From positions 1 through 50,399 of the forward strand of contig JACQDD010000013.1 of assembly GCA_016201265.1 (NCBI GenBank): a DNA stretch of 50,399 bases, in the 5' to 3' direction. Made by a program: the position numbers and the translations under genes. The notes below the pieces were generated by a model. The model ran no database searches and was not told where the DNA came from. It was given only the letters and a program-made list of their open reading frames with translations. Below, in pieces: positions 1 to 50,399 of the stretch. Every line of letters begins with the position of its first letter. The first letter of the stretch is position 1. Origin of the DNA: Terriglobales bacterium. Lineage in GTDB: Bacteria; Acidobacteriota; Terriglobia; Terriglobales; Acidobacteriaceae.

Positions 1-2
1 GC

Positions 3-575
3 GGCGCCAAAGACGCGAAGGTTGTCGCCGTTAACTACGACGATTTCCAGTGCCCGTTCTGCGCGCGCATGCACTCAGCGCTCTTCCCCACGCTGCTGAA
101 GGAGTACGGCGACCGCGTCCTGTTTATCTACAAGGACTACCCGCTCGACGACATTCATCCCTGGGCGATTCATGCCGCGGTGAATGCGAACTGCCTGGCG
201 GCGCAGAATGCCGACGCCTACTGGGATTTTGCCGACTACGTGCACGGGAATCAAAAAGTAATCACCAATGCGAAGGGCCCCGGCGCGCGGAATGCGACCC
301 TCGACAAACTGGCCACGGCGCAAGGCAGAAAGCACAATCTGGACGCGACCAAGTTGCAGGCCTGTGTCAAGGCGCAGGACGACAAGGCGGTGCGCGCCTC
401 GCAGAAGGAGGGAGAGAAGATCGGCGTGAGCGCGACCCCAGAAATGTTCGTGAATGGCCGGAAGGTAGATGGAGCGCTTCCCATCGAAACCTTGCGAGCC
501 GTGTTCGACAATGCGCTGCGAGACGCGGGCGTCGCTCCTCCGGAGCATAAGTCTGCTTCTGGGGATACCAATTGA
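3..575 (+). CDS. DsbA-family thioredoxin-like protein, 3' part
   Basis: The reading frame is open from base 3, so the 5' end lies outside the window and the ORF-track start at 69 is internal. The visible part begins with a thioredoxin-fold strand followed by CPFC, a CxxC redox centre. It continues through an all-helical insert and the late 'SATPEMFVNGRKV' segment, which carries the cis-proline loop (ATP) typical of DsbA/DsbG/Thioredoxin_4 proteins. Such proteins form or isomerise disulfides in the periplasm, or act as NhaA-fused or stand-alone thiol oxidoreductases. The signal peptide cannot be seen. The family call is firm; the exact substrate role is unknown. Confidence 0.85.
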   Translation, partial: GAKDAKVVAVNYDDFQCPFCARMHSALFPTLLKEYGDRVLFIYKDYPLDDIHPWAIHAAVNANCLAAQNADAYWDFADYVHGNQKVITNAKGPGARNATLDKLATAQGRKHNLDATKLQACVKAQDDKAVRASQKEGEKIGVSATPEMFVNGRKVDGALPIETLRAVFDNALRDAGVAPPEHKSASGDTN

Positions 576-672
576 GGACGAAGGAGGCAAATTCCCGCAG
601 ATCACGGCGCCGATCTCCCCGGTGGCAGCTGGCGACTGGAAGCGAATCGTCCGCTTCCTGCGAAACAAGAAA

Positions 673-691
673 GCCTCCGCGTAACGGAGGC
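673..691. terminator. Hairpin between convergent genes, likely bidirectional terminator
   Basis: A perfect 7-bp stem GCCTCCG/CGGAGGC with loop CGTAA sits between the ends of the DsbA-like gene (+) and the next gene (-). On the minus strand the stem is followed by TTTCTTG, on the plus strand by TCTTCTG. This fits a weak intrinsic terminator for both genes. Confidence 0.55.
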
Positions 692-722
692 TCTTCTGCA
701 CGAACCAGGAGCGAGAAACTCT

Positions 723-1436
723 CTACTGCGGAGGCTTCGGTGCGGGCTGGGGCGCGGTCTTCGACGGTTTTGCCGGGACTGTTTGCACGCCTTTTTGCCC
801 GGGCCCAATACCGGGCGTGCACTTGGCCGGATGCTTGAATAACGCCGGGTCGGGCAGCTTCAGGCTCACGTTCGTGTACAGGATTTCCAACTTCGGTCCC
901 ACTTTCCCCATTGGACCAGTGGGCTCGACCTCGATCTTGATAGGGAAGTGTTCCAGATCCTCAGCTTCCCAGAGCTTCATTTTGACTACAAAGGGCCGAC
1001 TATCGTTGGGCGTGAACGTGACATTTTCGATGGCGCAGGGGTGTCCGTCCACGGTTTCTTTTTCCGTCGTAAGAGAGCGCTCGACCTTGAAGTCGCGAAA
1101 TGCAGAAAATGGGAAAGTGCCGGCATCAGAAGCGGCAATTTGGGCGCAAGAATGTGGATCCACACCCCAGGTCATCGGGTTCTCCAGATCCACAATGCGA
1201 TAGGAATCCCCGAAATCGACGCGCATCAGCTTTCCGGAACGGTAGATCTTGCGATCGTGATCCCGGCCGATTCCGCCATTGATGGTGGCTGAAAAAGTCT
1301 TAAAGGAATCCAAGGGATTCTTCGACGAGCCGCCAGTGGCAGGCGGAGATGACTTCGCTGGGGTTTGCCCCCGGCCAATGCCGCCCAGCAATATCACCGC
1401 AGACAGCAGCACGAACCCGAATGGTCCCAGCTTCAT
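723..1436 (-). CDS. Secreted protein of unknown function (DUF4412/LolA-like fold possible)
   Basis: I chose the ATG at 1436 over the GTG at 1469 because it gives a compact signal peptide (MKLGPFGFVLLSAVILLGG) and has GGAG about 13 nt upstream. The mature protein starts with a Pro/Ser linker. It then has alternating strands with phrases such as 'GKLMRVDFGDSYRIVDLENP' and 'HPCAIENVTF', which resemble proteins that report on a bound lipid or metal (DUF4412 or LolA-like). A Pro-rich tail closes the protein. No catalytic motif is visible. It is predicted to be periplasmic or secreted; its role is unknown. Confidence 0.7.
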   Translation of the reverse strand: MKLGPFGFVLLSAVILLGGIGRGQTPAKSSPPATGGSSKNPLDSFKTFSATINGGIGRDHDRKIYRSGKLMRVDFGDSYRIVDLENPMTWGVDPHSCAQIAASDAGTFPFSAFRDFKVERSLTTEKETVDGHPCAIENVTFTPNDSRPFVVKMKLWEAEDLEHFPIKIEVEPTGPMGKVGPKLEILYTNVSLKLPDPALFKHPAKCTPGIGPGQKGVQTVPAKPSKTAPQPAPKPPQ

Positions 1437-1464
1437 GAAAAACGAAACTCCGGCAAGAAAGAGA

Positions 1465-1490
1465 GCCACGCCGCTACGCGGCGGCGTGGC
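1465..1490 (-). terminator. Strong hairpin terminator
   Basis: A perfect 10-bp stem GCCACGCCGC/GCGGCGTGGC closes a 6-nt loop. On the minus strand it is followed by TCTCTTTCTT, a pyrimidine tract rich in T. It lies just downstream of the 1508-1972 gene and upstream of the next minus-strand gene, so it separates two transcription units. Confidence 0.6.
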
Positions 1491-1507
1491 CGCTGTGTGA
1501 GTTGAAA

Positions 1508-1972
1508 CTAACGTTGGGCCGCATCCCTTGTACTCCCCTTGGCGTCAGCGCTGGCACCGTTGATCCAGGTACCGTAGTTGACCAAGTAGTTGCCATACAT
1601 ATCTGTGTCCCAATAAATGGTCCACGTGTGGTAATTCTTGTTGACAAGAAGCTGGAATGCGTTGCCCGTGTAGGCGTAGTACGCCGGGCTGTTAAGGGCC
1701 AGGACGGCACCCGACCCGTACTGGTAGTACGAGGATACGGCGAACTTGAAGCCGCCGCCGGGATAGAAGTTTCCGTCACACATAGCGTTGTAATACCATC
1801 CGCCCACAAGGGCCTTTGGCGTGACACCCGGGTTTGAGCTGTACCAATGAACATACGCTACGTTGCAGTAAGGGTTCCCGTTGGTGTCGCGAAGGGTGAA
1901 AGCGTAATCTGTGGCACTGGCGGCCACACTGCAAACCATCAGCAAAGAAAGCACGAACAGCATCTTCTTCAT
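1508..1972 (-). CDS. Small secreted aromatic-rich protein, unknown function
   Basis: The product is 154 aa. The ATG at 1972 has AGGAG about 11 nt upstream. The signal peptide is clear (MKKMLFVLSLLMVCSVAASA, cleavage before TDYAF). The mature domain is unusually rich in Tyr, Trp, Gly and Asn and contains two or three Cys (NPYCNVAYVHWYSS, YNAMCDGNF). This suggests a small beta-sandwich domain, perhaps carbohydrate-binding or surface-exposed. The opening 'FTLRDTNGNPY' resembles Ig-like or carboxypeptidase-regulatory folds. I do not recognise a named family. It is probably a single-gene unit ending at the hairpin at 1465-1490. Confidence 0.65.
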   Translation of the reverse strand: MKKMLFVLSLLMVCSVAASATDYAFTLRDTNGNPYCNVAYVHWYSSNPGVTPKALVGGWYYNAMCDGNFYPGGGFKFAVSSYYQYGSGAVLALNSPAYYAYTGNAFQLLVNKNYHTWTIYWDTDMYGNYLVNYGTWINGASADAKGSTRDAAQR

Positions 1973-2293
1973 CGGAGTGTTCTCCTGGAAGTTAGGGTTT
2001 CACTGACGGGGAAATCTAAAGCTTTGCTTTCGAGGGGCTGGGGGAAAACCCCTTGCGTCTGCAACCTTCGTACAGGCGGATGCAGGAGTCAATACGAGAG
2101 GTGCCTTTGGCCCCGGAAATCTTGAAGAGGAAATTCCCAGAAAGGGAAGGTTCGGTTTTGGAACTTGTCCGGAGCGCAAAAAATTGCAGCTCCGACGGAC
2201 GCAAACACAGTTCCAGGCACAGCAGCGCCCTGCTCGTGCCAAGTTTCCGCCGACAACTCTAGTGGCTGCGCGAGCCCGGTCCAGCGGCGCGCC

Positions 2294-2374
2294 TCAACCC
2301 CGCTTTCTGAACATGCGAACCGCGATGTAGATGGCGAGGACGACAACCACGATCTCGAGCAGACGCACAAGCAT
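2294..2374 (-). CDS. Putative 26-aa single-span membrane protein
   Basis: This sORF is too short for the ORF track, which shows only a longer upstream start. The inner ATG at 2374 is preceded by GGAGG with a 7-nt spacer, the best ribosome site in the spacer. The product is MLVRLLEIVVVVLAIYIAVR plus a basic tail MFRKRG, a textbook single transmembrane helix with a positive C terminus. The composition matches small membrane regulators or toxins, but function cannot be assigned. Confidence 0.4.
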   Translation of the reverse strand: MLVRLLEIVVVVLAIYIAVRMFRKRG

Positions 2375-2553
2375 TTCGCAGCCTCCGAACGCGGCCCTCA
2401 TCATGTCATGGACGCTTGCCCGCGTCCCGAAAATTCTCCAGCATGCCAGAGGGGTGCGGATGGCGCGCTGAGGAAGCAAGCACCCTTCGTAATGTGGAAT
2501 CGGTAACGAGAGGAATCTTGTATCCGAGGAGGGCTTGAACTAAGTTGGCTTGC

Positions 2554-2614
2554 AGCGCGTCTTTTGACGCGCTTATGAGGTATCGGGCGTCCAGCATCGC
2601 CACTCTGGACGCCC
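2554..2614. repeat. Two consecutive hairpins sharing a 3' box
   Basis: The first stem is AGCGCGTC/GACGCGCT with loop TTTT. The second is GGGCGTCCAG/CTGGACGCCC with a 10-nt loop. Both stems are followed by the same CTTATG sequence (GACGCGCTTATG and GACGCCCTTATG), so they look like a diverged tandem duplication. They could be REP-like units or tandem terminators. Only two copies were seen in the window. Confidence 0.45.
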
Positions 2615-2748
2615 TTATGTTTGCGGTCACCACGCCGGTCAGAATGAGATTTTCCCGAGCACGCGAAAAGGCGTCCCTCTGGAAAAGCTGAGGAACGCCC
2701 TCGACTGCAAGTTCGACTATGGCACGCGCAGCCCCGCGCGCCGTCGGT

Positions 2749-3957
2749 TTATGCGTTCAGACTGAGTGAGCTGCTCTGCGCCGGACTGTTTAAGACTGAG
2801 TCAAACAGGTTCAGCACCAGCTGGTAATTGAAGCTCGCCTGGTTGAAATTGATGGAAACTTCTTCGCGAGGGTTCCCATTCTGCCCTTGAATCACGTCGA
2901 TGGTGAGCTGTCCGCCCGAGCCGTGGTCGCCAAAGTTGATCGTGACCTCTTCGGGCGTGCTCGATGGGTTCGGCAGATTCACGATGATTTCCGGCGTGTT
3001 GCCGCTTGGCGTCGTCGATCCCCCCACGTTGATGATGATCTCGGGAGGCCCGACCGGCCCACCTCCTGTACTCGGCGGTCCCTGCGGCGGTGGCACCGGC
3101 GTCGGAGGTAGCGTTCCTATTGGCGAAGGCGTGGGCGGCAGAGTCGCGATGGGCACCGGAGTCGGTGGGAGGGTTCCCCCTGGTGCTGGTGTCGGCGGAG
3201 TGTTCCCGCCGCTGACGGGAGGAAGGGGACCGCCGAACAGATTGATAATGATTGGCGGCAGCGTGCCAAACCCAACCTGCGTAGCGTGATGGCCGAAGGT
3301 GTCGGCGAGGGCAGTGAAAGCCTGCTGCGCGCCCGCCAGGTCCCCGTTCTGAAGGGCCTGGCCGATGGCCTCGAAGGCCTGTTCGCGATCGGCTCGACGG
3401 AACGGCGTCGAACTGCGGAACGGGCCGTTCTGGCCGAGCGTCACCAGCGCGTCGAAAGCCTGCTGTGCTGCATTCACGTCTCCCGACTGGAGCGCTTGCC
3501 CAAGCTGCTCCAGGCCGGCTTTCCTCTGCGCCCGGAAGCTTTGCAGTTGCTGGTGGATCGAGTCCGCGTCGGAAACGTTCTCGGTCTCGCCGGCACTCTC
3601 ACTGCCGCCCAGGTTCACGATGAATGCGGGAAGATGATGGTCGCCATCTGCGTGATGGCGCCCAAAGGTTTCCTGCAAACTGGCAAATGCCGCCTGCGCC
3701 CCGGCCAGATCGCCTGATTGCAATGCCTGCCCGATGGCATCGAAGTTTGTGGCTCGGTCGGTGCGCGAAAAAGGCTCCGAATTGCTGAATGGCCCGCCCT
3801 GTCCCAGTGAGGCCAGGGCGTCATAAGCCTGCTGCGCCGCGTTCAGATCGCCCGCCTGAAGCGCGCTTCCCAGTTGCCGCAGGTCGGCGCGGCGATCGTG
3901 GTGGAAATTCTGGAGTTCTTGAAAAATCGAGACGTTCGAAACTGCCGGTGTGGACAT
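2749..3957 (-). CDS. Duplicated helical-repeat protein with Pro-rich linker
   Basis: The product is 402 aa and has no signal peptide. The ATG at 3957 has GAGGAG upstream. Residues ~10-110 and ~130-235 are two copies of one unit. Each copy holds two helical hairpins with the signature 'LGxALQxGDxxxAQQAxDAL', a TPR- or Sel1-like look. A Pro/Thr-rich linker follows (~255-305; TLPPTPVP and variants). The C-terminal region has repeated strands 'PEIIINVGG', 'PEIIVNLP' and 'EEVTINFG'. The beginning resembles acidobacterial proteins annotated only as hypothetical. It is probably a cytoplasmic or surface scaffold; function is unknown. Confidence 0.75.
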   Translation of the reverse strand: MSTPAVSNVSIFQELQNFHHDRRADLRQLGSALQAGDLNAAQQAYDALASLGQGGPFSNSEPFSRTDRATNFDAIGQALQSGDLAGAQAAFASLQETFGRHHADGDHHLPAFIVNLGGSESAGETENVSDADSIHQQLQSFRAQRKAGLEQLGQALQSGDVNAAQQAFDALVTLGQNGPFRSSTPFRRADREQAFEAIGQALQNGDLAGAQQAFTALADTFGHHATQVGFGTLPPIIINLFGGPLPPVSGGNTPPTPAPGGTLPPTPVPIATLPPTPSPIGTLPPTPVPPPQGPPSTGGGPVGPPEIIINVGGSTTPSGNTPEIIVNLPNPSSTPEEVTINFGDHGSGGQLTIDVIQGQNGNPREEVSINFNQASFNYQLVLNLFDSVLNSPAQSSSLSLNA

Positions 3958-4157
3958 AGCTCTCTCCTCGCGGGTTCCTCGGTCCGGCAGCGGCCAACGG
4001 CTCGTCTGCCATCCCCGTTAGCTTTATCGGTGGATGGCTCGATAACTTTAGAGGAAGCTACAGGATTACCAACGTACCGAGGCAAGGTGTGCTGAGATGG
4101 GGCTTGCGCCTAGCGAGGGATCTTGCTGACGGCTGAATGCTGACGGCTGGGTTTATC

Positions 4158-4234
4158 TGGCGCGCCCGGAGAGATTCGAACTCCCGACCTACAGCTCCGG
4201 AGGCTGCCGCTCTATCCAGCTGAGCTACGGGCGC
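4158..4234 (-). tRNA. tRNA-Arg (anticodon CCG)
   Basis: On the minus strand the cloverleaf is complete: acceptor GCGCCCG/CGGGCGC, D arm GCTC/GAGC, anticodon stem GCAGC/GCTGT, loop CTCCGGA with anticodon CCG, T arm GGGAG/CTCTC around TTCGAAT, discriminator G and an encoded CCA. It is 77 nt long. It reads CGG arginine codons. It lies downstream of the typA/zinc-ribbon operon in the same direction. Confidence 0.97.
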
Positions 4235-4281
4235 GCACCGATTTCAGTTTACCTGCTTCGCGGATCGCTATCAAACCGCGG

Positions 4282-4515
4282 TCAGCAGCCGTCCACTTTC
4301 CAGAAACGTTCCCGATAATAGCCCAGTTGCAAGACGCGGTTCTTGGGATCATGGCGCTTGCCGCAGTTGGGGCAGGGAATGAAGCTGCGGATATGCGTTC
4401 CCTGGCGGTCGTAATCTTCGGCGACCGCAAAACTGGTGCCGCAACTGCACGGGATAAGAAACATGCGCGGATGTTTCTTCTGCTCTTCACGCTCCTTGGA
4501 GGCGCGCTTCTTCAT
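4282..4515 (-). CDS. Small zinc-ribbon-like protein
   Basis: The product is 77 aa with a Lys/Glu-rich N terminus and then CSCG ... CPNCGKRH, two Cys pairs about 20 residues apart that look like a treble-clef or zinc-ribbon site. Its ATG overlaps the typA stop by one base (TGATG), so it is very likely translated from the typA mRNA by coupling. No specific family is recognised; a nucleic-acid or ribosome-associated role would fit the neighbour but is inference. Confidence 0.75.
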   Translation of the reverse strand: MKKRASKEREEQKKHPRMFLIPCSCGTSFAVAEDYDRQGTHIRSFIPCPNCGKRHDPKNRVLQLGYYRERFWKVDGC

Positions 4516-6338
4516 CAGCTCTCTTGGACCATGACCATCGAACTCTTCTTGCGCCGGTTCGACTGCAAGACTTTCTTTCTCAGGCGCAGCGATTTTGGTG
4601 TGACTTCGACAAACTCGTCATCGGCGATGAACTCAATGGCTTGTTCGAGATTGAGATTACGGTAGGGCACCAGGCGGATGGCTTCGTCGGCGGTGGAGGC
4701 GCGCATGTTGGTCAACTTCTTCTCGCGGACGGCGTTGACATCGAGATCGGTATCCTTCGCGTTCTCGCCAATGATCATGCCCTCGTAGAGTTCAATGCCG
4801 GGGCCGACGAAGAGTTCTCCGCGCTCCTGCAGGCCCCAGAGCGCATAGGCAGTCGAAACGCCGGAGCGGTCGGCAACCAGCACGCCGGTCAGGCGGTGCG
4901 GGATTTCACCTTGCCACTCGGTGTAGCCATCGAAGAGCGCGTTCATGACGATGGTGCCGCGGGTATCGGTGAGCAGCTGGCTGCGCAGGCCGATCAGGCC
5001 ACGGCTGGCCACGCGGAACTCGATGCGGACGCGGCCGTAGCCGTGATTGTGCATGTTCGCGACTTCGCCTTTGCGCGACCCGAGTTGCTCCATGACCACA
5101 CCGACAAATTCTTCGGGGATATCGACGGTGAGGTGCTCGACCGGTTCCATCAGCTTCCCGTCAATGCGTTTGGTGACGATCTCGGGCTTGCCCACCATCA
5201 GCTCGAAGCCCTCGCGGCGCATCATCTCAATCAAGATGGAAAGCTGGAGCTCGCCGCGGCCGAGGACTTTGAACGAATCGGTGCTGCCGGTTTCTTCCAT
5301 GCGCAGCGAGACGTTGGTCAGCAATTCCTTTTCGAGGCGCTCGCGCAGATTGCGGGAGGTGACGTAGTTGCCCTCGCGTCCGCAAAACGGAGAGGTGTTG
5401 ATGGTGAACAGCATGGCAATCGTAGGCTCGTCAATGACGATGGGCGGCAGGGGCGCGGGATGTTCGGCGTCGGTGATGGTTTCGCCGATGGTGATTCCCT
5501 CAACGCCCGCGATGGCGACAATATCTCCCAACATTGTTTCGGTGCTGTCCGTGCGCTTCAGGCCGGAAAAGCTGAAGAGCTTGGTGATTTTTGTTTTGTG
5601 AAACGAGCCGTCACGCTTGGCGATAGCGACGTCTTCGCCGGTCTTCAAGGTTCCAGAAAATACGCGGGCGATGGCCAGCCGGCCGAGGTAATCGCTGTAG
5701 TCGAGGTTGGCGACCAGAATCTGCAGCGTGCCGGTGGCGTCGCCGCGCGGAGCGGGAATAGTGTCGACAATCGCCTCGAAGAGGGGACGCAGGTTCTCGC
5801 CGGCCGCTCCCTGATGGACGGCAGCCGTGCCCGCCTTGGCGTTGGTGTAGAGGACGGGGAAGTCAAGCTGGTCTTCGTGAGCGTCCAGATCGATAAAAAG
5901 GTCGTAGATTTCGTTGAGAACTTCCTGGGGGCGAGCGTCGGCGCGATCAATCTTATTAATGACGACAATCGGTGGCAGGTTGGCTTCCAGCGCCTTGCTG
6001 AGCACGTAACGGGTCTGCGGCAGTGGGCCCTCGCTGGCGTCCACGAGCAGCATCACGCCGTCGACCATCTTGAGGGCGCGCTCGACCTCGCCGCCGAAGT
6101 CGCTGTGGCCGGGCGTATCCACGATATTGATCTTGACGTCGTGATAGAAGATAGCCGTGTTCTTGGCGAGGATGGTGATGCCGCGCTCGCGCTCGAGTTC
6201 GTTGGAGTCCATGACGCGCTCGGCGACGGCCTCGTTCTCGCGGAAGGTGCCACTCTGGCGAAGCATGGCGTCCACCAGCGTGGTCTTGCCGTGGTCCACG
6301 TGGGCGATGATGGCGATGTTGCGGATACTTGGGTTCAG
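4515..6338 (-). CDS. typA: GTP-binding translational factor TypA/BipA, CTG start
   Basis: TypA/BipA is an EF-G-like GTPase that binds the ribosome and helps 50S assembly and stress adaptation. G1 is [10 protein letters not shown]3 is [12 protein letters not shown] and G4 is NKIDR. Domain 2, domain 3 and the BipA C-terminal region ([32 protein letters not shown]-like) follow in order. The ORF-track GTG start would fall inside G1. Upstream, an in-frame TAA lies before any ATG, GTG or TTG, and the only sensible initiator is CTG at 6338. It has AGAGGAG at an 8-nt spacing and yields [20 protein letters not shown]. The resulting 607 aa matches the usual BipA length. It is divergent from the TA-like operon and translationally coupled to the zinc-ribbon gene. 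Confidence 0.95.
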
Positions 6339-6457
6339 GTTGAATACTCCTCTGGGTCTGCCGTTGGGGGCTTATTACTACTTTACTATGGCGGGGAGGT
6401 TCAGGGGGCGCTTGAGCGAGGTAGTGGTAAAAGGTTAAGATCAAAGGAGGTCAGAAC

Positions 6458-6727
6458 ATGCCAACTCTCGATTGGTCCCAATGCCCCGCCGTTGAAAGTG
6501 TGCCGGGAAGGTTAAGCGGCGCATGGGTGTTTCGCGATACCCGTATGCCCGTATCCGCCGTGTTCGAAAACCTGGAAGCTGGTGCCACAGTGGATGAGAT
6601 TGTGGACTGGTTCAGCATTTCTAAGGAGCAGGTAATCGAGGTTCTGGAATTCGCCGCGCGCAGCCTCGCCGCTCCGATTCCGGTCGAGCCAATACCCGCG
6701 TCCGCCCCCGATGCTCGTTCTCTTTGA
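6458..6727 (+). CDS. DUF433 antitoxin-like protein
   Basis: The product is 89 aa. AGGAGGT lies 7 nt before the ATG, one of the best ribosome sites in the window. The core 'GAWVFRDTRMPVSAVFENLEAGATVDEIVDWF' is the DUF433 (PF04255) signature, a short winged-helix-like domain usually found beside DUF5615 PIN-like toxins and thought to be the DNA-binding antitoxin. It overlaps the next gene by 17 nt, typical of a co-translated toxin-antitoxin pair. It is predicted to be autoregulated. Confidence 0.85.
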   Translation: MPTLDWSQCPAVESVPGRLSGAWVFRDTRMPVSAVFENLEAGATVDEIVDWFSISKEQVIEVLEFAARSLAAPIPVEPIPASAPDARSL

Positions 6728-7040
6728 CCACAGCGTACCTGCGCCGTTGGCTCCCCACCTGATCGGCCATGCGATCACAGAGGCAAGAACTCGCGGATGG
6801 GACGCGCTTTCCAACGGCGACTTGCTCGCCGAAGCGGAGCGGGCGGGGTTCCATGTTTTTCTTACCGCTGACAAGAATATCCAATACCAGCAGAATCTTA
6901 CTGGCCGCAAAATAGCCGTTGTGGTGCTGGGCACTCCGCAATGGCCGCTGGTCCGATTGCACACCGCAAAAATTGCGGCGGCGATAAACGCAGCGACGCC
7001 CGGCAGCTATGCTGAAGTTCAGATTCCGTACAAGTCCTGA
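6711..7040 (+). CDS. DUF5615 PIN-like toxin
   Basis: The product is 109 aa. It starts 'MLVLFDHSVPAPLAPHL', contains the central 'HVFLTADKNIQYQQN' and ends in a short hydrophobic strand and helix. This is the DUF5615 (Mut7-C-like, PIN-like) pattern, with an early Asp and a TADxxI acidic strand as candidate metal-binding positions. Family members are predicted RNases paired with DUF433 proteins. The start overlaps the DUF433 gene, and the stop TGA overlaps the ATG of the third gene (TGATG). Biochemical activity is inferred from the family only. Confidence 0.82.
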   Translation: MLVLFDHSVPAPLAPHLIGHAITEARTRGWDALSNGDLLAEAERAGFHVFLTADKNIQYQQNLTGRKIAVVVLGTPQWPLVRLHTAKIAAAINAATPGSYAEVQIPYKS

Positions 7041-7408
7041 TGCGTATCGAAACCATTACCCGCAGGGGCAAGGAATTCGCCGTGATTCCGGTGAAAGACC
7101 TGCAGAAGCTGATGGAAGATGCGGAAATGCTTGCCGACGTGAAGGCCTACGATGCCGCAAAAGCGCGTCTTGAAGATGGCGAGAACGAACTCATACCGCT
7201 GGAGATCACCGAGCGCAGACTGAAGGGAGAGGCCGCGCTCCGTGTTTGGCGTGAGTACGGGAAGCTTACCCAGGAGCGGCTCGCGAAGAAGTCGAAGGTA
7301 TCGCGCGCGCTTGTCGCGGCGATTGAGACCAACCGCAAAGCCGGGTCCGTCCGCACATGGAAGAAGCTGGGCGCTGCGCTGGACGTGGGCTGGGAACAAC
7401 TGGCATGA
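7040..7408 (+). CDS. Phd/RelB-like plus XRE HTH antitoxin-type regulator
   Basis: The product is 122 aa. Residues ~1-60 resemble a Phd/YefM-like dimerisation region (FAVIPVKDLQKLMEDAEMLA, then AYDAAKARLEDGENELIP). Residues ~65-120 are an XRE helix-turn-helix ('WREYGKLTQERLAKKSKVSR ... ETNRKAGSVRTWKKLGAAL'). Proteins of this build normally pair with RelE/HigB-type toxins. Here the partner upstream is instead a DUF433/DUF5615 pair, overlapped by one base, so it may be the transcriptional regulator of that pair or a second antitoxin. Confidence 0.8.
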   Translation: MRIETITRRGKEFAVIPVKDLQKLMEDAEMLADVKAYDAAKARLEDGENELIPLEITERRLKGEAALRVWREYGKLTQERLAKKSKVSRALVAAIETNRKAGSVRTWKKLGAALDVGWEQLA

Positions 7409-7490
7409 CGCCAGCGCCGACTAACCCGGGATGCCGGATGGCTGGCGGCTCCACAGAATTCTTCGGGCCCCAAGTCCGGAAAGGATCCTT

Positions 7491-8993
7491 ATGACACCAA
7501 ACGCACCCACAGCAGACCGGGACTCCACTCAGCTCGAAGCCCTCGGCTATGACTCCAAGTTTGATCGCTCCATGAGCCTGTGGGCGAACTTCGCGCTCGG
7601 CTTCACTTACTTGTCGCCTGTGGTGGGAGTGTACACACTCTTCGCCGTCGCCTTTGCCGCTGGCGGTCCGCCGATGTTCTGGACCTACTTGTTTGTCGGA
7701 ATCGGACAACTGTTCGTGGCCATGGTGTTCGGAGAGATCGTTTCTCAATTTCCCATTGCCGGCGGTCTCTATCCCTGGGCCCGACGGCTGGTGGGAAAGC
7801 GCTGGGCGTGGATGGCAGGCTGGGTCTACCTGTGGGCCTTGTGCAGCACCATCGCTGGGGTTGCCGTCGGAGGAGCTCCCTACGTGGCTCAGCTTCTTGG
7901 CCTGAAGGTGGGTCAAGCCGGAGAAGTTGCGATCGCCATCGCCATGATTATCGGCACGACCGCGCTCAACGTCAGTGGCACGAAGCTTCTGGCTCGGGTC
8001 GCCATGTTCGGATTCATTTGTGAGCTGGTGGGCGCGATTGTGGTGGGGGGCTATCTGCTGATCGTGGCGCGGCACCAGAGCTTCTGGGTTCTCTTCCAAA
8101 GCTTTGGCCTCGGCCACGGTCATTACTTCTCCGCCTTCGTGGCGTCGAGCGTGGCCGCGATGTGGTGCTACTACGGCTTTGAAGCTTGCGGCGACGTCGC
8201 CGAAGAGACTCCCGACGCCAGCCGCGCCATCCCCAAGGCGATGCGCATGACCATCTACATTGGCGGCTTCGCGGCCATGCTGGTTTGCCTGGCTTTCGTA
8301 TTGGCAGTGCCCGATCTGAACGCCGTGTTCTCCGGGCGGGATACCGACCCGGTGGTTACCATCCTGAACACCGCTATGGGCCCGATCGGGCTGCGGGCGG
8401 TCATCGCGGTGGTCATGGTTTCCTTCCTTTCCTGCCTTATCAGTCTGGAGGCGGCCACCAGCCGCCTGTTGTTCAGCTACGGCCGCGACCGCATGATCCT
8501 TGGCAGCCATCAGCTCAGCACGCTTTCCGAACGCACGCGAGTTCCGGTGAATGCCTTGCTGTTTGCCGGAATTGTGCCGGCCTTCATTGCGATTACAGGT
8601 TTGTTCCTTAAAAGAATGGTTGAGACGATCGTCGTATCCAGCGCCGCCGGCATCTACGTCGCCTTCCAGATGATTGTCCTGGCGGCCCTGATCGCGCGCG
8701 CCAAGGGCTGGAAACCAAGAGGAGCGTTTCGTCTGGGCATCTGGGCGTGGCCAGTCAATTTGGCGGCGCTCACCTATGGTGTCCTGGCCATCATCAACAT
8801 GGTTTGGCCGCGTTCTCCCCAGGACCCCTGGTATAGCAACTACGGAATGATGGTAGTGTGGGTGGCCGTATTCGCTATCGGCCTGTTCTACGCGGCCCTG
8901 TTCCGGCCCTACGATCACGGCGATGCACCCGAGGGCGATGCTCACCTCGCCCACTTGGACGTGCCGCTGCAAGCCGAGAGCAGCCTCGATTAG
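7491..8993 (+). CDS. APC-superfamily amino acid/amine permease
   Basis: The product is 500 aa. I chose the ATG at 7491 (MTPNAPTADRDS) because AAAGGA lies upstream and the conserved N-terminal 'LGYDSKFDRSMSLWANFALGFTYLSPVVGVY' then begins at the right distance. About 12 hydrophobic helices are visible, with the APC helix-1 break (SPVVGVYTLF) and 'GGLYPWARRLVGKRWAWMAGWVY' in helix 3. The closest recognised class is the GABA/choline-type permease (BAT1/GabP-like) that couples substrate to H+ uptake. It is the first gene of the amine-catabolism island. The substrate is inferred from the neighbours. Confidence 0.88.
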   Translation: MTPNAPTADRDSTQLEALGYDSKFDRSMSLWANFALGFTYLSPVVGVYTLFAVAFAAGGPPMFWTYLFVGIGQLFVAMVFGEIVSQFPIAGGLYPWARRLVGKRWAWMAGWVYLWALCSTIAGVAVGGAPYVAQLLGLKVGQAGEVAIAIAMIIGTTALNVSGTKLLARVAMFGFICELVGAIVVGGYLLIVARHQSFWVLFQSFGLGHGHYFSAFVASSVAAMWCYYGFEACGDVAEETPDASRAIPKAMRMTIYIGGFAAMLVCLAFVLAVPDLNAVFSGRDTDPVVTILNTAMGPIGLRAVIAVVMVSFLSCLISLEAATSRLLFSYGRDRMILGSHQLSTLSERTRVPVNALLFAGIVPAFIAITGLFLKRMVETIVVSSAAGIYVAFQMIVLAALIARAKGWKPRGAFRLGIWAWPVNLAALTYGVLAIINMVWPRSPQDPWYSNYGMMVVWVAVFAIGLFYAALFRPYDHGDAPEGDAHLAHLDVPLQAESSLD

Positions 8994-9015
8994 AGCAATG
9001 GGCTGACGGCCACGG

Positions 9016-9152
9016 GTCGCTCGAGGGCGAGATCACATCGTAGTTGCCCGTGCTGCCGCCGCGCAGCTTGGCCACCAGTTCGTCGCTCGAGCCCATGCAG
9101 GAAGCGGAAACCCTGGAGTGGCCAGCAGCAGGAAAAGCGACTTGCGGATCAT
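9016..9152 (-). pseudogene. Remnant of PotD-like polyamine/solute-binding protein
   Basis: The ATG at 9152 overlaps the amidohydrolase stop (ATGA) and encodes a signal peptide (MIRKSLFLLLATPGFPLPAWA). In the next frame follows 'SSDELVAKLRGGSTGNYDVISPSSD', which strongly resembles the early lobe of PotD/PotF-type periplasmic binding proteins (motif S/NE.L.AKL..G..GYDV..PS). The frame shifts between the two parts, and the similarity then ends against the converging permease gene. It is a truncated, frameshifted remnant of about 45 codons. It implies that an ABC-type polyamine receptor once followed the amidohydrolase. Confidence 0.6.
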
Positions 9153-10891
9153 TGTTTCTTCTCCCCGGCCGAGGGACTCTTCCAGTTGGGCGATTCGTAA
9201 ACGACTTTGCCGCCGACCACCGTCAGGAGGACTTCCGTCTTTCCGATCTCCGAGGGCTCAATCTTGAACAGGTCGCGATCAAGCACGATGAAGTCCGCCA
9301 GTTTCCCCGGTTCGAGCGAACCTTCCGTTTTCTCGCGCCGCCCAGCGAAGGCCGCGCCCAGTGTGTAGGCGCGAATCGTATCTTCGAGACTCAAGCGCTG
9401 CTGCGGAACGAATCCGCCCGCCGGCTCGCCCTCAGCGGTCTGTCGCGTGACGGCAGTTTGCACACCGCGCCACGGGTTCAGCGTCACCACCGGCCAGTCG
9501 CTGCCGAAGGCCAGCACTCCACCCTTCTGCGCGATGCTCCGCCATACCCACGGCCGGGTCGCCCGCTCCGGTCCGATGTTGCGCGCCCAGATGCCCAGCG
9601 TGTCCTCGTCGGGATACGAGTGCAGGGGCTGCATGCTGGCAATTACGCCGAGCTTCCCGAAGCGTTCGATGTCTTGCGCACTGATGGTCTCGATGTGCTC
9701 GATGCGCGGCCGCGCATCTTTGGTGTGGTTCACTTCCGCGGCGTTCTGGTAGGCGTCGAGCGCCAACCGGACTGCCTTGTCGCCGATTGCGTGGGTGAAG
9801 ACCTGCAAGCCTCGGCCATCGAGATCAGCCACGGCAGCTTTGTACTTCTCGGGATCCCAGAACAGCTTGCCGCTCTGCGAAGGATCATCGCTGTAGGGCG
9901 CCAGCATCGCCGCCGTGTGCGCTTCGACGACGCCGTCGAGCATGGTCTTTACGACGCCGCCCGAGATCCACTCATCGTTATACTGCCGCCGCGCGTCTTC
10001 GATCTTCCTGTGGATTTCGGGCGTCAGTCCGGGCGGGTCGAGAAAGTACGCAGCGTAGAGACGCAGCGTCAGTTCGCCCTGCTGGCGCAATTCGTTGTAC
10101 AGGTCAAGATATTCAAAGTCTTGTCCGGCGCTGTGCACGCGCACCAATCCGGCCTTGTTCGCTTCGTGAATGCCCTTGCGCAGCGCGTCCAGACGTTCCG
10201 GGCGAGTGGGTTTCGGGATTTTCGCGTCGACCAGGTCCCCGGCCGCTTCCTTCAGCGCGCCCGTAGCCTCACCCTTCTCGTCGCGGACAATTTTCCCGTT
10301 GGGCGGGTCGGGAGTGTGGCGGTCAATGCCCGCGATCGCCAGAGCCTTGCTGTTGGCCCAGGAGCTGTGACCGTCGAATGCGACCAGGTACACCGGCCGG
10401 TCCGGGACCACCTCGTCCAGAATTTTCTTGTCCGGCAGCCCGGTGGGTTTGAAGGTGGGATAGGTCCAGCCCATGCCCTGGACCCAGGGCTCGTTCGGGT
10501 GAGCGTCGGCATAGGCTTTCACGCGCTTCTGAATCTCGGCAACCGTCGCTGCACCGTTCAGATCCACGCGCGTCAGTCCGAGTGAGCCGTCGATGAAATG
10601 GATGTGGCAGTCCGTGAACCCCGGCAGAACGAGTCGCCCACCAGCATCAATGACTTTGGTTGCGCTGGCGCGATAGGCCTCGATCTTCGCCTTGTCGCCG
10701 ACGGCGACAATCTTGTCGGCGCGAATGGCGATCGCCTCCGCCCACGCCTGTTGCGGGTTCACCGTGTAGATGCGTGCATTGGTGACAATGACATCAGCGG
10801 GCTGGGACGATTGCGCGGCTGCGGACGCCGCGATCCCAACCACACACCAGAGCAGAAAGCTGAACCAGGTACAAAGACGGGGGAACGGCAT
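9149..10891 (-). CDS. Exported YtcJ-like amidohydrolase (Amidohydro_3)
   Basis: The product is 580 aa with a signal peptide (…VVGIAASAAAQ). The metal-binding HxH is at residues ~96-98 (GFTDCHIHF). Later motifs are 'FDGHSSWANSKAL', 'HAIGDKAV', 'RIEHIE' and 'FGSDWPVV', all standard for the YtcJ/LAF3 group of metal-dependent amidohydrolases. The C-terminal 'SLEPGKLADFIVLDRDLF' is the returning beta-sandwich. Export to the periplasm suggests it hydrolyses an amide or formamide substrate outside the cytoplasm. It starts 19 bp after the regulator gene and overlaps the PotD remnant, so the three formed one operon. Substrate unknown. Confidence 0.9.
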   Translation of the reverse strand: MPFPRLCTWFSFLLWCVVGIAASAAAQSSQPADVIVTNARIYTVNPQQAWAEAIAIRADKIVAVGDKAKIEAYRASATKVIDAGGRLVLPGFTDCHIHFIDGSLGLTRVDLNGAATVAEIQKRVKAYADAHPNEPWVQGMGWTYPTFKPTGLPDKKILDEVVPDRPVYLVAFDGHSSWANSKALAIAGIDRHTPDPPNGKIVRDEKGEATGALKEAAGDLVDAKIPKPTRPERLDALRKGIHEANKAGLVRVHSAGQDFEYLDLYNELRQQGELTLRLYAAYFLDPPGLTPEIHRKIEDARRQYNDEWISGGVVKTMLDGVVEAHTAAMLAPYSDDPSQSGKLFWDPEKYKAAVADLDGRGLQVFTHAIGDKAVRLALDAYQNAAEVNHTKDARPRIEHIETISAQDIERFGKLGVIASMQPLHSYPDEDTLGIWARNIGPERATRPWVWRSIAQKGGVLAFGSDWPVVTLNPWRGVQTAVTRQTAEGEPAGGFVPQQRLSLEDTIRAYTLGAAFAGRREKTEGSLEPGKLADFIVLDRDLFKIEPSEIGKTEVLLTVVGGKVVYESPNWKSPSAGEKKQ

Positions 10892-10910
10892 AGGTCCTTC
10901 TTCTTAAGAA

Positions 10911-11708
10911 TCAGAATGTCGGCGGAGTGTTGATCCATAGGACCCAGGTCTCGCTCCGGCCGGGATTTTTCCAGTGATGCGGGGTGGCGCTCTCGAAATA
11001 AAAGCTGTCGCCGCGCTTCAGAGAATACTCCTCGCCGGCCAGCGCAATCTTCAGTTCGCCGCGCAGCAGATAGAGGAATTCTTCGCCTTCGTGCGCGTAC
11101 GATTCGCCGCTGCCCGCCTGGGGCGCGATCCGGAACAGGTGTGGCTCCATCACCGTGTTGCCCCAGGCCAGCAGTTCCATGCGCACGCCCGGACCCGCTT
11201 CCAGCACCTTGCGCTTCTGCGGACGCACCAGCCGGGTATTGGATTCCGTCGGATCAAAAAAATCAAGAATGTTCCGGCGATAGAAGCGTGCCAACTTGCG
11301 CAGCGTGCCCACGGAAGCGCTCATTTGCGATCGTTCGAGGGCGCTGAGGAAGCCGACGGAGATGCCCACGGTTTTGGCGACTTCGGCCAGGCCGAGGCCG
11401 CGTTTGCTGCGCAACTGGCGCAACCGCGGCCCGATGGCGCCCGCCGCTCCGTCGCTGGGCGGCCGGATCGCGCCCTCGCGCTTCAGCGCCTGCACGATGG
11501 CGGGCGCGTTCAGTCCCCGCACCTTGCGCAGGTAGCGCGCCTTCTTCAATTGCCGGACGTCTTCTTTGCTGTAGAGGCGGTAGCGGCTTTCTGTGCGCCG
11601 CGGCCGCGTCAGGCCCAGGCTCTCCCACCCGCGAATCGCCGAGGGGGAGAGTCCAACCATCCGCGCCACATCCCCGATTTTCAAGTATGATTTGGCATCG
11701 CTGGACAT
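10911..11708 (-). CDS. MerR-XRE-cupin three-domain regulator
   Basis: The ATG at 11708 (MSSDAKSYLKIGDVARMVGL) is chosen because the longer ORF start runs into the promoter region. Residues ~8-75 are a MerR-type winged helix (IGDVARMVGLSPSAIRGWES, then RRTESRYRLYSKEDVRQL). Residues ~95-150 are an XRE domain (LRQLRSKRGLGLAEVAKTVG), and ~190-262 are a cupin (HEGEEFLYLLRGELKIALAG ... FYFESATPHHWKN). XRE-cupin proteins such as PuuR control polyamine and amine catabolism. The extra MerR module is unusual. It is divergent from the TonB receptor and heads the amidohydrolase operon, so local control of the island is likely. Confidence 0.88.
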   Translation of the reverse strand: MSSDAKSYLKIGDVARMVGLSPSAIRGWESLGLTRPRRTESRYRLYSKEDVRQLKKARYLRKVRGLNAPAIVQALKREGAIRPPSDGAAGAIGPRLRQLRSKRGLGLAEVAKTVGISVGFLSALERSQMSASVGTLRKLARFYRRNILDFFDPTESNTRLVRPQKRKVLEAGPGVRMELLAWGNTVMEPHLFRIAPQAGSGESYAHEGEEFLYLLRGELKIALAGEEYSLKRGDSFYFESATPHHWKNPGRSETWVLWINTPPTF

Positions 11709-11778
11709 GGCTTCGAATTCGATTTCTCGGACCGGCTGCCGGGGAATTTTCCGCTTGACAGATGTCGGCGGAGTCACT

Positions 11779-11818
11779 AACCTTGCGCGATTATAGCAAG
11801 GTTTGCTTTTCGCGCAAG
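11779..11818. promoter_or_regulatory. Minus-strand promoter with overlapping operator dyads
   Basis: On the minus strand TGCTATAAT (extended -10, perfect TATAAT at 11790-11795) points towards the regulator gene. The -35 is weak. The -10 lies inside a perfect 8-bp inverted repeat AACCTTGC/GCAAGGTT (11779-11786, 11796-11803). A second inverted pair CTTGCGCG/CGCGCAAG (11782-11789, 11811-11818) shares one arm. Such nested dyads over a -10 box fit autorepression by the MerR-XRE-cupin protein and possibly shared control of the divergent receptor gene. Confidence 0.65.
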
Positions 11819-11872
11819 TCGAATTCGGATCTAATGAAAAACTTCCCCTCGTGGATCTGGAGGATCTGTCCC

Positions 11873-14800
11873 ATGCCGCCGTCAAAAACGATCTGGATGA
11901 CACGTTGGCTCGCCGTCTTGAGCCTCTGCTTGATTTGTTCCACCCTGGTTTCCGCGCAAAGCACCGGCGGGCGCATTCTGGGCCGTATCGCCGACGCCAC
12001 CGGCGCTGTTCTGGGCGGCGTCAAGGTCACATTGACCAATGAGGCCACCGGCGTCAGCGCCGAGACCAAGACCAACAGCACCGGGGATTACGTGTTTCCC
12101 CAGGTGGCGGTAGGCGTGTACCGCCTGGAGTTCGACCTGGCGGGCTTCAAGAAGAACTTGCAGCGCGGTGTGAACGTTGATCTCAACCAGGTCTTGACCA
12201 TCAACTCGATCATGCAGGTGGGCGAGAGGAGAGAGACGGTGGAAGTGACTTCCGAGGCGCCCCTGGTGGATACCACCAGCACCCAGCTGGGTGCCGTCAT
12301 GGATGAGCGCTCGGTCTCGAACTTACCCCTCAACTCGCGCGATACCTACCAATTGCTGCAGTTGCAACCCGGCGTGCAAGGCGTCGGCGGGTCTGACCTG
12401 TTCTACGGCAGCAATACGGCCGGCTCAGTTTCGGTCAACGGCGGCCGCGGCCGTTCCAATAACTTCAACGTCAACGGGGGCGACAGCAACGACCTTTTCG
12501 TCAACTCCCCGGCGATTCAACCCACGCCCGACAGCATCGCGGAATTCCGTGTGCTATCGAATACATTCGACGCCGAGTATGGCCGTAACTCCGGCGCCGT
12601 CATCAACGTCGTCACCAAGTCGGGAACTAACGGCTGGCATGGCAGCTTGTACGAGTTCCTTCGCAATCAGATGTTCAACTCCAAGGGCTACCTCGATCCG
12701 CGACGCCCTGACGACAAACAGAATCAGTTCGGCGGAACGTTCGGCGGACCGATCGTGAAGGATCGGACCTTCTTTTTTGCCTCGTACGAGGGGCGCCGCG
12801 TCGTGCACGGCATTACGTCGGATCCGGTGGTAGTGCCGACCGCCGCAGAGCGGAACGGCGAGCTCTCCCTTGGTGGCTCTGTCGGTACTCAACTCTTCGC
12901 CGACATCCTGAGCGAGCGCTGCGGGGTCGAAGCTGCTGAGGGCTCGGCCTACTCGGATTTGTTCACCAGTCCGGAGCTCCTCAAGTCCTGTTTTGATCCG
13001 GTTGCGGCCGATATCCTCGATCGTTTTGTTCCTCTGCCGAACTCGCCTGATTCCACTTTCCGCTCCATTCCCAATGACAGAAGTCACGCCAACCAGGTCT
13101 CGCTCAAACTCGATCACCGCATCAATGAAAAGCAGAACCTGAGCCTCTATTACTTCTTCAACGATTCCGTCGATGCGCAGCCGTTTACCAGATTCCAGGC
13201 AGCCACGCCCAACCTTCTGGAAGGGTTCGGCAACAACAACGCCTTCCGCGTGCAGCAGGTCAATCTTTCTCACACCTGGACTCTGAGTAACAGCACCGTC
13301 AACGAAGCCCGCCTCACGTACTTCCGCGAAGCCCAGGGGACCTTCCTGCACCCGCAGCGGACTAACAACGTCATCGACTCCTGCAATTCGATCGGCGTAG
13401 ACCATTGCTTCAACGGTGTCACCGATGCGCCTGTAGCTTTCTCTAAGGTCCTCCCAGAGCCCCTCGATGCCAATAACCCCAAATACGGCATTACCCCGAA
13501 CCTCGGCTCCAATCGCGAAGGAATCCCCTTTATCAGCGTCTCCGGTGGCTTTACCATCGGCAACAACTTCGAGGGGGAGCTACCGCAGATCGGCAACTCG
13601 TACCAGCTCAGCGACAATCTCACCAAGGTGATCGGGAGCCACACCACCAAGTTTGGCGTCGATCTGCGCGAGCAGCGCTTCCTGCAGACTCTCTACTTTG
13701 ATGTCAGCGGCGATTACAGCTTTTTTGGTGGCGGACCGAACGATACCGGGAACCTGTTTGCTAACTACCTGTTGGGGCTGCCGGATTCCTACCTACAGGG
13801 CTCGGCGCAAACCGAGGACGTGCGGGGAAAATCCGTCTATCTCTTTGCCCAGGACAGCTGGAAGATCAAGCCGAATCTGACCCTGAACTACGGCTTGCGC
13901 TGGGAGTTCAATCAGCCCATCTACGATGCCGGCAAGCGCTACCAGACTTTCCGGCCCGGACAGGTCACCACAACCTACCCCTGCCAGCTCTCCGCGGACA
14001 GCATTACCAATTTTGAGGATCTCGGGATCGTCAACCCAGATTGCAACAACACGGGCACTACTCCGGTGGGCCTTGTGGTGCCCGGAGACAAGGGTGTTCC
14101 CCGAGGGCTCACCGCGTCCTACTACAATGCGTGGGCTCCGCGCGTCGGCATCGCCTGGGATCCCTGGAAGAACGGGAAAACCACCATCCGCGGCGGCTGG
14201 GGTATGTTCTACAACCCCATCGAGCAACTGGTGCTCGAGCAGTTCCAGGCGGAACCACCTTTCGGGGGCAGTTCCCTGATCTCGGAAGGCCTGTTCAACA
14301 CGCCCTTCATCGGACAGGACGGCACCAAGGTTCCCAACCCCTTCAACGGCATCCTTACCCCGCCCCCCGGAACACCTACTGACTGGTCTGCCTTCCGCCC
14401 CATTTTGTTATTTGGCGAATTGGAACCCAAGCTGCGCGCGCAATATACGGCGCAGTACAACTTCGGCATTACTCGCGAGTTGGCCAAGGACCTGGTCCTG
14501 TCGATCGGTTATGTTGGGTCGCAAGGCCATCGTTTGCTGGCAACAAAAGACATCAACTACGGAAACCCGCAAACCTGTATCGATCTGCAGAATATTTCCG
14601 ATCTCACCGGCGACGGCGATCTGGCCTGCGGTCCCTTCTATGCGGACAGCTCCTTTACCATTGCTGCCGGAGAGATTCCTGAGGGAGTTTCGCTCCACAT
14701 GCCCTACGGTTCTCAGGAGGTGGTGACAGGTCCCAATCCGACTCCGATCACTCTGGTCGGACTCCGCAAGTATTCTTCTCCCGGTTGCGATCCGTTCACG

Positions 14801-15589
14801 GGGAACGGATGTCCACCCGACGGCGTCCCCGTCTTTTCCAGCATCTTCGCGCAGGACACCATCGCCAGCTCCAACTACAACTCGCTGCAGACTTCTCTGG
14901 AGAAGCGCATGGCCCACGGGCTGCAGTTCGAGATCGCCTACACCTGGAGCAAGTCGATTGACAACGCTTCCAGCTTCGAGAACATCGTGAAGCCGATCTG
15001 CGACCGCTGCAATCGGTCGCTTTCGTTGTTCGACGCGCGGCACCGCTTCGTTCTCAGTTACCTCTGGCAGCTTCCGGTTCCTCAGTACCAGGGGGCCAAG
15101 GGCAAGTTCCTGAACGGGTGGGCGGTTTCCGGCGTTACCAGCTTTCAGACCGGATTCCCGATTCGCATCCTGTCCAGCAACGATGCCGAGCTGATGAACA
15201 GCTTTGACTTCGAACTGCCGGGCAAACCGGACCTGGTCAAGCCGTTCCACGCGCAGGATCCAAGGAAGAACAACAAGTACGCCTTCGACCCCACTGCGTT
15301 CGCCCTTCCGGTGCAGGATGCCAATTCCACTCCCTTGCAACTGCTGGGCAATTCGCCCCGCACGATCTGCTGCGGCCCCGGGATCAATAATTTCGACTTC
15401 TCCGTTCAAAAGGTCACCCAAATCGGTGAAAGCAAGCACCTCGAATTCCGGGCCGAGTTCTTCAACGTGTTTAACCACACGCAGTTCCTCAACCCGGACG
15501 GCAACATCAGCGACGGCGCCGATTTCGGCCGCGTGAAGCGCACCCGCGACCCGCGCCAGGTGCAGTTCGCGTTGAAGTTTTCGTTCTAG
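11873..15589 (+). CDS. Oar-type TonB-dependent receptor
   Basis: The ATG at 11873 (MPPSKTIWMTRWLAVLSLCL) has GGAGG at 9 nt and gives a clean signal peptide ending VSAQ; the ORF-track start at 11762 lies in the regulatory region. The product is 1238 aa. An Ig-like carboxypeptidase-regulatory domain (~32-115, GRILGRIADATGAVLGGVKV) comes first. A plug domain (~125-250, VINVVTKSGTNGWHGSLYEF) and a large beta-barrel ending in Phe follow. These giant receptors are a hallmark of Acidobacteriota and import large or scarce ligands across the outer membrane using TonB. The position at the head of the amine cluster suggests uptake of a peptide or amine-containing substrate, by inference. Confidence 0.93.
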   Translation: MPPSKTIWMTRWLAVLSLCLICSTLVSAQSTGGRILGRIADATGAVLGGVKVTLTNEATGVSAETKTNSTGDYVFPQVAVGVYRLEFDLAGFKKNLQRGVNVDLNQVLTINSIMQVGERRETVEVTSEAPLVDTTSTQLGAVMDERSVSNLPLNSRDTYQLLQLQPGVQGVGGSDLFYGSNTAGSVSVNGGRGRSNNFNVNGGDSNDLFVNSPAIQPTPDSIAEFRVLSNTFDAEYGRNSGAVINVVTKSGTNGWHGSLYEFLRNQMFNSKGYLDPRRPDDKQNQFGGTFGGPIVKDRTFFFASYEGRRVVHGITSDPVVVPTAAERNGELSLGGSVGTQLFADILSERCGVEAAEGSAYSDLFTSPELLKSCFDPVAADILDRFVPLPNSPDSTFRSIPNDRSHANQVSLKLDHRINEKQNLSLYYFFNDSVDAQPFTRFQAATPNLLEGFGNNNAFRVQQVNLSHTWTLSNSTVNEARLTYFREAQGTFLHPQRTNNVIDSCNSIGVDHCFNGVTDAPVAFSKVLPEPLDANNPKYGITPNLGSNREGIPFISVSGGFTIGNNFEGELPQIGNSYQLSDNLTKVIGSHTTKFGVDLREQRFLQTLYFDVSGDYSFFGGGPNDTGNLFANYLLGLPDSYLQGSAQTEDVRGKSVYLFAQDSWKIKPNLTLNYGLRWEFNQPIYDAGKRYQTFRPGQVTTTYPCQLSADSITNFEDLGIVNPDCNNTGTTPVGLVVPGDKGVPRGLTASYYNAWAPRVGIAWDPWKNGKTTIRGGWGMFYNPIEQLVLEQFQAEPPFGGSSLISEGLFNTPFIGQDGTKVPNPFNGILTPPPGTPTDWSAFRPILLFGELEPKLRAQYTAQYNFGITRELAKDLVLSIGYVGSQGHRLLATKDINYGNPQTCIDLQNISDLTGDGDLACGPFYADSSFTIAAGEIPEGVSLHMPYGSQEVVTGPNPTPITLVGLRKYSSPGCDPFTGNGCPPDGVPVFSSIFAQDTIASSNYNSLQTSLEKRMAHGLQFEIAYTWSKSIDNASSFENIVKPICDRCNRSLSLFDARHRFVLSYLWQLPVPQYQGAKGKFLNGWAVSGVTSFQTGFPIRILSSNDAELMNSFDFELPGKPDLVKPFHAQDPRKNNKYAFDPTAFALPVQDANSTPLQLLGNSPRTICCGPGINNFDFSVQKVTQIGESKHLEFRAEFFNVFNHTQFLNPDGNISDGADFGRVKRTRDPRQVQFALKFSF

Positions 15590-15601
15590 AATCTGGATAT
15601 A

Positions 15602-15624
15602 CCCGGGCAGCTTCGCCGCCCGGG
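15602..15624. repeat. GC-rich hairpin after the receptor gene
   Basis: The stem is CCCGGGC/GCCCGGG around a CTTCG-containing loop. There is no T tract, so it may be a partial terminator or mRNA-stabilising hairpin between the receptor and the first aminotransferase gene. Its CTTCG loop resembles hairpin 1 of the two-hairpin family at 17056, 35424 and 36656. Confidence 0.45.
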
Positions 15625-15668
15625 CCCAATCTAATGGCCCACCGGCCTGAGTCTTAACTGGAGACACG

Positions 15669-17048
15669 ATGTACCCCGCACTGCAAAAAGAGCTCGAGAT
15701 CTTCGAGCATCGCACCCCGAAGTCTGCTGAGGCGCATAAGAAAAATCTGAAGCGCCTCCCCCTCGGCGTGGCCAGCAATTACCGCGCCTACGATCCTTAT
15801 CCGATCTTCGTCCAAGACGCGCAGGGCAGCCATTTCCGCGATCTCGACGGCAACCAATATCTGGACCACAATCTCTGTTTCGGCGCGCTGATGGCGGGGC
15901 ATTGCCATCCCGCGGTGATGAAGGCAGTTGAAAAACGGCTTTCCACCGGCACCATGCTCGGCATGCCGCACAACATGGAGTGGGAACTGGCGGAAGAAAT
16001 CTGCAACCGCTTTCCGGTGGAAATGTGCCGCTTCGGCAACAGCGGCACCGAAGCCACCATGCACACCATCCGCTTGGCTCGCGCTGCCACCGCACGCGAC
16101 AAGATCATCAAGTTCGAAGGGGGCTATCATGGCCTGCACGACTCCGCCCTGGTCAGCGTCAAGCCGCATCCGCCCAAAGACGACTTCGGCGACATCAAAA
16201 ACCCGCAACCAGTCCCGGGCGGACTAGGCGTGCCCAAGGCGAGTATCGCCAACGTTTTGATTGCGACTTTCAACGATCTGGAGACGGTCGAGCGCCGCTT
16301 CAAAGAAAATCCCGGCGAGATTGCCGCCATCATCCTCGAGCCGATCATGATGAACGTCGGGCTCTGCATGCCACAGAAAGGATTTCTCGAAGGCCTGCGG
16401 CAGTTCTGCGACAAGTACGGCGCGTTGCTGATCTTCGACGAAGTAAAAACCGGCGCGAAGCTTTGCTGGGGCGGCGCTTCAGAATACTTTGGCGTCATTC
16501 CCGACATGATCTGCCTGGCAAAATCGATTGGCGGGGGATTGCCGCTGGCTGCCTTCGGCACCCACAAGCGCGTCATGGACCTCATCTCCGACCACAAGGT
16601 TTTCCACGGCGGCACTTACAACACCAACCCGGTTTCGATGGCCGCCGGCCTGGCCACTTTCCGCGAGGTGCTCACGCGCGAGAACTACGCGCATGTGGAC
16701 AAGCTCAGCAAGAAAGTGACCGACGGCTACAGGAAGATTGTCGCGAAAGCTGGTCTGCAAGCCTACGTGGTGAGCGCGGGCGTGAACGGCGCACTGATGT
16801 TCTACCCGGAGGAGATCCGCAACTACCGCGACTGGTTGCCGATTGATGTTGACCTGTGGCGGCACTACTGGTTCGGCATGGTGAATCGCGGCGTGATGTG
16901 CCAGCCCTACTGGTGGGACGAGCAGTGGACGATTTCGGTCCAACACACCGAGGGCGACATTGAGCAGCACCTGGCGGTATTCGATGATATTGCCGGTTCG
17001 CTCGCCGCCGCCCAGCACGAGCGGTTGGGAGCAGTGGCGGCACATTGA
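15669..17048 (+). CDS. Class III aminotransferase, GSA-aminomutase-like
   Basis: The product is 459 aa; GGAG precedes the ATG. It has the PLP fold type I signatures NSGTEA (residues ~124-129, phosphate site), GYHG (~152-155), FDEVK (~256-260, ring-nitrogen Asp) and AKSIGGGLPLAAFG with the Schiff-base Lys near 285. These and the overall order match glutamate-1-semialdehyde aminomutase relatives that in catabolic clusters act as omega-amino-acid or amine transaminases rather than in haem synthesis. The receptor, a permease and an aldehyde dehydrogenase flank it, which supports a catabolic role. Confidence 0.88.
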   Translation: MYPALQKELEIFEHRTPKSAEAHKKNLKRLPLGVASNYRAYDPYPIFVQDAQGSHFRDLDGNQYLDHNLCFGALMAGHCHPAVMKAVEKRLSTGTMLGMPHNMEWELAEEICNRFPVEMCRFGNSGTEATMHTIRLARAATARDKIIKFEGGYHGLHDSALVSVKPHPPKDDFGDIKNPQPVPGGLGVPKASIANVLIATFNDLETVERRFKENPGEIAAIILEPIMMNVGLCMPQKGFLEGLRQFCDKYGALLIFDEVKTGAKLCWGGASEYFGVIPDMICLAKSIGGGLPLAAFGTHKRVMDLISDHKVFHGGTYNTNPVSMAAGLATFREVLTRENYAHVDKLSKKVTDGYRKIVAKAGLQAYVVSAGVNGALMFYPEEIRNYRDWLPIDVDLWRHYWFGMVNRGVMCQPYWWDEQWTISVQHTEGDIEQHLAVFDDIAGSLAAAQHERLGAVAAH

Positions 17049-17055
17049 AGCTGTG

Positions 17056-17106
17056 CGAGCCCGGGTCTTCGACCCGGGCAGGCCGGGTCAGAGACCCGGC
17101 CCCACA
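17056..17106. repeat. Two-hairpin repeat element, copy 1
   Basis: It is located 8 bp after the aminotransferase stop. Hairpin 1 is GCCCGGGT-CTTCG-ACCCGGGC. Hairpin 2 is GCCGGGTC-AGA-GACCCGGC and is followed by CCACAC. The same order, loops and trailing CCACAC recur at 36656-36709 and, in expanded form, at 35424-35505. The stem sequences differ but remain fully paired. Confidence 0.7.
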
Positions 17107-17148
17107 CAGACCCGGCTCCACATGGGCCAGCAAGTCTTGGAGTGACTT

Positions 17149-18597
17149 TTGTCTACCCAACCCGGCGACAAGCAGCCGCACCTCAAGCGCGTTCTCGGAC
17201 GCTGGGACCTGGTGCTGCTCTTTGTTGTCGCCGTTTTCAACTTGAACGTTGTGCCGTCGATCGCGGCCAACGGCGGCGTCACCGTCTGGCTCTGGATCAT
17301 CTCGTTGCTGCTTTTCTTCTGGCCGCAGGGAATCGCCGTCATTGAACTGGCCCAGCGCTACCCCGGCGAAGGCGGTGTGTACCTGTGGGCCAAAGAAGTT
17401 TTCGGCGACTTTCATGGGTTCCTCTCCGGCTGGTGCTACTGGACCAACAACATGCTCTACGTGCCGACGGTGATGCTGTACTTCGTCGGCGTGTCGGTTT
17501 TTGCCCTGGGCCCCGGCCACGCCGCTCTCGCCGACAACAAGAACTTCGCCATGATCGCGTCGGTGACGTTGCTGGCGTTTCTGACAGTGCTGAACATCGT
17601 CGGCCTGGGTGTGGGCAAGTGGCTGAACAATCTCGGCGCCATCGGAACGTTCGTTGCCGCGGCCGTGTTGATCGGTCTGGGATTGACAGTATTTTCGCGC
17701 TTCGGAACCCCGGTCACGGCAACCGATTTTCACATTCCCGCCGACCCCAAGTTTGTCCTGAATTCGTTCGGCGTAATTTGTTTTGGTTTGGTCGGGCTGG
17801 AACTCGCCTCTGTGATGGGCGACGAGATTCGTGATCCGAAAAGAACCTTGCCCGGCGCCGTAGCCTGGGGCGGCCTGATTTCGGGCGCGCTCTATATCGG
17901 CGCAACGCTCACTTTGCTCGTCGCAGTCGGCAAGAACGAGATCAGCGTGCTGCAGGGCATCGTGCAGGCCGTCAGCCACATGGCTGGTAAAGTTGGCGTG
18001 GCATGGATCATCACACCGTTTGCGGTCATGCTCAGCTTGTCCATCGCCGGCATCGGCTCGGCCTGGATGGGAGGCTCGGCCCGCATCCCATTTGTCGCGG
18101 GACTTGATTCCTACATGCCGCCGTGGCTCGGGAAAATTCATCCGAAGTATGCAACGCCCCATGCCGCGCTGATCGTGCAAGCGATCGTCTCGCTGATCCT
18201 GATCGTGATCAACTTCACGGCTTCGGGCGGGGTGCAGGAAGCGTTCCAGACCATGCTCTCGCTGGCCGTGGTCTTACAGCTCGTGCCGTTCCTGTACGTG
18301 TTTGCCGCGCTGCTGAGATTCGCCTTGCGCCGGGATTTCGCCGAGGTCCGCTACCGCCGCGGCACGCTGATCTTTGCCGGCGCGAGCGGATTGCTGACCA
18401 CAACCCTGGGAATCGCCCTTGCCTTCTTCCCCGCGAAGCAGATCACTTCGCTGTGGTGGTACGAAGTAAAGATGGTGGGATTTACGGTGTTCTTTCTCGC
18501 GCTGGCCGCGTTCTTCTTCTTCGTGTACGGGAGGCTCAAGACGCCGCGAGGGGCCGCGGTCGAGGAGAAGAATTTGGGAGCAGTCAGGTCCACGTAG
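17149..18597 (+). CDS. APC-superfamily permease, second copy in the island
   Basis: The product is 482 aa. It starts at TTG 17149 (x-STQPGDKQP) with GGAG at 7 nt; no ATG is available before helix 1. About 12 transmembrane helices are visible. The helix 1 region is 'LLFVVAVFNLNVVPSIAANGG', with a short acidic motif 'VIELAQRYPGEGGVYLWAKEVFG' after helix 2 as in glutamate/GABA antiporter or YfnA-like carriers. It is distinct in sequence from the 7491 permease, so the island carries two carriers, perhaps for substrate entry and product exchange. Specificity cannot be read from sequence. Confidence 0.87.
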   Translation: MSTQPGDKQPHLKRVLGRWDLVLLFVVAVFNLNVVPSIAANGGVTVWLWIISLLLFFWPQGIAVIELAQRYPGEGGVYLWAKEVFGDFHGFLSGWCYWTNNMLYVPTVMLYFVGVSVFALGPGHAALADNKNFAMIASVTLLAFLTVLNIVGLGVGKWLNNLGAIGTFVAAAVLIGLGLTVFSRFGTPVTATDFHIPADPKFVLNSFGVICFGLVGLELASVMGDEIRDPKRTLPGAVAWGGLISGALYIGATLTLLVAVGKNEISVLQGIVQAVSHMAGKVGVAWIITPFAVMLSLSIAGIGSAWMGGSARIPFVAGLDSYMPPWLGKIHPKYATPHAALIVQAIVSLILIVINFTASGGVQEAFQTMLSLAVVLQLVPFLYVFAALLRFALRRDFAEVRYRRGTLIFAGASGLLTTTLGIALAFFPAKQITSLWWYEVKMVGFTVFFLALAAFFFFVYGRLKTPRGAAVEEKNLGAVRST

Positions 18598-18638
18598 GGG
18601 CGGACGCCCGCGTCCGCCCGGCCGGGCGAAGCTCGGCC
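18598..18638. repeat. Paired GC-rich hairpins
   Basis: GGGCGGACGC/GCGTCCGCCC is followed directly by GGCCGGGC-GAA-GCTCGGCC (one G-T pair). The pair lies between the permease stop and the ALDH ribosome site. The two-hairpin build recalls the 17056 element, but loops and stems differ. It may attenuate or stabilise the polycistronic mRNA. Confidence 0.5.
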
Positions 18639-18667
18639 ATAGCAGAGATTTTGGAAGGAGGCTTTCT

Positions 18668-20149
18668 ATGCCAAGCGGAGTCAAGTCCGAAGTTCGTACC
18701 TATCAGATGTACATCAATGGCGAATGGGTGGACAGCGTGTCCAACAAGACCTCTGCCATCATCGATCCATCCACGGAAGAGGTGATCGCGCAGGTGCCGT
18801 CGGGCAACGCGGAGGACGTAAACCGGGCGGTGGCCGCGGCCAAGGCCGCTTTTGAAACCGGCCCGTGGGCTTCGACGACGCCGCAGGAGCGCGGCCGGGT
18901 CCTGTTCCGTCTAGCGGAAAAAATTCGCCAGAACGCGGCCATGCTGGCGGAAATCGAATCGCGCAACTGCGGCAAGCCGATCGTCGAGGCGGAATACGAC
19001 ATTAACGACGCCGCCACCTGCTTCGAGTATTACGGCGGGATGGCCACGAAAATTCTGGGAACGGTCAACCCGGTTCCGGACAACGCCGTCAGTCTGACCA
19101 TGAAGGAACCGATGGGCGTGGCCGCCATGATCACGCCGTGGAACTATCCGCTGGTGATGGCGACGTGGAAGATGGCGCCGGCGTTGGCTGCGGGGTGTAC
19201 TTGTATTCTGAAACCGCCGGGGGTCACGCCGCTGACCGTGCTGGAACTGGCGAATTGGCTCCCGGAAGTAGGCCTGCCGCCGGGCGTGCTGAACATCGTT
19301 ACGGGATCGGGGTCGGTCTGCGGCACGGCGCTGACGCAGCACCCGGACGTGAACAAGATCGCTTTCACCGGCAGCAATGAAGTAGGCAAGGTCATCATCA
19401 AGCAGGCTGCGGACACCTTGAAGCGGGTTACCATGGAGTTGGGCGGCAAGTCCCCCAACATCTTTTTCGCCGACGCGGACTTCGAAAATGCCATTGACGG
19501 CGCGCTCTTCGGCGTCTTCATCAACCAGGGAGAAGTATGCTCGGCGGGCAGCCGCATCCTGGTCGAGCGGTCCATCTACAAGAAGTTCGTCGAGGCCATG
19601 ACCGAGAAGGCCAAGAGAATCCGGCTCGGTCCGCCGCTCGAGCGCGAAACCAAGATGGGCCCCATGGTGAGCAAGGACCAGTACGAGACGGTGCGCTCCT
19701 ATCAGGAGATTGGCAAGAAAGAAGCCAAGATGTCCATCGGTGGCGGCCGGGCGGAGAAATTCGCCAAGGGCTACTACATCGAACCCACGATTTTCTATGA
19801 CGTGGACAACCACGCCCGGATTGCGCAAGAAGAGATCTTTGGGCCGGTGGCGGCCGTGATTCCGTTCGACGACGAAAAAGACGCGCTCAAGATCGCGAAC
19901 GACACGCCCTACGGGCTGGCCGCCGCCGTCTGGACGCGCGATATTTTCAAGGCCATGCGCGTGGTGAAGGCGTTGCGCGCCGGCATCGTGTGGGTGAACC
20001 ACATGCAGCCGACGTATGTGGAAGCGCCCTGGGGCGGCTACAAGCAGTCCGGCTATGGCCGTGAACTCGGGCCGTGGGGCATCGAAGAGTATCTGGAAAG
20101 CAAACAGGTGCACATCAACCTGAACGAGCAACCGATCGGCTGGTACTGA
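18668..20149 (+). CDS. NAD-dependent aldehyde dehydrogenase (aminoaldehyde/betaine-aldehyde type)
   Basis: The product is 493 aa with a strong AAGGAGG ribosome site. The motifs are ITPWNYP (Asn near 159), FTGSNEVGK in the dinucleotide-binding region, MELGGKSPNI (general base Glu near 257) and NQGEVCSAGSRI (nucleophile Cys near 291). 'EEIFGPVAAVIPFDDEKDALKIAND' and 'WGGYKQSGYGRELG' close the fold. Best fit is the betaine-aldehyde or gamma-aminobutyraldehyde group, which would oxidise the aldehyde made by the neighbouring transaminases. Positions 181-184 read LKPP where many relatives have KPSE. Confidence 0.9.
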   Translation: MPSGVKSEVRTYQMYINGEWVDSVSNKTSAIIDPSTEEVIAQVPSGNAEDVNRAVAAAKAAFETGPWASTTPQERGRVLFRLAEKIRQNAAMLAEIESRNCGKPIVEAEYDINDAATCFEYYGGMATKILGTVNPVPDNAVSLTMKEPMGVAAMITPWNYPLVMATWKMAPALAAGCTCILKPPGVTPLTVLELANWLPEVGLPPGVLNIVTGSGSVCGTALTQHPDVNKIAFTGSNEVGKVIIKQAADTLKRVTMELGGKSPNIFFADADFENAIDGALFGVFINQGEVCSAGSRILVERSIYKKFVEAMTEKAKRIRLGPPLERETKMGPMVSKDQYETVRSYQEIGKKEAKMSIGGGRAEKFAKGYYIEPTIFYDVDNHARIAQEEIFGPVAAVIPFDDEKDALKIANDTPYGLAAAVWTRDIFKAMRVVKALRAGIVWVNHMQPTYVEAPWGGYKQSGYGRELGPWGIEEYLESKQVHINLNEQPIGWY

Positions 20150-20153
20150 AGAC

Positions 20154-20244
20154 CAGTGGTCAGTGGCCAGTGGTCAGTGGTCAGTAGAACTGACCTTGGC
20201 GCTGGCAGACTTTGCTGAGAACTGAGAACTGACAGCTGAGAACT
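20154..20244 (+). repeat. Two heptamer tandem-repeat tracts upstream of gabT-like gene
   Basis: Tract 1 (20154-20188) is CAGTGGT, CAGTGGC, CAGTGGT, CAGTGGT, CAGTAGA. Tract 2 (20217-20244) is GAGAACT, GAGAACT, GACAGCT, GAGAACT. Both have exact 7-bp periods. Tract 1 begins a few bases after the ALDH stop, and tract 2 runs up to 5 bp before the next ATG and so replaces the usual ribosome-binding region. Confidence 0.85.
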
Positions 20245-20249
20245 GAACT

Positions 20250-21617
20250 ATGTCCACCATTCAACTGCGCACCCCAATTCCCGGACCGCGCTCGCAAGAG
20301 CTGATGAAACGCCGCAACGCTGCCGTGGTGCAGGCTGCCTATCACGCTACGCCGGTTTTTATCGCGAAGGCCGAAGGGGCGGTCGTCGAAGACGTCGACG
20401 GCAACCGCCTGATTGATTTCGCTGGTGGCATCGGCTGCCTCAACACCGGTCACCGCGCTCCCGCCGTAGTCGAAGCCATTCGCCGCCAGCTCGACCGCTT
20501 TCTGCACACCAGTTTCAACGTGCTGCCCTACGAGAGCTACGTCGCGGTCTGCGAGAAGCTCAACGCGCTCACGCCCGGAAAGTTTTCCAAGAAAACTTTG
20601 CTGGTCAACACCGGCGCTGAGGCTACCGAAAACGCCATCAAAATCGCGCGCAGCTACACCAAGCGGCCTGCGATCATCAGCTTTGAAGATGCTTTCCATG
20701 GCCGCACCTATATGGCCATGGCCGTCACCAGCAAAACACATCCTTACAAGGCAGGATTCGAGCCCTTTCCGGGCGATGTCTACCGCATCCCGTACGCGTA
20801 CTGCTATCGCTGCTCCTACTCGATGAAGTATCCGTCCTGCGAAGTGCATTGCGCCAAGCACATTGAAGATACTTTCAAGCGGGTGGTGGCATCAGAGTCC
20901 GTCGCAGCCGTGATCGTGGAGCCGATCCTGGGTGAAGGCGGGTTCGTTACGCCGCCGGCGGAGTTCTTCCCGACTCTGGCCGCGATCTGCCGCAAGCACG
21001 GCATTCTCCTGATCGCCGACGAAGTCCAGACCGGCTTCGCCCGCACCGGCGCGCTCTTCGCCTGCGAGCGGCTGGGACTCGAGCCCGATCTGATCTGCAT
21101 GGCAAAATCGCTGACGGGCGGCTTGCCCATGGCCGCGGTGACTGGACGCGCTGAGATTATGGACACTCCCGCTTCCGGCCAACTCGGAGGAACCTTCAGT
21201 GGCAATCCGGCGGCCTGCGAAGCCGCCCTCGCCGTGCTCGACATCATCGAGAAGCAAGACCTCTGCGCCCGCGCCAACGTGCTCGGCGAGCGCTTCCGCA
21301 AGCGCGCAGCGAAGTGGCAATCACAGTGGGAACTGATCGGCGAATTCCGCGGACTCGGCGCCATGCAAGCGCTCGAACTCGTCCGCTCGAAAGCCACGCG
21401 CCAGCCCGCTGACGAAGAAACCAAACAAGTGGCACAATACTGCTACGAGCATGGGCTTGTGCTGATCACGGCCGGTTCCTACGGCAACGTGATTCGCCTG
21501 CTGATGCCGCTGGTGCTGACCGACGCGCAAATGGACGAAGCCATGGACGTGCTGGAAGCGGCGCTCGCCCACGTCGCTGCCGAGAAGAAAGGTGCACTTG
21601 CGGAGCAGTCAGCATAA
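20250..21617 (+). CDS. gabT: 4-aminobutyrate aminotransferase-like enzyme
   Basis: The product is 455 aa. PLP motifs are NTGAEATENA (~120), FHGRTY (~149), EPILGEGG, ADEVQTGFARTG (~256) and CMAKSLTGGLPMAAVTG with Lys near 286. It contains the Cys-rich 'YCYRCSYSMKYPSCEVHCAK' insert common in GABA and polyamine transaminases. The product would be succinic semialdehyde or a related aldehyde acid, with glutamate formed from 2-oxoglutarate. The start is preceded by a GAGAACT heptamer tract and has no classical SD. The gabT symbol is a best fit; related diamine transaminases cannot be excluded. Confidence 0.88.
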   Translation: MSTIQLRTPIPGPRSQELMKRRNAAVVQAAYHATPVFIAKAEGAVVEDVDGNRLIDFAGGIGCLNTGHRAPAVVEAIRRQLDRFLHTSFNVLPYESYVAVCEKLNALTPGKFSKKTLLVNTGAEATENAIKIARSYTKRPAIISFEDAFHGRTYMAMAVTSKTHPYKAGFEPFPGDVYRIPYAYCYRCSYSMKYPSCEVHCAKHIEDTFKRVVASESVAAVIVEPILGEGGFVTPPAEFFPTLAAICRKHGILLIADEVQTGFARTGALFACERLGLEPDLICMAKSLTGGLPMAAVTGRAEIMDTPASGQLGGTFSGNPAACEAALAVLDIIEKQDLCARANVLGERFRKRAAKWQSQWELIGEFRGLGAMQALELVRSKATRQPADEETKQVAQYCYEHGLVLITAGSYGNVIRLLMPLVLTDAQMDEAMDVLEAALAHVAAEKKGALAEQSA

Positions 21618-21628
21618 TCATTACTGCC

Positions 21629-22042
21629 ATGAAACTTCTCACCACAGAGTCACAGAGACACAGAGAGAACGAGGAGCGGGATCCTCGAACCGGCCCAATC
21701 ATCGGCGCGGCTATTGAAGTGCACCGCCAACTTGGTCCGGGGTTGCTGGAGTCCGCCTACGAAGAGTGCTTGTGTCACGAACTGCATCTACGCGGGCTGA
21801 CTTTTGAGCGCCAGGTGGACCTTCCGGTCTCGTATAAGGGCTTCCGTCTTGATTGTGGATATAAGATGGACCTGGTCGTCGAGCAACAGGTGGTTCTCGA
21901 ACTCAAGTGTGTGGAAAAACTTCTGCCGATCCACGAGGCGCAGCTTCTCACATATCTCAAACTCTCGGGGAAGCGCGTCGGCCTGCTGATCAACTTTAAT
22001 GTTTCATTACTAACGCAGGGGATCATCAGAAGAGTTTTGTGA
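21629..22042 (+). CDS. GxxExxY protein (PD-(D/E)xK-like)
   Basis: The product is 137 aa. The family motif is 'GPGLLESAYEECLCHEL', followed by 'VSYKGFRLDCGYKMDLVVEQQVVLELKCVE', where the Asp and the ELK form a PD-(D/E)xK-like nuclease pattern (PF13366-type). The first ~18 residues (MKLLTTESQRHRENEE) are translated from a CACAGAGN repeat, so the functional core probably starts near 'GPIIGAAIEVH'. The gene sits alone inside a perfect 27-bp inverted repeat and breaks the order of the aminotransferase cluster. Function of the family is not established. Confidence 0.88.
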   Translation: MKLLTTESQRHRENEERDPRTGPIIGAAIEVHRQLGPGLLESAYEECLCHELHLRGLTFERQVDLPVSYKGFRLDCGYKMDLVVEQQVVLELKCVEKLLPIHEAQLLTYLKLSGKRVGLLINFNVSLLTQGIIRRVL

Positions 22043-22072
22043 TTCCTCTGTGTCTCTGTGACTCTGTGGTGA
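21639..22072. mobile_element. GxxExxY cassette bounded by 27-bp perfect inverted repeats
   Basis: The left arm (21639-21665, starting TCACCACAGAGTCACAGAGA) is the exact reverse complement of the right arm (22046-22072). Each arm is built from CACAGAGN octamers. The only gene inside is the GxxExxY ORF, which encodes no recognisable transposase. The cassette separates two aminotransferase genes of one cluster. I call it a candidate mobile cassette; mobility is not shown. Confidence 0.6.
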
Positions 22073-22103
22073 AATAGTTCTTGGGTTCTGAATCGAGGAA
22101 CGG

Positions 22104-23289
22104 ATGACCACTGCCACCGCTACCCCCACCATGACCGGCCAGGAGATGGTCGACCTCACCAGGAAGCACACTTTGTTCGAATGGTCGGCGCAGTCGAAGG
22201 TCGATCCTATTCCCGTCGCGCGCGCCAAGGGCATTCATTTCTGGACGCCGGAAGGGAATCGCTGAGATCACACCGGGTGACATTGATACTTTCTTCTTTA
22301 CTAACGGCGGCGCCGAAGCCAACGAGAACGCCATCAAGATTGCCCGCTTCTTCACCGGACGCCACAAGATCATGGCGCGCTACCGCTCCTATCACGGCGC
22401 CACCGCCGGAGCCATCAGCCTTACGGGCGATCCGCGGCGCTGGGCTGCCGAGCCGGGCATTCCGGGTGTCGTGCACGTGCTCGACCCCTACCACGGCATC
22501 GAGCGCGGATGGGATTCGGCCGAAACCTCGCTGGCGATGATCGAGGAAACCATGCAGCTCGAAGGCCCGCACACCATCGCCGCCTTCATCCTCGAGACGG
22601 TTGTCGGCACCAACGGCATCCTCGTTCCGCCCGACGGCTACATGCAAGGCGTGCGCAAGCTCTGCGACAAGTACGGGATCCTCATGATCGCCGACGAAGT
22701 CATGGCCGGTTTTGGCCGCACCGGGGAGTGGTTCGCCATTGACCACTGGAAGGTTGTACCCGACCTCATCTGCATGGCCAAGGGACTGACCTCGAGTTAC
22801 CTGCCGCTGGGCGCAGTGGGCATGCGCCATCACATCGCGCAGCATTTCCAGGACAAAGTCTTCTACGGAGGCCTGACCTACAACTCGCATCCCATGGGAT
22901 GCGCGGCCGCGCTCGCGACCATTCGTGTGTATGAAGAAGACAACCTGATCGAGAACGCCCGCAAGATGGGCGCGATCATGAAAGACCTGGGAGCGGAACT
23001 GCAGAAGAAGCATCCGTCGGTCGGCGCAGTGCGTTCGATCGGACTGTTCGGCATCGTCGAACTGGTTCGCAGCCGCAAGACACGGCAGCCGATGGCTCCA
23101 TTCAACGGCACATCAGAGGAAATGGCGGCGCTGGGAAAATTCTTCCGCGAGAACGGACTCTACACAATCGTGCGCTGGAACAGCTTCTACACCAACCCGC
23201 CGCTGTGCATCAACGAGCAGCAACTGCTCGAAGCCTTCGCCATCATTGACAAAGGCCTCGAGATCACCGACAAGGCGGTGACGGACTGA
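22104..23289 (+). pseudogene. Class III aminotransferase with internal frame-breaking deletion
   Basis: From ATG 22104 the frame reads MTTATATPTMTGQEMVDLTR... to 'FWTPEGNR' and stops at TGA 22263. One frame over, starting at 22264, it resumes as 'EITPGDIDTFFFTNGGAEANENAIK' and continues to the normal C terminus (IADEVMAGFGRTGEW, CMAKGLTSSYLPLG with the PLP Lys). In relatives the stretch between these points is about 40-50 residues long (my recollection of the family), including the FLDF..GHGHP region. So a segment has been lost together with the frame. The ORF-track start at 22372 is internal. It is either a true pseudogene or an assembly error. Confidence 0.8.
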
Positions 23290-23290
23290 A

Positions 23291-24010
23291 CTACGAGGTT
23301 ACGGAATAAGCTGCGCACAGCGGGTTCTGCTCCGCCGCGCTCTCCCGCCGATCCGGAACTTCCTTGTCGCTACTGGCGAGAAGGTTCTCCAGCTTGTGCT
23401 GAGTACTCTGCTGCAGTTGCCGGAATCGGATACCGGTGCCGCAGCCGTACACGCTGTGTGTGATCGTCCCGTGCATCCACACTCTTTCCTCTTCCAACCA
23501 GAGGGCAAGGCTCACTTCGGTCAGCGGTTCCATGGCATGCGGCACCTGTACGCGGCAGCCGCCGTCGCTGACATCGCTCGCGGTCACCCACATGGGAGGC
23601 TGGTCGCCGCGGATTCTGATCTCAACCGCAATTTCGCACTCATAGCGCGCCTGCTGTCTCCGGCTGGTCACGCGCGGGCGGACATACTCATCGGGACCGG
23701 AAGCCGGCAGCCAGCAATCCACGGTCGCCGGAACCGGACCGGCGGCTGCCAGTCCAATCTGCCTTCCGTCGCCGGAACCTGATTGTTCCCAAATGACGTG
23801 GAACCGCCGCGTAGTTTCGTTACAGCGCAACGCGACCACGTCTCCCACCTTGACGCCGCAACTGACGTCTTCGAGCAGCGCTCCATTGCGGCTCATGTTG
23901 AGTACGCGGACACGGTCCAGGAAGGCGCGGCCCTTGGCGTCCATGCCACACAGACTGGCCGGAAGGGTCATTAGTATCCGGGGCTGGCGTCGGCATCCCA
24001 TAGTCGTCAC
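23291..24010 (-). CDS. Tandem PilZ-domain protein (c-di-GMP effector)
   Basis: The product is 239 aa. The start is GTG 24010 or ATG 24001 (AAGGA lies upstream). Two PilZ-like halves are visible. Half 1 has RRQPR (residues ~7-11) and NMSRNG (~38-43). Half 2 has RQQAR (~118-122) and DVSDGG (~146-151). These are the RxxxR and (D/N)xSxxG ligand motifs of c-di-GMP receptors, the second copy being canonical. It lies head-to-head with a processive glycosyltransferase operon, which suggests that c-di-GMP binding controls polysaccharide synthesis, as PilZ modules do in BcsA and Alg44. Its 3' end abuts the aminotransferase pseudogene. Confidence 0.88.
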   Translation of the reverse strand: MTTMGCRRQPRILMTLPASLCGMDAKGRAFLDRVRVLNMSRNGALLEDVSCGVKVGDVVALRCNETTRRFHVIWEQSGSGDGRQIGLAAAGPVPATVDCWLPASGPDEYVRPRVTSRRQQARYECEIAVEIRIRGDQPPMWVTASDVSDGGCRVQVPHAMEPLTEVSLALWLEEERVWMHGTITHSVYGCGTGIRFRQLQQSTQHKLENLLASSDKEVPDRRESAAEQNPLCAAYSVTS

Positions 24011-24460
24011 GAATCCTTCGCTTTGAATTGATACGCGCCTTACAGCGCGCGGGGGGATGAGTCCTGGCTGCTGTCCGCCCGCGTCGCGGTTACAGAAGTA
24101 ACCAAAGTTGGGCGGTCCTGCAGCACAACTCCAAACGCCTTAGGAGCATGCACGCTGCCATTTCCACCAGGTGACAACGCAAGGACTTGCCCCGGAACTG
24201 CAAGGGAAGTCTGCAAGATCATGCAGGTCGGGGCATCGGAGTTGAAATTCCATACTTACAAGCCAAGAGTATCTAGGTCGCAGAAGTCCCGCTCTCAGGC
24301 GCCGATAGTCTCTAATGCGGCCCGTTCTCGCAAAGATGGCCGCTCGCGAATTAGAAACTGCTCAGAATGGCTCTAGTCCAGGAAGGACGAATCTAGATTT
24401 CAGGGAGTAGTCGTGGGCCTCGCCGCGGCGATGGAATCCCGCGTCTGAGAGGATAGGTTA
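24011..24460. promoter_or_regulatory. Divergent control region between pilZ-like and GT2 genes
   Basis: This 450-bp spacer holds no credible ORF and must carry the promoters of both divergent genes. I see a 10-bp palindrome AATCTAGATT at 24390-24399 but no confident -35/-10 pair and no recognisable c-di-GMP riboswitch. A 60-codon minus-strand ORF (24040-24222) has no family resemblance. Confidence 0.45.
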
Positions 24461-25747
24461 ATGCCGGTCGGTGCAAGTTGCTTGATGCTCGTGATCGCGG
24501 TACTGGTCGCCAACGTTCTGAAGCACGTGTTGGCGGGACTGGTGAAGCTGACCGTTTCCGCGGCTCGGCCTCGCAAAGACTATTCGCTCCAGCCAAGCGT
24601 GAGTATTCTTTTGCCCTGCTACAACGAGGGCAAGACGGTGTACGACACGGTGGAAAGCATCAGCCGCAGTAACTACCCGAACCACAAGTTCGAAATCATT
24701 GCGATTGATGACTACTCCACTGACGATAGTTATCAGTGGTTTCTCAAGTCGCAAGAAGACTTCACTAACATCAGGATCAGAGTCAGCCGGAACCCGCAAA
24801 ATCAGGGAAAAGCCCGGACGGTGTGCAATGCACTGAAGCAATCGGAGGCCGAGATTGTTCTCTCCATCGATTCGGACTGCATCTTCCATCCCGAGGCCAT
24901 CCGCGAACTGGTGGCTTGTTTCGTGGACCCCAAGATCGGCGCGGTGGGCGGCGCCGTCGGTGTGCGAAACGTCAACGACAACATCGTGACCGCCATTCAG
25001 ACTTTTGTCTATTACACGAACTTCCGTCTGATGAAGGTGCTGGAGAACTGGACACGATCGGTCATCTGCATCAGCGGCTGCATGTTCGCGGTGCGGCGAG
25101 ATCTGTTTCTGAACCTCGAGCCCAAGGTCCGGGGCCGCCGCTGGCTGGGTATCGAGGTGAATGACGGGGAAGACCGCTTTCTGACTCACCAGATACTTCT
25201 CGCAGGGTACGGCACGGTTCTCAACAGCAGCGCGCAATGCTGGACGACGGTGCCGAACACCCTGCCGGGGCTGTTCAAACAGCAGATCCGGTGGCAGCGG
25301 TCCGGGGTGCGGGATTTCCTGCTCACGCTCCAGACCCTGCCCCAGCATGTGTGGACCCAGCACCCGAACACCATTTACAACCTGGTGATTCCGACACTCG
25401 CCGCGATGTCCAGCGTGGTGGTGATGCTGATTCTCATGTTCCCCTACAGTTTCTTCCTCTTTTCGGTGGCCCCTGGGCTCTTCCTTCTGTATGGAGCGGG
25501 AGCCGCGACCTTCGACGCTCTCGTCCGGAAGCACAACCCCGAGCAGGCCGTGACCAGCCCGCTCCGGCTGGCTGCCTTCGCGGTCTGGATCGTCGCCGGG
25601 CGCCTGATCGAGATCATTGCCATGCTGACCCTCGACTCCCGTGACTGGGGAACTCGGGCCAAGGCAGTTGCGCTGCAGGAATCGGCACAGGAGGAATCCC
25701 CGTCGCAAGCATTGGAGCTGGATGTGGCAACCGCCGCGGGTGATTAA
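24461..25747 (+). CDS. Processive family-2 glycosyltransferase (polysaccharide synthase)
   Basis: The product is 428 aa. There is one N-terminal TM helix (~7-30), then a GT-A domain: 'SILLPCYNEGKT', DDYS (~83-86), DxD as SIDSDC (~136-140), NDGEDR (~234-239) and QQIRW (~274-278). This D,D,D,QxxRW set defines processive synthases such as hyaluronan, cellulose and poly-GlcNAc synthases. Two to three TM helices follow (~305-345 and ~365-390), forming the translocation channel. It has no fused PilZ domain, which fits the separate divergent PilZ protein. Its stop overlaps the next ATG (TAATG). The polymer made is unknown. Confidence 0.92.
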   Translation: MPVGASCLMLVIAVLVANVLKHVLAGLVKLTVSAARPRKDYSLQPSVSILLPCYNEGKTVYDTVESISRSNYPNHKFEIIAIDDYSTDDSYQWFLKSQEDFTNIRIRVSRNPQNQGKARTVCNALKQSEAEIVLSIDSDCIFHPEAIRELVACFVDPKIGAVGGAVGVRNVNDNIVTAIQTFVYYTNFRLMKVLENWTRSVICISGCMFAVRRDLFLNLEPKVRGRRWLGIEVNDGEDRFLTHQILLAGYGTVLNSSAQCWTTVPNTLPGLFKQQIRWQRSGVRDFLLTLQTLPQHVWTQHPNTIYNLVIPTLAAMSSVVVMLILMFPYSFFLFSVAPGLFLLYGAGAATFDALVRKHNPEQAVTSPLRLAAFAVWIVAGRLIEIIAMLTLDSRDWGTRAKAVALQESAQEESPSQALELDVATAAGD

Positions 25748-26826
25748 TGAGGAACGAATTCTTGCTTTACGTGAGTGGAGGGCTTCACACAGCGTTGCAC
25801 GTGCTACTCAGCAAAGCTGTCCTGTTGCTGTACCGCGTGTTTGCGATCGTGGCGCTCTATGGTGTGCTCGTCGGCGTGTTCGCCTACGCGGTCATGTTGG
25901 GAGTCTATGCGATCAATACTTCGTGGATCGCTCCCGTGATCCTTGCTCCCACCGATCAAAGAAGCCTGGATGTCACCGAGCGGCTCATTACCACGCGTAA
26001 CAGCCTGGAAGATCTGACGCTGGAAATGAACCGGCAGAAGAGCTTGCTGGCTGAAATGAAGCAGCACCGGGCGGCACTTAAGTCTCTACAGCCGGAGTTG
26101 GAAGCGGCCGTCGTCCGCGAGCGACAACATAACAAAGTGGCGGCAAAGGATCTGCTGCGGCTGAACCAACAGAAACGCGCGGACATTGACAAGACGCGCG
26201 GCCTGGTGGACGACGTGAACGGAGTAGAAGCAGAAATTCAGCGAGACCTGGCGGCCAACCTGATCACCAAGGGAGAGGCGGCGATTCAGCGTGCGCAGCT
26301 CAATCAGACTCGCAACGCCGCCACCGACAGCCAGATCAACGAAGTCTTGTTGCGCGACAGCGTCCTGCAGAAGAGCACGATCGGCACCCAGATCCTCGAT
26401 GTTCTCGATAAGCGGGCTGAGCTCGAATCCCAGATCGCCCAGCTTGACATCAGCATTGCCATAGCCGGACAAGAAATCGCGACGGTTCAAGCGCAGGTGG
26501 AGCGGCTCAACAAAGCCATCAACCTGGCAACCCAGACGCCCTACTTCCTCGCCGTGTCGGGCGAAGAGACGCTGCACTTCGCCTTCGTCCCCTACGACAA
26601 TCGGACGAGCGTCTGGGTGGGTGCTCCAGTGTACGACTGCTATCTCCACGTGCTTTTGTGCCGGCAGGTGGGCACGGTCAAGCGCATCTTTGAGAGTGAA
26701 GAAAAAACTCAGAATCCGATCTTCCGAACGGATATGCGCGGGTTCCTCATCCAGCTCGACTTGCAGAATGAAGAATCCGCAAAGTCCAAGACCTTGTTTC
26801 TGAACCATAGGCCACTGCTCCTGTAA
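25747..26826 (+). CDS. Inner-membrane coiled-coil adaptor (HlyD-like)
   Basis: The product is 359 aa. A long hydrophobic segment (~25-58) anchors the N terminus. Then a periplasmic region rich in heptads (~75-265, for example LEDLTLEMNRQKSLLAEMKQ and AELESQIAQLDISIAIAGQE) forms a helical hairpin. A beta-rich C-terminal part follows with 'VWVGAPVYDCYLHVLLCRQVG', similar in plan to the barrel/lipoyl part of membrane-fusion proteins. It is translationally coupled to the GT2 synthase (TAATG). Alg44 and BgsB are known periplasmic adaptors of this general type. Homology is inferred from architecture, not from a motif. Confidence 0.75.
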   Translation: MRNEFLLYVSGGLHTALHVLLSKAVLLLYRVFAIVALYGVLVGVFAYAVMLGVYAINTSWIAPVILAPTDQRSLDVTERLITTRNSLEDLTLEMNRQKSLLAEMKQHRAALKSLQPELEAAVVRERQHNKVAAKDLLRLNQQKRADIDKTRGLVDDVNGVEAEIQRDLAANLITKGEAAIQRAQLNQTRNAATDSQINEVLLRDSVLQKSTIGTQILDVLDKRAELESQIAQLDISIAIAGQEIATVQAQVERLNKAINLATQTPYFLAVSGEETLHFAFVPYDNRTSVWVGAPVYDCYLHVLLCRQVGTVKRIFESEEKTQNPIFRTDMRGFLIQLDLQNEESAKSKTLFLNHRPLLL

Positions 26827-26835
26827 GGAGACCAT

Positions 26836-27879
26836 TTGAAGTCAGTAATTCTCGCACTGTGTCTAGTGTCCACCGACGCCTTCGCCAACGAGGATCAGGA
26901 TGCCTATTGCCAGTATGTGACGGAGCAGGCGGCGGCCGAGCGCGATCGCCTCCGCACGCCCAACGTTGTAGCGGGGCTGACTCAGCCCAACTCCGGTCTG
27001 CCGATGCAGGTGGTGTGGGGAGTCTCCAGCAGCGTGGCCAACAACCGCAAAGCAGTCCTGACCATGCAGGTCGCACGCAAGAACTGCCAGCTCTACCAGA
27101 CAGCGGTAGAGGCCCAGATGCATGTTCAGTACGCCCTGCCGGAGATCGAGAGAGACATCCTGCAACATCGCCTGGCACTGATTGAGCAGGCGACGGCCCA
27201 ATTGGAGATTCTCCTGGCCGCCAATATGAAGCTGGTGGAAGCGCAGAACGTGACTCGCCCTGCCTTGTACCCTTTGAAAGCGGCCAAGGTGAGACTGAAT
27301 TCCAGCCGCGCCACCACCTCGATCGAAATCACTTCGAGGTATGTGCCCCAACTCAGCTCCACGCCTTTGCGGGATTTAATCGTAAGTAAGCTCGACAGCG
27401 ACCGGGAAGCCCAGAAAGCCATGGCCAAGTTAGAGCGGCAAAACAATTGGGACCTGGCGCTCTCGGTGGGGGCACATCACCAGGTCCGTCCTTTGTCCCA
27501 GGAGAAGGTCGCAGCCTATGGCGAGATCAGCTTCAGCTACAACCTGGCAGACTGGGCGATCGGCCGCCATCTCCGCGATGCGACTGAGTCCTATGGTCGA
27601 TGGAAGGCAGTGCAGGCAGGGGATGTCGCGTATGCGGCGGAGATCCTTCGGCGCCAGATCGGGCAAACTATCGCCATTCAGGAAGGCCAATTGGCCTTGT
27701 TGCGGGATGAGGACAAAGAAATTGACCAGGACATCGAGCACCTCGGCGGGATCAACACCAATGCGGCAGTCGGCTTCCGCAATCAATTGATTGCCGATCA
27801 GTTGGTCCTCCGCGTCGATGTCGGCGACATGGTCTTTCGTTTAGACAGGCTGCGTGCCTTTCTGCGCGACAACTTCTGA
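26836..27879 (+). CDS. Exported coiled-coil protein, TolC-like candidate exporter
   Basis: The product is 347 aa. It starts with TTG, AAGGAG at 5 nt. The signal peptide is MKSVILALCLVSTDAFA. The mature chain is mostly long amphipathic helices ('YALPEIERDILQHRLALIEQ', 'EAQKAMAKLERQNNWDLALS'), interrupted by short strand-like stretches 'LSVGAHHQVRP' and 'YGEISFSYNLADW', which is the alternating helix/strand plan of TolC-type outer-membrane factors. It is shorter than TolC (~430-470 aa), so it may be a reduced relative or a periplasmic partner. It begins 9 bp after the adaptor gene, completing a synthase-adaptor-exporter operon. Confidence 0.65.
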   Translation: MKSVILALCLVSTDAFANEDQDAYCQYVTEQAAAERDRLRTPNVVAGLTQPNSGLPMQVVWGVSSSVANNRKAVLTMQVARKNCQLYQTAVEAQMHVQYALPEIERDILQHRLALIEQATAQLEILLAANMKLVEAQNVTRPALYPLKAAKVRLNSSRATTSIEITSRYVPQLSSTPLRDLIVSKLDSDREAQKAMAKLERQNNWDLALSVGAHHQVRPLSQEKVAAYGEISFSYNLADWAIGRHLRDATESYGRWKAVQAGDVAYAAEILRRQIGQTIAIQEGQLALLRDEDKEIDQDIEHLGGINTNAAVGFRNQLIADQLVLRVDVGDMVFRLDRLRAFLRDNF

Positions 27880-28027
27880 GGAGCTCCGGCGGGTGGCGGC
27901 CCTTCTGATCGACCTGATTCTCGAGGGGCGCCCGCCGCCACACAAGCATGCGAGATCCTTCGCGGCCAAGAGCGCCGCTCAGGTGACCGCAGCGGGCTCC
28001 CGCTTCGCTCACGCCCGCTAGGCGCGC

Positions 28028-29182
28028 TCACTTCGTCAGCCGGTTGTATTTTTTCAGCACCTCGCGCAGCTTGTCGTGGGGCAGGGCGATGACGGTGCGG
28101 TCGTTGACGCCGGTCATGGTTTCGGCGGCGACCATGGCGTTGATCACCGCTTCTTCCGTCGCCTGCACGGTGGCGAGGAAGAGCGGATCCAACTGGTCGT
28201 TGGGCACCATCTTCAGGTCGTGGATGCCCTTCGGGCTCGCCGCTTCTGGGTTCGCTGTTGAGAAGGCGATGAAGATGTCGCCGGAGCCGTCGCCGGAGAA
28301 GCTGCCGTTGCGCCCGAGCCCAAGAGAAGCTTTGCGGGCGATCCGCTTGAGTTGCGTGGGGATGATGGGCGCATCGGTGGCGACGACGATGATGATCGAG
28401 CCCACGTCATCTTTCCAGACCGTATGCTCCGGAATCTCGCGGCCCACCGGAACTCCTGCGATGCGCAACTGGTCGCGCTGTCCGTAGTTGCACTGCACGA
28501 GCACGCCGACGGTGTAGCCGCCTGATTTGGCATCAAGCACGCGCGAGGCCGTCCCGATCCCGCCCTTGAACTCGTTGCAGATCATGCCGGTTCCGCCGCC
28601 GACATTGCCTTCCTCGACCGCGCCGGTGTGCGCGGAGTCGAGCGCGTGAAAGGCATGCTCGGGCTTCACGTGGAAGCCATTGATGTCGTTGAGATAGCCG
28701 TCCCAGGTCTCGGCGACCACGGGCAGCGACCACCAATAGCCCTCCATGTCGGGCTTGCCGCGCTTGACCTTCCAGGCGATGACCGCGTCGCGAACCACGC
28801 CCACGCTGTGCGTGTTCGTGATCATGATGGGACCATCAACGAAGCCGGAGTCTTCTACCCAGGTGGTGCCGGTCATCTCGCCGTTGCCGTTGAGCGTGAA
28901 CCAGGCGCCGAAAACGGCGTCCTTGGACTCTTTGCCGCGTGGAAGAACAGCGGTGACGCCGGTGCGAACCGGGCCTTCGCCCACCTTCAGTTTGCCTGCG
29001 CCGGAAATGAGCGTGGTGTGGCCGACTTCGACGCCTTTGACATCGGTGATGGCGTTGTTCGGGCCGGGAGTGCCGTCGAAGGGAACGCCGAGATCGCGGG
29101 CACGCGGTTTGGTTTGAGCGAAGGTGAGTGCGGTTGTGCTGACGAGCAGAACGAGGACTTGGACTGAGCGGGATCGGATCAT
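28028..29182 (-). CDS. Exported P1-family peptidase (DmpA-like aminopeptidase)
   Basis: ATG 29182 is chosen because the ORF-track extension is translated from a CACAGAGN repeat. The product is 384 aa with a signal peptide (MIRSRSVQVLVLLVSTTALTFA). Conserved blocks are 'ITDVKGVEVGHTT', 'VRTGVTAVLPRG', 'EGNVGGGTGMICNEFKGGIG' and 'GSIIIVVATDAPIIP'. DmpA/BapA enzymes self-cleave before a Ser that becomes the N-terminal nucleophile; here Ser ~262 in the VGSIII segment fits. They release N-terminal residues, including D- or beta-amino acids, from peptides. It is likely periplasmic and monocistronic. Confidence 0.92.
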   Translation of the reverse strand: MIRSRSVQVLVLLVSTTALTFAQTKPRARDLGVPFDGTPGPNNAITDVKGVEVGHTTLISGAGKLKVGEGPVRTGVTAVLPRGKESKDAVFGAWFTLNGNGEMTGTTWVEDSGFVDGPIMITNTHSVGVVRDAVIAWKVKRGKPDMEGYWWSLPVVAETWDGYLNDINGFHVKPEHAFHALDSAHTGAVEEGNVGGGTGMICNEFKGGIGTASRVLDAKSGGYTVGVLVQCNYGQRDQLRIAGVPVGREIPEHTVWKDDVGSIIIVVATDAPIIPTQLKRIARKASLGLGRNGSFSGDGSGDIFIAFSTANPEAASPKGIHDLKMVPNDQLDPLFLATVQATEEAVINAMVAAETMTGVNDRTVIALPHDKLREVLKKYNRLTK

Positions 29183-29256
29183 AGTTGTCGGTTCGAACGG
29201 GGACGGTGCACGCGGCAGTATAAAGCATCGAAACGAGGGTGCTAAATGCGAATTTC

Positions 29257-29395
29257 TCACCGCAGAGCCACAGAGACACAGAGAAACCCGTCCGAGAAAT
29301 CTCGTCGCAGAGGGATTCTTGTTCCGCCTTTGCAACTCTCGCCGCCGACCGATCTTTACAAATCGAGCATGTCTTTCTCTGTGTCTCTGTGGTGA
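29257..29395. repeat. CACAGAGN inverted-repeat pair without an ORF
   Basis: The left arm begins TCACCGCAGAGCCACAGAGA at 29257; the right arm is its near reverse complement ending at 29395. The ~90 bp between them code for nothing I recognise. The arms match those of the GxxExxY cassette with a few changes. It looks like an internally deleted or minimal form of the same element, upstream of the 29448 gene and the divergent peptidase gene. Confidence 0.75.
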
Positions 29396-29447
29396 GGAAT
29401 CTAGGCTGGTTTACAATTCAACGAAGGGAAAGCCATCGGGAGAGAAC

Positions 29448-29729
29448 ATGGAGAACTGGAAAAAGGCGGCGATCGCGGGATCGATGGGAGCGGCGACGAT
29501 CTTGATGCTGAAAGGGAAGCGTCCAGCGGGAGTGCTGGTGGCGGGCGTGGGGCTGGCGGTGCTGGCATCGGAATATCCCGAAAAGTTTGTGCGGATCCGG
29601 GAAGAGATTCCTTCTTACGTGCGGCAAGGAACGAAGTTTCTCGATCTGGCGATGAAGATCGGGACGAAGATCGGAGAACTGGCGGAGCGGCGGGGGCGGG
29701 CGGTGTTTGAGGAGTTGGGGGAATACTGA
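29448..29729 (+). CDS. Small membrane-anchored protein, unknown function
   Basis: The product is 93 aa. The ATG at 29448 has GGGAG at 7 nt; the track's longer start runs through repeat sequence. Residues 7-45 contain two short hydrophobic stretches (ATILMLKGKRPAGVLVAGVGLAVLAS). The rest is an amphipathic helical tail rich in Arg, Glu and Lys (FVRIREEIPSYVRQGTKFLD). It is probably a cytoplasmic-membrane protein. No family is recognised. It converges on the SufT-like gene with a strong hairpin between. Confidence 0.65.
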   Translation: MENWKKAAIAGSMGAATILMLKGKRPAGVLVAGVGLAVLASEYPEKFVRIREEIPSYVRQGTKFLDLAMKIGTKIGELAERRGRAVFEELGEY

Positions 29730-29790
29730 GAGGCGCGAGTAACGAGTCGTCGGGAGAATGCCTGGCAGCCGCACATAACGGTCGGAGTAG

Positions 29791-29851
29791 GGGTCCTTCG
29801 ACTCCGCAAAGCGATGCGCGAGCGCATCGCTTTGCTCCGCTCAGGATGACA
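29791..29851. repeat. Palindromic element with 14-bp perfect hairpin
   Basis: GCAAAGCGATGCGC/GCGCATCGCTTTGC (29806-29819, 29822-29835) has a 2-nt loop. Flanks GTCCTTCGACTCCGC and GCTCCGCTCAGGATGAC are the arms of the widespread GTCATCCTGAGCG-type palindromes. It lies between convergent genes, where it can serve as a bidirectional terminator. Confidence 0.7.
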
Positions 29852-29887
29852 GATTGGAAAGTGCGCGGATGAAGGCTTGCGCAGACT

Positions 29888-30205
29888 TCACTCGATGCCG
29901 AGTTGTTTGCGGGCGTCGGGGCTGAGGCGTTCGGGAGTCCAGGGCGGGTTCCAGACGATGTTGACGGCGGCGTTGCGGACGCCGGGGAGCTGTTCGAGGC
30001 GCGACTTCACCTGGTCGCTGATCATCACGAGCGCGGGACAGCCTTGGGCGGTGAGGGTCATGTCCACGGTGACGTCCTGCTGCTGATCGGGCGTGGAGTC
30101 GAAGCGGACTTCATAAATGAGTCCGAGATCCACGATGTTGACGGGGATCTCCGGGTCGTAGCACTGCTTGAGTGCGCTGAGGACGTCTTCCTGGGTGAGC
30201 GGCAT
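29888..30205 (-). CDS. MIP18/DUF59 metal-sulfur cluster assembly factor (SufT-like)
   Basis: The product is 105 aa. 'DVLSALKQCYDPEIPVNIVDLGLIYEV', 'MTLTAQGCPA' and 'VNIVWNPPWTPERLSPDARKQLG' define the DUF59/FeS_assembly_P family; the DPEIPVNIVDLGLIY block and the TAQGCP Cys are typical. Bacterial members (SufT, PaaD, YitW) help mature [4Fe-4S] proteins in the cytoplasm. No suf genes are in the window, so it is stand-alone here. Only 17 bp separate it from the divergent 30223 gene, so the promoters must overlap coding sequence. Confidence 0.9.
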   Translation of the reverse strand: MPLTQEDVLSALKQCYDPEIPVNIVDLGLIYEVRFDSTPDQQQDVTVDMTLTAQGCPALVMISDQVKSRLEQLPGVRNAAVNIVWNPPWTPERLSPDARKQLGIE

Positions 30206-30222
30206 AATCTACAAATTAGATC

Positions 30223-30945
30223 ATGGCAATCGATCCGGAGTTGCGAAAAAAGCTACAGATTTTCCTGGTGGCGGCGATTGTGCTGGCCGGCGGACGGGCG
30301 GCGTATATCGTCTACGACCGGTATGAGGAGCGCAAGGAAGATGAGCGGCCTAAGCAAGAAAAGGCGCTGAACGCGGACTACTACGTTACGCCCCGGAAGC
30401 TGCGCCCGTACGATCTGAAGTCGGCACGGGAATTGACGAAGCAACCGGTGTGGGTAAAGGTGGGCTACGGCAACACGTACTATCCGTACGATGTCGCGCG
30501 ACATAAGGCTGAGTTTGGGCGGGAGGCGGGAACGCTCGGGCCGCTACAGAAATTGCAGATCCAGGATGTGGTGAGGGATGTCGCGCCGCTGGCTCCGGGG
30601 GTGAAGCAGATTCTGGCGAGATTTGAAATCGAGGGGAAGGCTTACGTGGTGCCGATCGGAGTGGAAAATGGCGGAGATTACAAGATCTATTCGGATGACA
30701 TGTTTTTTGTTCAAGATCCGCACGAGCTGTATCAGCACTGGTCGGCTGAGGTCTGGAAGGCGATTGATGGGCACGAGGTTCGTCCGGGGATGAGCGAGCT
30801 GCAGGTCGGGTTTGCGCTGGGCCTGGGAGCGGCTGAGGGAGCGGGGGAGTACGGTTCGAGGACTCTGCATTATGCCAACGGGGGGAAGCCGGTGAGGGTT
30901 ACGTTTCGGAATGACGAGGCGGTCGAGATCGTGCCGGGGTCGTAG
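30223..30945 (+). CDS. Membrane-anchored protein of unknown function
   Basis: The product is 240 aa. A single N-terminal TM helix (~12-30, IFLVAAIVLAGGRAAYIVYD) is followed by a charged stretch and a periplasmic domain with 'YYVTPRKLRPYDLKSARELT' and 'VWVKVGYGNTYYPYD'. The C-terminal 'EVRPGMSELQVGFALGLG' recalls the helix-turn start of BamE/SmpA-like domains, and 'TLHYANGGKPVRVTFRNDEA' gives the paired strands. This is a weak resemblance. No SD is seen; a CATAAT box lies 14 bp upstream of the ATG, so a leaderless or short-leader mRNA is possible. Confidence 0.7.
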   Translation: MAIDPELRKKLQIFLVAAIVLAGGRAAYIVYDRYEERKEDERPKQEKALNADYYVTPRKLRPYDLKSARELTKQPVWVKVGYGNTYYPYDVARHKAEFGREAGTLGPLQKLQIQDVVRDVAPLAPGVKQILARFEIEGKAYVVPIGVENGGDYKIYSDDMFFVQDPHELYQHWSAEVWKAIDGHEVRPGMSELQVGFALGLGAAEGAGEYGSRTLHYANGGKPVRVTFRNDEAVEIVPGS

Positions 30946-30947
30946 CG

Positions 30948-31028
30948 CACGACAGCGTGCAACCTGAGGGGCTGAAGCCCCGTTCTAATTGGGAGCACTG
31001 AATGCAGCGCTGAAGTGCCGCTCCACCC
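30948..31028. repeat. Three short hairpins with CTGAAG-type centres
   Basis: GCACG-ACAG-CGTGC, GGGGCT-GA-AGCCCC and a longer GCACT...AGTGC stem with CGCTGAAG inside lie in a row. Similar hairpins GGGCTAAAGCCC and GGCACGACTGAAGTCGTGCC occur at 42394-42451. This is a dispersed palindromic family seen twice in the window. Confidence 0.65.
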
Positions 31029-31083
31029 AAGACCTTGTTCGCGGAAAGTCCTTTCGTAGCTCGCAGAGCGTACAATTCCGGGC

Positions 31084-32487
31084 ATGAGACGAGCGCTCGG
31101 CGTTGTTCTTTTCTCTCTTCTACTGTCTCTTTCTAGTTCTCTCCTCAGTTTGGCTGCGACGCGCACTCTGCGCGTGGACTACTACCACACTGGAAATGCG
31201 CAGCAGGAGTGGTTCAGCCTGGATCGGGTGGTGCTGGAACCGCTGGAGTGGGCGGGTAATCCTGCCAAGGCCATCGATGAGAGTCAGCTCGGGAACTATT
31301 TGTTTGAGGTGCGCGAGAAGGGAAGCGGGAAGCTGGTGTATTCGCGCGGGTTTGATTCCGTGTTTGGGGAATGGAGGACGACGGGAGAGGCGTTGCATGC
31401 CAACCGGACGTTTTCCGAGTCGCTGCGATTTCCGAGTCCTGGGGATGTGGCGGCGGTGTCGCTGAAGGAGCGCGCGGGAGGCGGGTTTCGCGAGGTGTGG
31501 AAGACGGTGGTCGATCCGAAGGACAAGTTTGTGGACCGATCGCGTCCGCCGTCGCCGGGAGCGTTGATTGAGCTGCAGAAGACGGGCGATCCGGCCGGCA
31601 AAGTTGATCTGCTCGTGATGGGCGATGGCTACACGGCGGCGGAACGGGGCAAGTGCGAAAAAGATGCGCGGCGGTTCATGGAGACGCTGTTCTCCACGTC
31701 GCCGTTTCGGGAGCATCAGAGAGATTTCAACGTTTGGGGACTGTGTCCGGCGGCGGAGGAGTCGGGGATCGCGCGGCCCTCGAGCGGGATTCACCGGCGG
31801 TCGCCGCTGGGGACGACTTACGACACATTCGACACCGAGCGCTATGTGCTGACGACGGAGAATCGGGCGCTGCGGGATGTGGCGTCGTTTGCGCCGTATG
31901 AGTTCATCGAGATCCTGGTGAATGGGCAGACGTACGGTGGAGGCGGGATTTTCAATCAATACGCGACCGTGGCAATCGACAATCTGTGGGCGGGATATGT
32001 GGGAGTGCATGAATTCGGACACCAGTTCGCGGCGCTGGCGGATGAGTACTACACATCGGACGTGGCGTATCTGCCGCCAGGAAAGAAGACGGAGCCATGG
32101 GAGCCGAATGTGACGGCGCTGCTTGATCCGGCAAATTTGAAGTGGAAGGACCTGATGACGGCGGGAACGCCGGCGCCTACGCCCTGGGATAAAGAGGAGT
32201 TTGACCGGTTCGAGCGGGACATTCAGCGTCAGCGGAAAGAGTTGCGGGCGGCTGGGAAGCCCGAGGCGGAAATGGACGAGCTGTTCCGCAAAGAACGCGA
32301 GAAGGAAGATGCGCTGTTTCGATCAGAGAAATATGCGGGCAAGGTGGGCGCTTTCGAAGGGGCGAATTACGCAGCGAAGGGGTATTACCGTCCGGAGGTG
32401 GATTGCATCATGTTCACGCGGCACCAGACTTTCTGCGCGGTTTGCCGGCGGGCGATTGAGCGGGTGATTGCGATGTATGTGAGTTGA
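31084..32487 (+). CDS. Exported M64-family metallopeptidase (IgA-peptidase-like)
   Basis: The product is 467 aa with a signal peptide (MRRALGVVLFSLLLSLSSSL). An N-terminal beta domain (~25-160) precedes 'KVDLLVMGDGYTAAERGKCEKD', which is characteristic of peptidase family M64, and 'HEFGHQFAALADEY' provides the HExxH-type zinc site (HEFGH) and a downstream Glu. A Cys pair closes the chain (CAVCRR). It probably degrades extracellular protein. A TACAAT box ends 8 bp before the ATG, so a short leader is possible. The 'IgA' label comes from family history, not from a substrate seen here. Confidence 0.9.
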   Translation: MRRALGVVLFSLLLSLSSSLLSLAATRTLRVDYYHTGNAQQEWFSLDRVVLEPLEWAGNPAKAIDESQLGNYLFEVREKGSGKLVYSRGFDSVFGEWRTTGEALHANRTFSESLRFPSPGDVAAVSLKERAGGGFREVWKTVVDPKDKFVDRSRPPSPGALIELQKTGDPAGKVDLLVMGDGYTAAERGKCEKDARRFMETLFSTSPFREHQRDFNVWGLCPAAEESGIARPSSGIHRRSPLGTTYDTFDTERYVLTTENRALRDVASFAPYEFIEILVNGQTYGGGGIFNQYATVAIDNLWAGYVGVHEFGHQFAALADEYYTSDVAYLPPGKKTEPWEPNVTALLDPANLKWKDLMTAGTPAPTPWDKEEFDRFERDIQRQRKELRAAGKPEAEMDELFRKEREKEDALFRSEKYAGKVGAFEGANYAAKGYYRPEVDCIMFTRHQTFCAVCRRAIERVIAMYVS

Positions 32488-32503
32488 GAGTCGCGAACCC
32501 ATA

Positions 32504-32535
32504 TCACCACAGAGGCACAGAGGTCACAGAGAAGA
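32504..32535. repeat. Single CACAGAGN repeat arm
   Basis: The arm starts TCACCACAGAGGCACAGAGG. No inverted partner was found within about 1 kb. It runs over the stop codon of the minus-strand MobB-like gene, so the last residues of that protein are repeat-encoded. Confidence 0.8.
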
Positions 32536-33150
32536 GCTTTTGGGTAAAGGCAGGCGGGCGCGGACGAACTCTACGAGTTCAGGCGTGACGTACTCTGGCG
32601 GGTGGATGGCGAAGATCGGGCGATTGAGGACCGGCTTCAGAGAGACGCGCTCCCAGACAGGGCTCGCCGAGTCTGCGGCAGCGTGCAGCAGGATGGCATC
32701 GGCGCGGTCGAGAAAAGTTTGGGCGGAGGCTTTGAAGTCGGCAGTCGTTGGGTCGAGTACCGTTAAATAAAGGTCAGGTTTCAGGAAACGGAGAACGCTG
32801 TTCGATTCGATGATGGCGTTTTTTGCGCCGGCGAGGATCTGGCGGATACGGGGCATGGCTTCGGCAAGGCGTCCTTGTTCGGTGCGGACCCACCAGGCGT
32901 GCGCGGCGCCGGCGACGAGGAAACGCGAGGTGTCGGATTCGCCGGAGCGGTCTTTTTCTTCCGAGATGGCCCAGGAGTGGTCGTTGGTGGCGCAGTCGCA
33001 GGCTTGGCCGTTGGCGGAGCAGATGCCGTGTCCGTATTGAGTGATTTTGAGGGCGGTCCAGCGGAGGTCGGGCAAGGCGGAAATCAGACCGGCGACGACG
33101 CTGGTTTTGCCGAGGTTGCGGGTGTGTCCGCCGATGACGACTACAGGCAT
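32524..33150 (-). CDS. MobB-like P-loop NTPase
   Basis: The product is 208 aa. The Walker A is GGHTRNLGKTS at residues ~7-17, followed by 'VVAGLISALPDLRWTALKIT', the MobB-like arrangement of P-loop and second strand. A Cys pair 'GQACDCATND' may hold metal. It lacks the usual MobB partner genes for molybdenum cofactor, so a different nucleotide-dependent role is possible. The last residues (LPKSSSL) come from a repeat. The start ATG follows a heptamer tract by one base. Confidence 0.7.
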   Translation of the reverse strand: MPVVVIGGHTRNLGKTSVVAGLISALPDLRWTALKITQYGHGICSANGQACDCATNDHSWAISEEKDRSGESDTSRFLVAGAAHAWWVRTEQGRLAEAMPRIRQILAGAKNAIIESNSVLRFLKPDLYLTVLDPTTADFKASAQTFLDRADAILLHAAADSASPVWERVSLKPVLNRPIFAIHPPEYVTPELVEFVRARLPLPKSSSL

Positions 33151-33151
33151 T

Positions 33152-33186
33152 GGGCTTCAGGCTCTGGGCTTTAGGTTCTCGGCTTG
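33152..33186. repeat. Heptamer tandem tract at a start codon
   Basis: GGGCTTC, AGGCTCT, GGGCTTT, AGGTTCT, CGGCTTG: five 7-bp units with alternating versions. It ends one base from the start codon of the MobB-like gene, so it forms the entire leader of that gene. Confidence 0.75.
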
Positions 33187-33232
33187 ACTAGTGTGCGGAG
33201 ACGCGGCAAGCCGCGTATCTACGTTGATCTCT

Positions 33233-34234
33233 CTAATCTGCTCGGTCCTTCTTGGCTGAGCGGGACAAGAACGCCAACTCCTTAAGATACTCCCGGAGGG
33301 GGCGCGCGGGAGTCCCCCAGAAAACGACGCCTTTTCCGCGGACTACCTTCTTCGGCAGGATGCCGCATCCTCCGCCTAGGATGACGCCTTCTTCGATGCG
33401 CGCGTGATCACCGATGCCGACCTGCCCGCCCATGATGACGTTATCTCCGACCACGACGCTGCCGGAGAGGCCGGTCTGCGCGGCGATGACCACGTCCCGA
33501 CCGATCTGGACGTTGTGGCCGATCTGGACGAGGTTGTCGATTTTTGTGCCACGGCGGATGCGGGTTTCGTCGAGAGCACCGCGATCGACGGTAGAGTTGG
33601 CGCCGATCCCGACGTCGTCTTCGATGACCAGGCGTCCGACTTGGGGGAATTGCTCGTAGCGGCCAGTGTTGTTGTCGCGGACGTAGCCGAAACCTTCGCT
33701 GCCGAGAACCGCGCCCGCCTGGACGACAACACGTTCGCCGAGGGTCGTGCCGGAATAGATAGTGACGTTGGGATCGAGTCGGCAGTAAGCGCCGATTTCG
33801 ACGCCGTCGCCGAGCACGCAGCCGGGGGCAATGGTGCTGCCATCGCCGATTTGGACGTGTTCGCCGAGGACGGCGCGGGGGCCGATGGCAACGTTGGCGC
33901 CGATACGGGCGGAGGCGGGAACGATAGCGGAGGGATGGCTTCCGGTTTGGTGGTGGCTGGAATCTTGGAGGAGTTTGGCGGCGCGGGCGAAGGTCAGGCG
34001 AGGTTGGGCGGAGATCAGGAGCGGCTTGGCGGCGACGACGTTCGCGAATTCTCCGGCGATGATGGCGGCTGCCCGGGAGGAGAGAGCGGCGGCCAGATGT
34101 TTGGGGTCCTCCACAAAGATCAAGGAGTCTTGCGCAGCGGAAGTTACGCTGGCGACGTTCGAGACAGGAACGGATGAGTCGCCGAGCACGCGGCACGCCA
34201 ACTTTTCGGCGAGAGCACCGAGAGTCTGTTTCAT
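33233..34234 (-). CDS. lpxD: UDP-3-O-acylglucosamine N-acyltransferase
   Basis: ATG 34234 (MKQTLGALAEKLACRV) is preferred over the longer ORF start. The product is 333 aa. An N-terminal uridine-binding domain (~1-100) is followed by about ten left-handed hexapeptide repeats (IGANVAIGPRAVLG, IGDGSTIAPGCVLG, and so on). 'LVQIGHNVQIGRDVVIAAQTG' contains the catalytic His. LpxD transfers a 3-hydroxyacyl chain to the glucosamine 2-amine in lipid A synthesis, in the cytoplasm. It follows the lipid A acyltransferase gene in the same direction, with a repeat-filled spacer of 247 bp between them. Confidence 0.95.
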   Translation of the reverse strand: MKQTLGALAEKLACRVLGDSSVPVSNVASVTSAAQDSLIFVEDPKHLAAALSSRAAAIIAGEFANVVAAKPLLISAQPRLTFARAAKLLQDSSHHQTGSHPSAIVPASARIGANVAIGPRAVLGEHVQIGDGSTIAPGCVLGDGVEIGAYCRLDPNVTIYSGTTLGERVVVQAGAVLGSEGFGYVRDNNTGRYEQFPQVGRLVIEDDVGIGANSTVDRGALDETRIRRGTKIDNLVQIGHNVQIGRDVVIAAQTGLSGSVVVGDNVIMGGQVGIGDHARIEEGVILGGGCGILPKKVVRGKGVVFWGTPARPLREYLKELAFLSRSAKKDRAD

Positions 34235-34319
34235 GACCTTTATTGTCGCGTTAGCGGGCGGGGCACGCAAATGGGGGCGGCAAGTGCCAGCTCCCGGAGT
34301 GGGTGTTGCGGGGGCTAGA

Positions 34320-34483
34320 AAAAGCGATCACCACGGGGGCACGGGGGAACACAGGGGGATTGTTTGGCGAGTTCGAGATTCCGTAAGCCGCGTTTCTCCG
34401 CCGCTGAAAATCTTTAACCGCAGAGAACGCAAAGGAATCCGCAAAGGACGCAGAGAAAACCAAGAGCCTAAAGGCTGAAGCCT
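34320..34483. repeat. Degenerate repeat cluster between lpxL-like gene and lpxD
   Basis: It contains a CACAGAGN-like arm changed to CACGGGG (34330-34357), a related 'CCGCAGAGAACGCAAAGG' block (34423-34461) and a heptamer tract AGAGCCT, AAAGGCT, GAAGCCT (34463-34483). The tract overlaps the stop codon of the lipid A acyltransferase gene. It is a repeat hotspot with no gene. Confidence 0.7.
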
Positions 34484-35381
34484 AATACAGCGGCGGCTGG
34501 CCTTCGGGGCGGGTTTTCCAGCGGCGGTGGACCCAGAGCCACTGGTCGGGATAGCGGCGGACGTAGTCTTCGATAATCTTGGTGAATTTGGCGGTGTTGG
34601 CGACGACGTCGGCTTGGTCGTCGCCGGTGCGGATGAGTTCGACGGCGGGGTCGAAGCGCAGGATGTATTTTCGCAGCTTGGAGTCCCACACTGTGAAACC
34701 GGGGACGACGGCGGCATCGGTGCGCAGGGCGATGCGGGCCAGTCCGCTGGCCGTACAGGCGGGGATGCCGAAGAAATCCACGAAGACGCCTTGGGGCGGG
34801 GTCATGTTGGTGTCCATGAGGATGCCGACGGTTTCGCCAGCGCGCATGGCGGCGAGGAGGCCGCGGACGAAATCGTCTTTGTCCACGGTGCGGTTGCCGT
34901 GCATAGTGCGATATCCCTGGATCAGGCGGTCGACGAGGGGATTGTCGAGCGAGCGCATGACGATGGAGAGCGGGTGTCCCTGGAGGGAGTGGGCGAAGGC
35001 GGAAAGTTCCCAGGCGCCGAGATGGGCGGTCAGAAAGAGAACACCTTTGCCGCGGGCGAAGGCGCGCTCGAAGTTTTCGAAGCCGTCGTAAATGACGACC
35101 TGGCTGACATTTTCGCGAGTGTAGCGGGGGAACAGGCAGACTTCGGCGAACTGGCGTCCGAGGGAGACGTATGCGCCGCGAAGAATGCGGCGGCGCTCAC
35201 GGCGGGACATTTGCGGGAAGGCGAGAGCGAGGTTGCGCATCCCGACGCGGCGCAGGCGTCCGTGAAGCAGGTAGACGATGAGGCCGAGGGCGATCCCTTT
35301 GGCGCGGGCCAGGGGACGGGGAAGGAGGCCGACGGTCTTTACCCAGAGCCAGACGAGGGCGAATTCGAGGCGGTGGCGCAC
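34482..35381 (-). CDS. lpxL: Lipid A late acyltransferase (LpxL/HtrB type)
   Basis: The catalytic HX4E is 'TAHLGAWE', followed by 'HPLSIVMRSLDNPLVD' and 'GILMDTNMTPPQGVFVDFFG', all typical of the lysophospholipid-acyltransferase-like LpxL/LpxM/MsbB group. An N-terminal hydrophobic stretch (FALVWLWVKTVGLLP) is a membrane anchor. The start is uncertain: no ATG lies near the conserved N terminus and the longer ORF runs through the two-hairpin repeat, so I use GTG 35381, giving 299 aa. It adds a secondary acyl chain to lipid A at the inner membrane. The lpxL symbol means this family group. Confidence 0.85.
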   Translation of the reverse strand: MRHRLEFALVWLWVKTVGLLPRPLARAKGIALGLIVYLLHGRLRRVGMRNLALAFPQMSRRERRRILRGAYVSLGRQFAEVCLFPRYTRENVSQVVIYDGFENFERAFARGKGVLFLTAHLGAWELSAFAHSLQGHPLSIVMRSLDNPLVDRLIQGYRTMHGNRTVDKDDFVRGLLAAMRAGETVGILMDTNMTPPQGVFVDFFGIPACTASGLARIALRTDAAVVPGFTVWDSKLRKYILRFDPAVELIRTGDDQADVVANTAKFTKIIEDYVRRYPDQWLWVHRRWKTRPEGQPPLY

Positions 35382-35423
35382 TAGGCGGGAGTGTAGGGGT
35401 TGGAGAGCCAACTCTGCAAGGTG

Positions 35424-35505
35424 GGTGTGGGGCCGGGTCCCTTCGGCTCCGCTCAGGGCATGCTTCGACCCGGCCGGCGGGTCAGAGACCCGCCGCCACA
35501 CGCAC
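35424..35505. repeat. Two-hairpin repeat element, expanded copy
   Basis: The second hairpin is GGCGGGTC-AGA-GACCCGCC followed by CCACAC. The first is GGCCGGGTC...GACCCGGCC with a 27-nt loop that contains CTTCGGCTCCGCTCAGGG. It lies between the SYLF gene stop and the acyltransferase gene start. Confidence 0.75.
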
Positions 35506-35511
35506 ACGATG

Positions 35512-36201
35512 TTATTTGCTTTCGGCGGCTTTGGCCCACTTGGCTAAGGTGCTCAGGAACGGGTAGGCGGCCTGGGGCGGATCAATGTTTCCTTCGAGCG
35601 ATGTTTTGAACGGGACCATGCGGCCGTAAAAGTCACGGGTACTGTCTTTGTCCTGCTTGACGACGGCGCCGGTGAGTTCGAGTCCGGCAAAGGCGCCGCG
35701 GGCGCGAGAATAGGTGAGGACCTGCGCTTTTAGTTTCCAGTCGGTGTCGGCGGAGGCGTGGCGACCGACGGGGCCGGCGGCGGCGCTGGCGTCGGCGCCC
35801 AGTTTGAAGTTGCTGGAGAGCAGGTTCTTCATGCCCTCTTTGTTCATGACGAGCATGACCAGGTCCACGGCTTCGGCGCCAATTTGCAGGCCGAAGCTGC
35901 CGCCGCCGATGGTGAAGAAAGCGGGAGCGCTCCAGCCCTTGGGGGTGCGGCAACTGGCGACACCTTTACCGTAGCGGGCGCCGAAAATGAAGCCGCCTTT
36001 GAGTAGCGTGGGAATGACGGCTACACACTCCGCGGAACCAAGCACTTCTTCGGGGATGCCCTGGTCGGGCGCGGCCTGGATTTCGTCGAGCACGGTGCCG
36101 GCCGACTCGACGCGCTTGACGGCCTTGGTGTTTTCATCGGCGGAAAAAACGGTGGTGGAAAGAGAGAGAAGGAGTACCAGAACCAGGAGCTTTCGCATCA
36201 T
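35512..36201 (-). CDS. Exported SYLF-domain (YSC84-like) lipid-binding protein
   Basis: The product is 229 aa with a signal peptide (MMRKLLVLVLLLSLSTTVFSA). 'IPEEVLGSAECVAVIPTLLK', 'GGFIFGARYGKGVASCRTPKGW', 'APAFFTIGGGSFGLQIGAEA' and 'AGPVGRHASADTD' form the YSC84/SYLF domain (PF04366) from ~45 to 225. SYLF domains bind phosphoinositides in eukaryotes. The bacterial exported version is common but not functionally defined; it is probably periplasmic or outer-membrane-associated. The gene is closed by the two-hairpin element. Confidence 0.9.
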   Translation of the reverse strand: MMRKLLVLVLLLSLSTTVFSADENTKAVKRVESAGTVLDEIQAAPDQGIPEEVLGSAECVAVIPTLLKGGFIFGARYGKGVASCRTPKGWSAPAFFTIGGGSFGLQIGAEAVDLVMLVMNKEGMKNLLSSNFKLGADASAAAGPVGRHASADTDWKLKAQVLTYSRARGAFAGLELTGAVVKQDKDSTRDFYGRMVPFKTSLEGNIDPPQAAYPFLSTLAKWAKAAESK

Positions 36202-36389
36202 GCCTCACTTGGGAGATAGGAATGCCCTAATTCTATAAGATGCGTGGTGAGAGGCGGAGGCTGCCGGGGGAGTGATGGGAGTCAGCTTGAGTATTTTGCG
36301 GGTTCCGCGCCGCTCAAACCCTTACCGCGAAGGGCGCAAAGGAATCGCCAAGGACGCGAAGAAAGGCTTGAACCACAGGGAGCACAGGG

Positions 36390-36494
36390 ATTGCAGAAGT
36401 CAGATTGCAGAAGTCAGATTGCAGAAGTCAGATTGCAGAAGTCAGATTGCAGAAGTCAGATTGCAGAAGTCAGATTGCAGAAGTCAGATTGCAG
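36390..36494. repeat. Seven tandem 14-bp units (two heptamers each)
   Basis: The unit ATTGCAGAAGTCAG repeats exactly seven times from 36390 to 36487 and is followed by a partial ATTGCAG and a degenerate unit. Each unit is two heptamers, ATTGCAG and AAGTCAG. The same heptamers form an inverted pair at 49867-49994. The perfect copies suggest recent slippage or expansion. Confidence 0.95.
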
Positions 36495-36655
36495 AATGCA
36501 GAAGTGAAATCTTATGAGGACAAAAAAATCGGGGCTGAAAGCGGCGACCCTAATCTCCACTCCCAACCCCGTCTCCCGCAAGATTACGAGGGTCACTGTC
36601 CCGGGGTAACTTTGGAAAGGGTGGAAGCACAGGGGGAATCTCGGCCGAGAAGGAG

Positions 36656-36709
36656 CGTGTGGGGCCGGATCTTCGATCCGGCCGGCGGGTCAGAGACCCG
36701 CCGCCACAC
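36656..36709. repeat. Two-hairpin repeat element, compact copy
   Basis: Hairpin 1 is GGCCGGAT-CTTCG-ATCCGGCC and hairpin 2 is GGCGGGTC-AGA-GACCCGCC, flanked by GTGTGG and CCACAC, which themselves pair. It starts 2 bp past the stop of the minus-strand regulator gene and could end its transcript. Confidence 0.8.
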
Positions 36710-36711
36710 GA

Positions 36712-37368
36712 TTATTTCGCCGTCACCAAGGAATGGGTGATGGCGTGAACCGAAAGTGCGATGCGGTTCTGCACGCCGACTTTGCGCATCAGTTTAGCCA
36801 CATGGGCCTTGACCGTGCGCTCTTCGATGCCGAGCGCGGCGCCGATTTCTTTGTTGGAGCGGCCGGCGACCAGCATTTCGAGAACTTCTTTTTCGCGGTC
36901 GGTAAAGGTGACGCGGCCGGCCGGGAAGATACGGCCCGGGGAAGCAGTTACGCGTTCGATGAAAGTGGAGAGCACGCGGCGCGGAGCCCAGACGGAACCT
37001 TGGTTGACCACGCGTAAAGCCTGCACAAACTCAGTGGGCGAGGCGGCTTCGTCCACGTAGCCCTTGGCGCCGGAAGCGATGGCTTTCAGGATGCTTTCCT
37101 CATCCATGCCGGAGCCGGTCACGATGATGCGCAGGTCGGGGCGGACGGCTTTCAGGCTGGCCATGATGTCGAACAGATTTTGTCCGGAGCGATTGCCGAG
37201 CAGAACGAGATCGATGTTGGGAAGCTGGCCCAAGTCGGCGAGCGAGGCGGAGACCAATTCCAGATCGGGCTCCGAATCAAAGAGTGCGCGGAATCCCACG
37301 AACCGAAGTGGATCGCTTTCCACCACGGCGACACGGATGAGCGGCTTTCTCGCGACTGCAGCTTTCAT
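36712..37368 (-). CDS. LuxR-family response regulator with non-canonical receiver
   Basis: ATG 37368 (MKAAVARKPLIRVAVVESD) gives 218 aa. The receiver domain spans ~10-125: the acidic pair is present (ESD ~17-19), Thr in IIVTGSG (~84) and Lys in GAKGYVDE (~102). The strand-3 end reads 'IDLVLLGNRS', so Gly ~58 replaces the phospho-acceptor Asp. A LuxR helix-turn-helix (~150-210, LTDREKEVLEMLVAGRSNKE-like with 'FTDREKEVLEML') follows. It is probably not controlled by a standard kinase. No sensor kinase is adjacent. Confidence 0.9.
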   Translation of the reverse strand: MKAAVARKPLIRVAVVESDPLRFVGFRALFDSEPDLELVSASLADLGQLPNIDLVLLGNRSGQNLFDIMASLKAVRPDLRIIVTGSGMDEESILKAIASGAKGYVDEAASPTEFVQALRVVNQGSVWAPRRVLSTFIERVTASPGRIFPAGRVTFTDREKEVLEMLVAGRSNKEIGAALGIEERTVKAHVAKLMRKVGVQNRIALSVHAITHSLVTAK

Positions 37369-37496
37369 AGGTTTCCCTGTTAGGATTGCATCCAACTAGA
37401 AGATTGCCTGAATTAGAACAGAATTGGAATGATTGGTGACCGAAGGGAAATTACGGGGGTAACGTCCGAGAAGAGGGTCTGGAGGAGGAATTGGCG

Positions 37497-38012
37497 GTGA
37501 ACAAGAGGCGGATTCGGCGGCTTTGGGCGGGAATGCTGGTGGGGATGATGGCAGGAGTACTGGCGCGGGCACAAGCTCCGGAGCAGAGCGCGCCACCGGC
37601 GCCGACGCAGGATGCGGCGCAGAGCGCTCCGGGAACGGCGCCGACGCAGGCGCCGGTGGTATATCAGCCGAAGTTCCCGGGCGATCCGGCGCGTTCGGAA
37701 TCGGAGGCGCAGGCCCTGGGCTACATGCGGGTGGTGCTGCGGGCGCAGAAGGAATACAAGAAGCGGCATGACAAATATGCGGAAACTTTGCCCGCGCTGG
37801 CCGGGACCGGGTCGCTGACCAAGCGCATGGCGCGCTCGACCGAACGCGGGGATTACACGGCCGGATTTCGTTCGCAGAAGGACGGCTTCATTTTGACCAT
37901 GACTCCCAAGCAGATGGACAGCGAGCACCGGTCGTTCTATGCGGAAGAGGATGGAGTGATTCACGCGGACGATCAGAAGGCGGCGGATCTGAGTTCGCCT
38001 AAAATCAAGTAG
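37497..38012 (+). CDS. Exported protein with pilin-like C-terminal domain
   Basis: GTG 37497 is chosen because GGAGGAGG lies 8 nt upstream, whereas the track's TTG is too close. The product is 171 aa. A short signal region (VNKRRIRRLWAGMLVGMMAGVLARA) leads to an Ala/Pro/Gln linker (~27-60). The C-terminal region has 'ALGYMRVVLRAQKEYKKRHDKYAETLPALAGT' and 'GDYTAGFRSQKDGFILTMTP', which resembles the globular part of type IV pilin-like proteins without their methylated helix. The stop TAG is the start of a GTAGTTC heptamer tract. Confidence 0.65.
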   Translation: MNKRRIRRLWAGMLVGMMAGVLARAQAPEQSAPPAPTQDAAQSAPGTAPTQAPVVYQPKFPGDPARSESEAQALGYMRVVLRAQKEYKKRHDKYAETLPALAGTGSLTKRMARSTERGDYTAGFRSQKDGFILTMTPKQMDSEHRSFYAEEDGVIHADDQKAADLSSPKIK

Positions 38013-38090
38013 TTCGTAGTTCGGAGTTCGCACTTGCGGTTGCAACTGGAGTTCACGAACTACGAACTACGAACTCCGAGCTACGAACTA
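38009..38090. repeat. Inverted pair of GTAGTTC heptamer tracts between convergent genes
   Basis: The left tract is GTAGTTC, GTAGTTC, GGAGTTC; the right tract is five units of its reverse complement. A 21-bp arm (38010-38030) pairs with 38070-38090 with one mismatch. The left arm supplies the TAG stop of the plus-strand gene and the right arm supplies the TAG stop of the minus-strand transporter. Confidence 0.85.
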
Positions 38091-40469
38091 GGGTCCCACA
38101 GGCGGGCCGTCGTCGGGACCGGGGTGAGTGGGTTCCTGCTGCACGGGACGACTCTGACCGGCGCTGCGGCGGGGCGTGAAGGTACTGCCCTCGCCCGTGA
38201 TGCGCCGAAGTTCCTTGACGATGTCCTCCCGGTCGCGGGCGGCGTAGTCGTGGGCGAAGCGGGTGAGGGCTTCGGTCAGGATTTCGTGGTGGTGCACATT
38301 CTCCAGGCCCGGTTCGCGGGTGATATTCAGCCACAAGCGATGAAGCAGGAGGACGTCCTCGTTCTTCATGGTGGGGGTGTGCGGACCGATGCGGAAAGAG
38401 TCGACCTTGTTGTCGGGGCGAACGATTTGCAGGACGAACTGCTGTTTGGGTTCGGGCAGGGCCTCCCAGGCGCGGCCCAGGGCGAAGGCCTGCTCGGCGG
38501 GGGTCATCTTGCTGGAGAGACCGGCGACGACGGCCGAGGATTCTAGATTGTTGGCGGTCTGCACGATGGCGGCCCAAACATCTCCGGCGGGAACCACGAG
38601 CAGAGAAGCGTGTTTGCCGACACTCTCGGCCACGGAGACGGCGCGGGTGAACAGGGTCTGCTCGTAGTCGCTGAAGATCTGCTCCATGGCGAGATCGTAG
38701 GCGGCGGCGCCAAAGCGGCTGACGCGGGCCGACATCACCACCACATCCTGGTCACGCGTGTCGATTCGTTCCAGGGCCCAACGCAGGTGAGCCAGCGTGT
38801 TGTAGTCGCGCACCGGAACCAGCACATTGCCGGCGCGAATGTTGAGCGCTTTGCGCTCCACCGTGTCGCTCTGCAGGAGCTGGAAGTGGTCCTTCATCTG
38901 CTGCTCGGCGAGAGCGTACTTTTTCCGGTTCACGCGCTCGGAAACGGTGAAGATGACGAAGAAGACGACGGCGAAGGAAACTCCGGCGACGGTAGCAACC
39001 GACTTCGTGAACAGGTTGACCAGGGCAGTCGCGAGCAACACCATGAACACGGAAGCCAACCCGACCGGTATTTCGTGACCGCCAATGTTGATATTGGGCG
39101 GAACCTTCCAGCCCCGAACGCCCTTGTATTTGAAACGCAGAACCAGCATGGCAAGGCTGTTGAAGGTGAAGCTCCAGATCACACCGAAGGCATAGGCTTC
39201 GCCGAGGACATAGACATTGCCCCGGCTGGCCAGAATGGTGAGGATCTGGAGCAAGACGACCAGGTTGATGATGCGGGAGCTGGTACCGTACTTGCGATGC
39301 GGGAAGCGGAACCAGTCGGCCAGGACTCCGTCTTCGGAAACGCGGTTCAGAACCCCGTTGGAGCCGATGATGGCGGTGTTGACGGCGCCGGAAAGAATCA
39401 GGAAGCCAACGACGACGACAAATCCGCGAAAGAGCAGGCGAAGAATGGGAGGGCCCCACATGTACATGGCGAGGCCGGCGATGAGGTTGTCTTTATAAAC
39501 GGGTACCCGGACCGCGTCCGGGATGAGCATGACAAAGAGCAGCGCAGTCAGCCCGGTGAAGACGAAGCTATAGATGGCGATGATGATGGCGGCGCGCTTC
39601 AGGTTCTTGAGCTTGGGGTGGGCCAGTTCGCGGTTGACCTGAGCGAGGGATTCTTCCCCGCTCATGGCCAGAACCGAGTGGCCAAAGGCCATCAGGATCC
39701 CGAGCACGCCGAACATGCGGGCGAGACTCTGTTCGGGGAAGCTGTGACTAAGGAAGCCGAGCGATTCCTTGCTGAAATGGAGGTTCTCGGGCGTGGGCAG
39801 AGGAACGTGCTGGTATCCGGACTTGGCCAGGGTCAGTGCCGACCACGCCAGAAGGATCACCACCATGACGGTGGTGATCTGCATGACGCGGAGGGCTTTT
39901 TCGCTGGACTCGTGGATGCCCTTGATGTTCTCCCACCAGAAATAGACGGTGACCGCGAGAGCGAACGCCACCGCAGTCCAGTTGACGTTGACGTGGGGTG
40001 TGCCTTGGAAAATATTGTGAAGGGCGCGCGGGATCCAACCGTGCGCGTCGGCGGTGGCGAAGGTTTCGTTGATCAGTCCAGCGATGTACTGGCCGGCCGA
40101 CACGCCGGAAATTGGCCCCGTAAGGATGTAATCGAACATCAGGGCGGAGACGCTGATCTTGGCGAGAGTGCCGCCGAGGGCTTCTTTGACGACGCGGTAC
40201 ACGCCGCCGCGGACGAACATGGAGCAGCTTTCCACGTACACCGCGCGTACGGTGAACGAGAACAGCATGACGCCGACGATGAACCAGGGAGCCGACTTGC
40301 CGACGGCCTGCTCGGCAATGCCACAAGCGTAGAAGGCGGACGAGCCGAGGTCATTGAGCACGATGGCGGCGGCGCGCCAGTAGGAGATGAAGGTCAGCAT
40401 CACCGAGGTGGCGACGACGATTCGAACGCGGTTCGAACCGTTGGATGCGGGCTGGAGGGGTGATGACAT
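38088..40469 (-). CDS. APC transporter fused to a USP-like cytoplasmic domain
   Basis: The product is 793 aa. Residues ~15-520 hold about 12 TM helices of the APC superfamily ('LNDLGSSAFYACGIAEQAVG', 'GGVYRVVKEALGGTLAKISV', 'MSGEESLAQVNRELAHPKLK'). Residues ~555-700 form an alpha/beta domain ('GNVLVPVRDYNTLAHLRWAL', 'DQDVVVMSARVSRFG', 'ASLLVVPAGDVWAAIVQTAN') of the universal-stress or cation-antiporter C-terminal type. A Pro-rich tail ends in repeat-adjacent sequence. The USP-like part probably senses nucleotide and gates transport. A 48-aa membrane ORF lies 21 bp upstream on the same strand. Substrate is unknown. Confidence 0.88.
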   Translation of the reverse strand: MSSPLQPASNGSNRVRIVVATSVMLTFISYWRAAAIVLNDLGSSAFYACGIAEQAVGKSAPWFIVGVMLFSFTVRAVYVESCSMFVRGGVYRVVKEALGGTLAKISVSALMFDYILTGPISGVSAGQYIAGLINETFATADAHGWIPRALHNIFQGTPHVNVNWTAVAFALAVTVYFWWENIKGIHESSEKALRVMQITTVMVVILLAWSALTLAKSGYQHVPLPTPENLHFSKESLGFLSHSFPEQSLARMFGVLGILMAFGHSVLAMSGEESLAQVNRELAHPKLKNLKRAAIIIAIYSFVFTGLTALLFVMLIPDAVRVPVYKDNLIAGLAMYMWGPPILRLLFRGFVVVVGFLILSGAVNTAIIGSNGVLNRVSEDGVLADWFRFPHRKYGTSSRIINLVVLLQILTILASRGNVYVLGEAYAFGVIWSFTFNSLAMLVLRFKYKGVRGWKVPPNINIGGHEIPVGLASVFMVLLATALVNLFTKSVATVAGVSFAVVFFVIFTVSERVNRKKYALAEQQMKDHFQLLQSDTVERKALNIRAGNVLVPVRDYNTLAHLRWALERIDTRDQDVVVMSARVSRFGAAAYDLAMEQIFSDYEQTLFTRAVSVAESVGKHASLLVVPAGDVWAAIVQTANNLESSAVVAGLSSKMTPAEQAFALGRAWEALPEPKQQFVLQIVRPDNKVDSFRIGPHTPTMKNEDVLLLHRLWLNITREPGLENVHHHEILTEALTRFAHDYAARDREDIVKELRRITGEGSTFTPRRSAGQSRPVQQEPTHPGPDDGPPVGP

Positions 40470-40490
40470 GCAGGAACGAGCGAGCGGTCC

Positions 40491-40637
40491 TTAGGAATGG
40501 ATCTCGTCTTCCTCCATGCCCAAGAGCGTTTTCAAGTCTTCGATCCCGCTCAGCATGAAGACCACACTCGATCCGATGGAGCCGACGATGAACATGCCTT
40601 CCAGGATACGCGCCAACAACCTACCCAACATTGGCAT
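40491..40637 (-). CDS. 48-aa single-span membrane protein upstream of APC-USP transporter
   Basis: This sORF is absent from the ORF track because it is short. It reads MPMLGRLLARILEGMFIVGS, then a hydrophobic helix IGSSVVFMLS, and ends with acidic GMEEDEIHS. An Arg-rich start, one TM helix and an acidic tail give a consistent topology. It ends 21 bp before the transporter ATG on the same strand, so co-transcription is very likely. It may be a small accessory subunit, as known for some transporters, but this is inference. No SD is obvious. Confidence 0.6.
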   Translation of the reverse strand: MPMLGRLLARILEGMFIVGSIGSSVVFMLSGIEDLKTLLGMEEDEIHS

Positions 40638-40727
40638 AAGTACAACATGTTATCCGATACGGGAGAAGGAGAACAGAGTGGGGAGCGGAAATCGCGGGCG
40701 CGGAATCCAATTTGCTATGCTTGCGGC

Positions 40728-42308
40728 GTGAAGATCCACTCCAGCGCGTGGCGACTGATGCTGCTCTCGGCGGGACTGCAGGTTGTGATTTTTCCGCTGC
40801 CGGGGCTTTACTGGCTTTCGTGGATTGCGGTGGCGCCCTTGCTGATCGCGCTGTTGCGAGCCCGAGCTCCAGAAACCCTGCAGGTGGACGCGGCAGTGAG
40901 GTTAGCGCCGGCCAGCCCGTGGCAGGGTTTTGTGCTGGCTTACGCGTGCGGGATTATTTGGTACCTGGGGACGTGCTACTGGGTGTTCGACACCATGCAC
41001 CGGTATGGCGGGCTGGCGATTCCGGTGGCCCTGCTGGTCCTGATGGCGGCCAGCATGCACGAAGCGCTGTATCACGGGCTGTTCGGCTTGCTGCTGGCTA
41101 CGGCGGCCCGGGGCAAGGTTGGTCAGCGCCGGGCGCTGGTGTTGGCTCCGCTCTTTTGGGTGGTGGCAGAGCTGGCGCGGACGCGCATCTCGGCGTTTCC
41201 GTGGGAGCTGCTGGGTTACGCGCAGACGGGCAATCCTACGCTTACGCGGATTGCGACGCTGACCGGAGTGTACGGGCTGTCGCTTGAGATCATGCTGGTG
41301 AACAGCGTCTTCGCGGCGGCATTCCTGGTGGCGAAAGAGCGGCGGAGATGGCTGCTGGTGGCGGCTTTTGCGGCGGCGATCCTGCTGCAGGCCGGGCAGT
41401 GGCTGGCGCCGCCTGCGGCGCCAACCGACAAGACGGCGCTGCTGGTGCAGACCAATGTACCGGCGCAGGAAGGCTGGACCATCGAGTATTTTCAGGGGAC
41501 GCTGCGGGATCTGACGTGGATCAGCCTGCATCCTCCGGGTGGAAAAGATGGGCAGCAGTTCAATCTGATCGTGTGGCCGGAGTCACCGTCGCCGTTTTTT
41601 CTGAATGACGCCAGCTTCCGGGAAGTGGTGGCGGCGCTGGCGCAGCAGAGCCGGACGTGGCTGCTGGTCGGCAGTATCGGGGTGGAGAGCGCGTCGGCGT
41701 CGTCACGGCACACGAGCGAAGTGTTCAATTCTGCGGGGTTGATCAGTCCTGCGGGCGAGTTGACGGCGCGCTACGACAAGGTGCACCTGGTGCCGTTCGG
41801 CGAATATGTGCCTTTTAAGAGTGTGCTTCCGTTTATGGATATGCTGACCGACCAGGTGGGGAACTTTGCCCGTGGCGCCTCGCGCGAACCGGTGGACGCG
41901 GGCGGGCAACGGCTGGGGGTTTCCATCTGCTACGAGTCTATCTTTCCCGATGAGGCGCGTGAGCCTGTGCGGCGCGGGGCCGGCGTGCTGGTAAACATCA
42001 CCAACGACGGCTGGTACGGCGACAGTGGCGCCTGGAAGCAGCACCTGCAAATGACGCAGATGCGCGCCGTCGAAAACGGGCGCTGGCTGCTGGTGGGGAC
42101 CAATACGGGGATGACGGCGTCGGTGGACCCGTATGGGCGGATCGTGGCGGCAACCGGGCGGAAGATGCGGACCGCGTTGGCGGCGCCGTACGGTCTGCTT
42201 TCCGGCACCACGTTCTACACGCGGCACGGGGATTGGTTCGCCTATCTGTGTGCGATAATTTCTGTAGGCGCAATCATTGCGCGATTTTTGAGAACCAGTA
42301 GTCAGTAG
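40728..42308 (+). CDS. lnt: Apolipoprotein N-acyltransferase
   Basis: Start GTG 40728 (x-KIHSSAWRLMLLSAG); upstream codons in the track ORF are not conserved-looking. The product is 526 aa. Six to seven TM helices (~8-215) are followed by a nitrilase-like domain with the catalytic triad Glu in 'WPESPSPF', Lys in 'YDKVHLVPFGEY' and Cys in 'VSICYESIFPD'. A last TM helix ends the protein. Lnt adds the third acyl chain to lipoproteins in the inner membrane. It is divergent from the small membrane ORF/transporter pair, and its last codons and stop come from a CAGTAGN tract. Confidence 0.95.
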   Translation: MKIHSSAWRLMLLSAGLQVVIFPLPGLYWLSWIAVAPLLIALLRARAPETLQVDAAVRLAPASPWQGFVLAYACGIIWYLGTCYWVFDTMHRYGGLAIPVALLVLMAASMHEALYHGLFGLLLATAARGKVGQRRALVLAPLFWVVAELARTRISAFPWELLGYAQTGNPTLTRIATLTGVYGLSLEIMLVNSVFAAAFLVAKERRRWLLVAAFAAAILLQAGQWLAPPAAPTDKTALLVQTNVPAQEGWTIEYFQGTLRDLTWISLHPPGGKDGQQFNLIVWPESPSPFFLNDASFREVVAALAQQSRTWLLVGSIGVESASASSRHTSEVFNSAGLISPAGELTARYDKVHLVPFGEYVPFKSVLPFMDMLTDQVGNFARGASREPVDAGGQRLGVSICYESIFPDEAREPVRRGAGVLVNITNDGWYGDSGAWKQHLQMTQMRAVENGRWLLVGTNTGMTASVDPYGRIVAATGRKMRTALAAPYGLLSGTTFYTRHGDWFAYLCAIISVGAIIARFLRTSSQ

Positions 42309-42528
42309 CCAGTAGTCAGGAGTCAGTACCGATTCTGGTTACCGACTCGAACAGGTTTCAAAAATACTTGCAGGGACCGACTGAAGGGACCCTCAGGGGC
42401 TAAAGCCCACGTTTTTGGCGGCCGCGAGCGGCACGACTGAAGTCGTGCCCTCCCGAAAACCGATTTTTGAGACCAGTTCTCGTCTGTGCCGATTCTGACT
42501 ACCGGCTACTGACTACTGGCTACTAGGC
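42294..42528. repeat. CAGTAGN heptamer tracts in inverted orientation around palindromes
   Basis: The left tract (CAGTAGT, CAGTAGC, CAGTAGT, CAGGAGT, CAGTACC) starts in the lnt 3' end. The right tract (about 42489-42528) is inverted. Between them are CTGAAG-type hairpins (42394-42451) like those at 30948. A sequence near CGATTTTTGAGAACCAGT at 42282 recurs almost exactly at 42461 as CGATTTTTGAGACCAGT. The layout resembles an inserted composite element. Confidence 0.75.
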
Positions 42529-42546
42529 ACGCACGAGCGCACTCAT

Positions 42547-43651
42547 ATGTTAGACGAACTCACACAGCAATACGCCTCTCTGAAGACCAAGGTCCACGAC
42601 CTCCGGGAGTATCTTTGACGCGGGCAAGCTGCGCCAGCAGTTAGCCGAGATCGAGAAGCAAGCGGCCGATCCGAATCTGTGGTCGAATCCGGCAAAATCT
42701 CAACTAGTGATGCGCGAGCGCAAGCGCCTGCAAGAAGTGGTGTCGCTGGAAAGCGATCTGGTGCGGCGGACCGAAGACATCGGTGCGTATTTCGACCTGG
42801 CGGGAGAGGGCGAGAACGTTGCGGCGGACTTGCAACGGGAACTGGATGCGCTGCGCGAGCTGGTGGACCGGGTCGAGACCGAGACCTTGCTTTCGGGAGA
42901 GAACGACGCGCGGAATGCGATTATGACGATCCATCCGGGAGCGGGCGGCACCGAGTCGCAGGACTGGGCCGAGATGCTGCTGCGAATGTATTTGCGGTGG
43001 GCGGAGCGGCAGCGGTTCCAGACGGAAATGTATGACTACCAGCCGGGCGAAGAGGCGGGGATCAAGTCGGCGACCTTTGCCGTGAACGGCGAGTATGCCT
43101 TTGGTTACCTGACGAGCGAGATCGGAGTACACCGGCTGGTAAGGATTTCGCCGTTCGATCAGGCGAAGCGGCGGCATACGTCATTTGCCAGCGTGTTCGT
43201 TTCGCCGGAAATTGACGACAGCATTGAGGTGGTGATCAAGCCGGAAGATCTGCGCGTGGATACTTACCGGTCGAGCGGCAAGGGCGGACAGCACGTGAAT
43301 ACGACCGATTCGGCGGTGCGGATTACGCATCTTCCCACCGGGCTGGTGGCCAGTTGCCAGAACGAACGCTCGCAGCACAAGAACAAGGAAAAGGCGATGA
43401 GCATGCTGCGCTCCAAGCTTTACGAGTTCGAGATGGAGAAGAAACGGGAGGTCACGAAGCAGATCGAGGACTCGAAGCTGGATATTGATTTCGGCTCGCA
43501 GATCCGGTCGTACGTGATGCAGCCCTACCGGCTGATCAAGGATCACCGCACAAAACTAGAAGTGGGCGACGTGGATCGCGTGGTGGACGGAGATTTGCGG
43601 CCCTTCATGCAGGCGTATCTGCGGATGCGCAGGGGAGAGAAGAAATCGTGA
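42547..43651 (+). CDS. prfB: Peptide chain release factor 2, programmed +1 frameshift
   Basis: Codons 1-23 run from ATG 42547 to CTT, then an in-frame TGA at 42616-42618. The site is 'GGGAG TAT CTT TGA C', the classic RF2 autoregulatory slip with an SD-like GGGAG upstream. After a +1 shift the frame continues (CTT|GAC GCG GGC AAG) into the full protein: 'IMTIHPGAGGTESQDWAEML', with the GGQ motif as 'SGKGGQHVNTTDSAVRI' and SPF-type recognition in 'RISPFDQAKRRHTSF'. RF2 releases chains at UGA and UAA. The ORF-track start at 42707 is wrong. Low RF2 raises frameshifting and so RF2 output. Confidence 0.97.
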
Positions 43652-44265
43652 GCACGCGCACGGCAGCGGTCCATCGTGGATTAAGCCTGGAATACTTCAC
43701 GGTGGCGTGGAACTTGCTGGAGGCGGTGGTAGCGCTGATCTCGGGCGCGGTGGCAAGCAGCATCGCGCTGGTTGGCTTTGGGCTGGACTCGCTGATCGAG
43801 GTGTCGTCCGGGAGCATTTTGCTTTGGCGGTTGCATTCGGATGACGATGAAGAACGGCGGGAAGCGGTGGAGCAGCGCGCGCTGAAGCTGGTTGGAATCA
43901 GCTTTCTGGTTCTGGCGGCTTATGTGGCTGGGGATTCGGCGCTGAGTCTGGTCAGGCGCGAAGCTCCGGAGCGAAGCCTGCCGGGAATTGTGCTGGCGGT
44001 TGTGTCGCTGATCGCCATGCCGCTGCTGGCACGGAGTAAGCGAAAAGTGGCGTCAGCATTGGGGAGTTCGGCGCTGCAGGCCGATTCGCGGCAGACGGAT
44101 ATCTGCGCCTACCTTTCGGCGATTTTGTTGGTCGGCCTGCTGCTGAACGCCGCTTTCGAGTGGTGGTGGGCGGACCCGGTGGCCGGGATGGTGATGGTGC
44201 CGCTCATCGCGTATGAGGGGACCCAGGCCCTGCGCGGAAAAACCTGCTGCGACGATTGCAGCTAG
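43648..44265 (+). CDS. Short CDF-type cation efflux membrane protein
   Basis: The product is 205 aa. GTG 43648 overlaps the prfB stop by 4 nt (GTGA), so it is co-translated. Five to six TM helices are visible. Metal-site patterns are 'LVGFGLDSLIEVSSG' in helix 2 and 'ALQADSRQTDICAYLS' in helix 5. This is the cation-diffusion-facilitator TM core without the usual cytoplasmic C-terminal metallochaperone-like domain, and it ends in KTCCDDCS, a Cys cluster that may bind metal. Truncated CDFs exist; substrate ion unknown. Confidence 0.82.
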   Translation: MSTRTAAVHRGLSLEYFTVAWNLLEAVVALISGAVASSIALVGFGLDSLIEVSSGSILLWRLHSDDDEERREAVEQRALKLVGISFLVLAAYVAGDSALSLVRREAPERSLPGIVLAVVSLIAMPLLARSKRKVASALGSSALQADSRQTDICAYLSAILLVGLLLNAAFEWWWADPVAGMVMVPLIAYEGTQALRGKTCCDDCS

Positions 44266-44277
44266 AAAGTTCATGGA

Positions 44278-44910
44278 ATGAAGAAAAGGACCTCGCTGAA
44301 ACCCCCGGCGCTCGGCACGCGGCTGCAGCGGGCGTTTCGCTACGCCGCGGAGAAGCACGCGGGCCAGACGCGAAAGCAGTCGGCGGTGCCTTATCTATCG
44401 CATCTGATGGCGGTGACGTCGCTGGTGCTCGAGGGCGGTGGCGATGAGGACATGGCCATCGCGGCGCTGCTGCACGATGTGGTGGAAGATTGCGGAGGCA
44501 TGCCGAGGTTGCGGGAAATTCGCCGGAGATTTGGGGCGCGCGTGGCGAAGATGGTCGAGGGCTGCACGGATTCGTTCAGCGATCCGAAACTGGAGTGGGC
44601 GGCGCGGAAAGACGAGTATCTGCAGAGACTGAAACAGGAAGACGGCGAGACGCGGCTGGTTTCGGCGTCCGACAAACTGCATAACGTTCGGACCGTGCTG
44701 GCCGACTACCGGCAGGATGGGGAATCAATCTGGAAACGGTTCAACGGCGGGCGGGAAGGCACGCTCTGGTACTATCGCGCGTTAAGCGACGAGTTTCAGC
44801 GGCGGAAAACGAACCGGATTACGCGGGAGCTCGCAATTGCGGTGGCGGAATTGGAAAAGGCGGCCGGCGTGAAGTCTGGCGGAGTTGCCGAAGATGAGGC
44901 AGGGAGATGA
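44278..44910 (+). CDS. Stand-alone HD hydrolase (SpoT/MESH1-like)
   Basis: The product is 210 aa. 'AFRYAAEKHAGQTRKQSAVPYLSHLMAV' is the first half of the RelA/SpoT HD domain; 'AALLHDVVEDC' is the metal-binding HD, and 'RLVSASDKLHNVRTVLAD' the distal motif. It has no synthetase or TGS domain, so it resembles small alarmone hydrolases that degrade (p)ppGpp. Activity on other nucleotides is possible. It lies 12 bp after the CDF gene in an operon-like run with prfB. Confidence 0.85.
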   Translation: MKKRTSLKPPALGTRLQRAFRYAAEKHAGQTRKQSAVPYLSHLMAVTSLVLEGGGDEDMAIAALLHDVVEDCGGMPRLREIRRRFGARVAKMVEGCTDSFSDPKLEWAARKDEYLQRLKQEDGETRLVSASDKLHNVRTVLADYRQDGESIWKRFNGGREGTLWYYRALSDEFQRRKTNRITRELAIAVAELEKAAGVKSGGVAEDEAGR

Positions 44911-44913
44911 ACC

Positions 44914-46197
44914 ATGCCGCGGATGATTGACCTGATCCGCAAGTCGCAGATGTCTTCGAACCTGATGCACGCGGCGGCGCGCGGGGCGCTCATGGTGCAG
45001 CCGGGCGAGATGATGGAAATCCTGGTGCATCTGGCACTGCACAACAAGGTTTTTGGCGAGCTGGCGCGTATGACCCTGGCGGGTTGGGATGAGAAAGCTT
45101 CGCTGGGAGTGGCGGCCGATCCGGCAACCCATCGCGAGGTGCTGGGATACATGGTCTCGCCGAAAAATCTTCGGCCCGCCCTGCTTCCGGCGTTGTTGGA
45201 AAATCCTTCCGTCGGGGAAGAAGAACTGGCGGAGCTGGCGGCGACGGGGTCGCGCGAGGTGATTGAGGTCCTGGTGGTGAGCGCGCGAGTAAAGAACTCG
45301 CCGGCGCTCGCCGAGGCGCTGCGGTCCAACCCTCGGATGCGTGCGCACGAACTGATGGCAACCGCAGACCTAGCAGATCCGGTGGAAATCCCCGAGCCGG
45401 CCCCGGAAGCCGAGGTTGGGGGAGATGCGGAGGCGGCGGCAGGGCCGGTGGGTGAGGCGGCTCCGGAAGCTGTGGCCACACCAGAAGCGACTGAAGATCC
45501 GGAAACCGCGGACGAAGAAGTGCTGGCGCAAGCGATTGCACACTATCTCCAGGAGAACGCGGCGGAGCTGGCAGTGGAAGGCGACAAGCCCTTCCAGCCG
45601 GTTCGCATGATGCACGAAGGGACGGGAAGCGAAGGCGGTGCGGAGGTAGAGGCTGTGGCCGCGGCCGAAGCGGAGCCGACCGAGGCCAAGCCAGCTGCGG
45701 CGGCCACTGCCAAGCCGATCGCTGCGGCGGGCCATACGGCCAAGAGACCCGGGCCTCCGTCAGGAGACGAAAGGCGGGACAGCACGCTGCAGAAGATTGC
45801 CAAGCTCGACATCAAGGGACGAATCGCGCTGGCGATGCGGGGCACCAAGGAAGAACGCTCGTTGCTCATCCGCGACGGGACAAAGCTCGTCGCCCTGTCG
45901 GTACTCGATTCGCCGAAGGTCTCGGATGGGGAAGTGGAAAATTTCGCCCAGCAAAAAAATGTATTGGAGGCGGTGCTGCGGGCGATCCCGCTGAAGCGGC
46001 GCTTCGTCAAGAACTACGCCGTCGTACGAAACCTGGTGTACAACCCGCGCACGCCGCTGGATCTCTCGCTGGGCTTGATGAAAAACCTGCTGATTCACGA
46101 TTTGAAGAATCTGTCGGGGAACAAGGAAGTTGCCGATACGATACGCAAGCTGGCGCTGCGGATGTTTAGGCAGAAGACGGAGAAGAAGAAAGAATGA
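44914..46197 (+). CDS. Large Ala/Glu-rich helical protein, unknown function
   Basis: The product is 427 aa. Residues ~1-150 are helices with a HEAT-like rhythm (ILVHLALHNKVFGELARMTL, LLPALLENPSVGEEELAELA). Residues ~155-290 form a low-complexity Ala/Glu/Pro linker. Residues ~295-420 resume the helical pattern ('LQKIAKLDIKGRIALAMRGT', 'KNYAVVRNLVYNPRTPLDLS'). Similar N- and C-terminal halves suggest one domain type split by a linker. The start lies 3 bp past the HD gene. No catalytic residues are evident. It could be a cytoplasmic scaffold. Confidence 0.75.
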   Translation: MPRMIDLIRKSQMSSNLMHAAARGALMVQPGEMMEILVHLALHNKVFGELARMTLAGWDEKASLGVAADPATHREVLGYMVSPKNLRPALLPALLENPSVGEEELAELAATGSREVIEVLVVSARVKNSPALAEALRSNPRMRAHELMATADLADPVEIPEPAPEAEVGGDAEAAAGPVGEAAPEAVATPEATEDPETADEEVLAQAIAHYLQENAAELAVEGDKPFQPVRMMHEGTGSEGGAEVEAVAAAEAEPTEAKPAAAATAKPIAAAGHTAKRPGPPSGDERRDSTLQKIAKLDIKGRIALAMRGTKEERSLLIRDGTKLVALSVLDSPKVSDGEVENFAQQKNVLEAVLRAIPLKRRFVKNYAVVRNLVYNPRTPLDLSLGLMKNLLIHDLKNLSGNKEVADTIRKLALRMFRQKTEKKKE

Positions 46198-46201
46198 AAG
46201 G

Positions 46202-46280
46202 CAGTCGCTAGTTGCTGGTTGCTAGTCGCTAGTCTCAATACCCAGTACCCAGTACCCAGTACCCAGTAGCCAGTACCCAG
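46202..46280 (+). repeat. Two heptamer tracts, GCTAGTN and CCCAGTA
   Basis: Tract 1 (46202-46236) is built of GCTAGTT, GCTGGTT, GCTAGTC and GCTAGTC. Tract 2 (46240-46281) is CCCAGTA four times, then GCCAGTA and CCCAGTG. It starts 5 bp after the stop of the upstream gene and ends before the GTG start of the CoA-binding gene. Confidence 0.9.
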
Positions 46281-46296
46281 TGAGAGGCACACATCA

Positions 46297-46701
46297 GTGG
46301 AGCGGTCGGATCCTATTTACGAACTGCTATCGCGGGTGAAGACGATTGCAGTGGTGGGGCTGTCGGACAGCCCGCTGCGGCCCAGCCATGGTGTTTCGGC
46401 TTACATGCAGTCGCAGGGATACAGGATCATTCCGGTGAATCCGCAGATTACGGAGGCGCTGGGGGAGAATTCTTATCCGTCGCTGCTCGACGTTCCGGAA
46501 AAAATTGACCTGGTGGATGTGTTCCGGCGGCCGGAGTATGTGGATGAGATTGTCGAGCAGGCCATTCAGCTGAAGATCCCGGCGATCTGGTTGCAGGAAG
46601 ATGTGGTCAACGAGCGGGCCGCGGAGAGAGCGCGCAAGGCCGGGGTGTTCGTGGTGATGGACCGGTGCATTCTAAAAGAGCACCGAGCGCGGTTCGGGTG
46701 A
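46297..46701 (+). CDS. CoA-binding Rossmann protein (YccU-like)
   Basis: The product is 134 aa. GTG start with GAGAGG 9 nt upstream. 'IAVVGLSDSPLRPSHGVSAYMQSQGYRIIPVNP' is a CoA-binding_2 (PF13380) Rossmann fold, and 'YPSLLDVPEKIDLVDVFRRPEYVDEIVEQA' and 'IWLQEDVVNERAAERARKAG' follow as usual. Members bind CoA or acyl-CoA in the cytoplasm, in unknown roles. Its leader is made of heptamer repeats. Confidence 0.9.
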   Translation: MERSDPIYELLSRVKTIAVVGLSDSPLRPSHGVSAYMQSQGYRIIPVNPQITEALGENSYPSLLDVPEKIDLVDVFRRPEYVDEIVEQAIQLKIPAIWLQEDVVNERAAERARKAGVFVVMDRCILKEHRARFG

Positions 46702-46760
46702 CGAACCCGACGAGAATCCGGATCGGAAACAAGAGTTTGCAGGCGGGTGTCTAATTTATC

Positions 46761-47150
46761 GTGAAGCTGACTTGCTTAGTGACGTGCGTCCTGCTGCTTG
46801 AATTGTCATTGGTGGGACAGGAGCCGCCGGCGAATCCCTGCGCGGCCGGGGCGATGTCTTCCGCCGAAAGGGGACGTGAACCTCAGCGGCTTCAGTCAGA
46901 CCGGGAACCTCGACGAGGTCAGCAAGAAACTCAGAACCCTTGCGATAGCAACAGTTCTCTGTCAAAGTCCGATCCCAGCGGCGATGCGGTCGGATGGGAT
47001 CCCGTGAGCGTTTGGGATGGCCCGAACGCCGGGGAGTTTGTGGTTTTCTTCTTTGCGGGCTTGTTTATCTGCGCACCGGTTTTCTTGGTTGTTAGACGAC
47101 TGAGAAGCCGGAAGCGCGAATCACTGGTGGTGAAAAAGCTTCTCGAATAG
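46761..47150 (+). CDS. Hypothetical exported or membrane protein, possibly frameshifted
   Basis: The product is 129 aa with a GTG start. It begins with a signal-like sequence (KLTCLVTCVLLLELSLVGQ) and ends with a TM helix (GEFVVFFFAGLFICAPVFLVV) plus a basic tail. The middle (REPQRLQSDREPRRGQQETQ) is low complexity, while another frame over the same bases reads 'GDVNLSGFSQTGNLDEVSKK', which looks more protein-like. A pair of compensating frameshifts is therefore possible. No family is recognised. Confidence 0.45.
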   Translation: MKLTCLVTCVLLLELSLVGQEPPANPCAAGAMSSAERGREPQRLQSDREPRRGQQETQNPCDSNSSLSKSDPSGDAVGWDPVSVWDGPNAGEFVVFFFAGLFICAPVFLVVRRLRSRKRESLVVKKLLE

Positions 47151-47176
47151 GTCGGCGCGTTGATCGAGCCTACCTC

Positions 47177-48457
47177 TTACTCCGGGCGGGCACCGACTAG
47201 GATCACCGTCGCATCATCGCGCAGGCCGGTGCCGTTTACGAATTGTTTTACGTCGGCCAGCAGAGATTCCAGCGAAGCATCGGGTAGTTGCAGTTGCGCC
47301 AGCAGCCGTTCCGGGCCGTATTCCTCGCCGGTCGCGAGGGCGGCTTCGGTGATGCCGTCGGAATAGATGGCGAGCCGCGCGTGCGGGCTCAGGGTGATTT
47401 CTGTTTCGGAGAACTTGCTGACGGCGATCCCAAGCGGTAGGCCGTGTTCGGTTGCGATCCAACGATGGCCGTCAGGCTCGACCAGGAGTGGCGGCAGATG
47501 GCCGGCGTTGGCCAGGCGCAAGCGGCGGGTTGAGGGATCGAATTCCGCGTACACCATGGTGACGAAACGGCCGCAGGGGAAGTCTTCCACCATCATGTTG
47601 TTGAGGCGGGTCAGCACCTCGGCGGGTCCGGAGCCGGTCTGCGCGAGCGAGCGCAACATGCCACGGGTGGCGGACATCAGTAGCGCGGCGGCGGTGCCTT
47701 TACCGGAGACGTCGGCGAGGACGAGGCCCCAGCGGCCGTCGGACAGCGGGATGAAGTCGTACCAATCGCCGCCGATGGCGCCGGCGGGAATCGAGAGCCC
47801 GGACACGCGGAAGCCGGGAATGAGCGGCGAACTGCGCGGCAGCAGAGCCTGTTGAATTGAGCGGGCTTCCTCGGCCTCGCGGCTCATGAGTTGGCGCTGC
47901 TCGCGTTCATCTCCGAAGCGGCGCGCGTTTTGCACGGCGACGGCCACGTGCGAGCAGAGGCCCTGCAGCAAACGGAGCTGCGCAGGCGAGAAGGCGTCCA
48001 GTTCACAGTGCGAAGCTGTGAAGACGCCGATCAGATCGCCCTCCACATGGAGCGGGATGGCGACTTCCGAGCGGACGTCGGGCTCGCAGGGCTTGTAGTA
48101 GGGATCTCGGGTTACGTCGGGGGCGTAGCGCATCTGACGGGTGGCGGCCACGTATCCAACCATTCCTTCGGTGCCAACCTTCATTCGATGCCCTTTGCCG
48201 TGCACCGAGCAGCCGCGCATGCCGGAAAGAACCAATTCGCTGTTGGCGGCGTCGTGAAGATAGATATTGATTTCGACGCAGCCGAGCGAGGCAGCAACTT
48301 CGTCGGCGATACGCTGGACGATCTCGTCCAGGTCCAGGCTGGCAGTGATCCGTTGCGCGAACTTTTGCAGGCGCACTAATTCGGCAAGCTTGAAGGCGGG
48401 TGTTTCGGGAGCAGGCAGACTGGGAAAGTCGAAATCGGTGCGCGGAGTGGTGGCCAC
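47177..48457 (-). CDS. GAF plus SpoIIE/PP2C-type phosphatase (RsbU-like)
   Basis: I place the start at GTG 48457 (x-ATTPRTDFDFPSLPAPE): AGGAGGG lies 7 nt upstream, whereas the longer TTG start lies at the edge of a palindromic repeat. The product is 426 aa. A GAF domain (~45-190, 'VQRIADEVAASLGCVEINIY') is followed by SpoIIE (~215-420) with 'GAIGGDWYDFIPLSDGRWGL' and 'ADVSGKGTAAALLMSATRG', the metal-binding Asp residues, and 'GLRDDATVILVG'. It would dephosphorylate an anti-sigma antagonist in response to a ligand. No partner genes are adjacent. Confidence 0.92.
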   Translation of the reverse strand: MATTPRTDFDFPSLPAPETPAFKLAELVRLQKFAQRITASLDLDEIVQRIADEVAASLGCVEINIYLHDAANSELVLSGMRGCSVHGKGHRMKVGTEGMVGYVAATRQMRYAPDVTRDPYYKPCEPDVRSEVAIPLHVEGDLIGVFTASHCELDAFSPAQLRLLQGLCSHVAVAVQNARRFGDEREQRQLMSREAEEARSIQQALLPRSSPLIPGFRVSGLSIPAGAIGGDWYDFIPLSDGRWGLVLADVSGKGTAAALLMSATRGMLRSLAQTGSGPAEVLTRLNNMMVEDFPCGRFVTMVYAEFDPSTRRLRLANAGHLPPLLVEPDGHRWIATEHGLPLGIAVSKFSETEITLSPHARLAIYSDGITEAALATGEEYGPERLLAQLQLPDASLESLLADVKQFVNGTGLRDDATVILVGARPE

Positions 48458-48513
48458 GACAAAACCCTCCTGACCGGCGGGCCGGTTGAGGAGATTGCTG
48501 AAAAAGTCCCTCA

Positions 48514-48600
48514 ATTGTCATCCCGAGCGAAGCGAGGGGTCTGCAGTTCTGCTGGACTCCGGACCGAATGCAGATCCCTCGCTTCGCTCGGGATGACAAT
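48514..48600. repeat. Palindromic element with 25-bp perfect arms
   Basis: The arms begin ATTGTCATCCCGAGCGAAGC and end in its exact reverse complement, 25 bp each, with a 37-bp centre that itself starts and ends in GTCTGCA/TGCAGAT. It sits between the divergently read rsbU-like start and the rarA 3' end (both minus strand). Related GTCATCC-type arms occur at 29791-29851. Confidence 0.85.
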
Positions 48601-48646
48601 CAGAAGGCTTTTCTGCGAACTCCTTAAGATGATCCGATTCCACAAA

Positions 48647-49826
48647 TCAGCCTTCCGATTCTCTTTTTGTTCGACTTGATTTCGTCTGCCGGAGGCTTTT
48701 GATTTCCTCCAGGCGCTCACGAATTCGCTTCTCTACGCCCTCGCTGGTGGGCTGGTAATAGGTGCGGTTGCGCAGGCTGTCGGGGAGGCATTGCATGCCG
48801 GCTACCTTGTCTTGCACATCGTGGGCGTACTGGTAACCCTGGCCGTAGCCCAGGCCTTTCATCAGGCCGGTGGGGGCATTGCGCAGGTGCAAAGGGACGG
48901 GTTCGGCGGCGGTGCGTTCCACATCATCCCGAACGGCGCCGTAGGCGGTGTAGAGCGCGTTGGATTTCGGCGCGAGGGAGAGGTAAACGACGGCCTGGGC
49001 GAGCGCGAGATTGCCTTCGGGCATGCCGATGAAGTCCACGGCATCGCGAGTTGTAGTGCTCTTCGCCGGATTTGTCGTAGAGGAGGACGCGTTTCTGCAA
49101 CGCTTCATGGACCATTTCGTCGGAGAGCATGCTGGTGCTGGATTGCTGAGCGAGCGCGGCAGCCACCTCGAGCGCGTTGTAGGCGCTGCGGGCATCGCCG
49201 CTGGAGTACGCGGCAATCTTCTGAAGAACTTCGTCGGAGGCTTCGAGGTGAAGCTGGCCAAGGCCGCGTTCCGTGTCGGAGAGGGCGCGCCGCAGAAGAA
49301 GCACGATCTGATCTTCGGTGAGCGGTTTCAGCACGTACACACGGCAGCGCGAAAGCAGCGCGGAGATGATTTCGAAGGAAGGATTCTCGGTAGTGGCGCC
49401 GATCAGGCGGATGCTGCCTTTTTCGACGTAAGGCAGGAAGGCATCCTGCTGGGCCTTGTTGAAGCGATGAATTTCGTCCACGAAAACGATGGTGCGGGTG
49501 CCGTACTGGCGGGCGCGGTCGGCGTCGGCCATGACCTGCTTGATTTCTTTGATGCCGGAGAGCACGGCGGAAAACTCGATGAACTCGGCCTTGGTGATGC
49601 CGGCGATGATCTTGGCGAGAGTGGTTTTGCCGGTGCCGGGCGGTCCCCAGAAGATCATGGAACCGGGGTCGTCACGCTCGATCTGGACGCGCAGCGGTTT
49701 GCCGGGACCGACGAGGTGCTCCTGGCCGACGAATTCTTCGAGCGTGCGGGGCCGCATGCGGTCGGCGAGGGGGCGGGCGCCGGGGGCGGCGTTGTCAGCG
49801 CTCGGGATGGGTTGGAACAAACTCAC
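48647..49826 (-). pseudogene. rarA: RarA/MgsA replication-associated ATPase with internal deletion
   Basis: From GTG 49826 the frame gives MSLFQPIPSADNAAPGARPL, Walker A GPPGTGKTT, Walker B VFVDEIHRF, sensor 1 GATTENPSFE and 'RVLLYDKSGEEHYN'. The chain then stops matching. In another frame it resumes as 'RDAVDFIGMPEGNLALAQAV' and runs to the normal C terminus. In relatives about 60-70 residues separate these points (recollection of the family: HKSxRxxDxDAxLYWLARM...). The join is near 49045-49052. RarA acts at stalled forks with the clamp-loader fold. It is either a pseudogene or an assembly gap. Confidence 0.85.
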
Positions 49827-49838
49827 GCGGACACCTTT

Positions 49839-49994
49839 TCACCACAGAGTCACAGAGACACAGAGAAAGTCAGAAGTCAGAAGGCAGATTGCAGAAGTAG
49901 GACGCCCCGGGTTTGAGTGCTTGGCGATTTTCGTTCCATGTTTACCAATCTTAAGATTTTACTTCTGCAATCTGACTTCTGACTTCTGACTTGC
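49839..49994. repeat. CACAGAGN arm followed by inverted AAGTCAG heptamer tracts
   Basis: A CACAGAGN arm (49839-49866) leads into AAGTCAG, AAGTCAG, AAGGCAG, ATTGCAG (to ~49896). After about 60 bp the same heptamers return inverted (49961-49990). The inverted tract reads into the C terminus and TAA stop of the SpoU gene. Confidence 0.85.
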
Positions 49995-50399
49995 TCTTGC
50001 AGCTTCATACAACACAATACTCGCTGCCACGCCCGCGTTGAGCGATTCCACTTGCGCGGCCTGTGGGATGACGATGGTTTCGTCCATGTGATGCATGAGG
50101 TCGCGAGGGAGGCCGGCGCCTTCGTTGCCGATGAAGATGGCCAGGGGCAGAGTCCAGGTGGCTTCGGGCAGCGGAGTTCCTTTGTGCGAGGAGGTTGCAA
50201 CCAGGCGCACGCGGCGCTGGCGCAGCAGCGCGATCAGTTCACCGGAGGGGATCTGAAGGAAAGGCAATCGGAAAATCGAGCCCGCCGAGCCGCGGAGAAC
50301 TTTCGCATTGAAGGGGCTGACAGTTCCTTCCGACAGGAAAATGCCGGCGGCGCCGAAGGCTTCGGCGGAGCGGAAGATGGTACCGAGGTTGCCGGGGTC
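49959..50399 (-). CDS. SpoU/TrmH-family RNA methyltransferase, 3' part
   Basis: The frame is open to the window edge: 'DPGNLGTIFRSAEAFGAAGI', 'FLSEGTVSPFNAKVLRGSAG', 'IFIGNEGAGLPRDLMHHMDE' and 'IPQAAQVESLNAGVAASIVL' are the SpoU motifs 1-3 of the trefoil-knot SAM-binding fold. The Arg and Asn of motif 1 (DPGNLGTIFRSA) and the motif 3 'SLNAGVAA' are intact. These enzymes 2'-O-methylate rRNA or tRNA ribose. The last ~13 residues (ARASQKSEVRLQK) and the TAA are encoded by the AAGTCAG repeat. The 5' end is outside the window. Confidence 0.9.
   Translation of the reverse strand, partial: DPGNLGTIFRSAEAFGAAGIFLSEGTVSPFNAKVLRGSAGSIFRLPFLQIPSGELIALLRQRRVRLVATSSHKGTPLPEATWTLPLAIFIGNEGAGLPRDLMHHMDETIVIPQAAQVESLNAGVAASIVLYEAARASQKSEVRLQK

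Follow-up and report, generated by a model that had tools for sequence, protein, structure and literature searches.

The window analysed here is a stretch of 50,399 nt from a Terriglobales bacterium (Acidobacteriaceae; assembly GCA_016201265.1, contig JACQDD010000013.1, forward strand, positions 1-50,399), whose genome is a draft of 300 contigs with 76% completeness. It harbours four confirmed open reading frames that are the subject of this analysis, and the features of the locus are the following:

23291-24010, minus strand: tandem PilZ protein of 239 aa with two Pfam PilZ stretches, a resident neighbour whose orthologues in the congeneric genomes G014 and G016 stand without the other three genes
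24232-28027, no strand assigned: exchanged segment that holds the other three genes, replaced by three unrelated genes in two congeneric genomes
24461-25747, plus strand: processive-type GT2 glycosyltransferase of 428 aa, a polysaccharide synthase candidate, with the motifs DD, DSD, GEDR and QQIRW and a C-terminal WGTR
25747-26826, plus strand: periplasmic-adaptor-like protein of 359 aa, with an N-terminal membrane helix, a predicted hairpin (residues 71-262) and a C-terminal beta domain
26248-26277, plus strand: codons for adaptor residues 168-177, at the predicted tip of the hairpin; their sequence, LAANLITKGE, resembles the AcrA tip LGTQYISKQE
26836-27879, plus strand: exported protein of 347 aa, a predicted short TolC-like outer-membrane factor (OMF), with a TTG start and a likely signal peptide

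The GT2, adaptor-like and exported-protein genes (hereafter the trio) follow one another on the same strand, with one base shared by the GT2 stop and the adaptor start (TAATG at 25747) and a gap of 9 bp ahead of the third gene, and the PilZ gene diverges from the GT2 gene at a spacing of 450 bp. Frames, strands, overlap and gap were re-read in the sequence and match those given in an earlier note on this DNA. The trio is a genuine operon, and its arrangement is not due to chance, since it recurs in related loci of two phyla. Scans of the locus for promoters, terminators and repeats returned nothing informative.

The first gene of the trio codes for a processive-type GT2, as its motifs had led the earlier note to propose, and an alignment (A6) of 21 relatives shows DD, DSD, GEDR and QQxRW without variation; these are the motifs that define the membrane GT2 of synthase-dependent secretion (DD, DSD, (T/G)ED, QxxRW). 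Specifically, the protein matches the Pfam families PF13641 Glyco_tranf_2_3 (E 5.9e-31) and PF03142 Chitin_synth_2 (E 2.4e-19), its best curated NCBIfam models are PgaC and then NodC, both far under their cut-offs, and in the PDB it is hyaluronan synthases that match it best. The scores against the PgaC model TIGR03937 (140 bits, cut-off 422) and the CelA model (32.5 bits, cut-off 699) place it outside both families, and a Pfam search finds no PilZ domain in it.

A single scan, in which 84,980 species genomes were searched with a GT2 pair alignment, supplied the relatives of the trio; their distribution is a lower bound because the scan used only two GT2 peptide patterns. A clear GT2 clade emerges at 43-63% identity, with the remaining matches at or below 35%, and comprises acidobacterial loci (L008-L025 and L034) and Burkholderiaceae loci (L026-L033 and L052). 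One of the former, L020, is labelled Betaproteobacteria, yet its proteins resemble acidobacterial ones. Adaptor and OMF-like genes are present at all clade loci whose contig extends far enough, thus synthase, adaptor and exporter are conserved together well beyond close relatives, in Acidobacteriota and Burkholderiaceae, albeit in shuffled order: GT2-adaptor-OMF in Acidobacteriota and Cupriavidus, adaptor-OMF ahead of GT2 in Paraburkholderia and Caballeronia, and GT2-OMF-adaptor in Ralstonia. Moreover, when the three families are compared by their pairwise distances, the correlations are 0.94-0.98, and the relation persists if only acidobacterial loci are considered (Mantel P 0.0005). Since their distances are correlated and they are kept together at the loci, the three genes travel together. 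Within the phylum the adaptor family is patchy rather than general, because a profile search finds it in 2 of 396 Acidobacteriota genomes, the window's own being one of the two; in the window's genus, it occurs in 2 of 24 genomes, again with the window's own counted. Plasmid searches place one relative on an unannotated Paraburkholderia replicon.

The third protein of the locus (25747-26826) is, by prediction, anchored in the inner membrane and adaptor-like in fold. Sequence searches find no Pfam or NCBIfam family for it and nothing at threshold among PDB chains, and Pfam detects no PilZ domain in it or in its 23 relatives. The structure prediction and fold search that the earlier note called for return an AlphaFold2 model of moderate confidence (24-sequence alignment, pLDDT 81, pTM 0.49), in which helices 71-169 and 175-262 form a long hairpin followed by the C-terminal beta domain, and a Foldseek search of the PDB in which EmrA ranks best (1.8e-6) and MacA next, with low TM-scores for this model. 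A lipoyl domain is not evident in the model at this pTM. The hairpin turn falls on residues 170-174, inside LAANLITKGE, and the tip pattern recurs at this place in E. coli AcrA as well as in 23 of 24 relatives. The docking motif known as RLS/RLT has been published as RxxxLxxxxxx(S/T) (PMC3391258), and the tip motif is no more than suggestive of it because its leucine spacing is one residue shorter. Comparison by hhalign of the profiles with single EmrA, AcrA and TolC sequences gave nothing significant, although the AcrA alignment did land on the tip.

Similarly, the protein encoded by the last gene is predicted to be a TolC-type outer-membrane factor. Its AlphaFold2 model (25-sequence alignment, pLDDT 89.4, pTM 0.77) has a complete TolC topology, with strands 43-49, 58-66, 205-216 and 226-235 set between paired helical hairpins according to the TolC repeat plan, i.e., the two-fold hairpin repeat with four beta strands per protomer by which an OMF is recognised, and every one of the 39 PDB matches that Foldseek finds at E <= 0.001 is an outer-membrane factor, the best having an E value of 2.9e-9. 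The TolC-like plan noted earlier is thus borne out by the model and its matches, and so is the unusual shortness of the exporter, which is predicted to be smaller than the solved TolC-family channels matched by Foldseek. At the sequence level, the Pfam OEP family (PF02321) does not exceed its cut-off in the window's protein and appears below threshold in 1 of 25 relatives (the L028 member, 19.7 bits against 22), and neither an NCBIfam family nor a PDB chain at threshold is found. Weak matches of the adaptor and OMF families to SMC, bS20 and YfdX are best taken as chance matches of coiled coils.

The DNA around the trio records an exchange. Similarity to two congeneric loci breaks off at 24231 (L118) and 24002 (L119) and is regained, closely beyond the trio, at 28030 and 28028, respectively, and at the congeneric site the interval is filled by three genes, whose products are a membrane protein, a phosphoesterase (PF04185) and a protein about 200 aa long. 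The adaptor copy of another congeneric genome, G012, is 84% identical to copies in other genomes and 52% identical to that of the window, whereas for most flanking genes of the congeners the identity is 75-93%. L034 and L019 have recombinase domains in the vicinity of the trio. By inspection only, integrase-like and terminase-like frames were seen near the trio in G012. In GC content and codon usage, the trio is much like its neighbouring genes, so composition neither supports nor excludes a recent transfer. Taken with the patchy distribution, the exchange at this locus indicates that the trio most likely moves horizontally between genomes as a block.

The earlier note had joined the divergent PilZ gene to the trio as a c-di-GMP-controlled unit of four genes. 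Its description of a double PilZ-motif protein lying head-to-head with the GT2 gene is accurate, as Pfam recognises PilZ in two separate stretches (protein E value 1.8e-14), and reading of the sequence finds RxxxR and (D/N)xSxxG in both copies (R7-R11 and N38-G43; R118-R122 and D146-G151). Intact c-di-GMP motifs and the head-to-head arrangement favour a scheme in which the separate tandem PilZ protein would activate the GT2 or the adaptor in trans, as does L009, where a different PilZ protein, of 315 aa, lies directly upstream of the GT2 gene. However, the window's PilZ protein has orthologues in G014 and G016 (63% and 58% identical) that are encoded at the same place, between the aminotransferase and S58 peptidase genes, with three unrelated genes instead of the trio; the presence of the PilZ gene at this site therefore does not depend on the trio. 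Within about 4 kb, the only other trio loci with a PilZ domain are L009 and L013, which account for all three PilZ hits among the 84 ORFs scanned around acidobacterial trios, and a local HMM search finds none at the Burkholderiaceae loci. Moreover, most of the acidobacterial genomes in the comparison carry 20-50 PilZ domains each, so a chance PilZ neighbour is unsurprising. A rough Poisson estimate, made after the fact and built on rounded gene and PilZ counts, gives 2 adjacent cases observed against 0.19 expected (P 0.016), while PilZ genes within 4 kb are no commoner than expected when lineages are counted once. Being weak and after the fact, the adjacency signal does not lead us to adopt control by PilZ in trans, which is unlikely, and the PilZ gene is probably just a neighbour and not part of the unit. 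Hence, the proposed unit is supported as far as the conserved and co-diverging trio is concerned, whereas membership of the PilZ protein is not supported and c-di-GMP control of the unit mostly is not; likewise, what is conserved in two phyla is the trio, in several gene orders, with PilZ nearby only in the window, L009 and L013. A wider reading is also unlikely as a whole: an operon-encoded GT2-adaptor-TolC conduit, built of two undescribed families, would move between phyla and settle repeatedly beside stand-alone PilZ proteins (the tandem one here, a different one in L009) that would serve as interchangeable c-di-GMP switches in trans.

Partner genes in the relatives point to a secreted glycan. 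A nucleotide-sugar dehydrogenase is encoded in the block at all nine Burkholderiaceae loci (9/9) and a GH16/beta-glucanase-like protein at most of them, and at L034, an acidobacterial locus, the gene immediately upstream of GT2 is a GH16 gene. The Caballeronia dehydrogenase exceeds the TIGR03026 cut-off, and its best equivalog is TviB, below the cut-off of that model. A census of four trio-bearing genomes found nucleotide-sugar dehydrogenases to be common generally, so it is uninformative. To judge from the partner genes, the product may be a beta-glycan, and in Burkholderiaceae one that may contain uronic acid. Alginate clusters, too, combine a nucleotide-sugar dehydrogenase with an enzyme of glycan-cleaving type, as do the Burkholderiaceae relatives of the trio. 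Alternatively, the GT2 may make a short, NodC-like oligosaccharide or a glycolipid, and the adaptor-OMF pair may export this small product, in keeping with NodC as the second-best curated model and with the small molecules that are mostly exported by the adaptor-OMF pairs of known fold relatives; but PgaC and the hyaluronan synthases score at least equally and GH16-like partners better fit a long glycan, which makes a small product quite improbable. That adaptor and OMF form an efflux conduit merely adjoining an unrelated glycosyltransferase gene, as their drug-efflux fold relatives might suggest, is very improbable given an operon without RND, MFS or ABC transporter genes and an association with the GT2 clade that spans two phyla and several orders with correlated divergence.

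The trio resembles several known systems without coinciding with any of them. The alginate system (Alg8, Alg44, AlgK, AlgE) shares a GT2 synthase and a membrane-anchored adaptor-like protein, but its hallmark of a PilZ domain fused to the adaptor is absent from the window's adaptor, a TolC-like exporter replaces AlgE/AlgK, and modification genes are absent. PNAG (PgaABCD) and hyaluronan/NodC-type synthases are the closest sequence relatives of the GT2, yet no PgaA-, PgaB- or PgaD-like gene lies beside it. The EmrA/MacA adaptors and the TolC/OprM/CusC outer-membrane factors are similar in predicted fold and, for AcrA, in residues of the hairpin tip, whereas the window's proteins have no Pfam match at cut-off, the OMF is shorter, and no drug pump gene accompanies them. 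The nearest logic is that of the XcsA-XcsB-TolC conduit proposed for cyanobacterial cellulose (Maeda 2018, as reviewed in PMC12430437), likewise a GT2 synthase, an HlyD-like adaptor and a TolC-like channel in one proposed conduit; there, the Xcs genes do not share an operon with TolC, variants of XcsA contain either a PilZ or a PCR domain, and an endoglucanase, XcsC, is present (PMC12430437). In contrast, the three conduit genes of the window are adjacent, and its GT2 is not the CelA-family synthase with C-terminal PilZ that typifies Bcs and Xcs, lying nearer to PgaC, NodC and hyaluronan synthase. The separate synthase, adaptor and exporter singled out by the earlier note form an undescribed trio, no description of which was found in a search of open papers, but the synthase-HlyD-TolC logic had already been proposed for Xcs (PMC12430437). 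BgsBA, for the mixed-linkage beta-glucan of rhizobia, also pairs a GT2 gene with one for an HlyD-domain protein, in a bicistronic operon that lacks an OMF gene (PMC9495663, PMC5567048). Its citation as a fused-PilZ example was mistaken: BgsA has no PilZ domain (PMC5567048), and c-di-GMP binds a non-PilZ C-terminal domain of the protein (PMC5567048, PMC9495663).

On balance, the trio is most reasonably placed among the synthase-dependent systems, as a variant whose conduit is of tripartite type. The reading that we prefer, with a probability of about 0.75, is that 24461-27879 is a self-contained, horizontally moving synthase-dependent polysaccharide secretion operon with an adaptor-TolC-like conduit. 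As judged from sequence, gene neighbourhood and predicted folds, the GT2 would polymerise a UDP-sugar and move the chain across the inner membrane, the adaptor, with its anchor in that membrane, would span the periplasm with its helical hairpin and dock on the tip of a short TolC-like trimer, and the trimer would release the polymer outside; the block itself was exchanged into a site beside a resident PilZ gene.

The synthase-adaptor-TolC complex of Xcs is unvalidated, partly because its genes are scattered (PMC12430437). The trio brings all three parts together in one compact operon, in culturable Burkholderiaceae as well as in Acidobacteriota, and therefore makes a direct synthase-adaptor-TolC route directly testable. 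Pfam has no name for either the adaptor-like or the OMF-like family, so surveys of biofilm polymers can easily overlook operons of this sort.

In the two congeneric loci aligned to the window, L118 and L119, the place of the trio coding for synthase, adaptor and TolC-like outer-membrane factor (OMF) is occupied by unrelated genes, as follows:

L118 11408-14037, three genes in the trio's place
L119 5581-8163, three genes in the trio's place

In both loci, these genes code for a membrane protein, a protein of about 200 aa, both without a Pfam family, and a PF04185 phosphoesterase. They adjoin the PilZ gene.

The window block 15651-23289 is conserved in both G014 and G016, the congeneric genomes that lack the trio and keep the PilZ orthologue in the same place. 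Its ORFs, by likeness, are:

15651-17048, class-III aminotransferase
17149-18597, permease
18668-20149, aldehyde dehydrogenase
20250-21617, class-III aminotransferase
22372-23289, class-III aminotransferase

Of these five ORFs, the Pfam search covered the last only. The block resembles a gene cluster for the catabolism of amines or amino acids. Inside it, flanked by one aminotransferase gene on each side, lies a further gene:

21629-22042, PD-(D/E)XK superfamily protein (PF13366, 2e-44)

Its product has a counterpart in L119 (68%), and none was found in L118. Dispersed repeats of about 30 bp, with a protein-like reading TESQRHRE, occur in the window, and L119 too has matching sites:

21639-21666, repeat
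22041-22072, repeat
29256-29286, repeat

Two related acidobacterial trio loci on MAG contigs, L009 and L013, contain broken frames, reflecting either assembly error or decay:

L009 7124-8101, broken adaptor frame
L013 6493-7661, broken adaptor frame
L013 7665-8698, broken OMF frame with an unknown base

Directly upstream of the GT2 gene, L009 carries a PilZ gene:

L009 4809-5753, PilZ protein of 315 aa (Pfam: PilZ)

Pfam assigns this protein PilZ only, and its N-terminal stretch, judged by eye, appears receiver-like.
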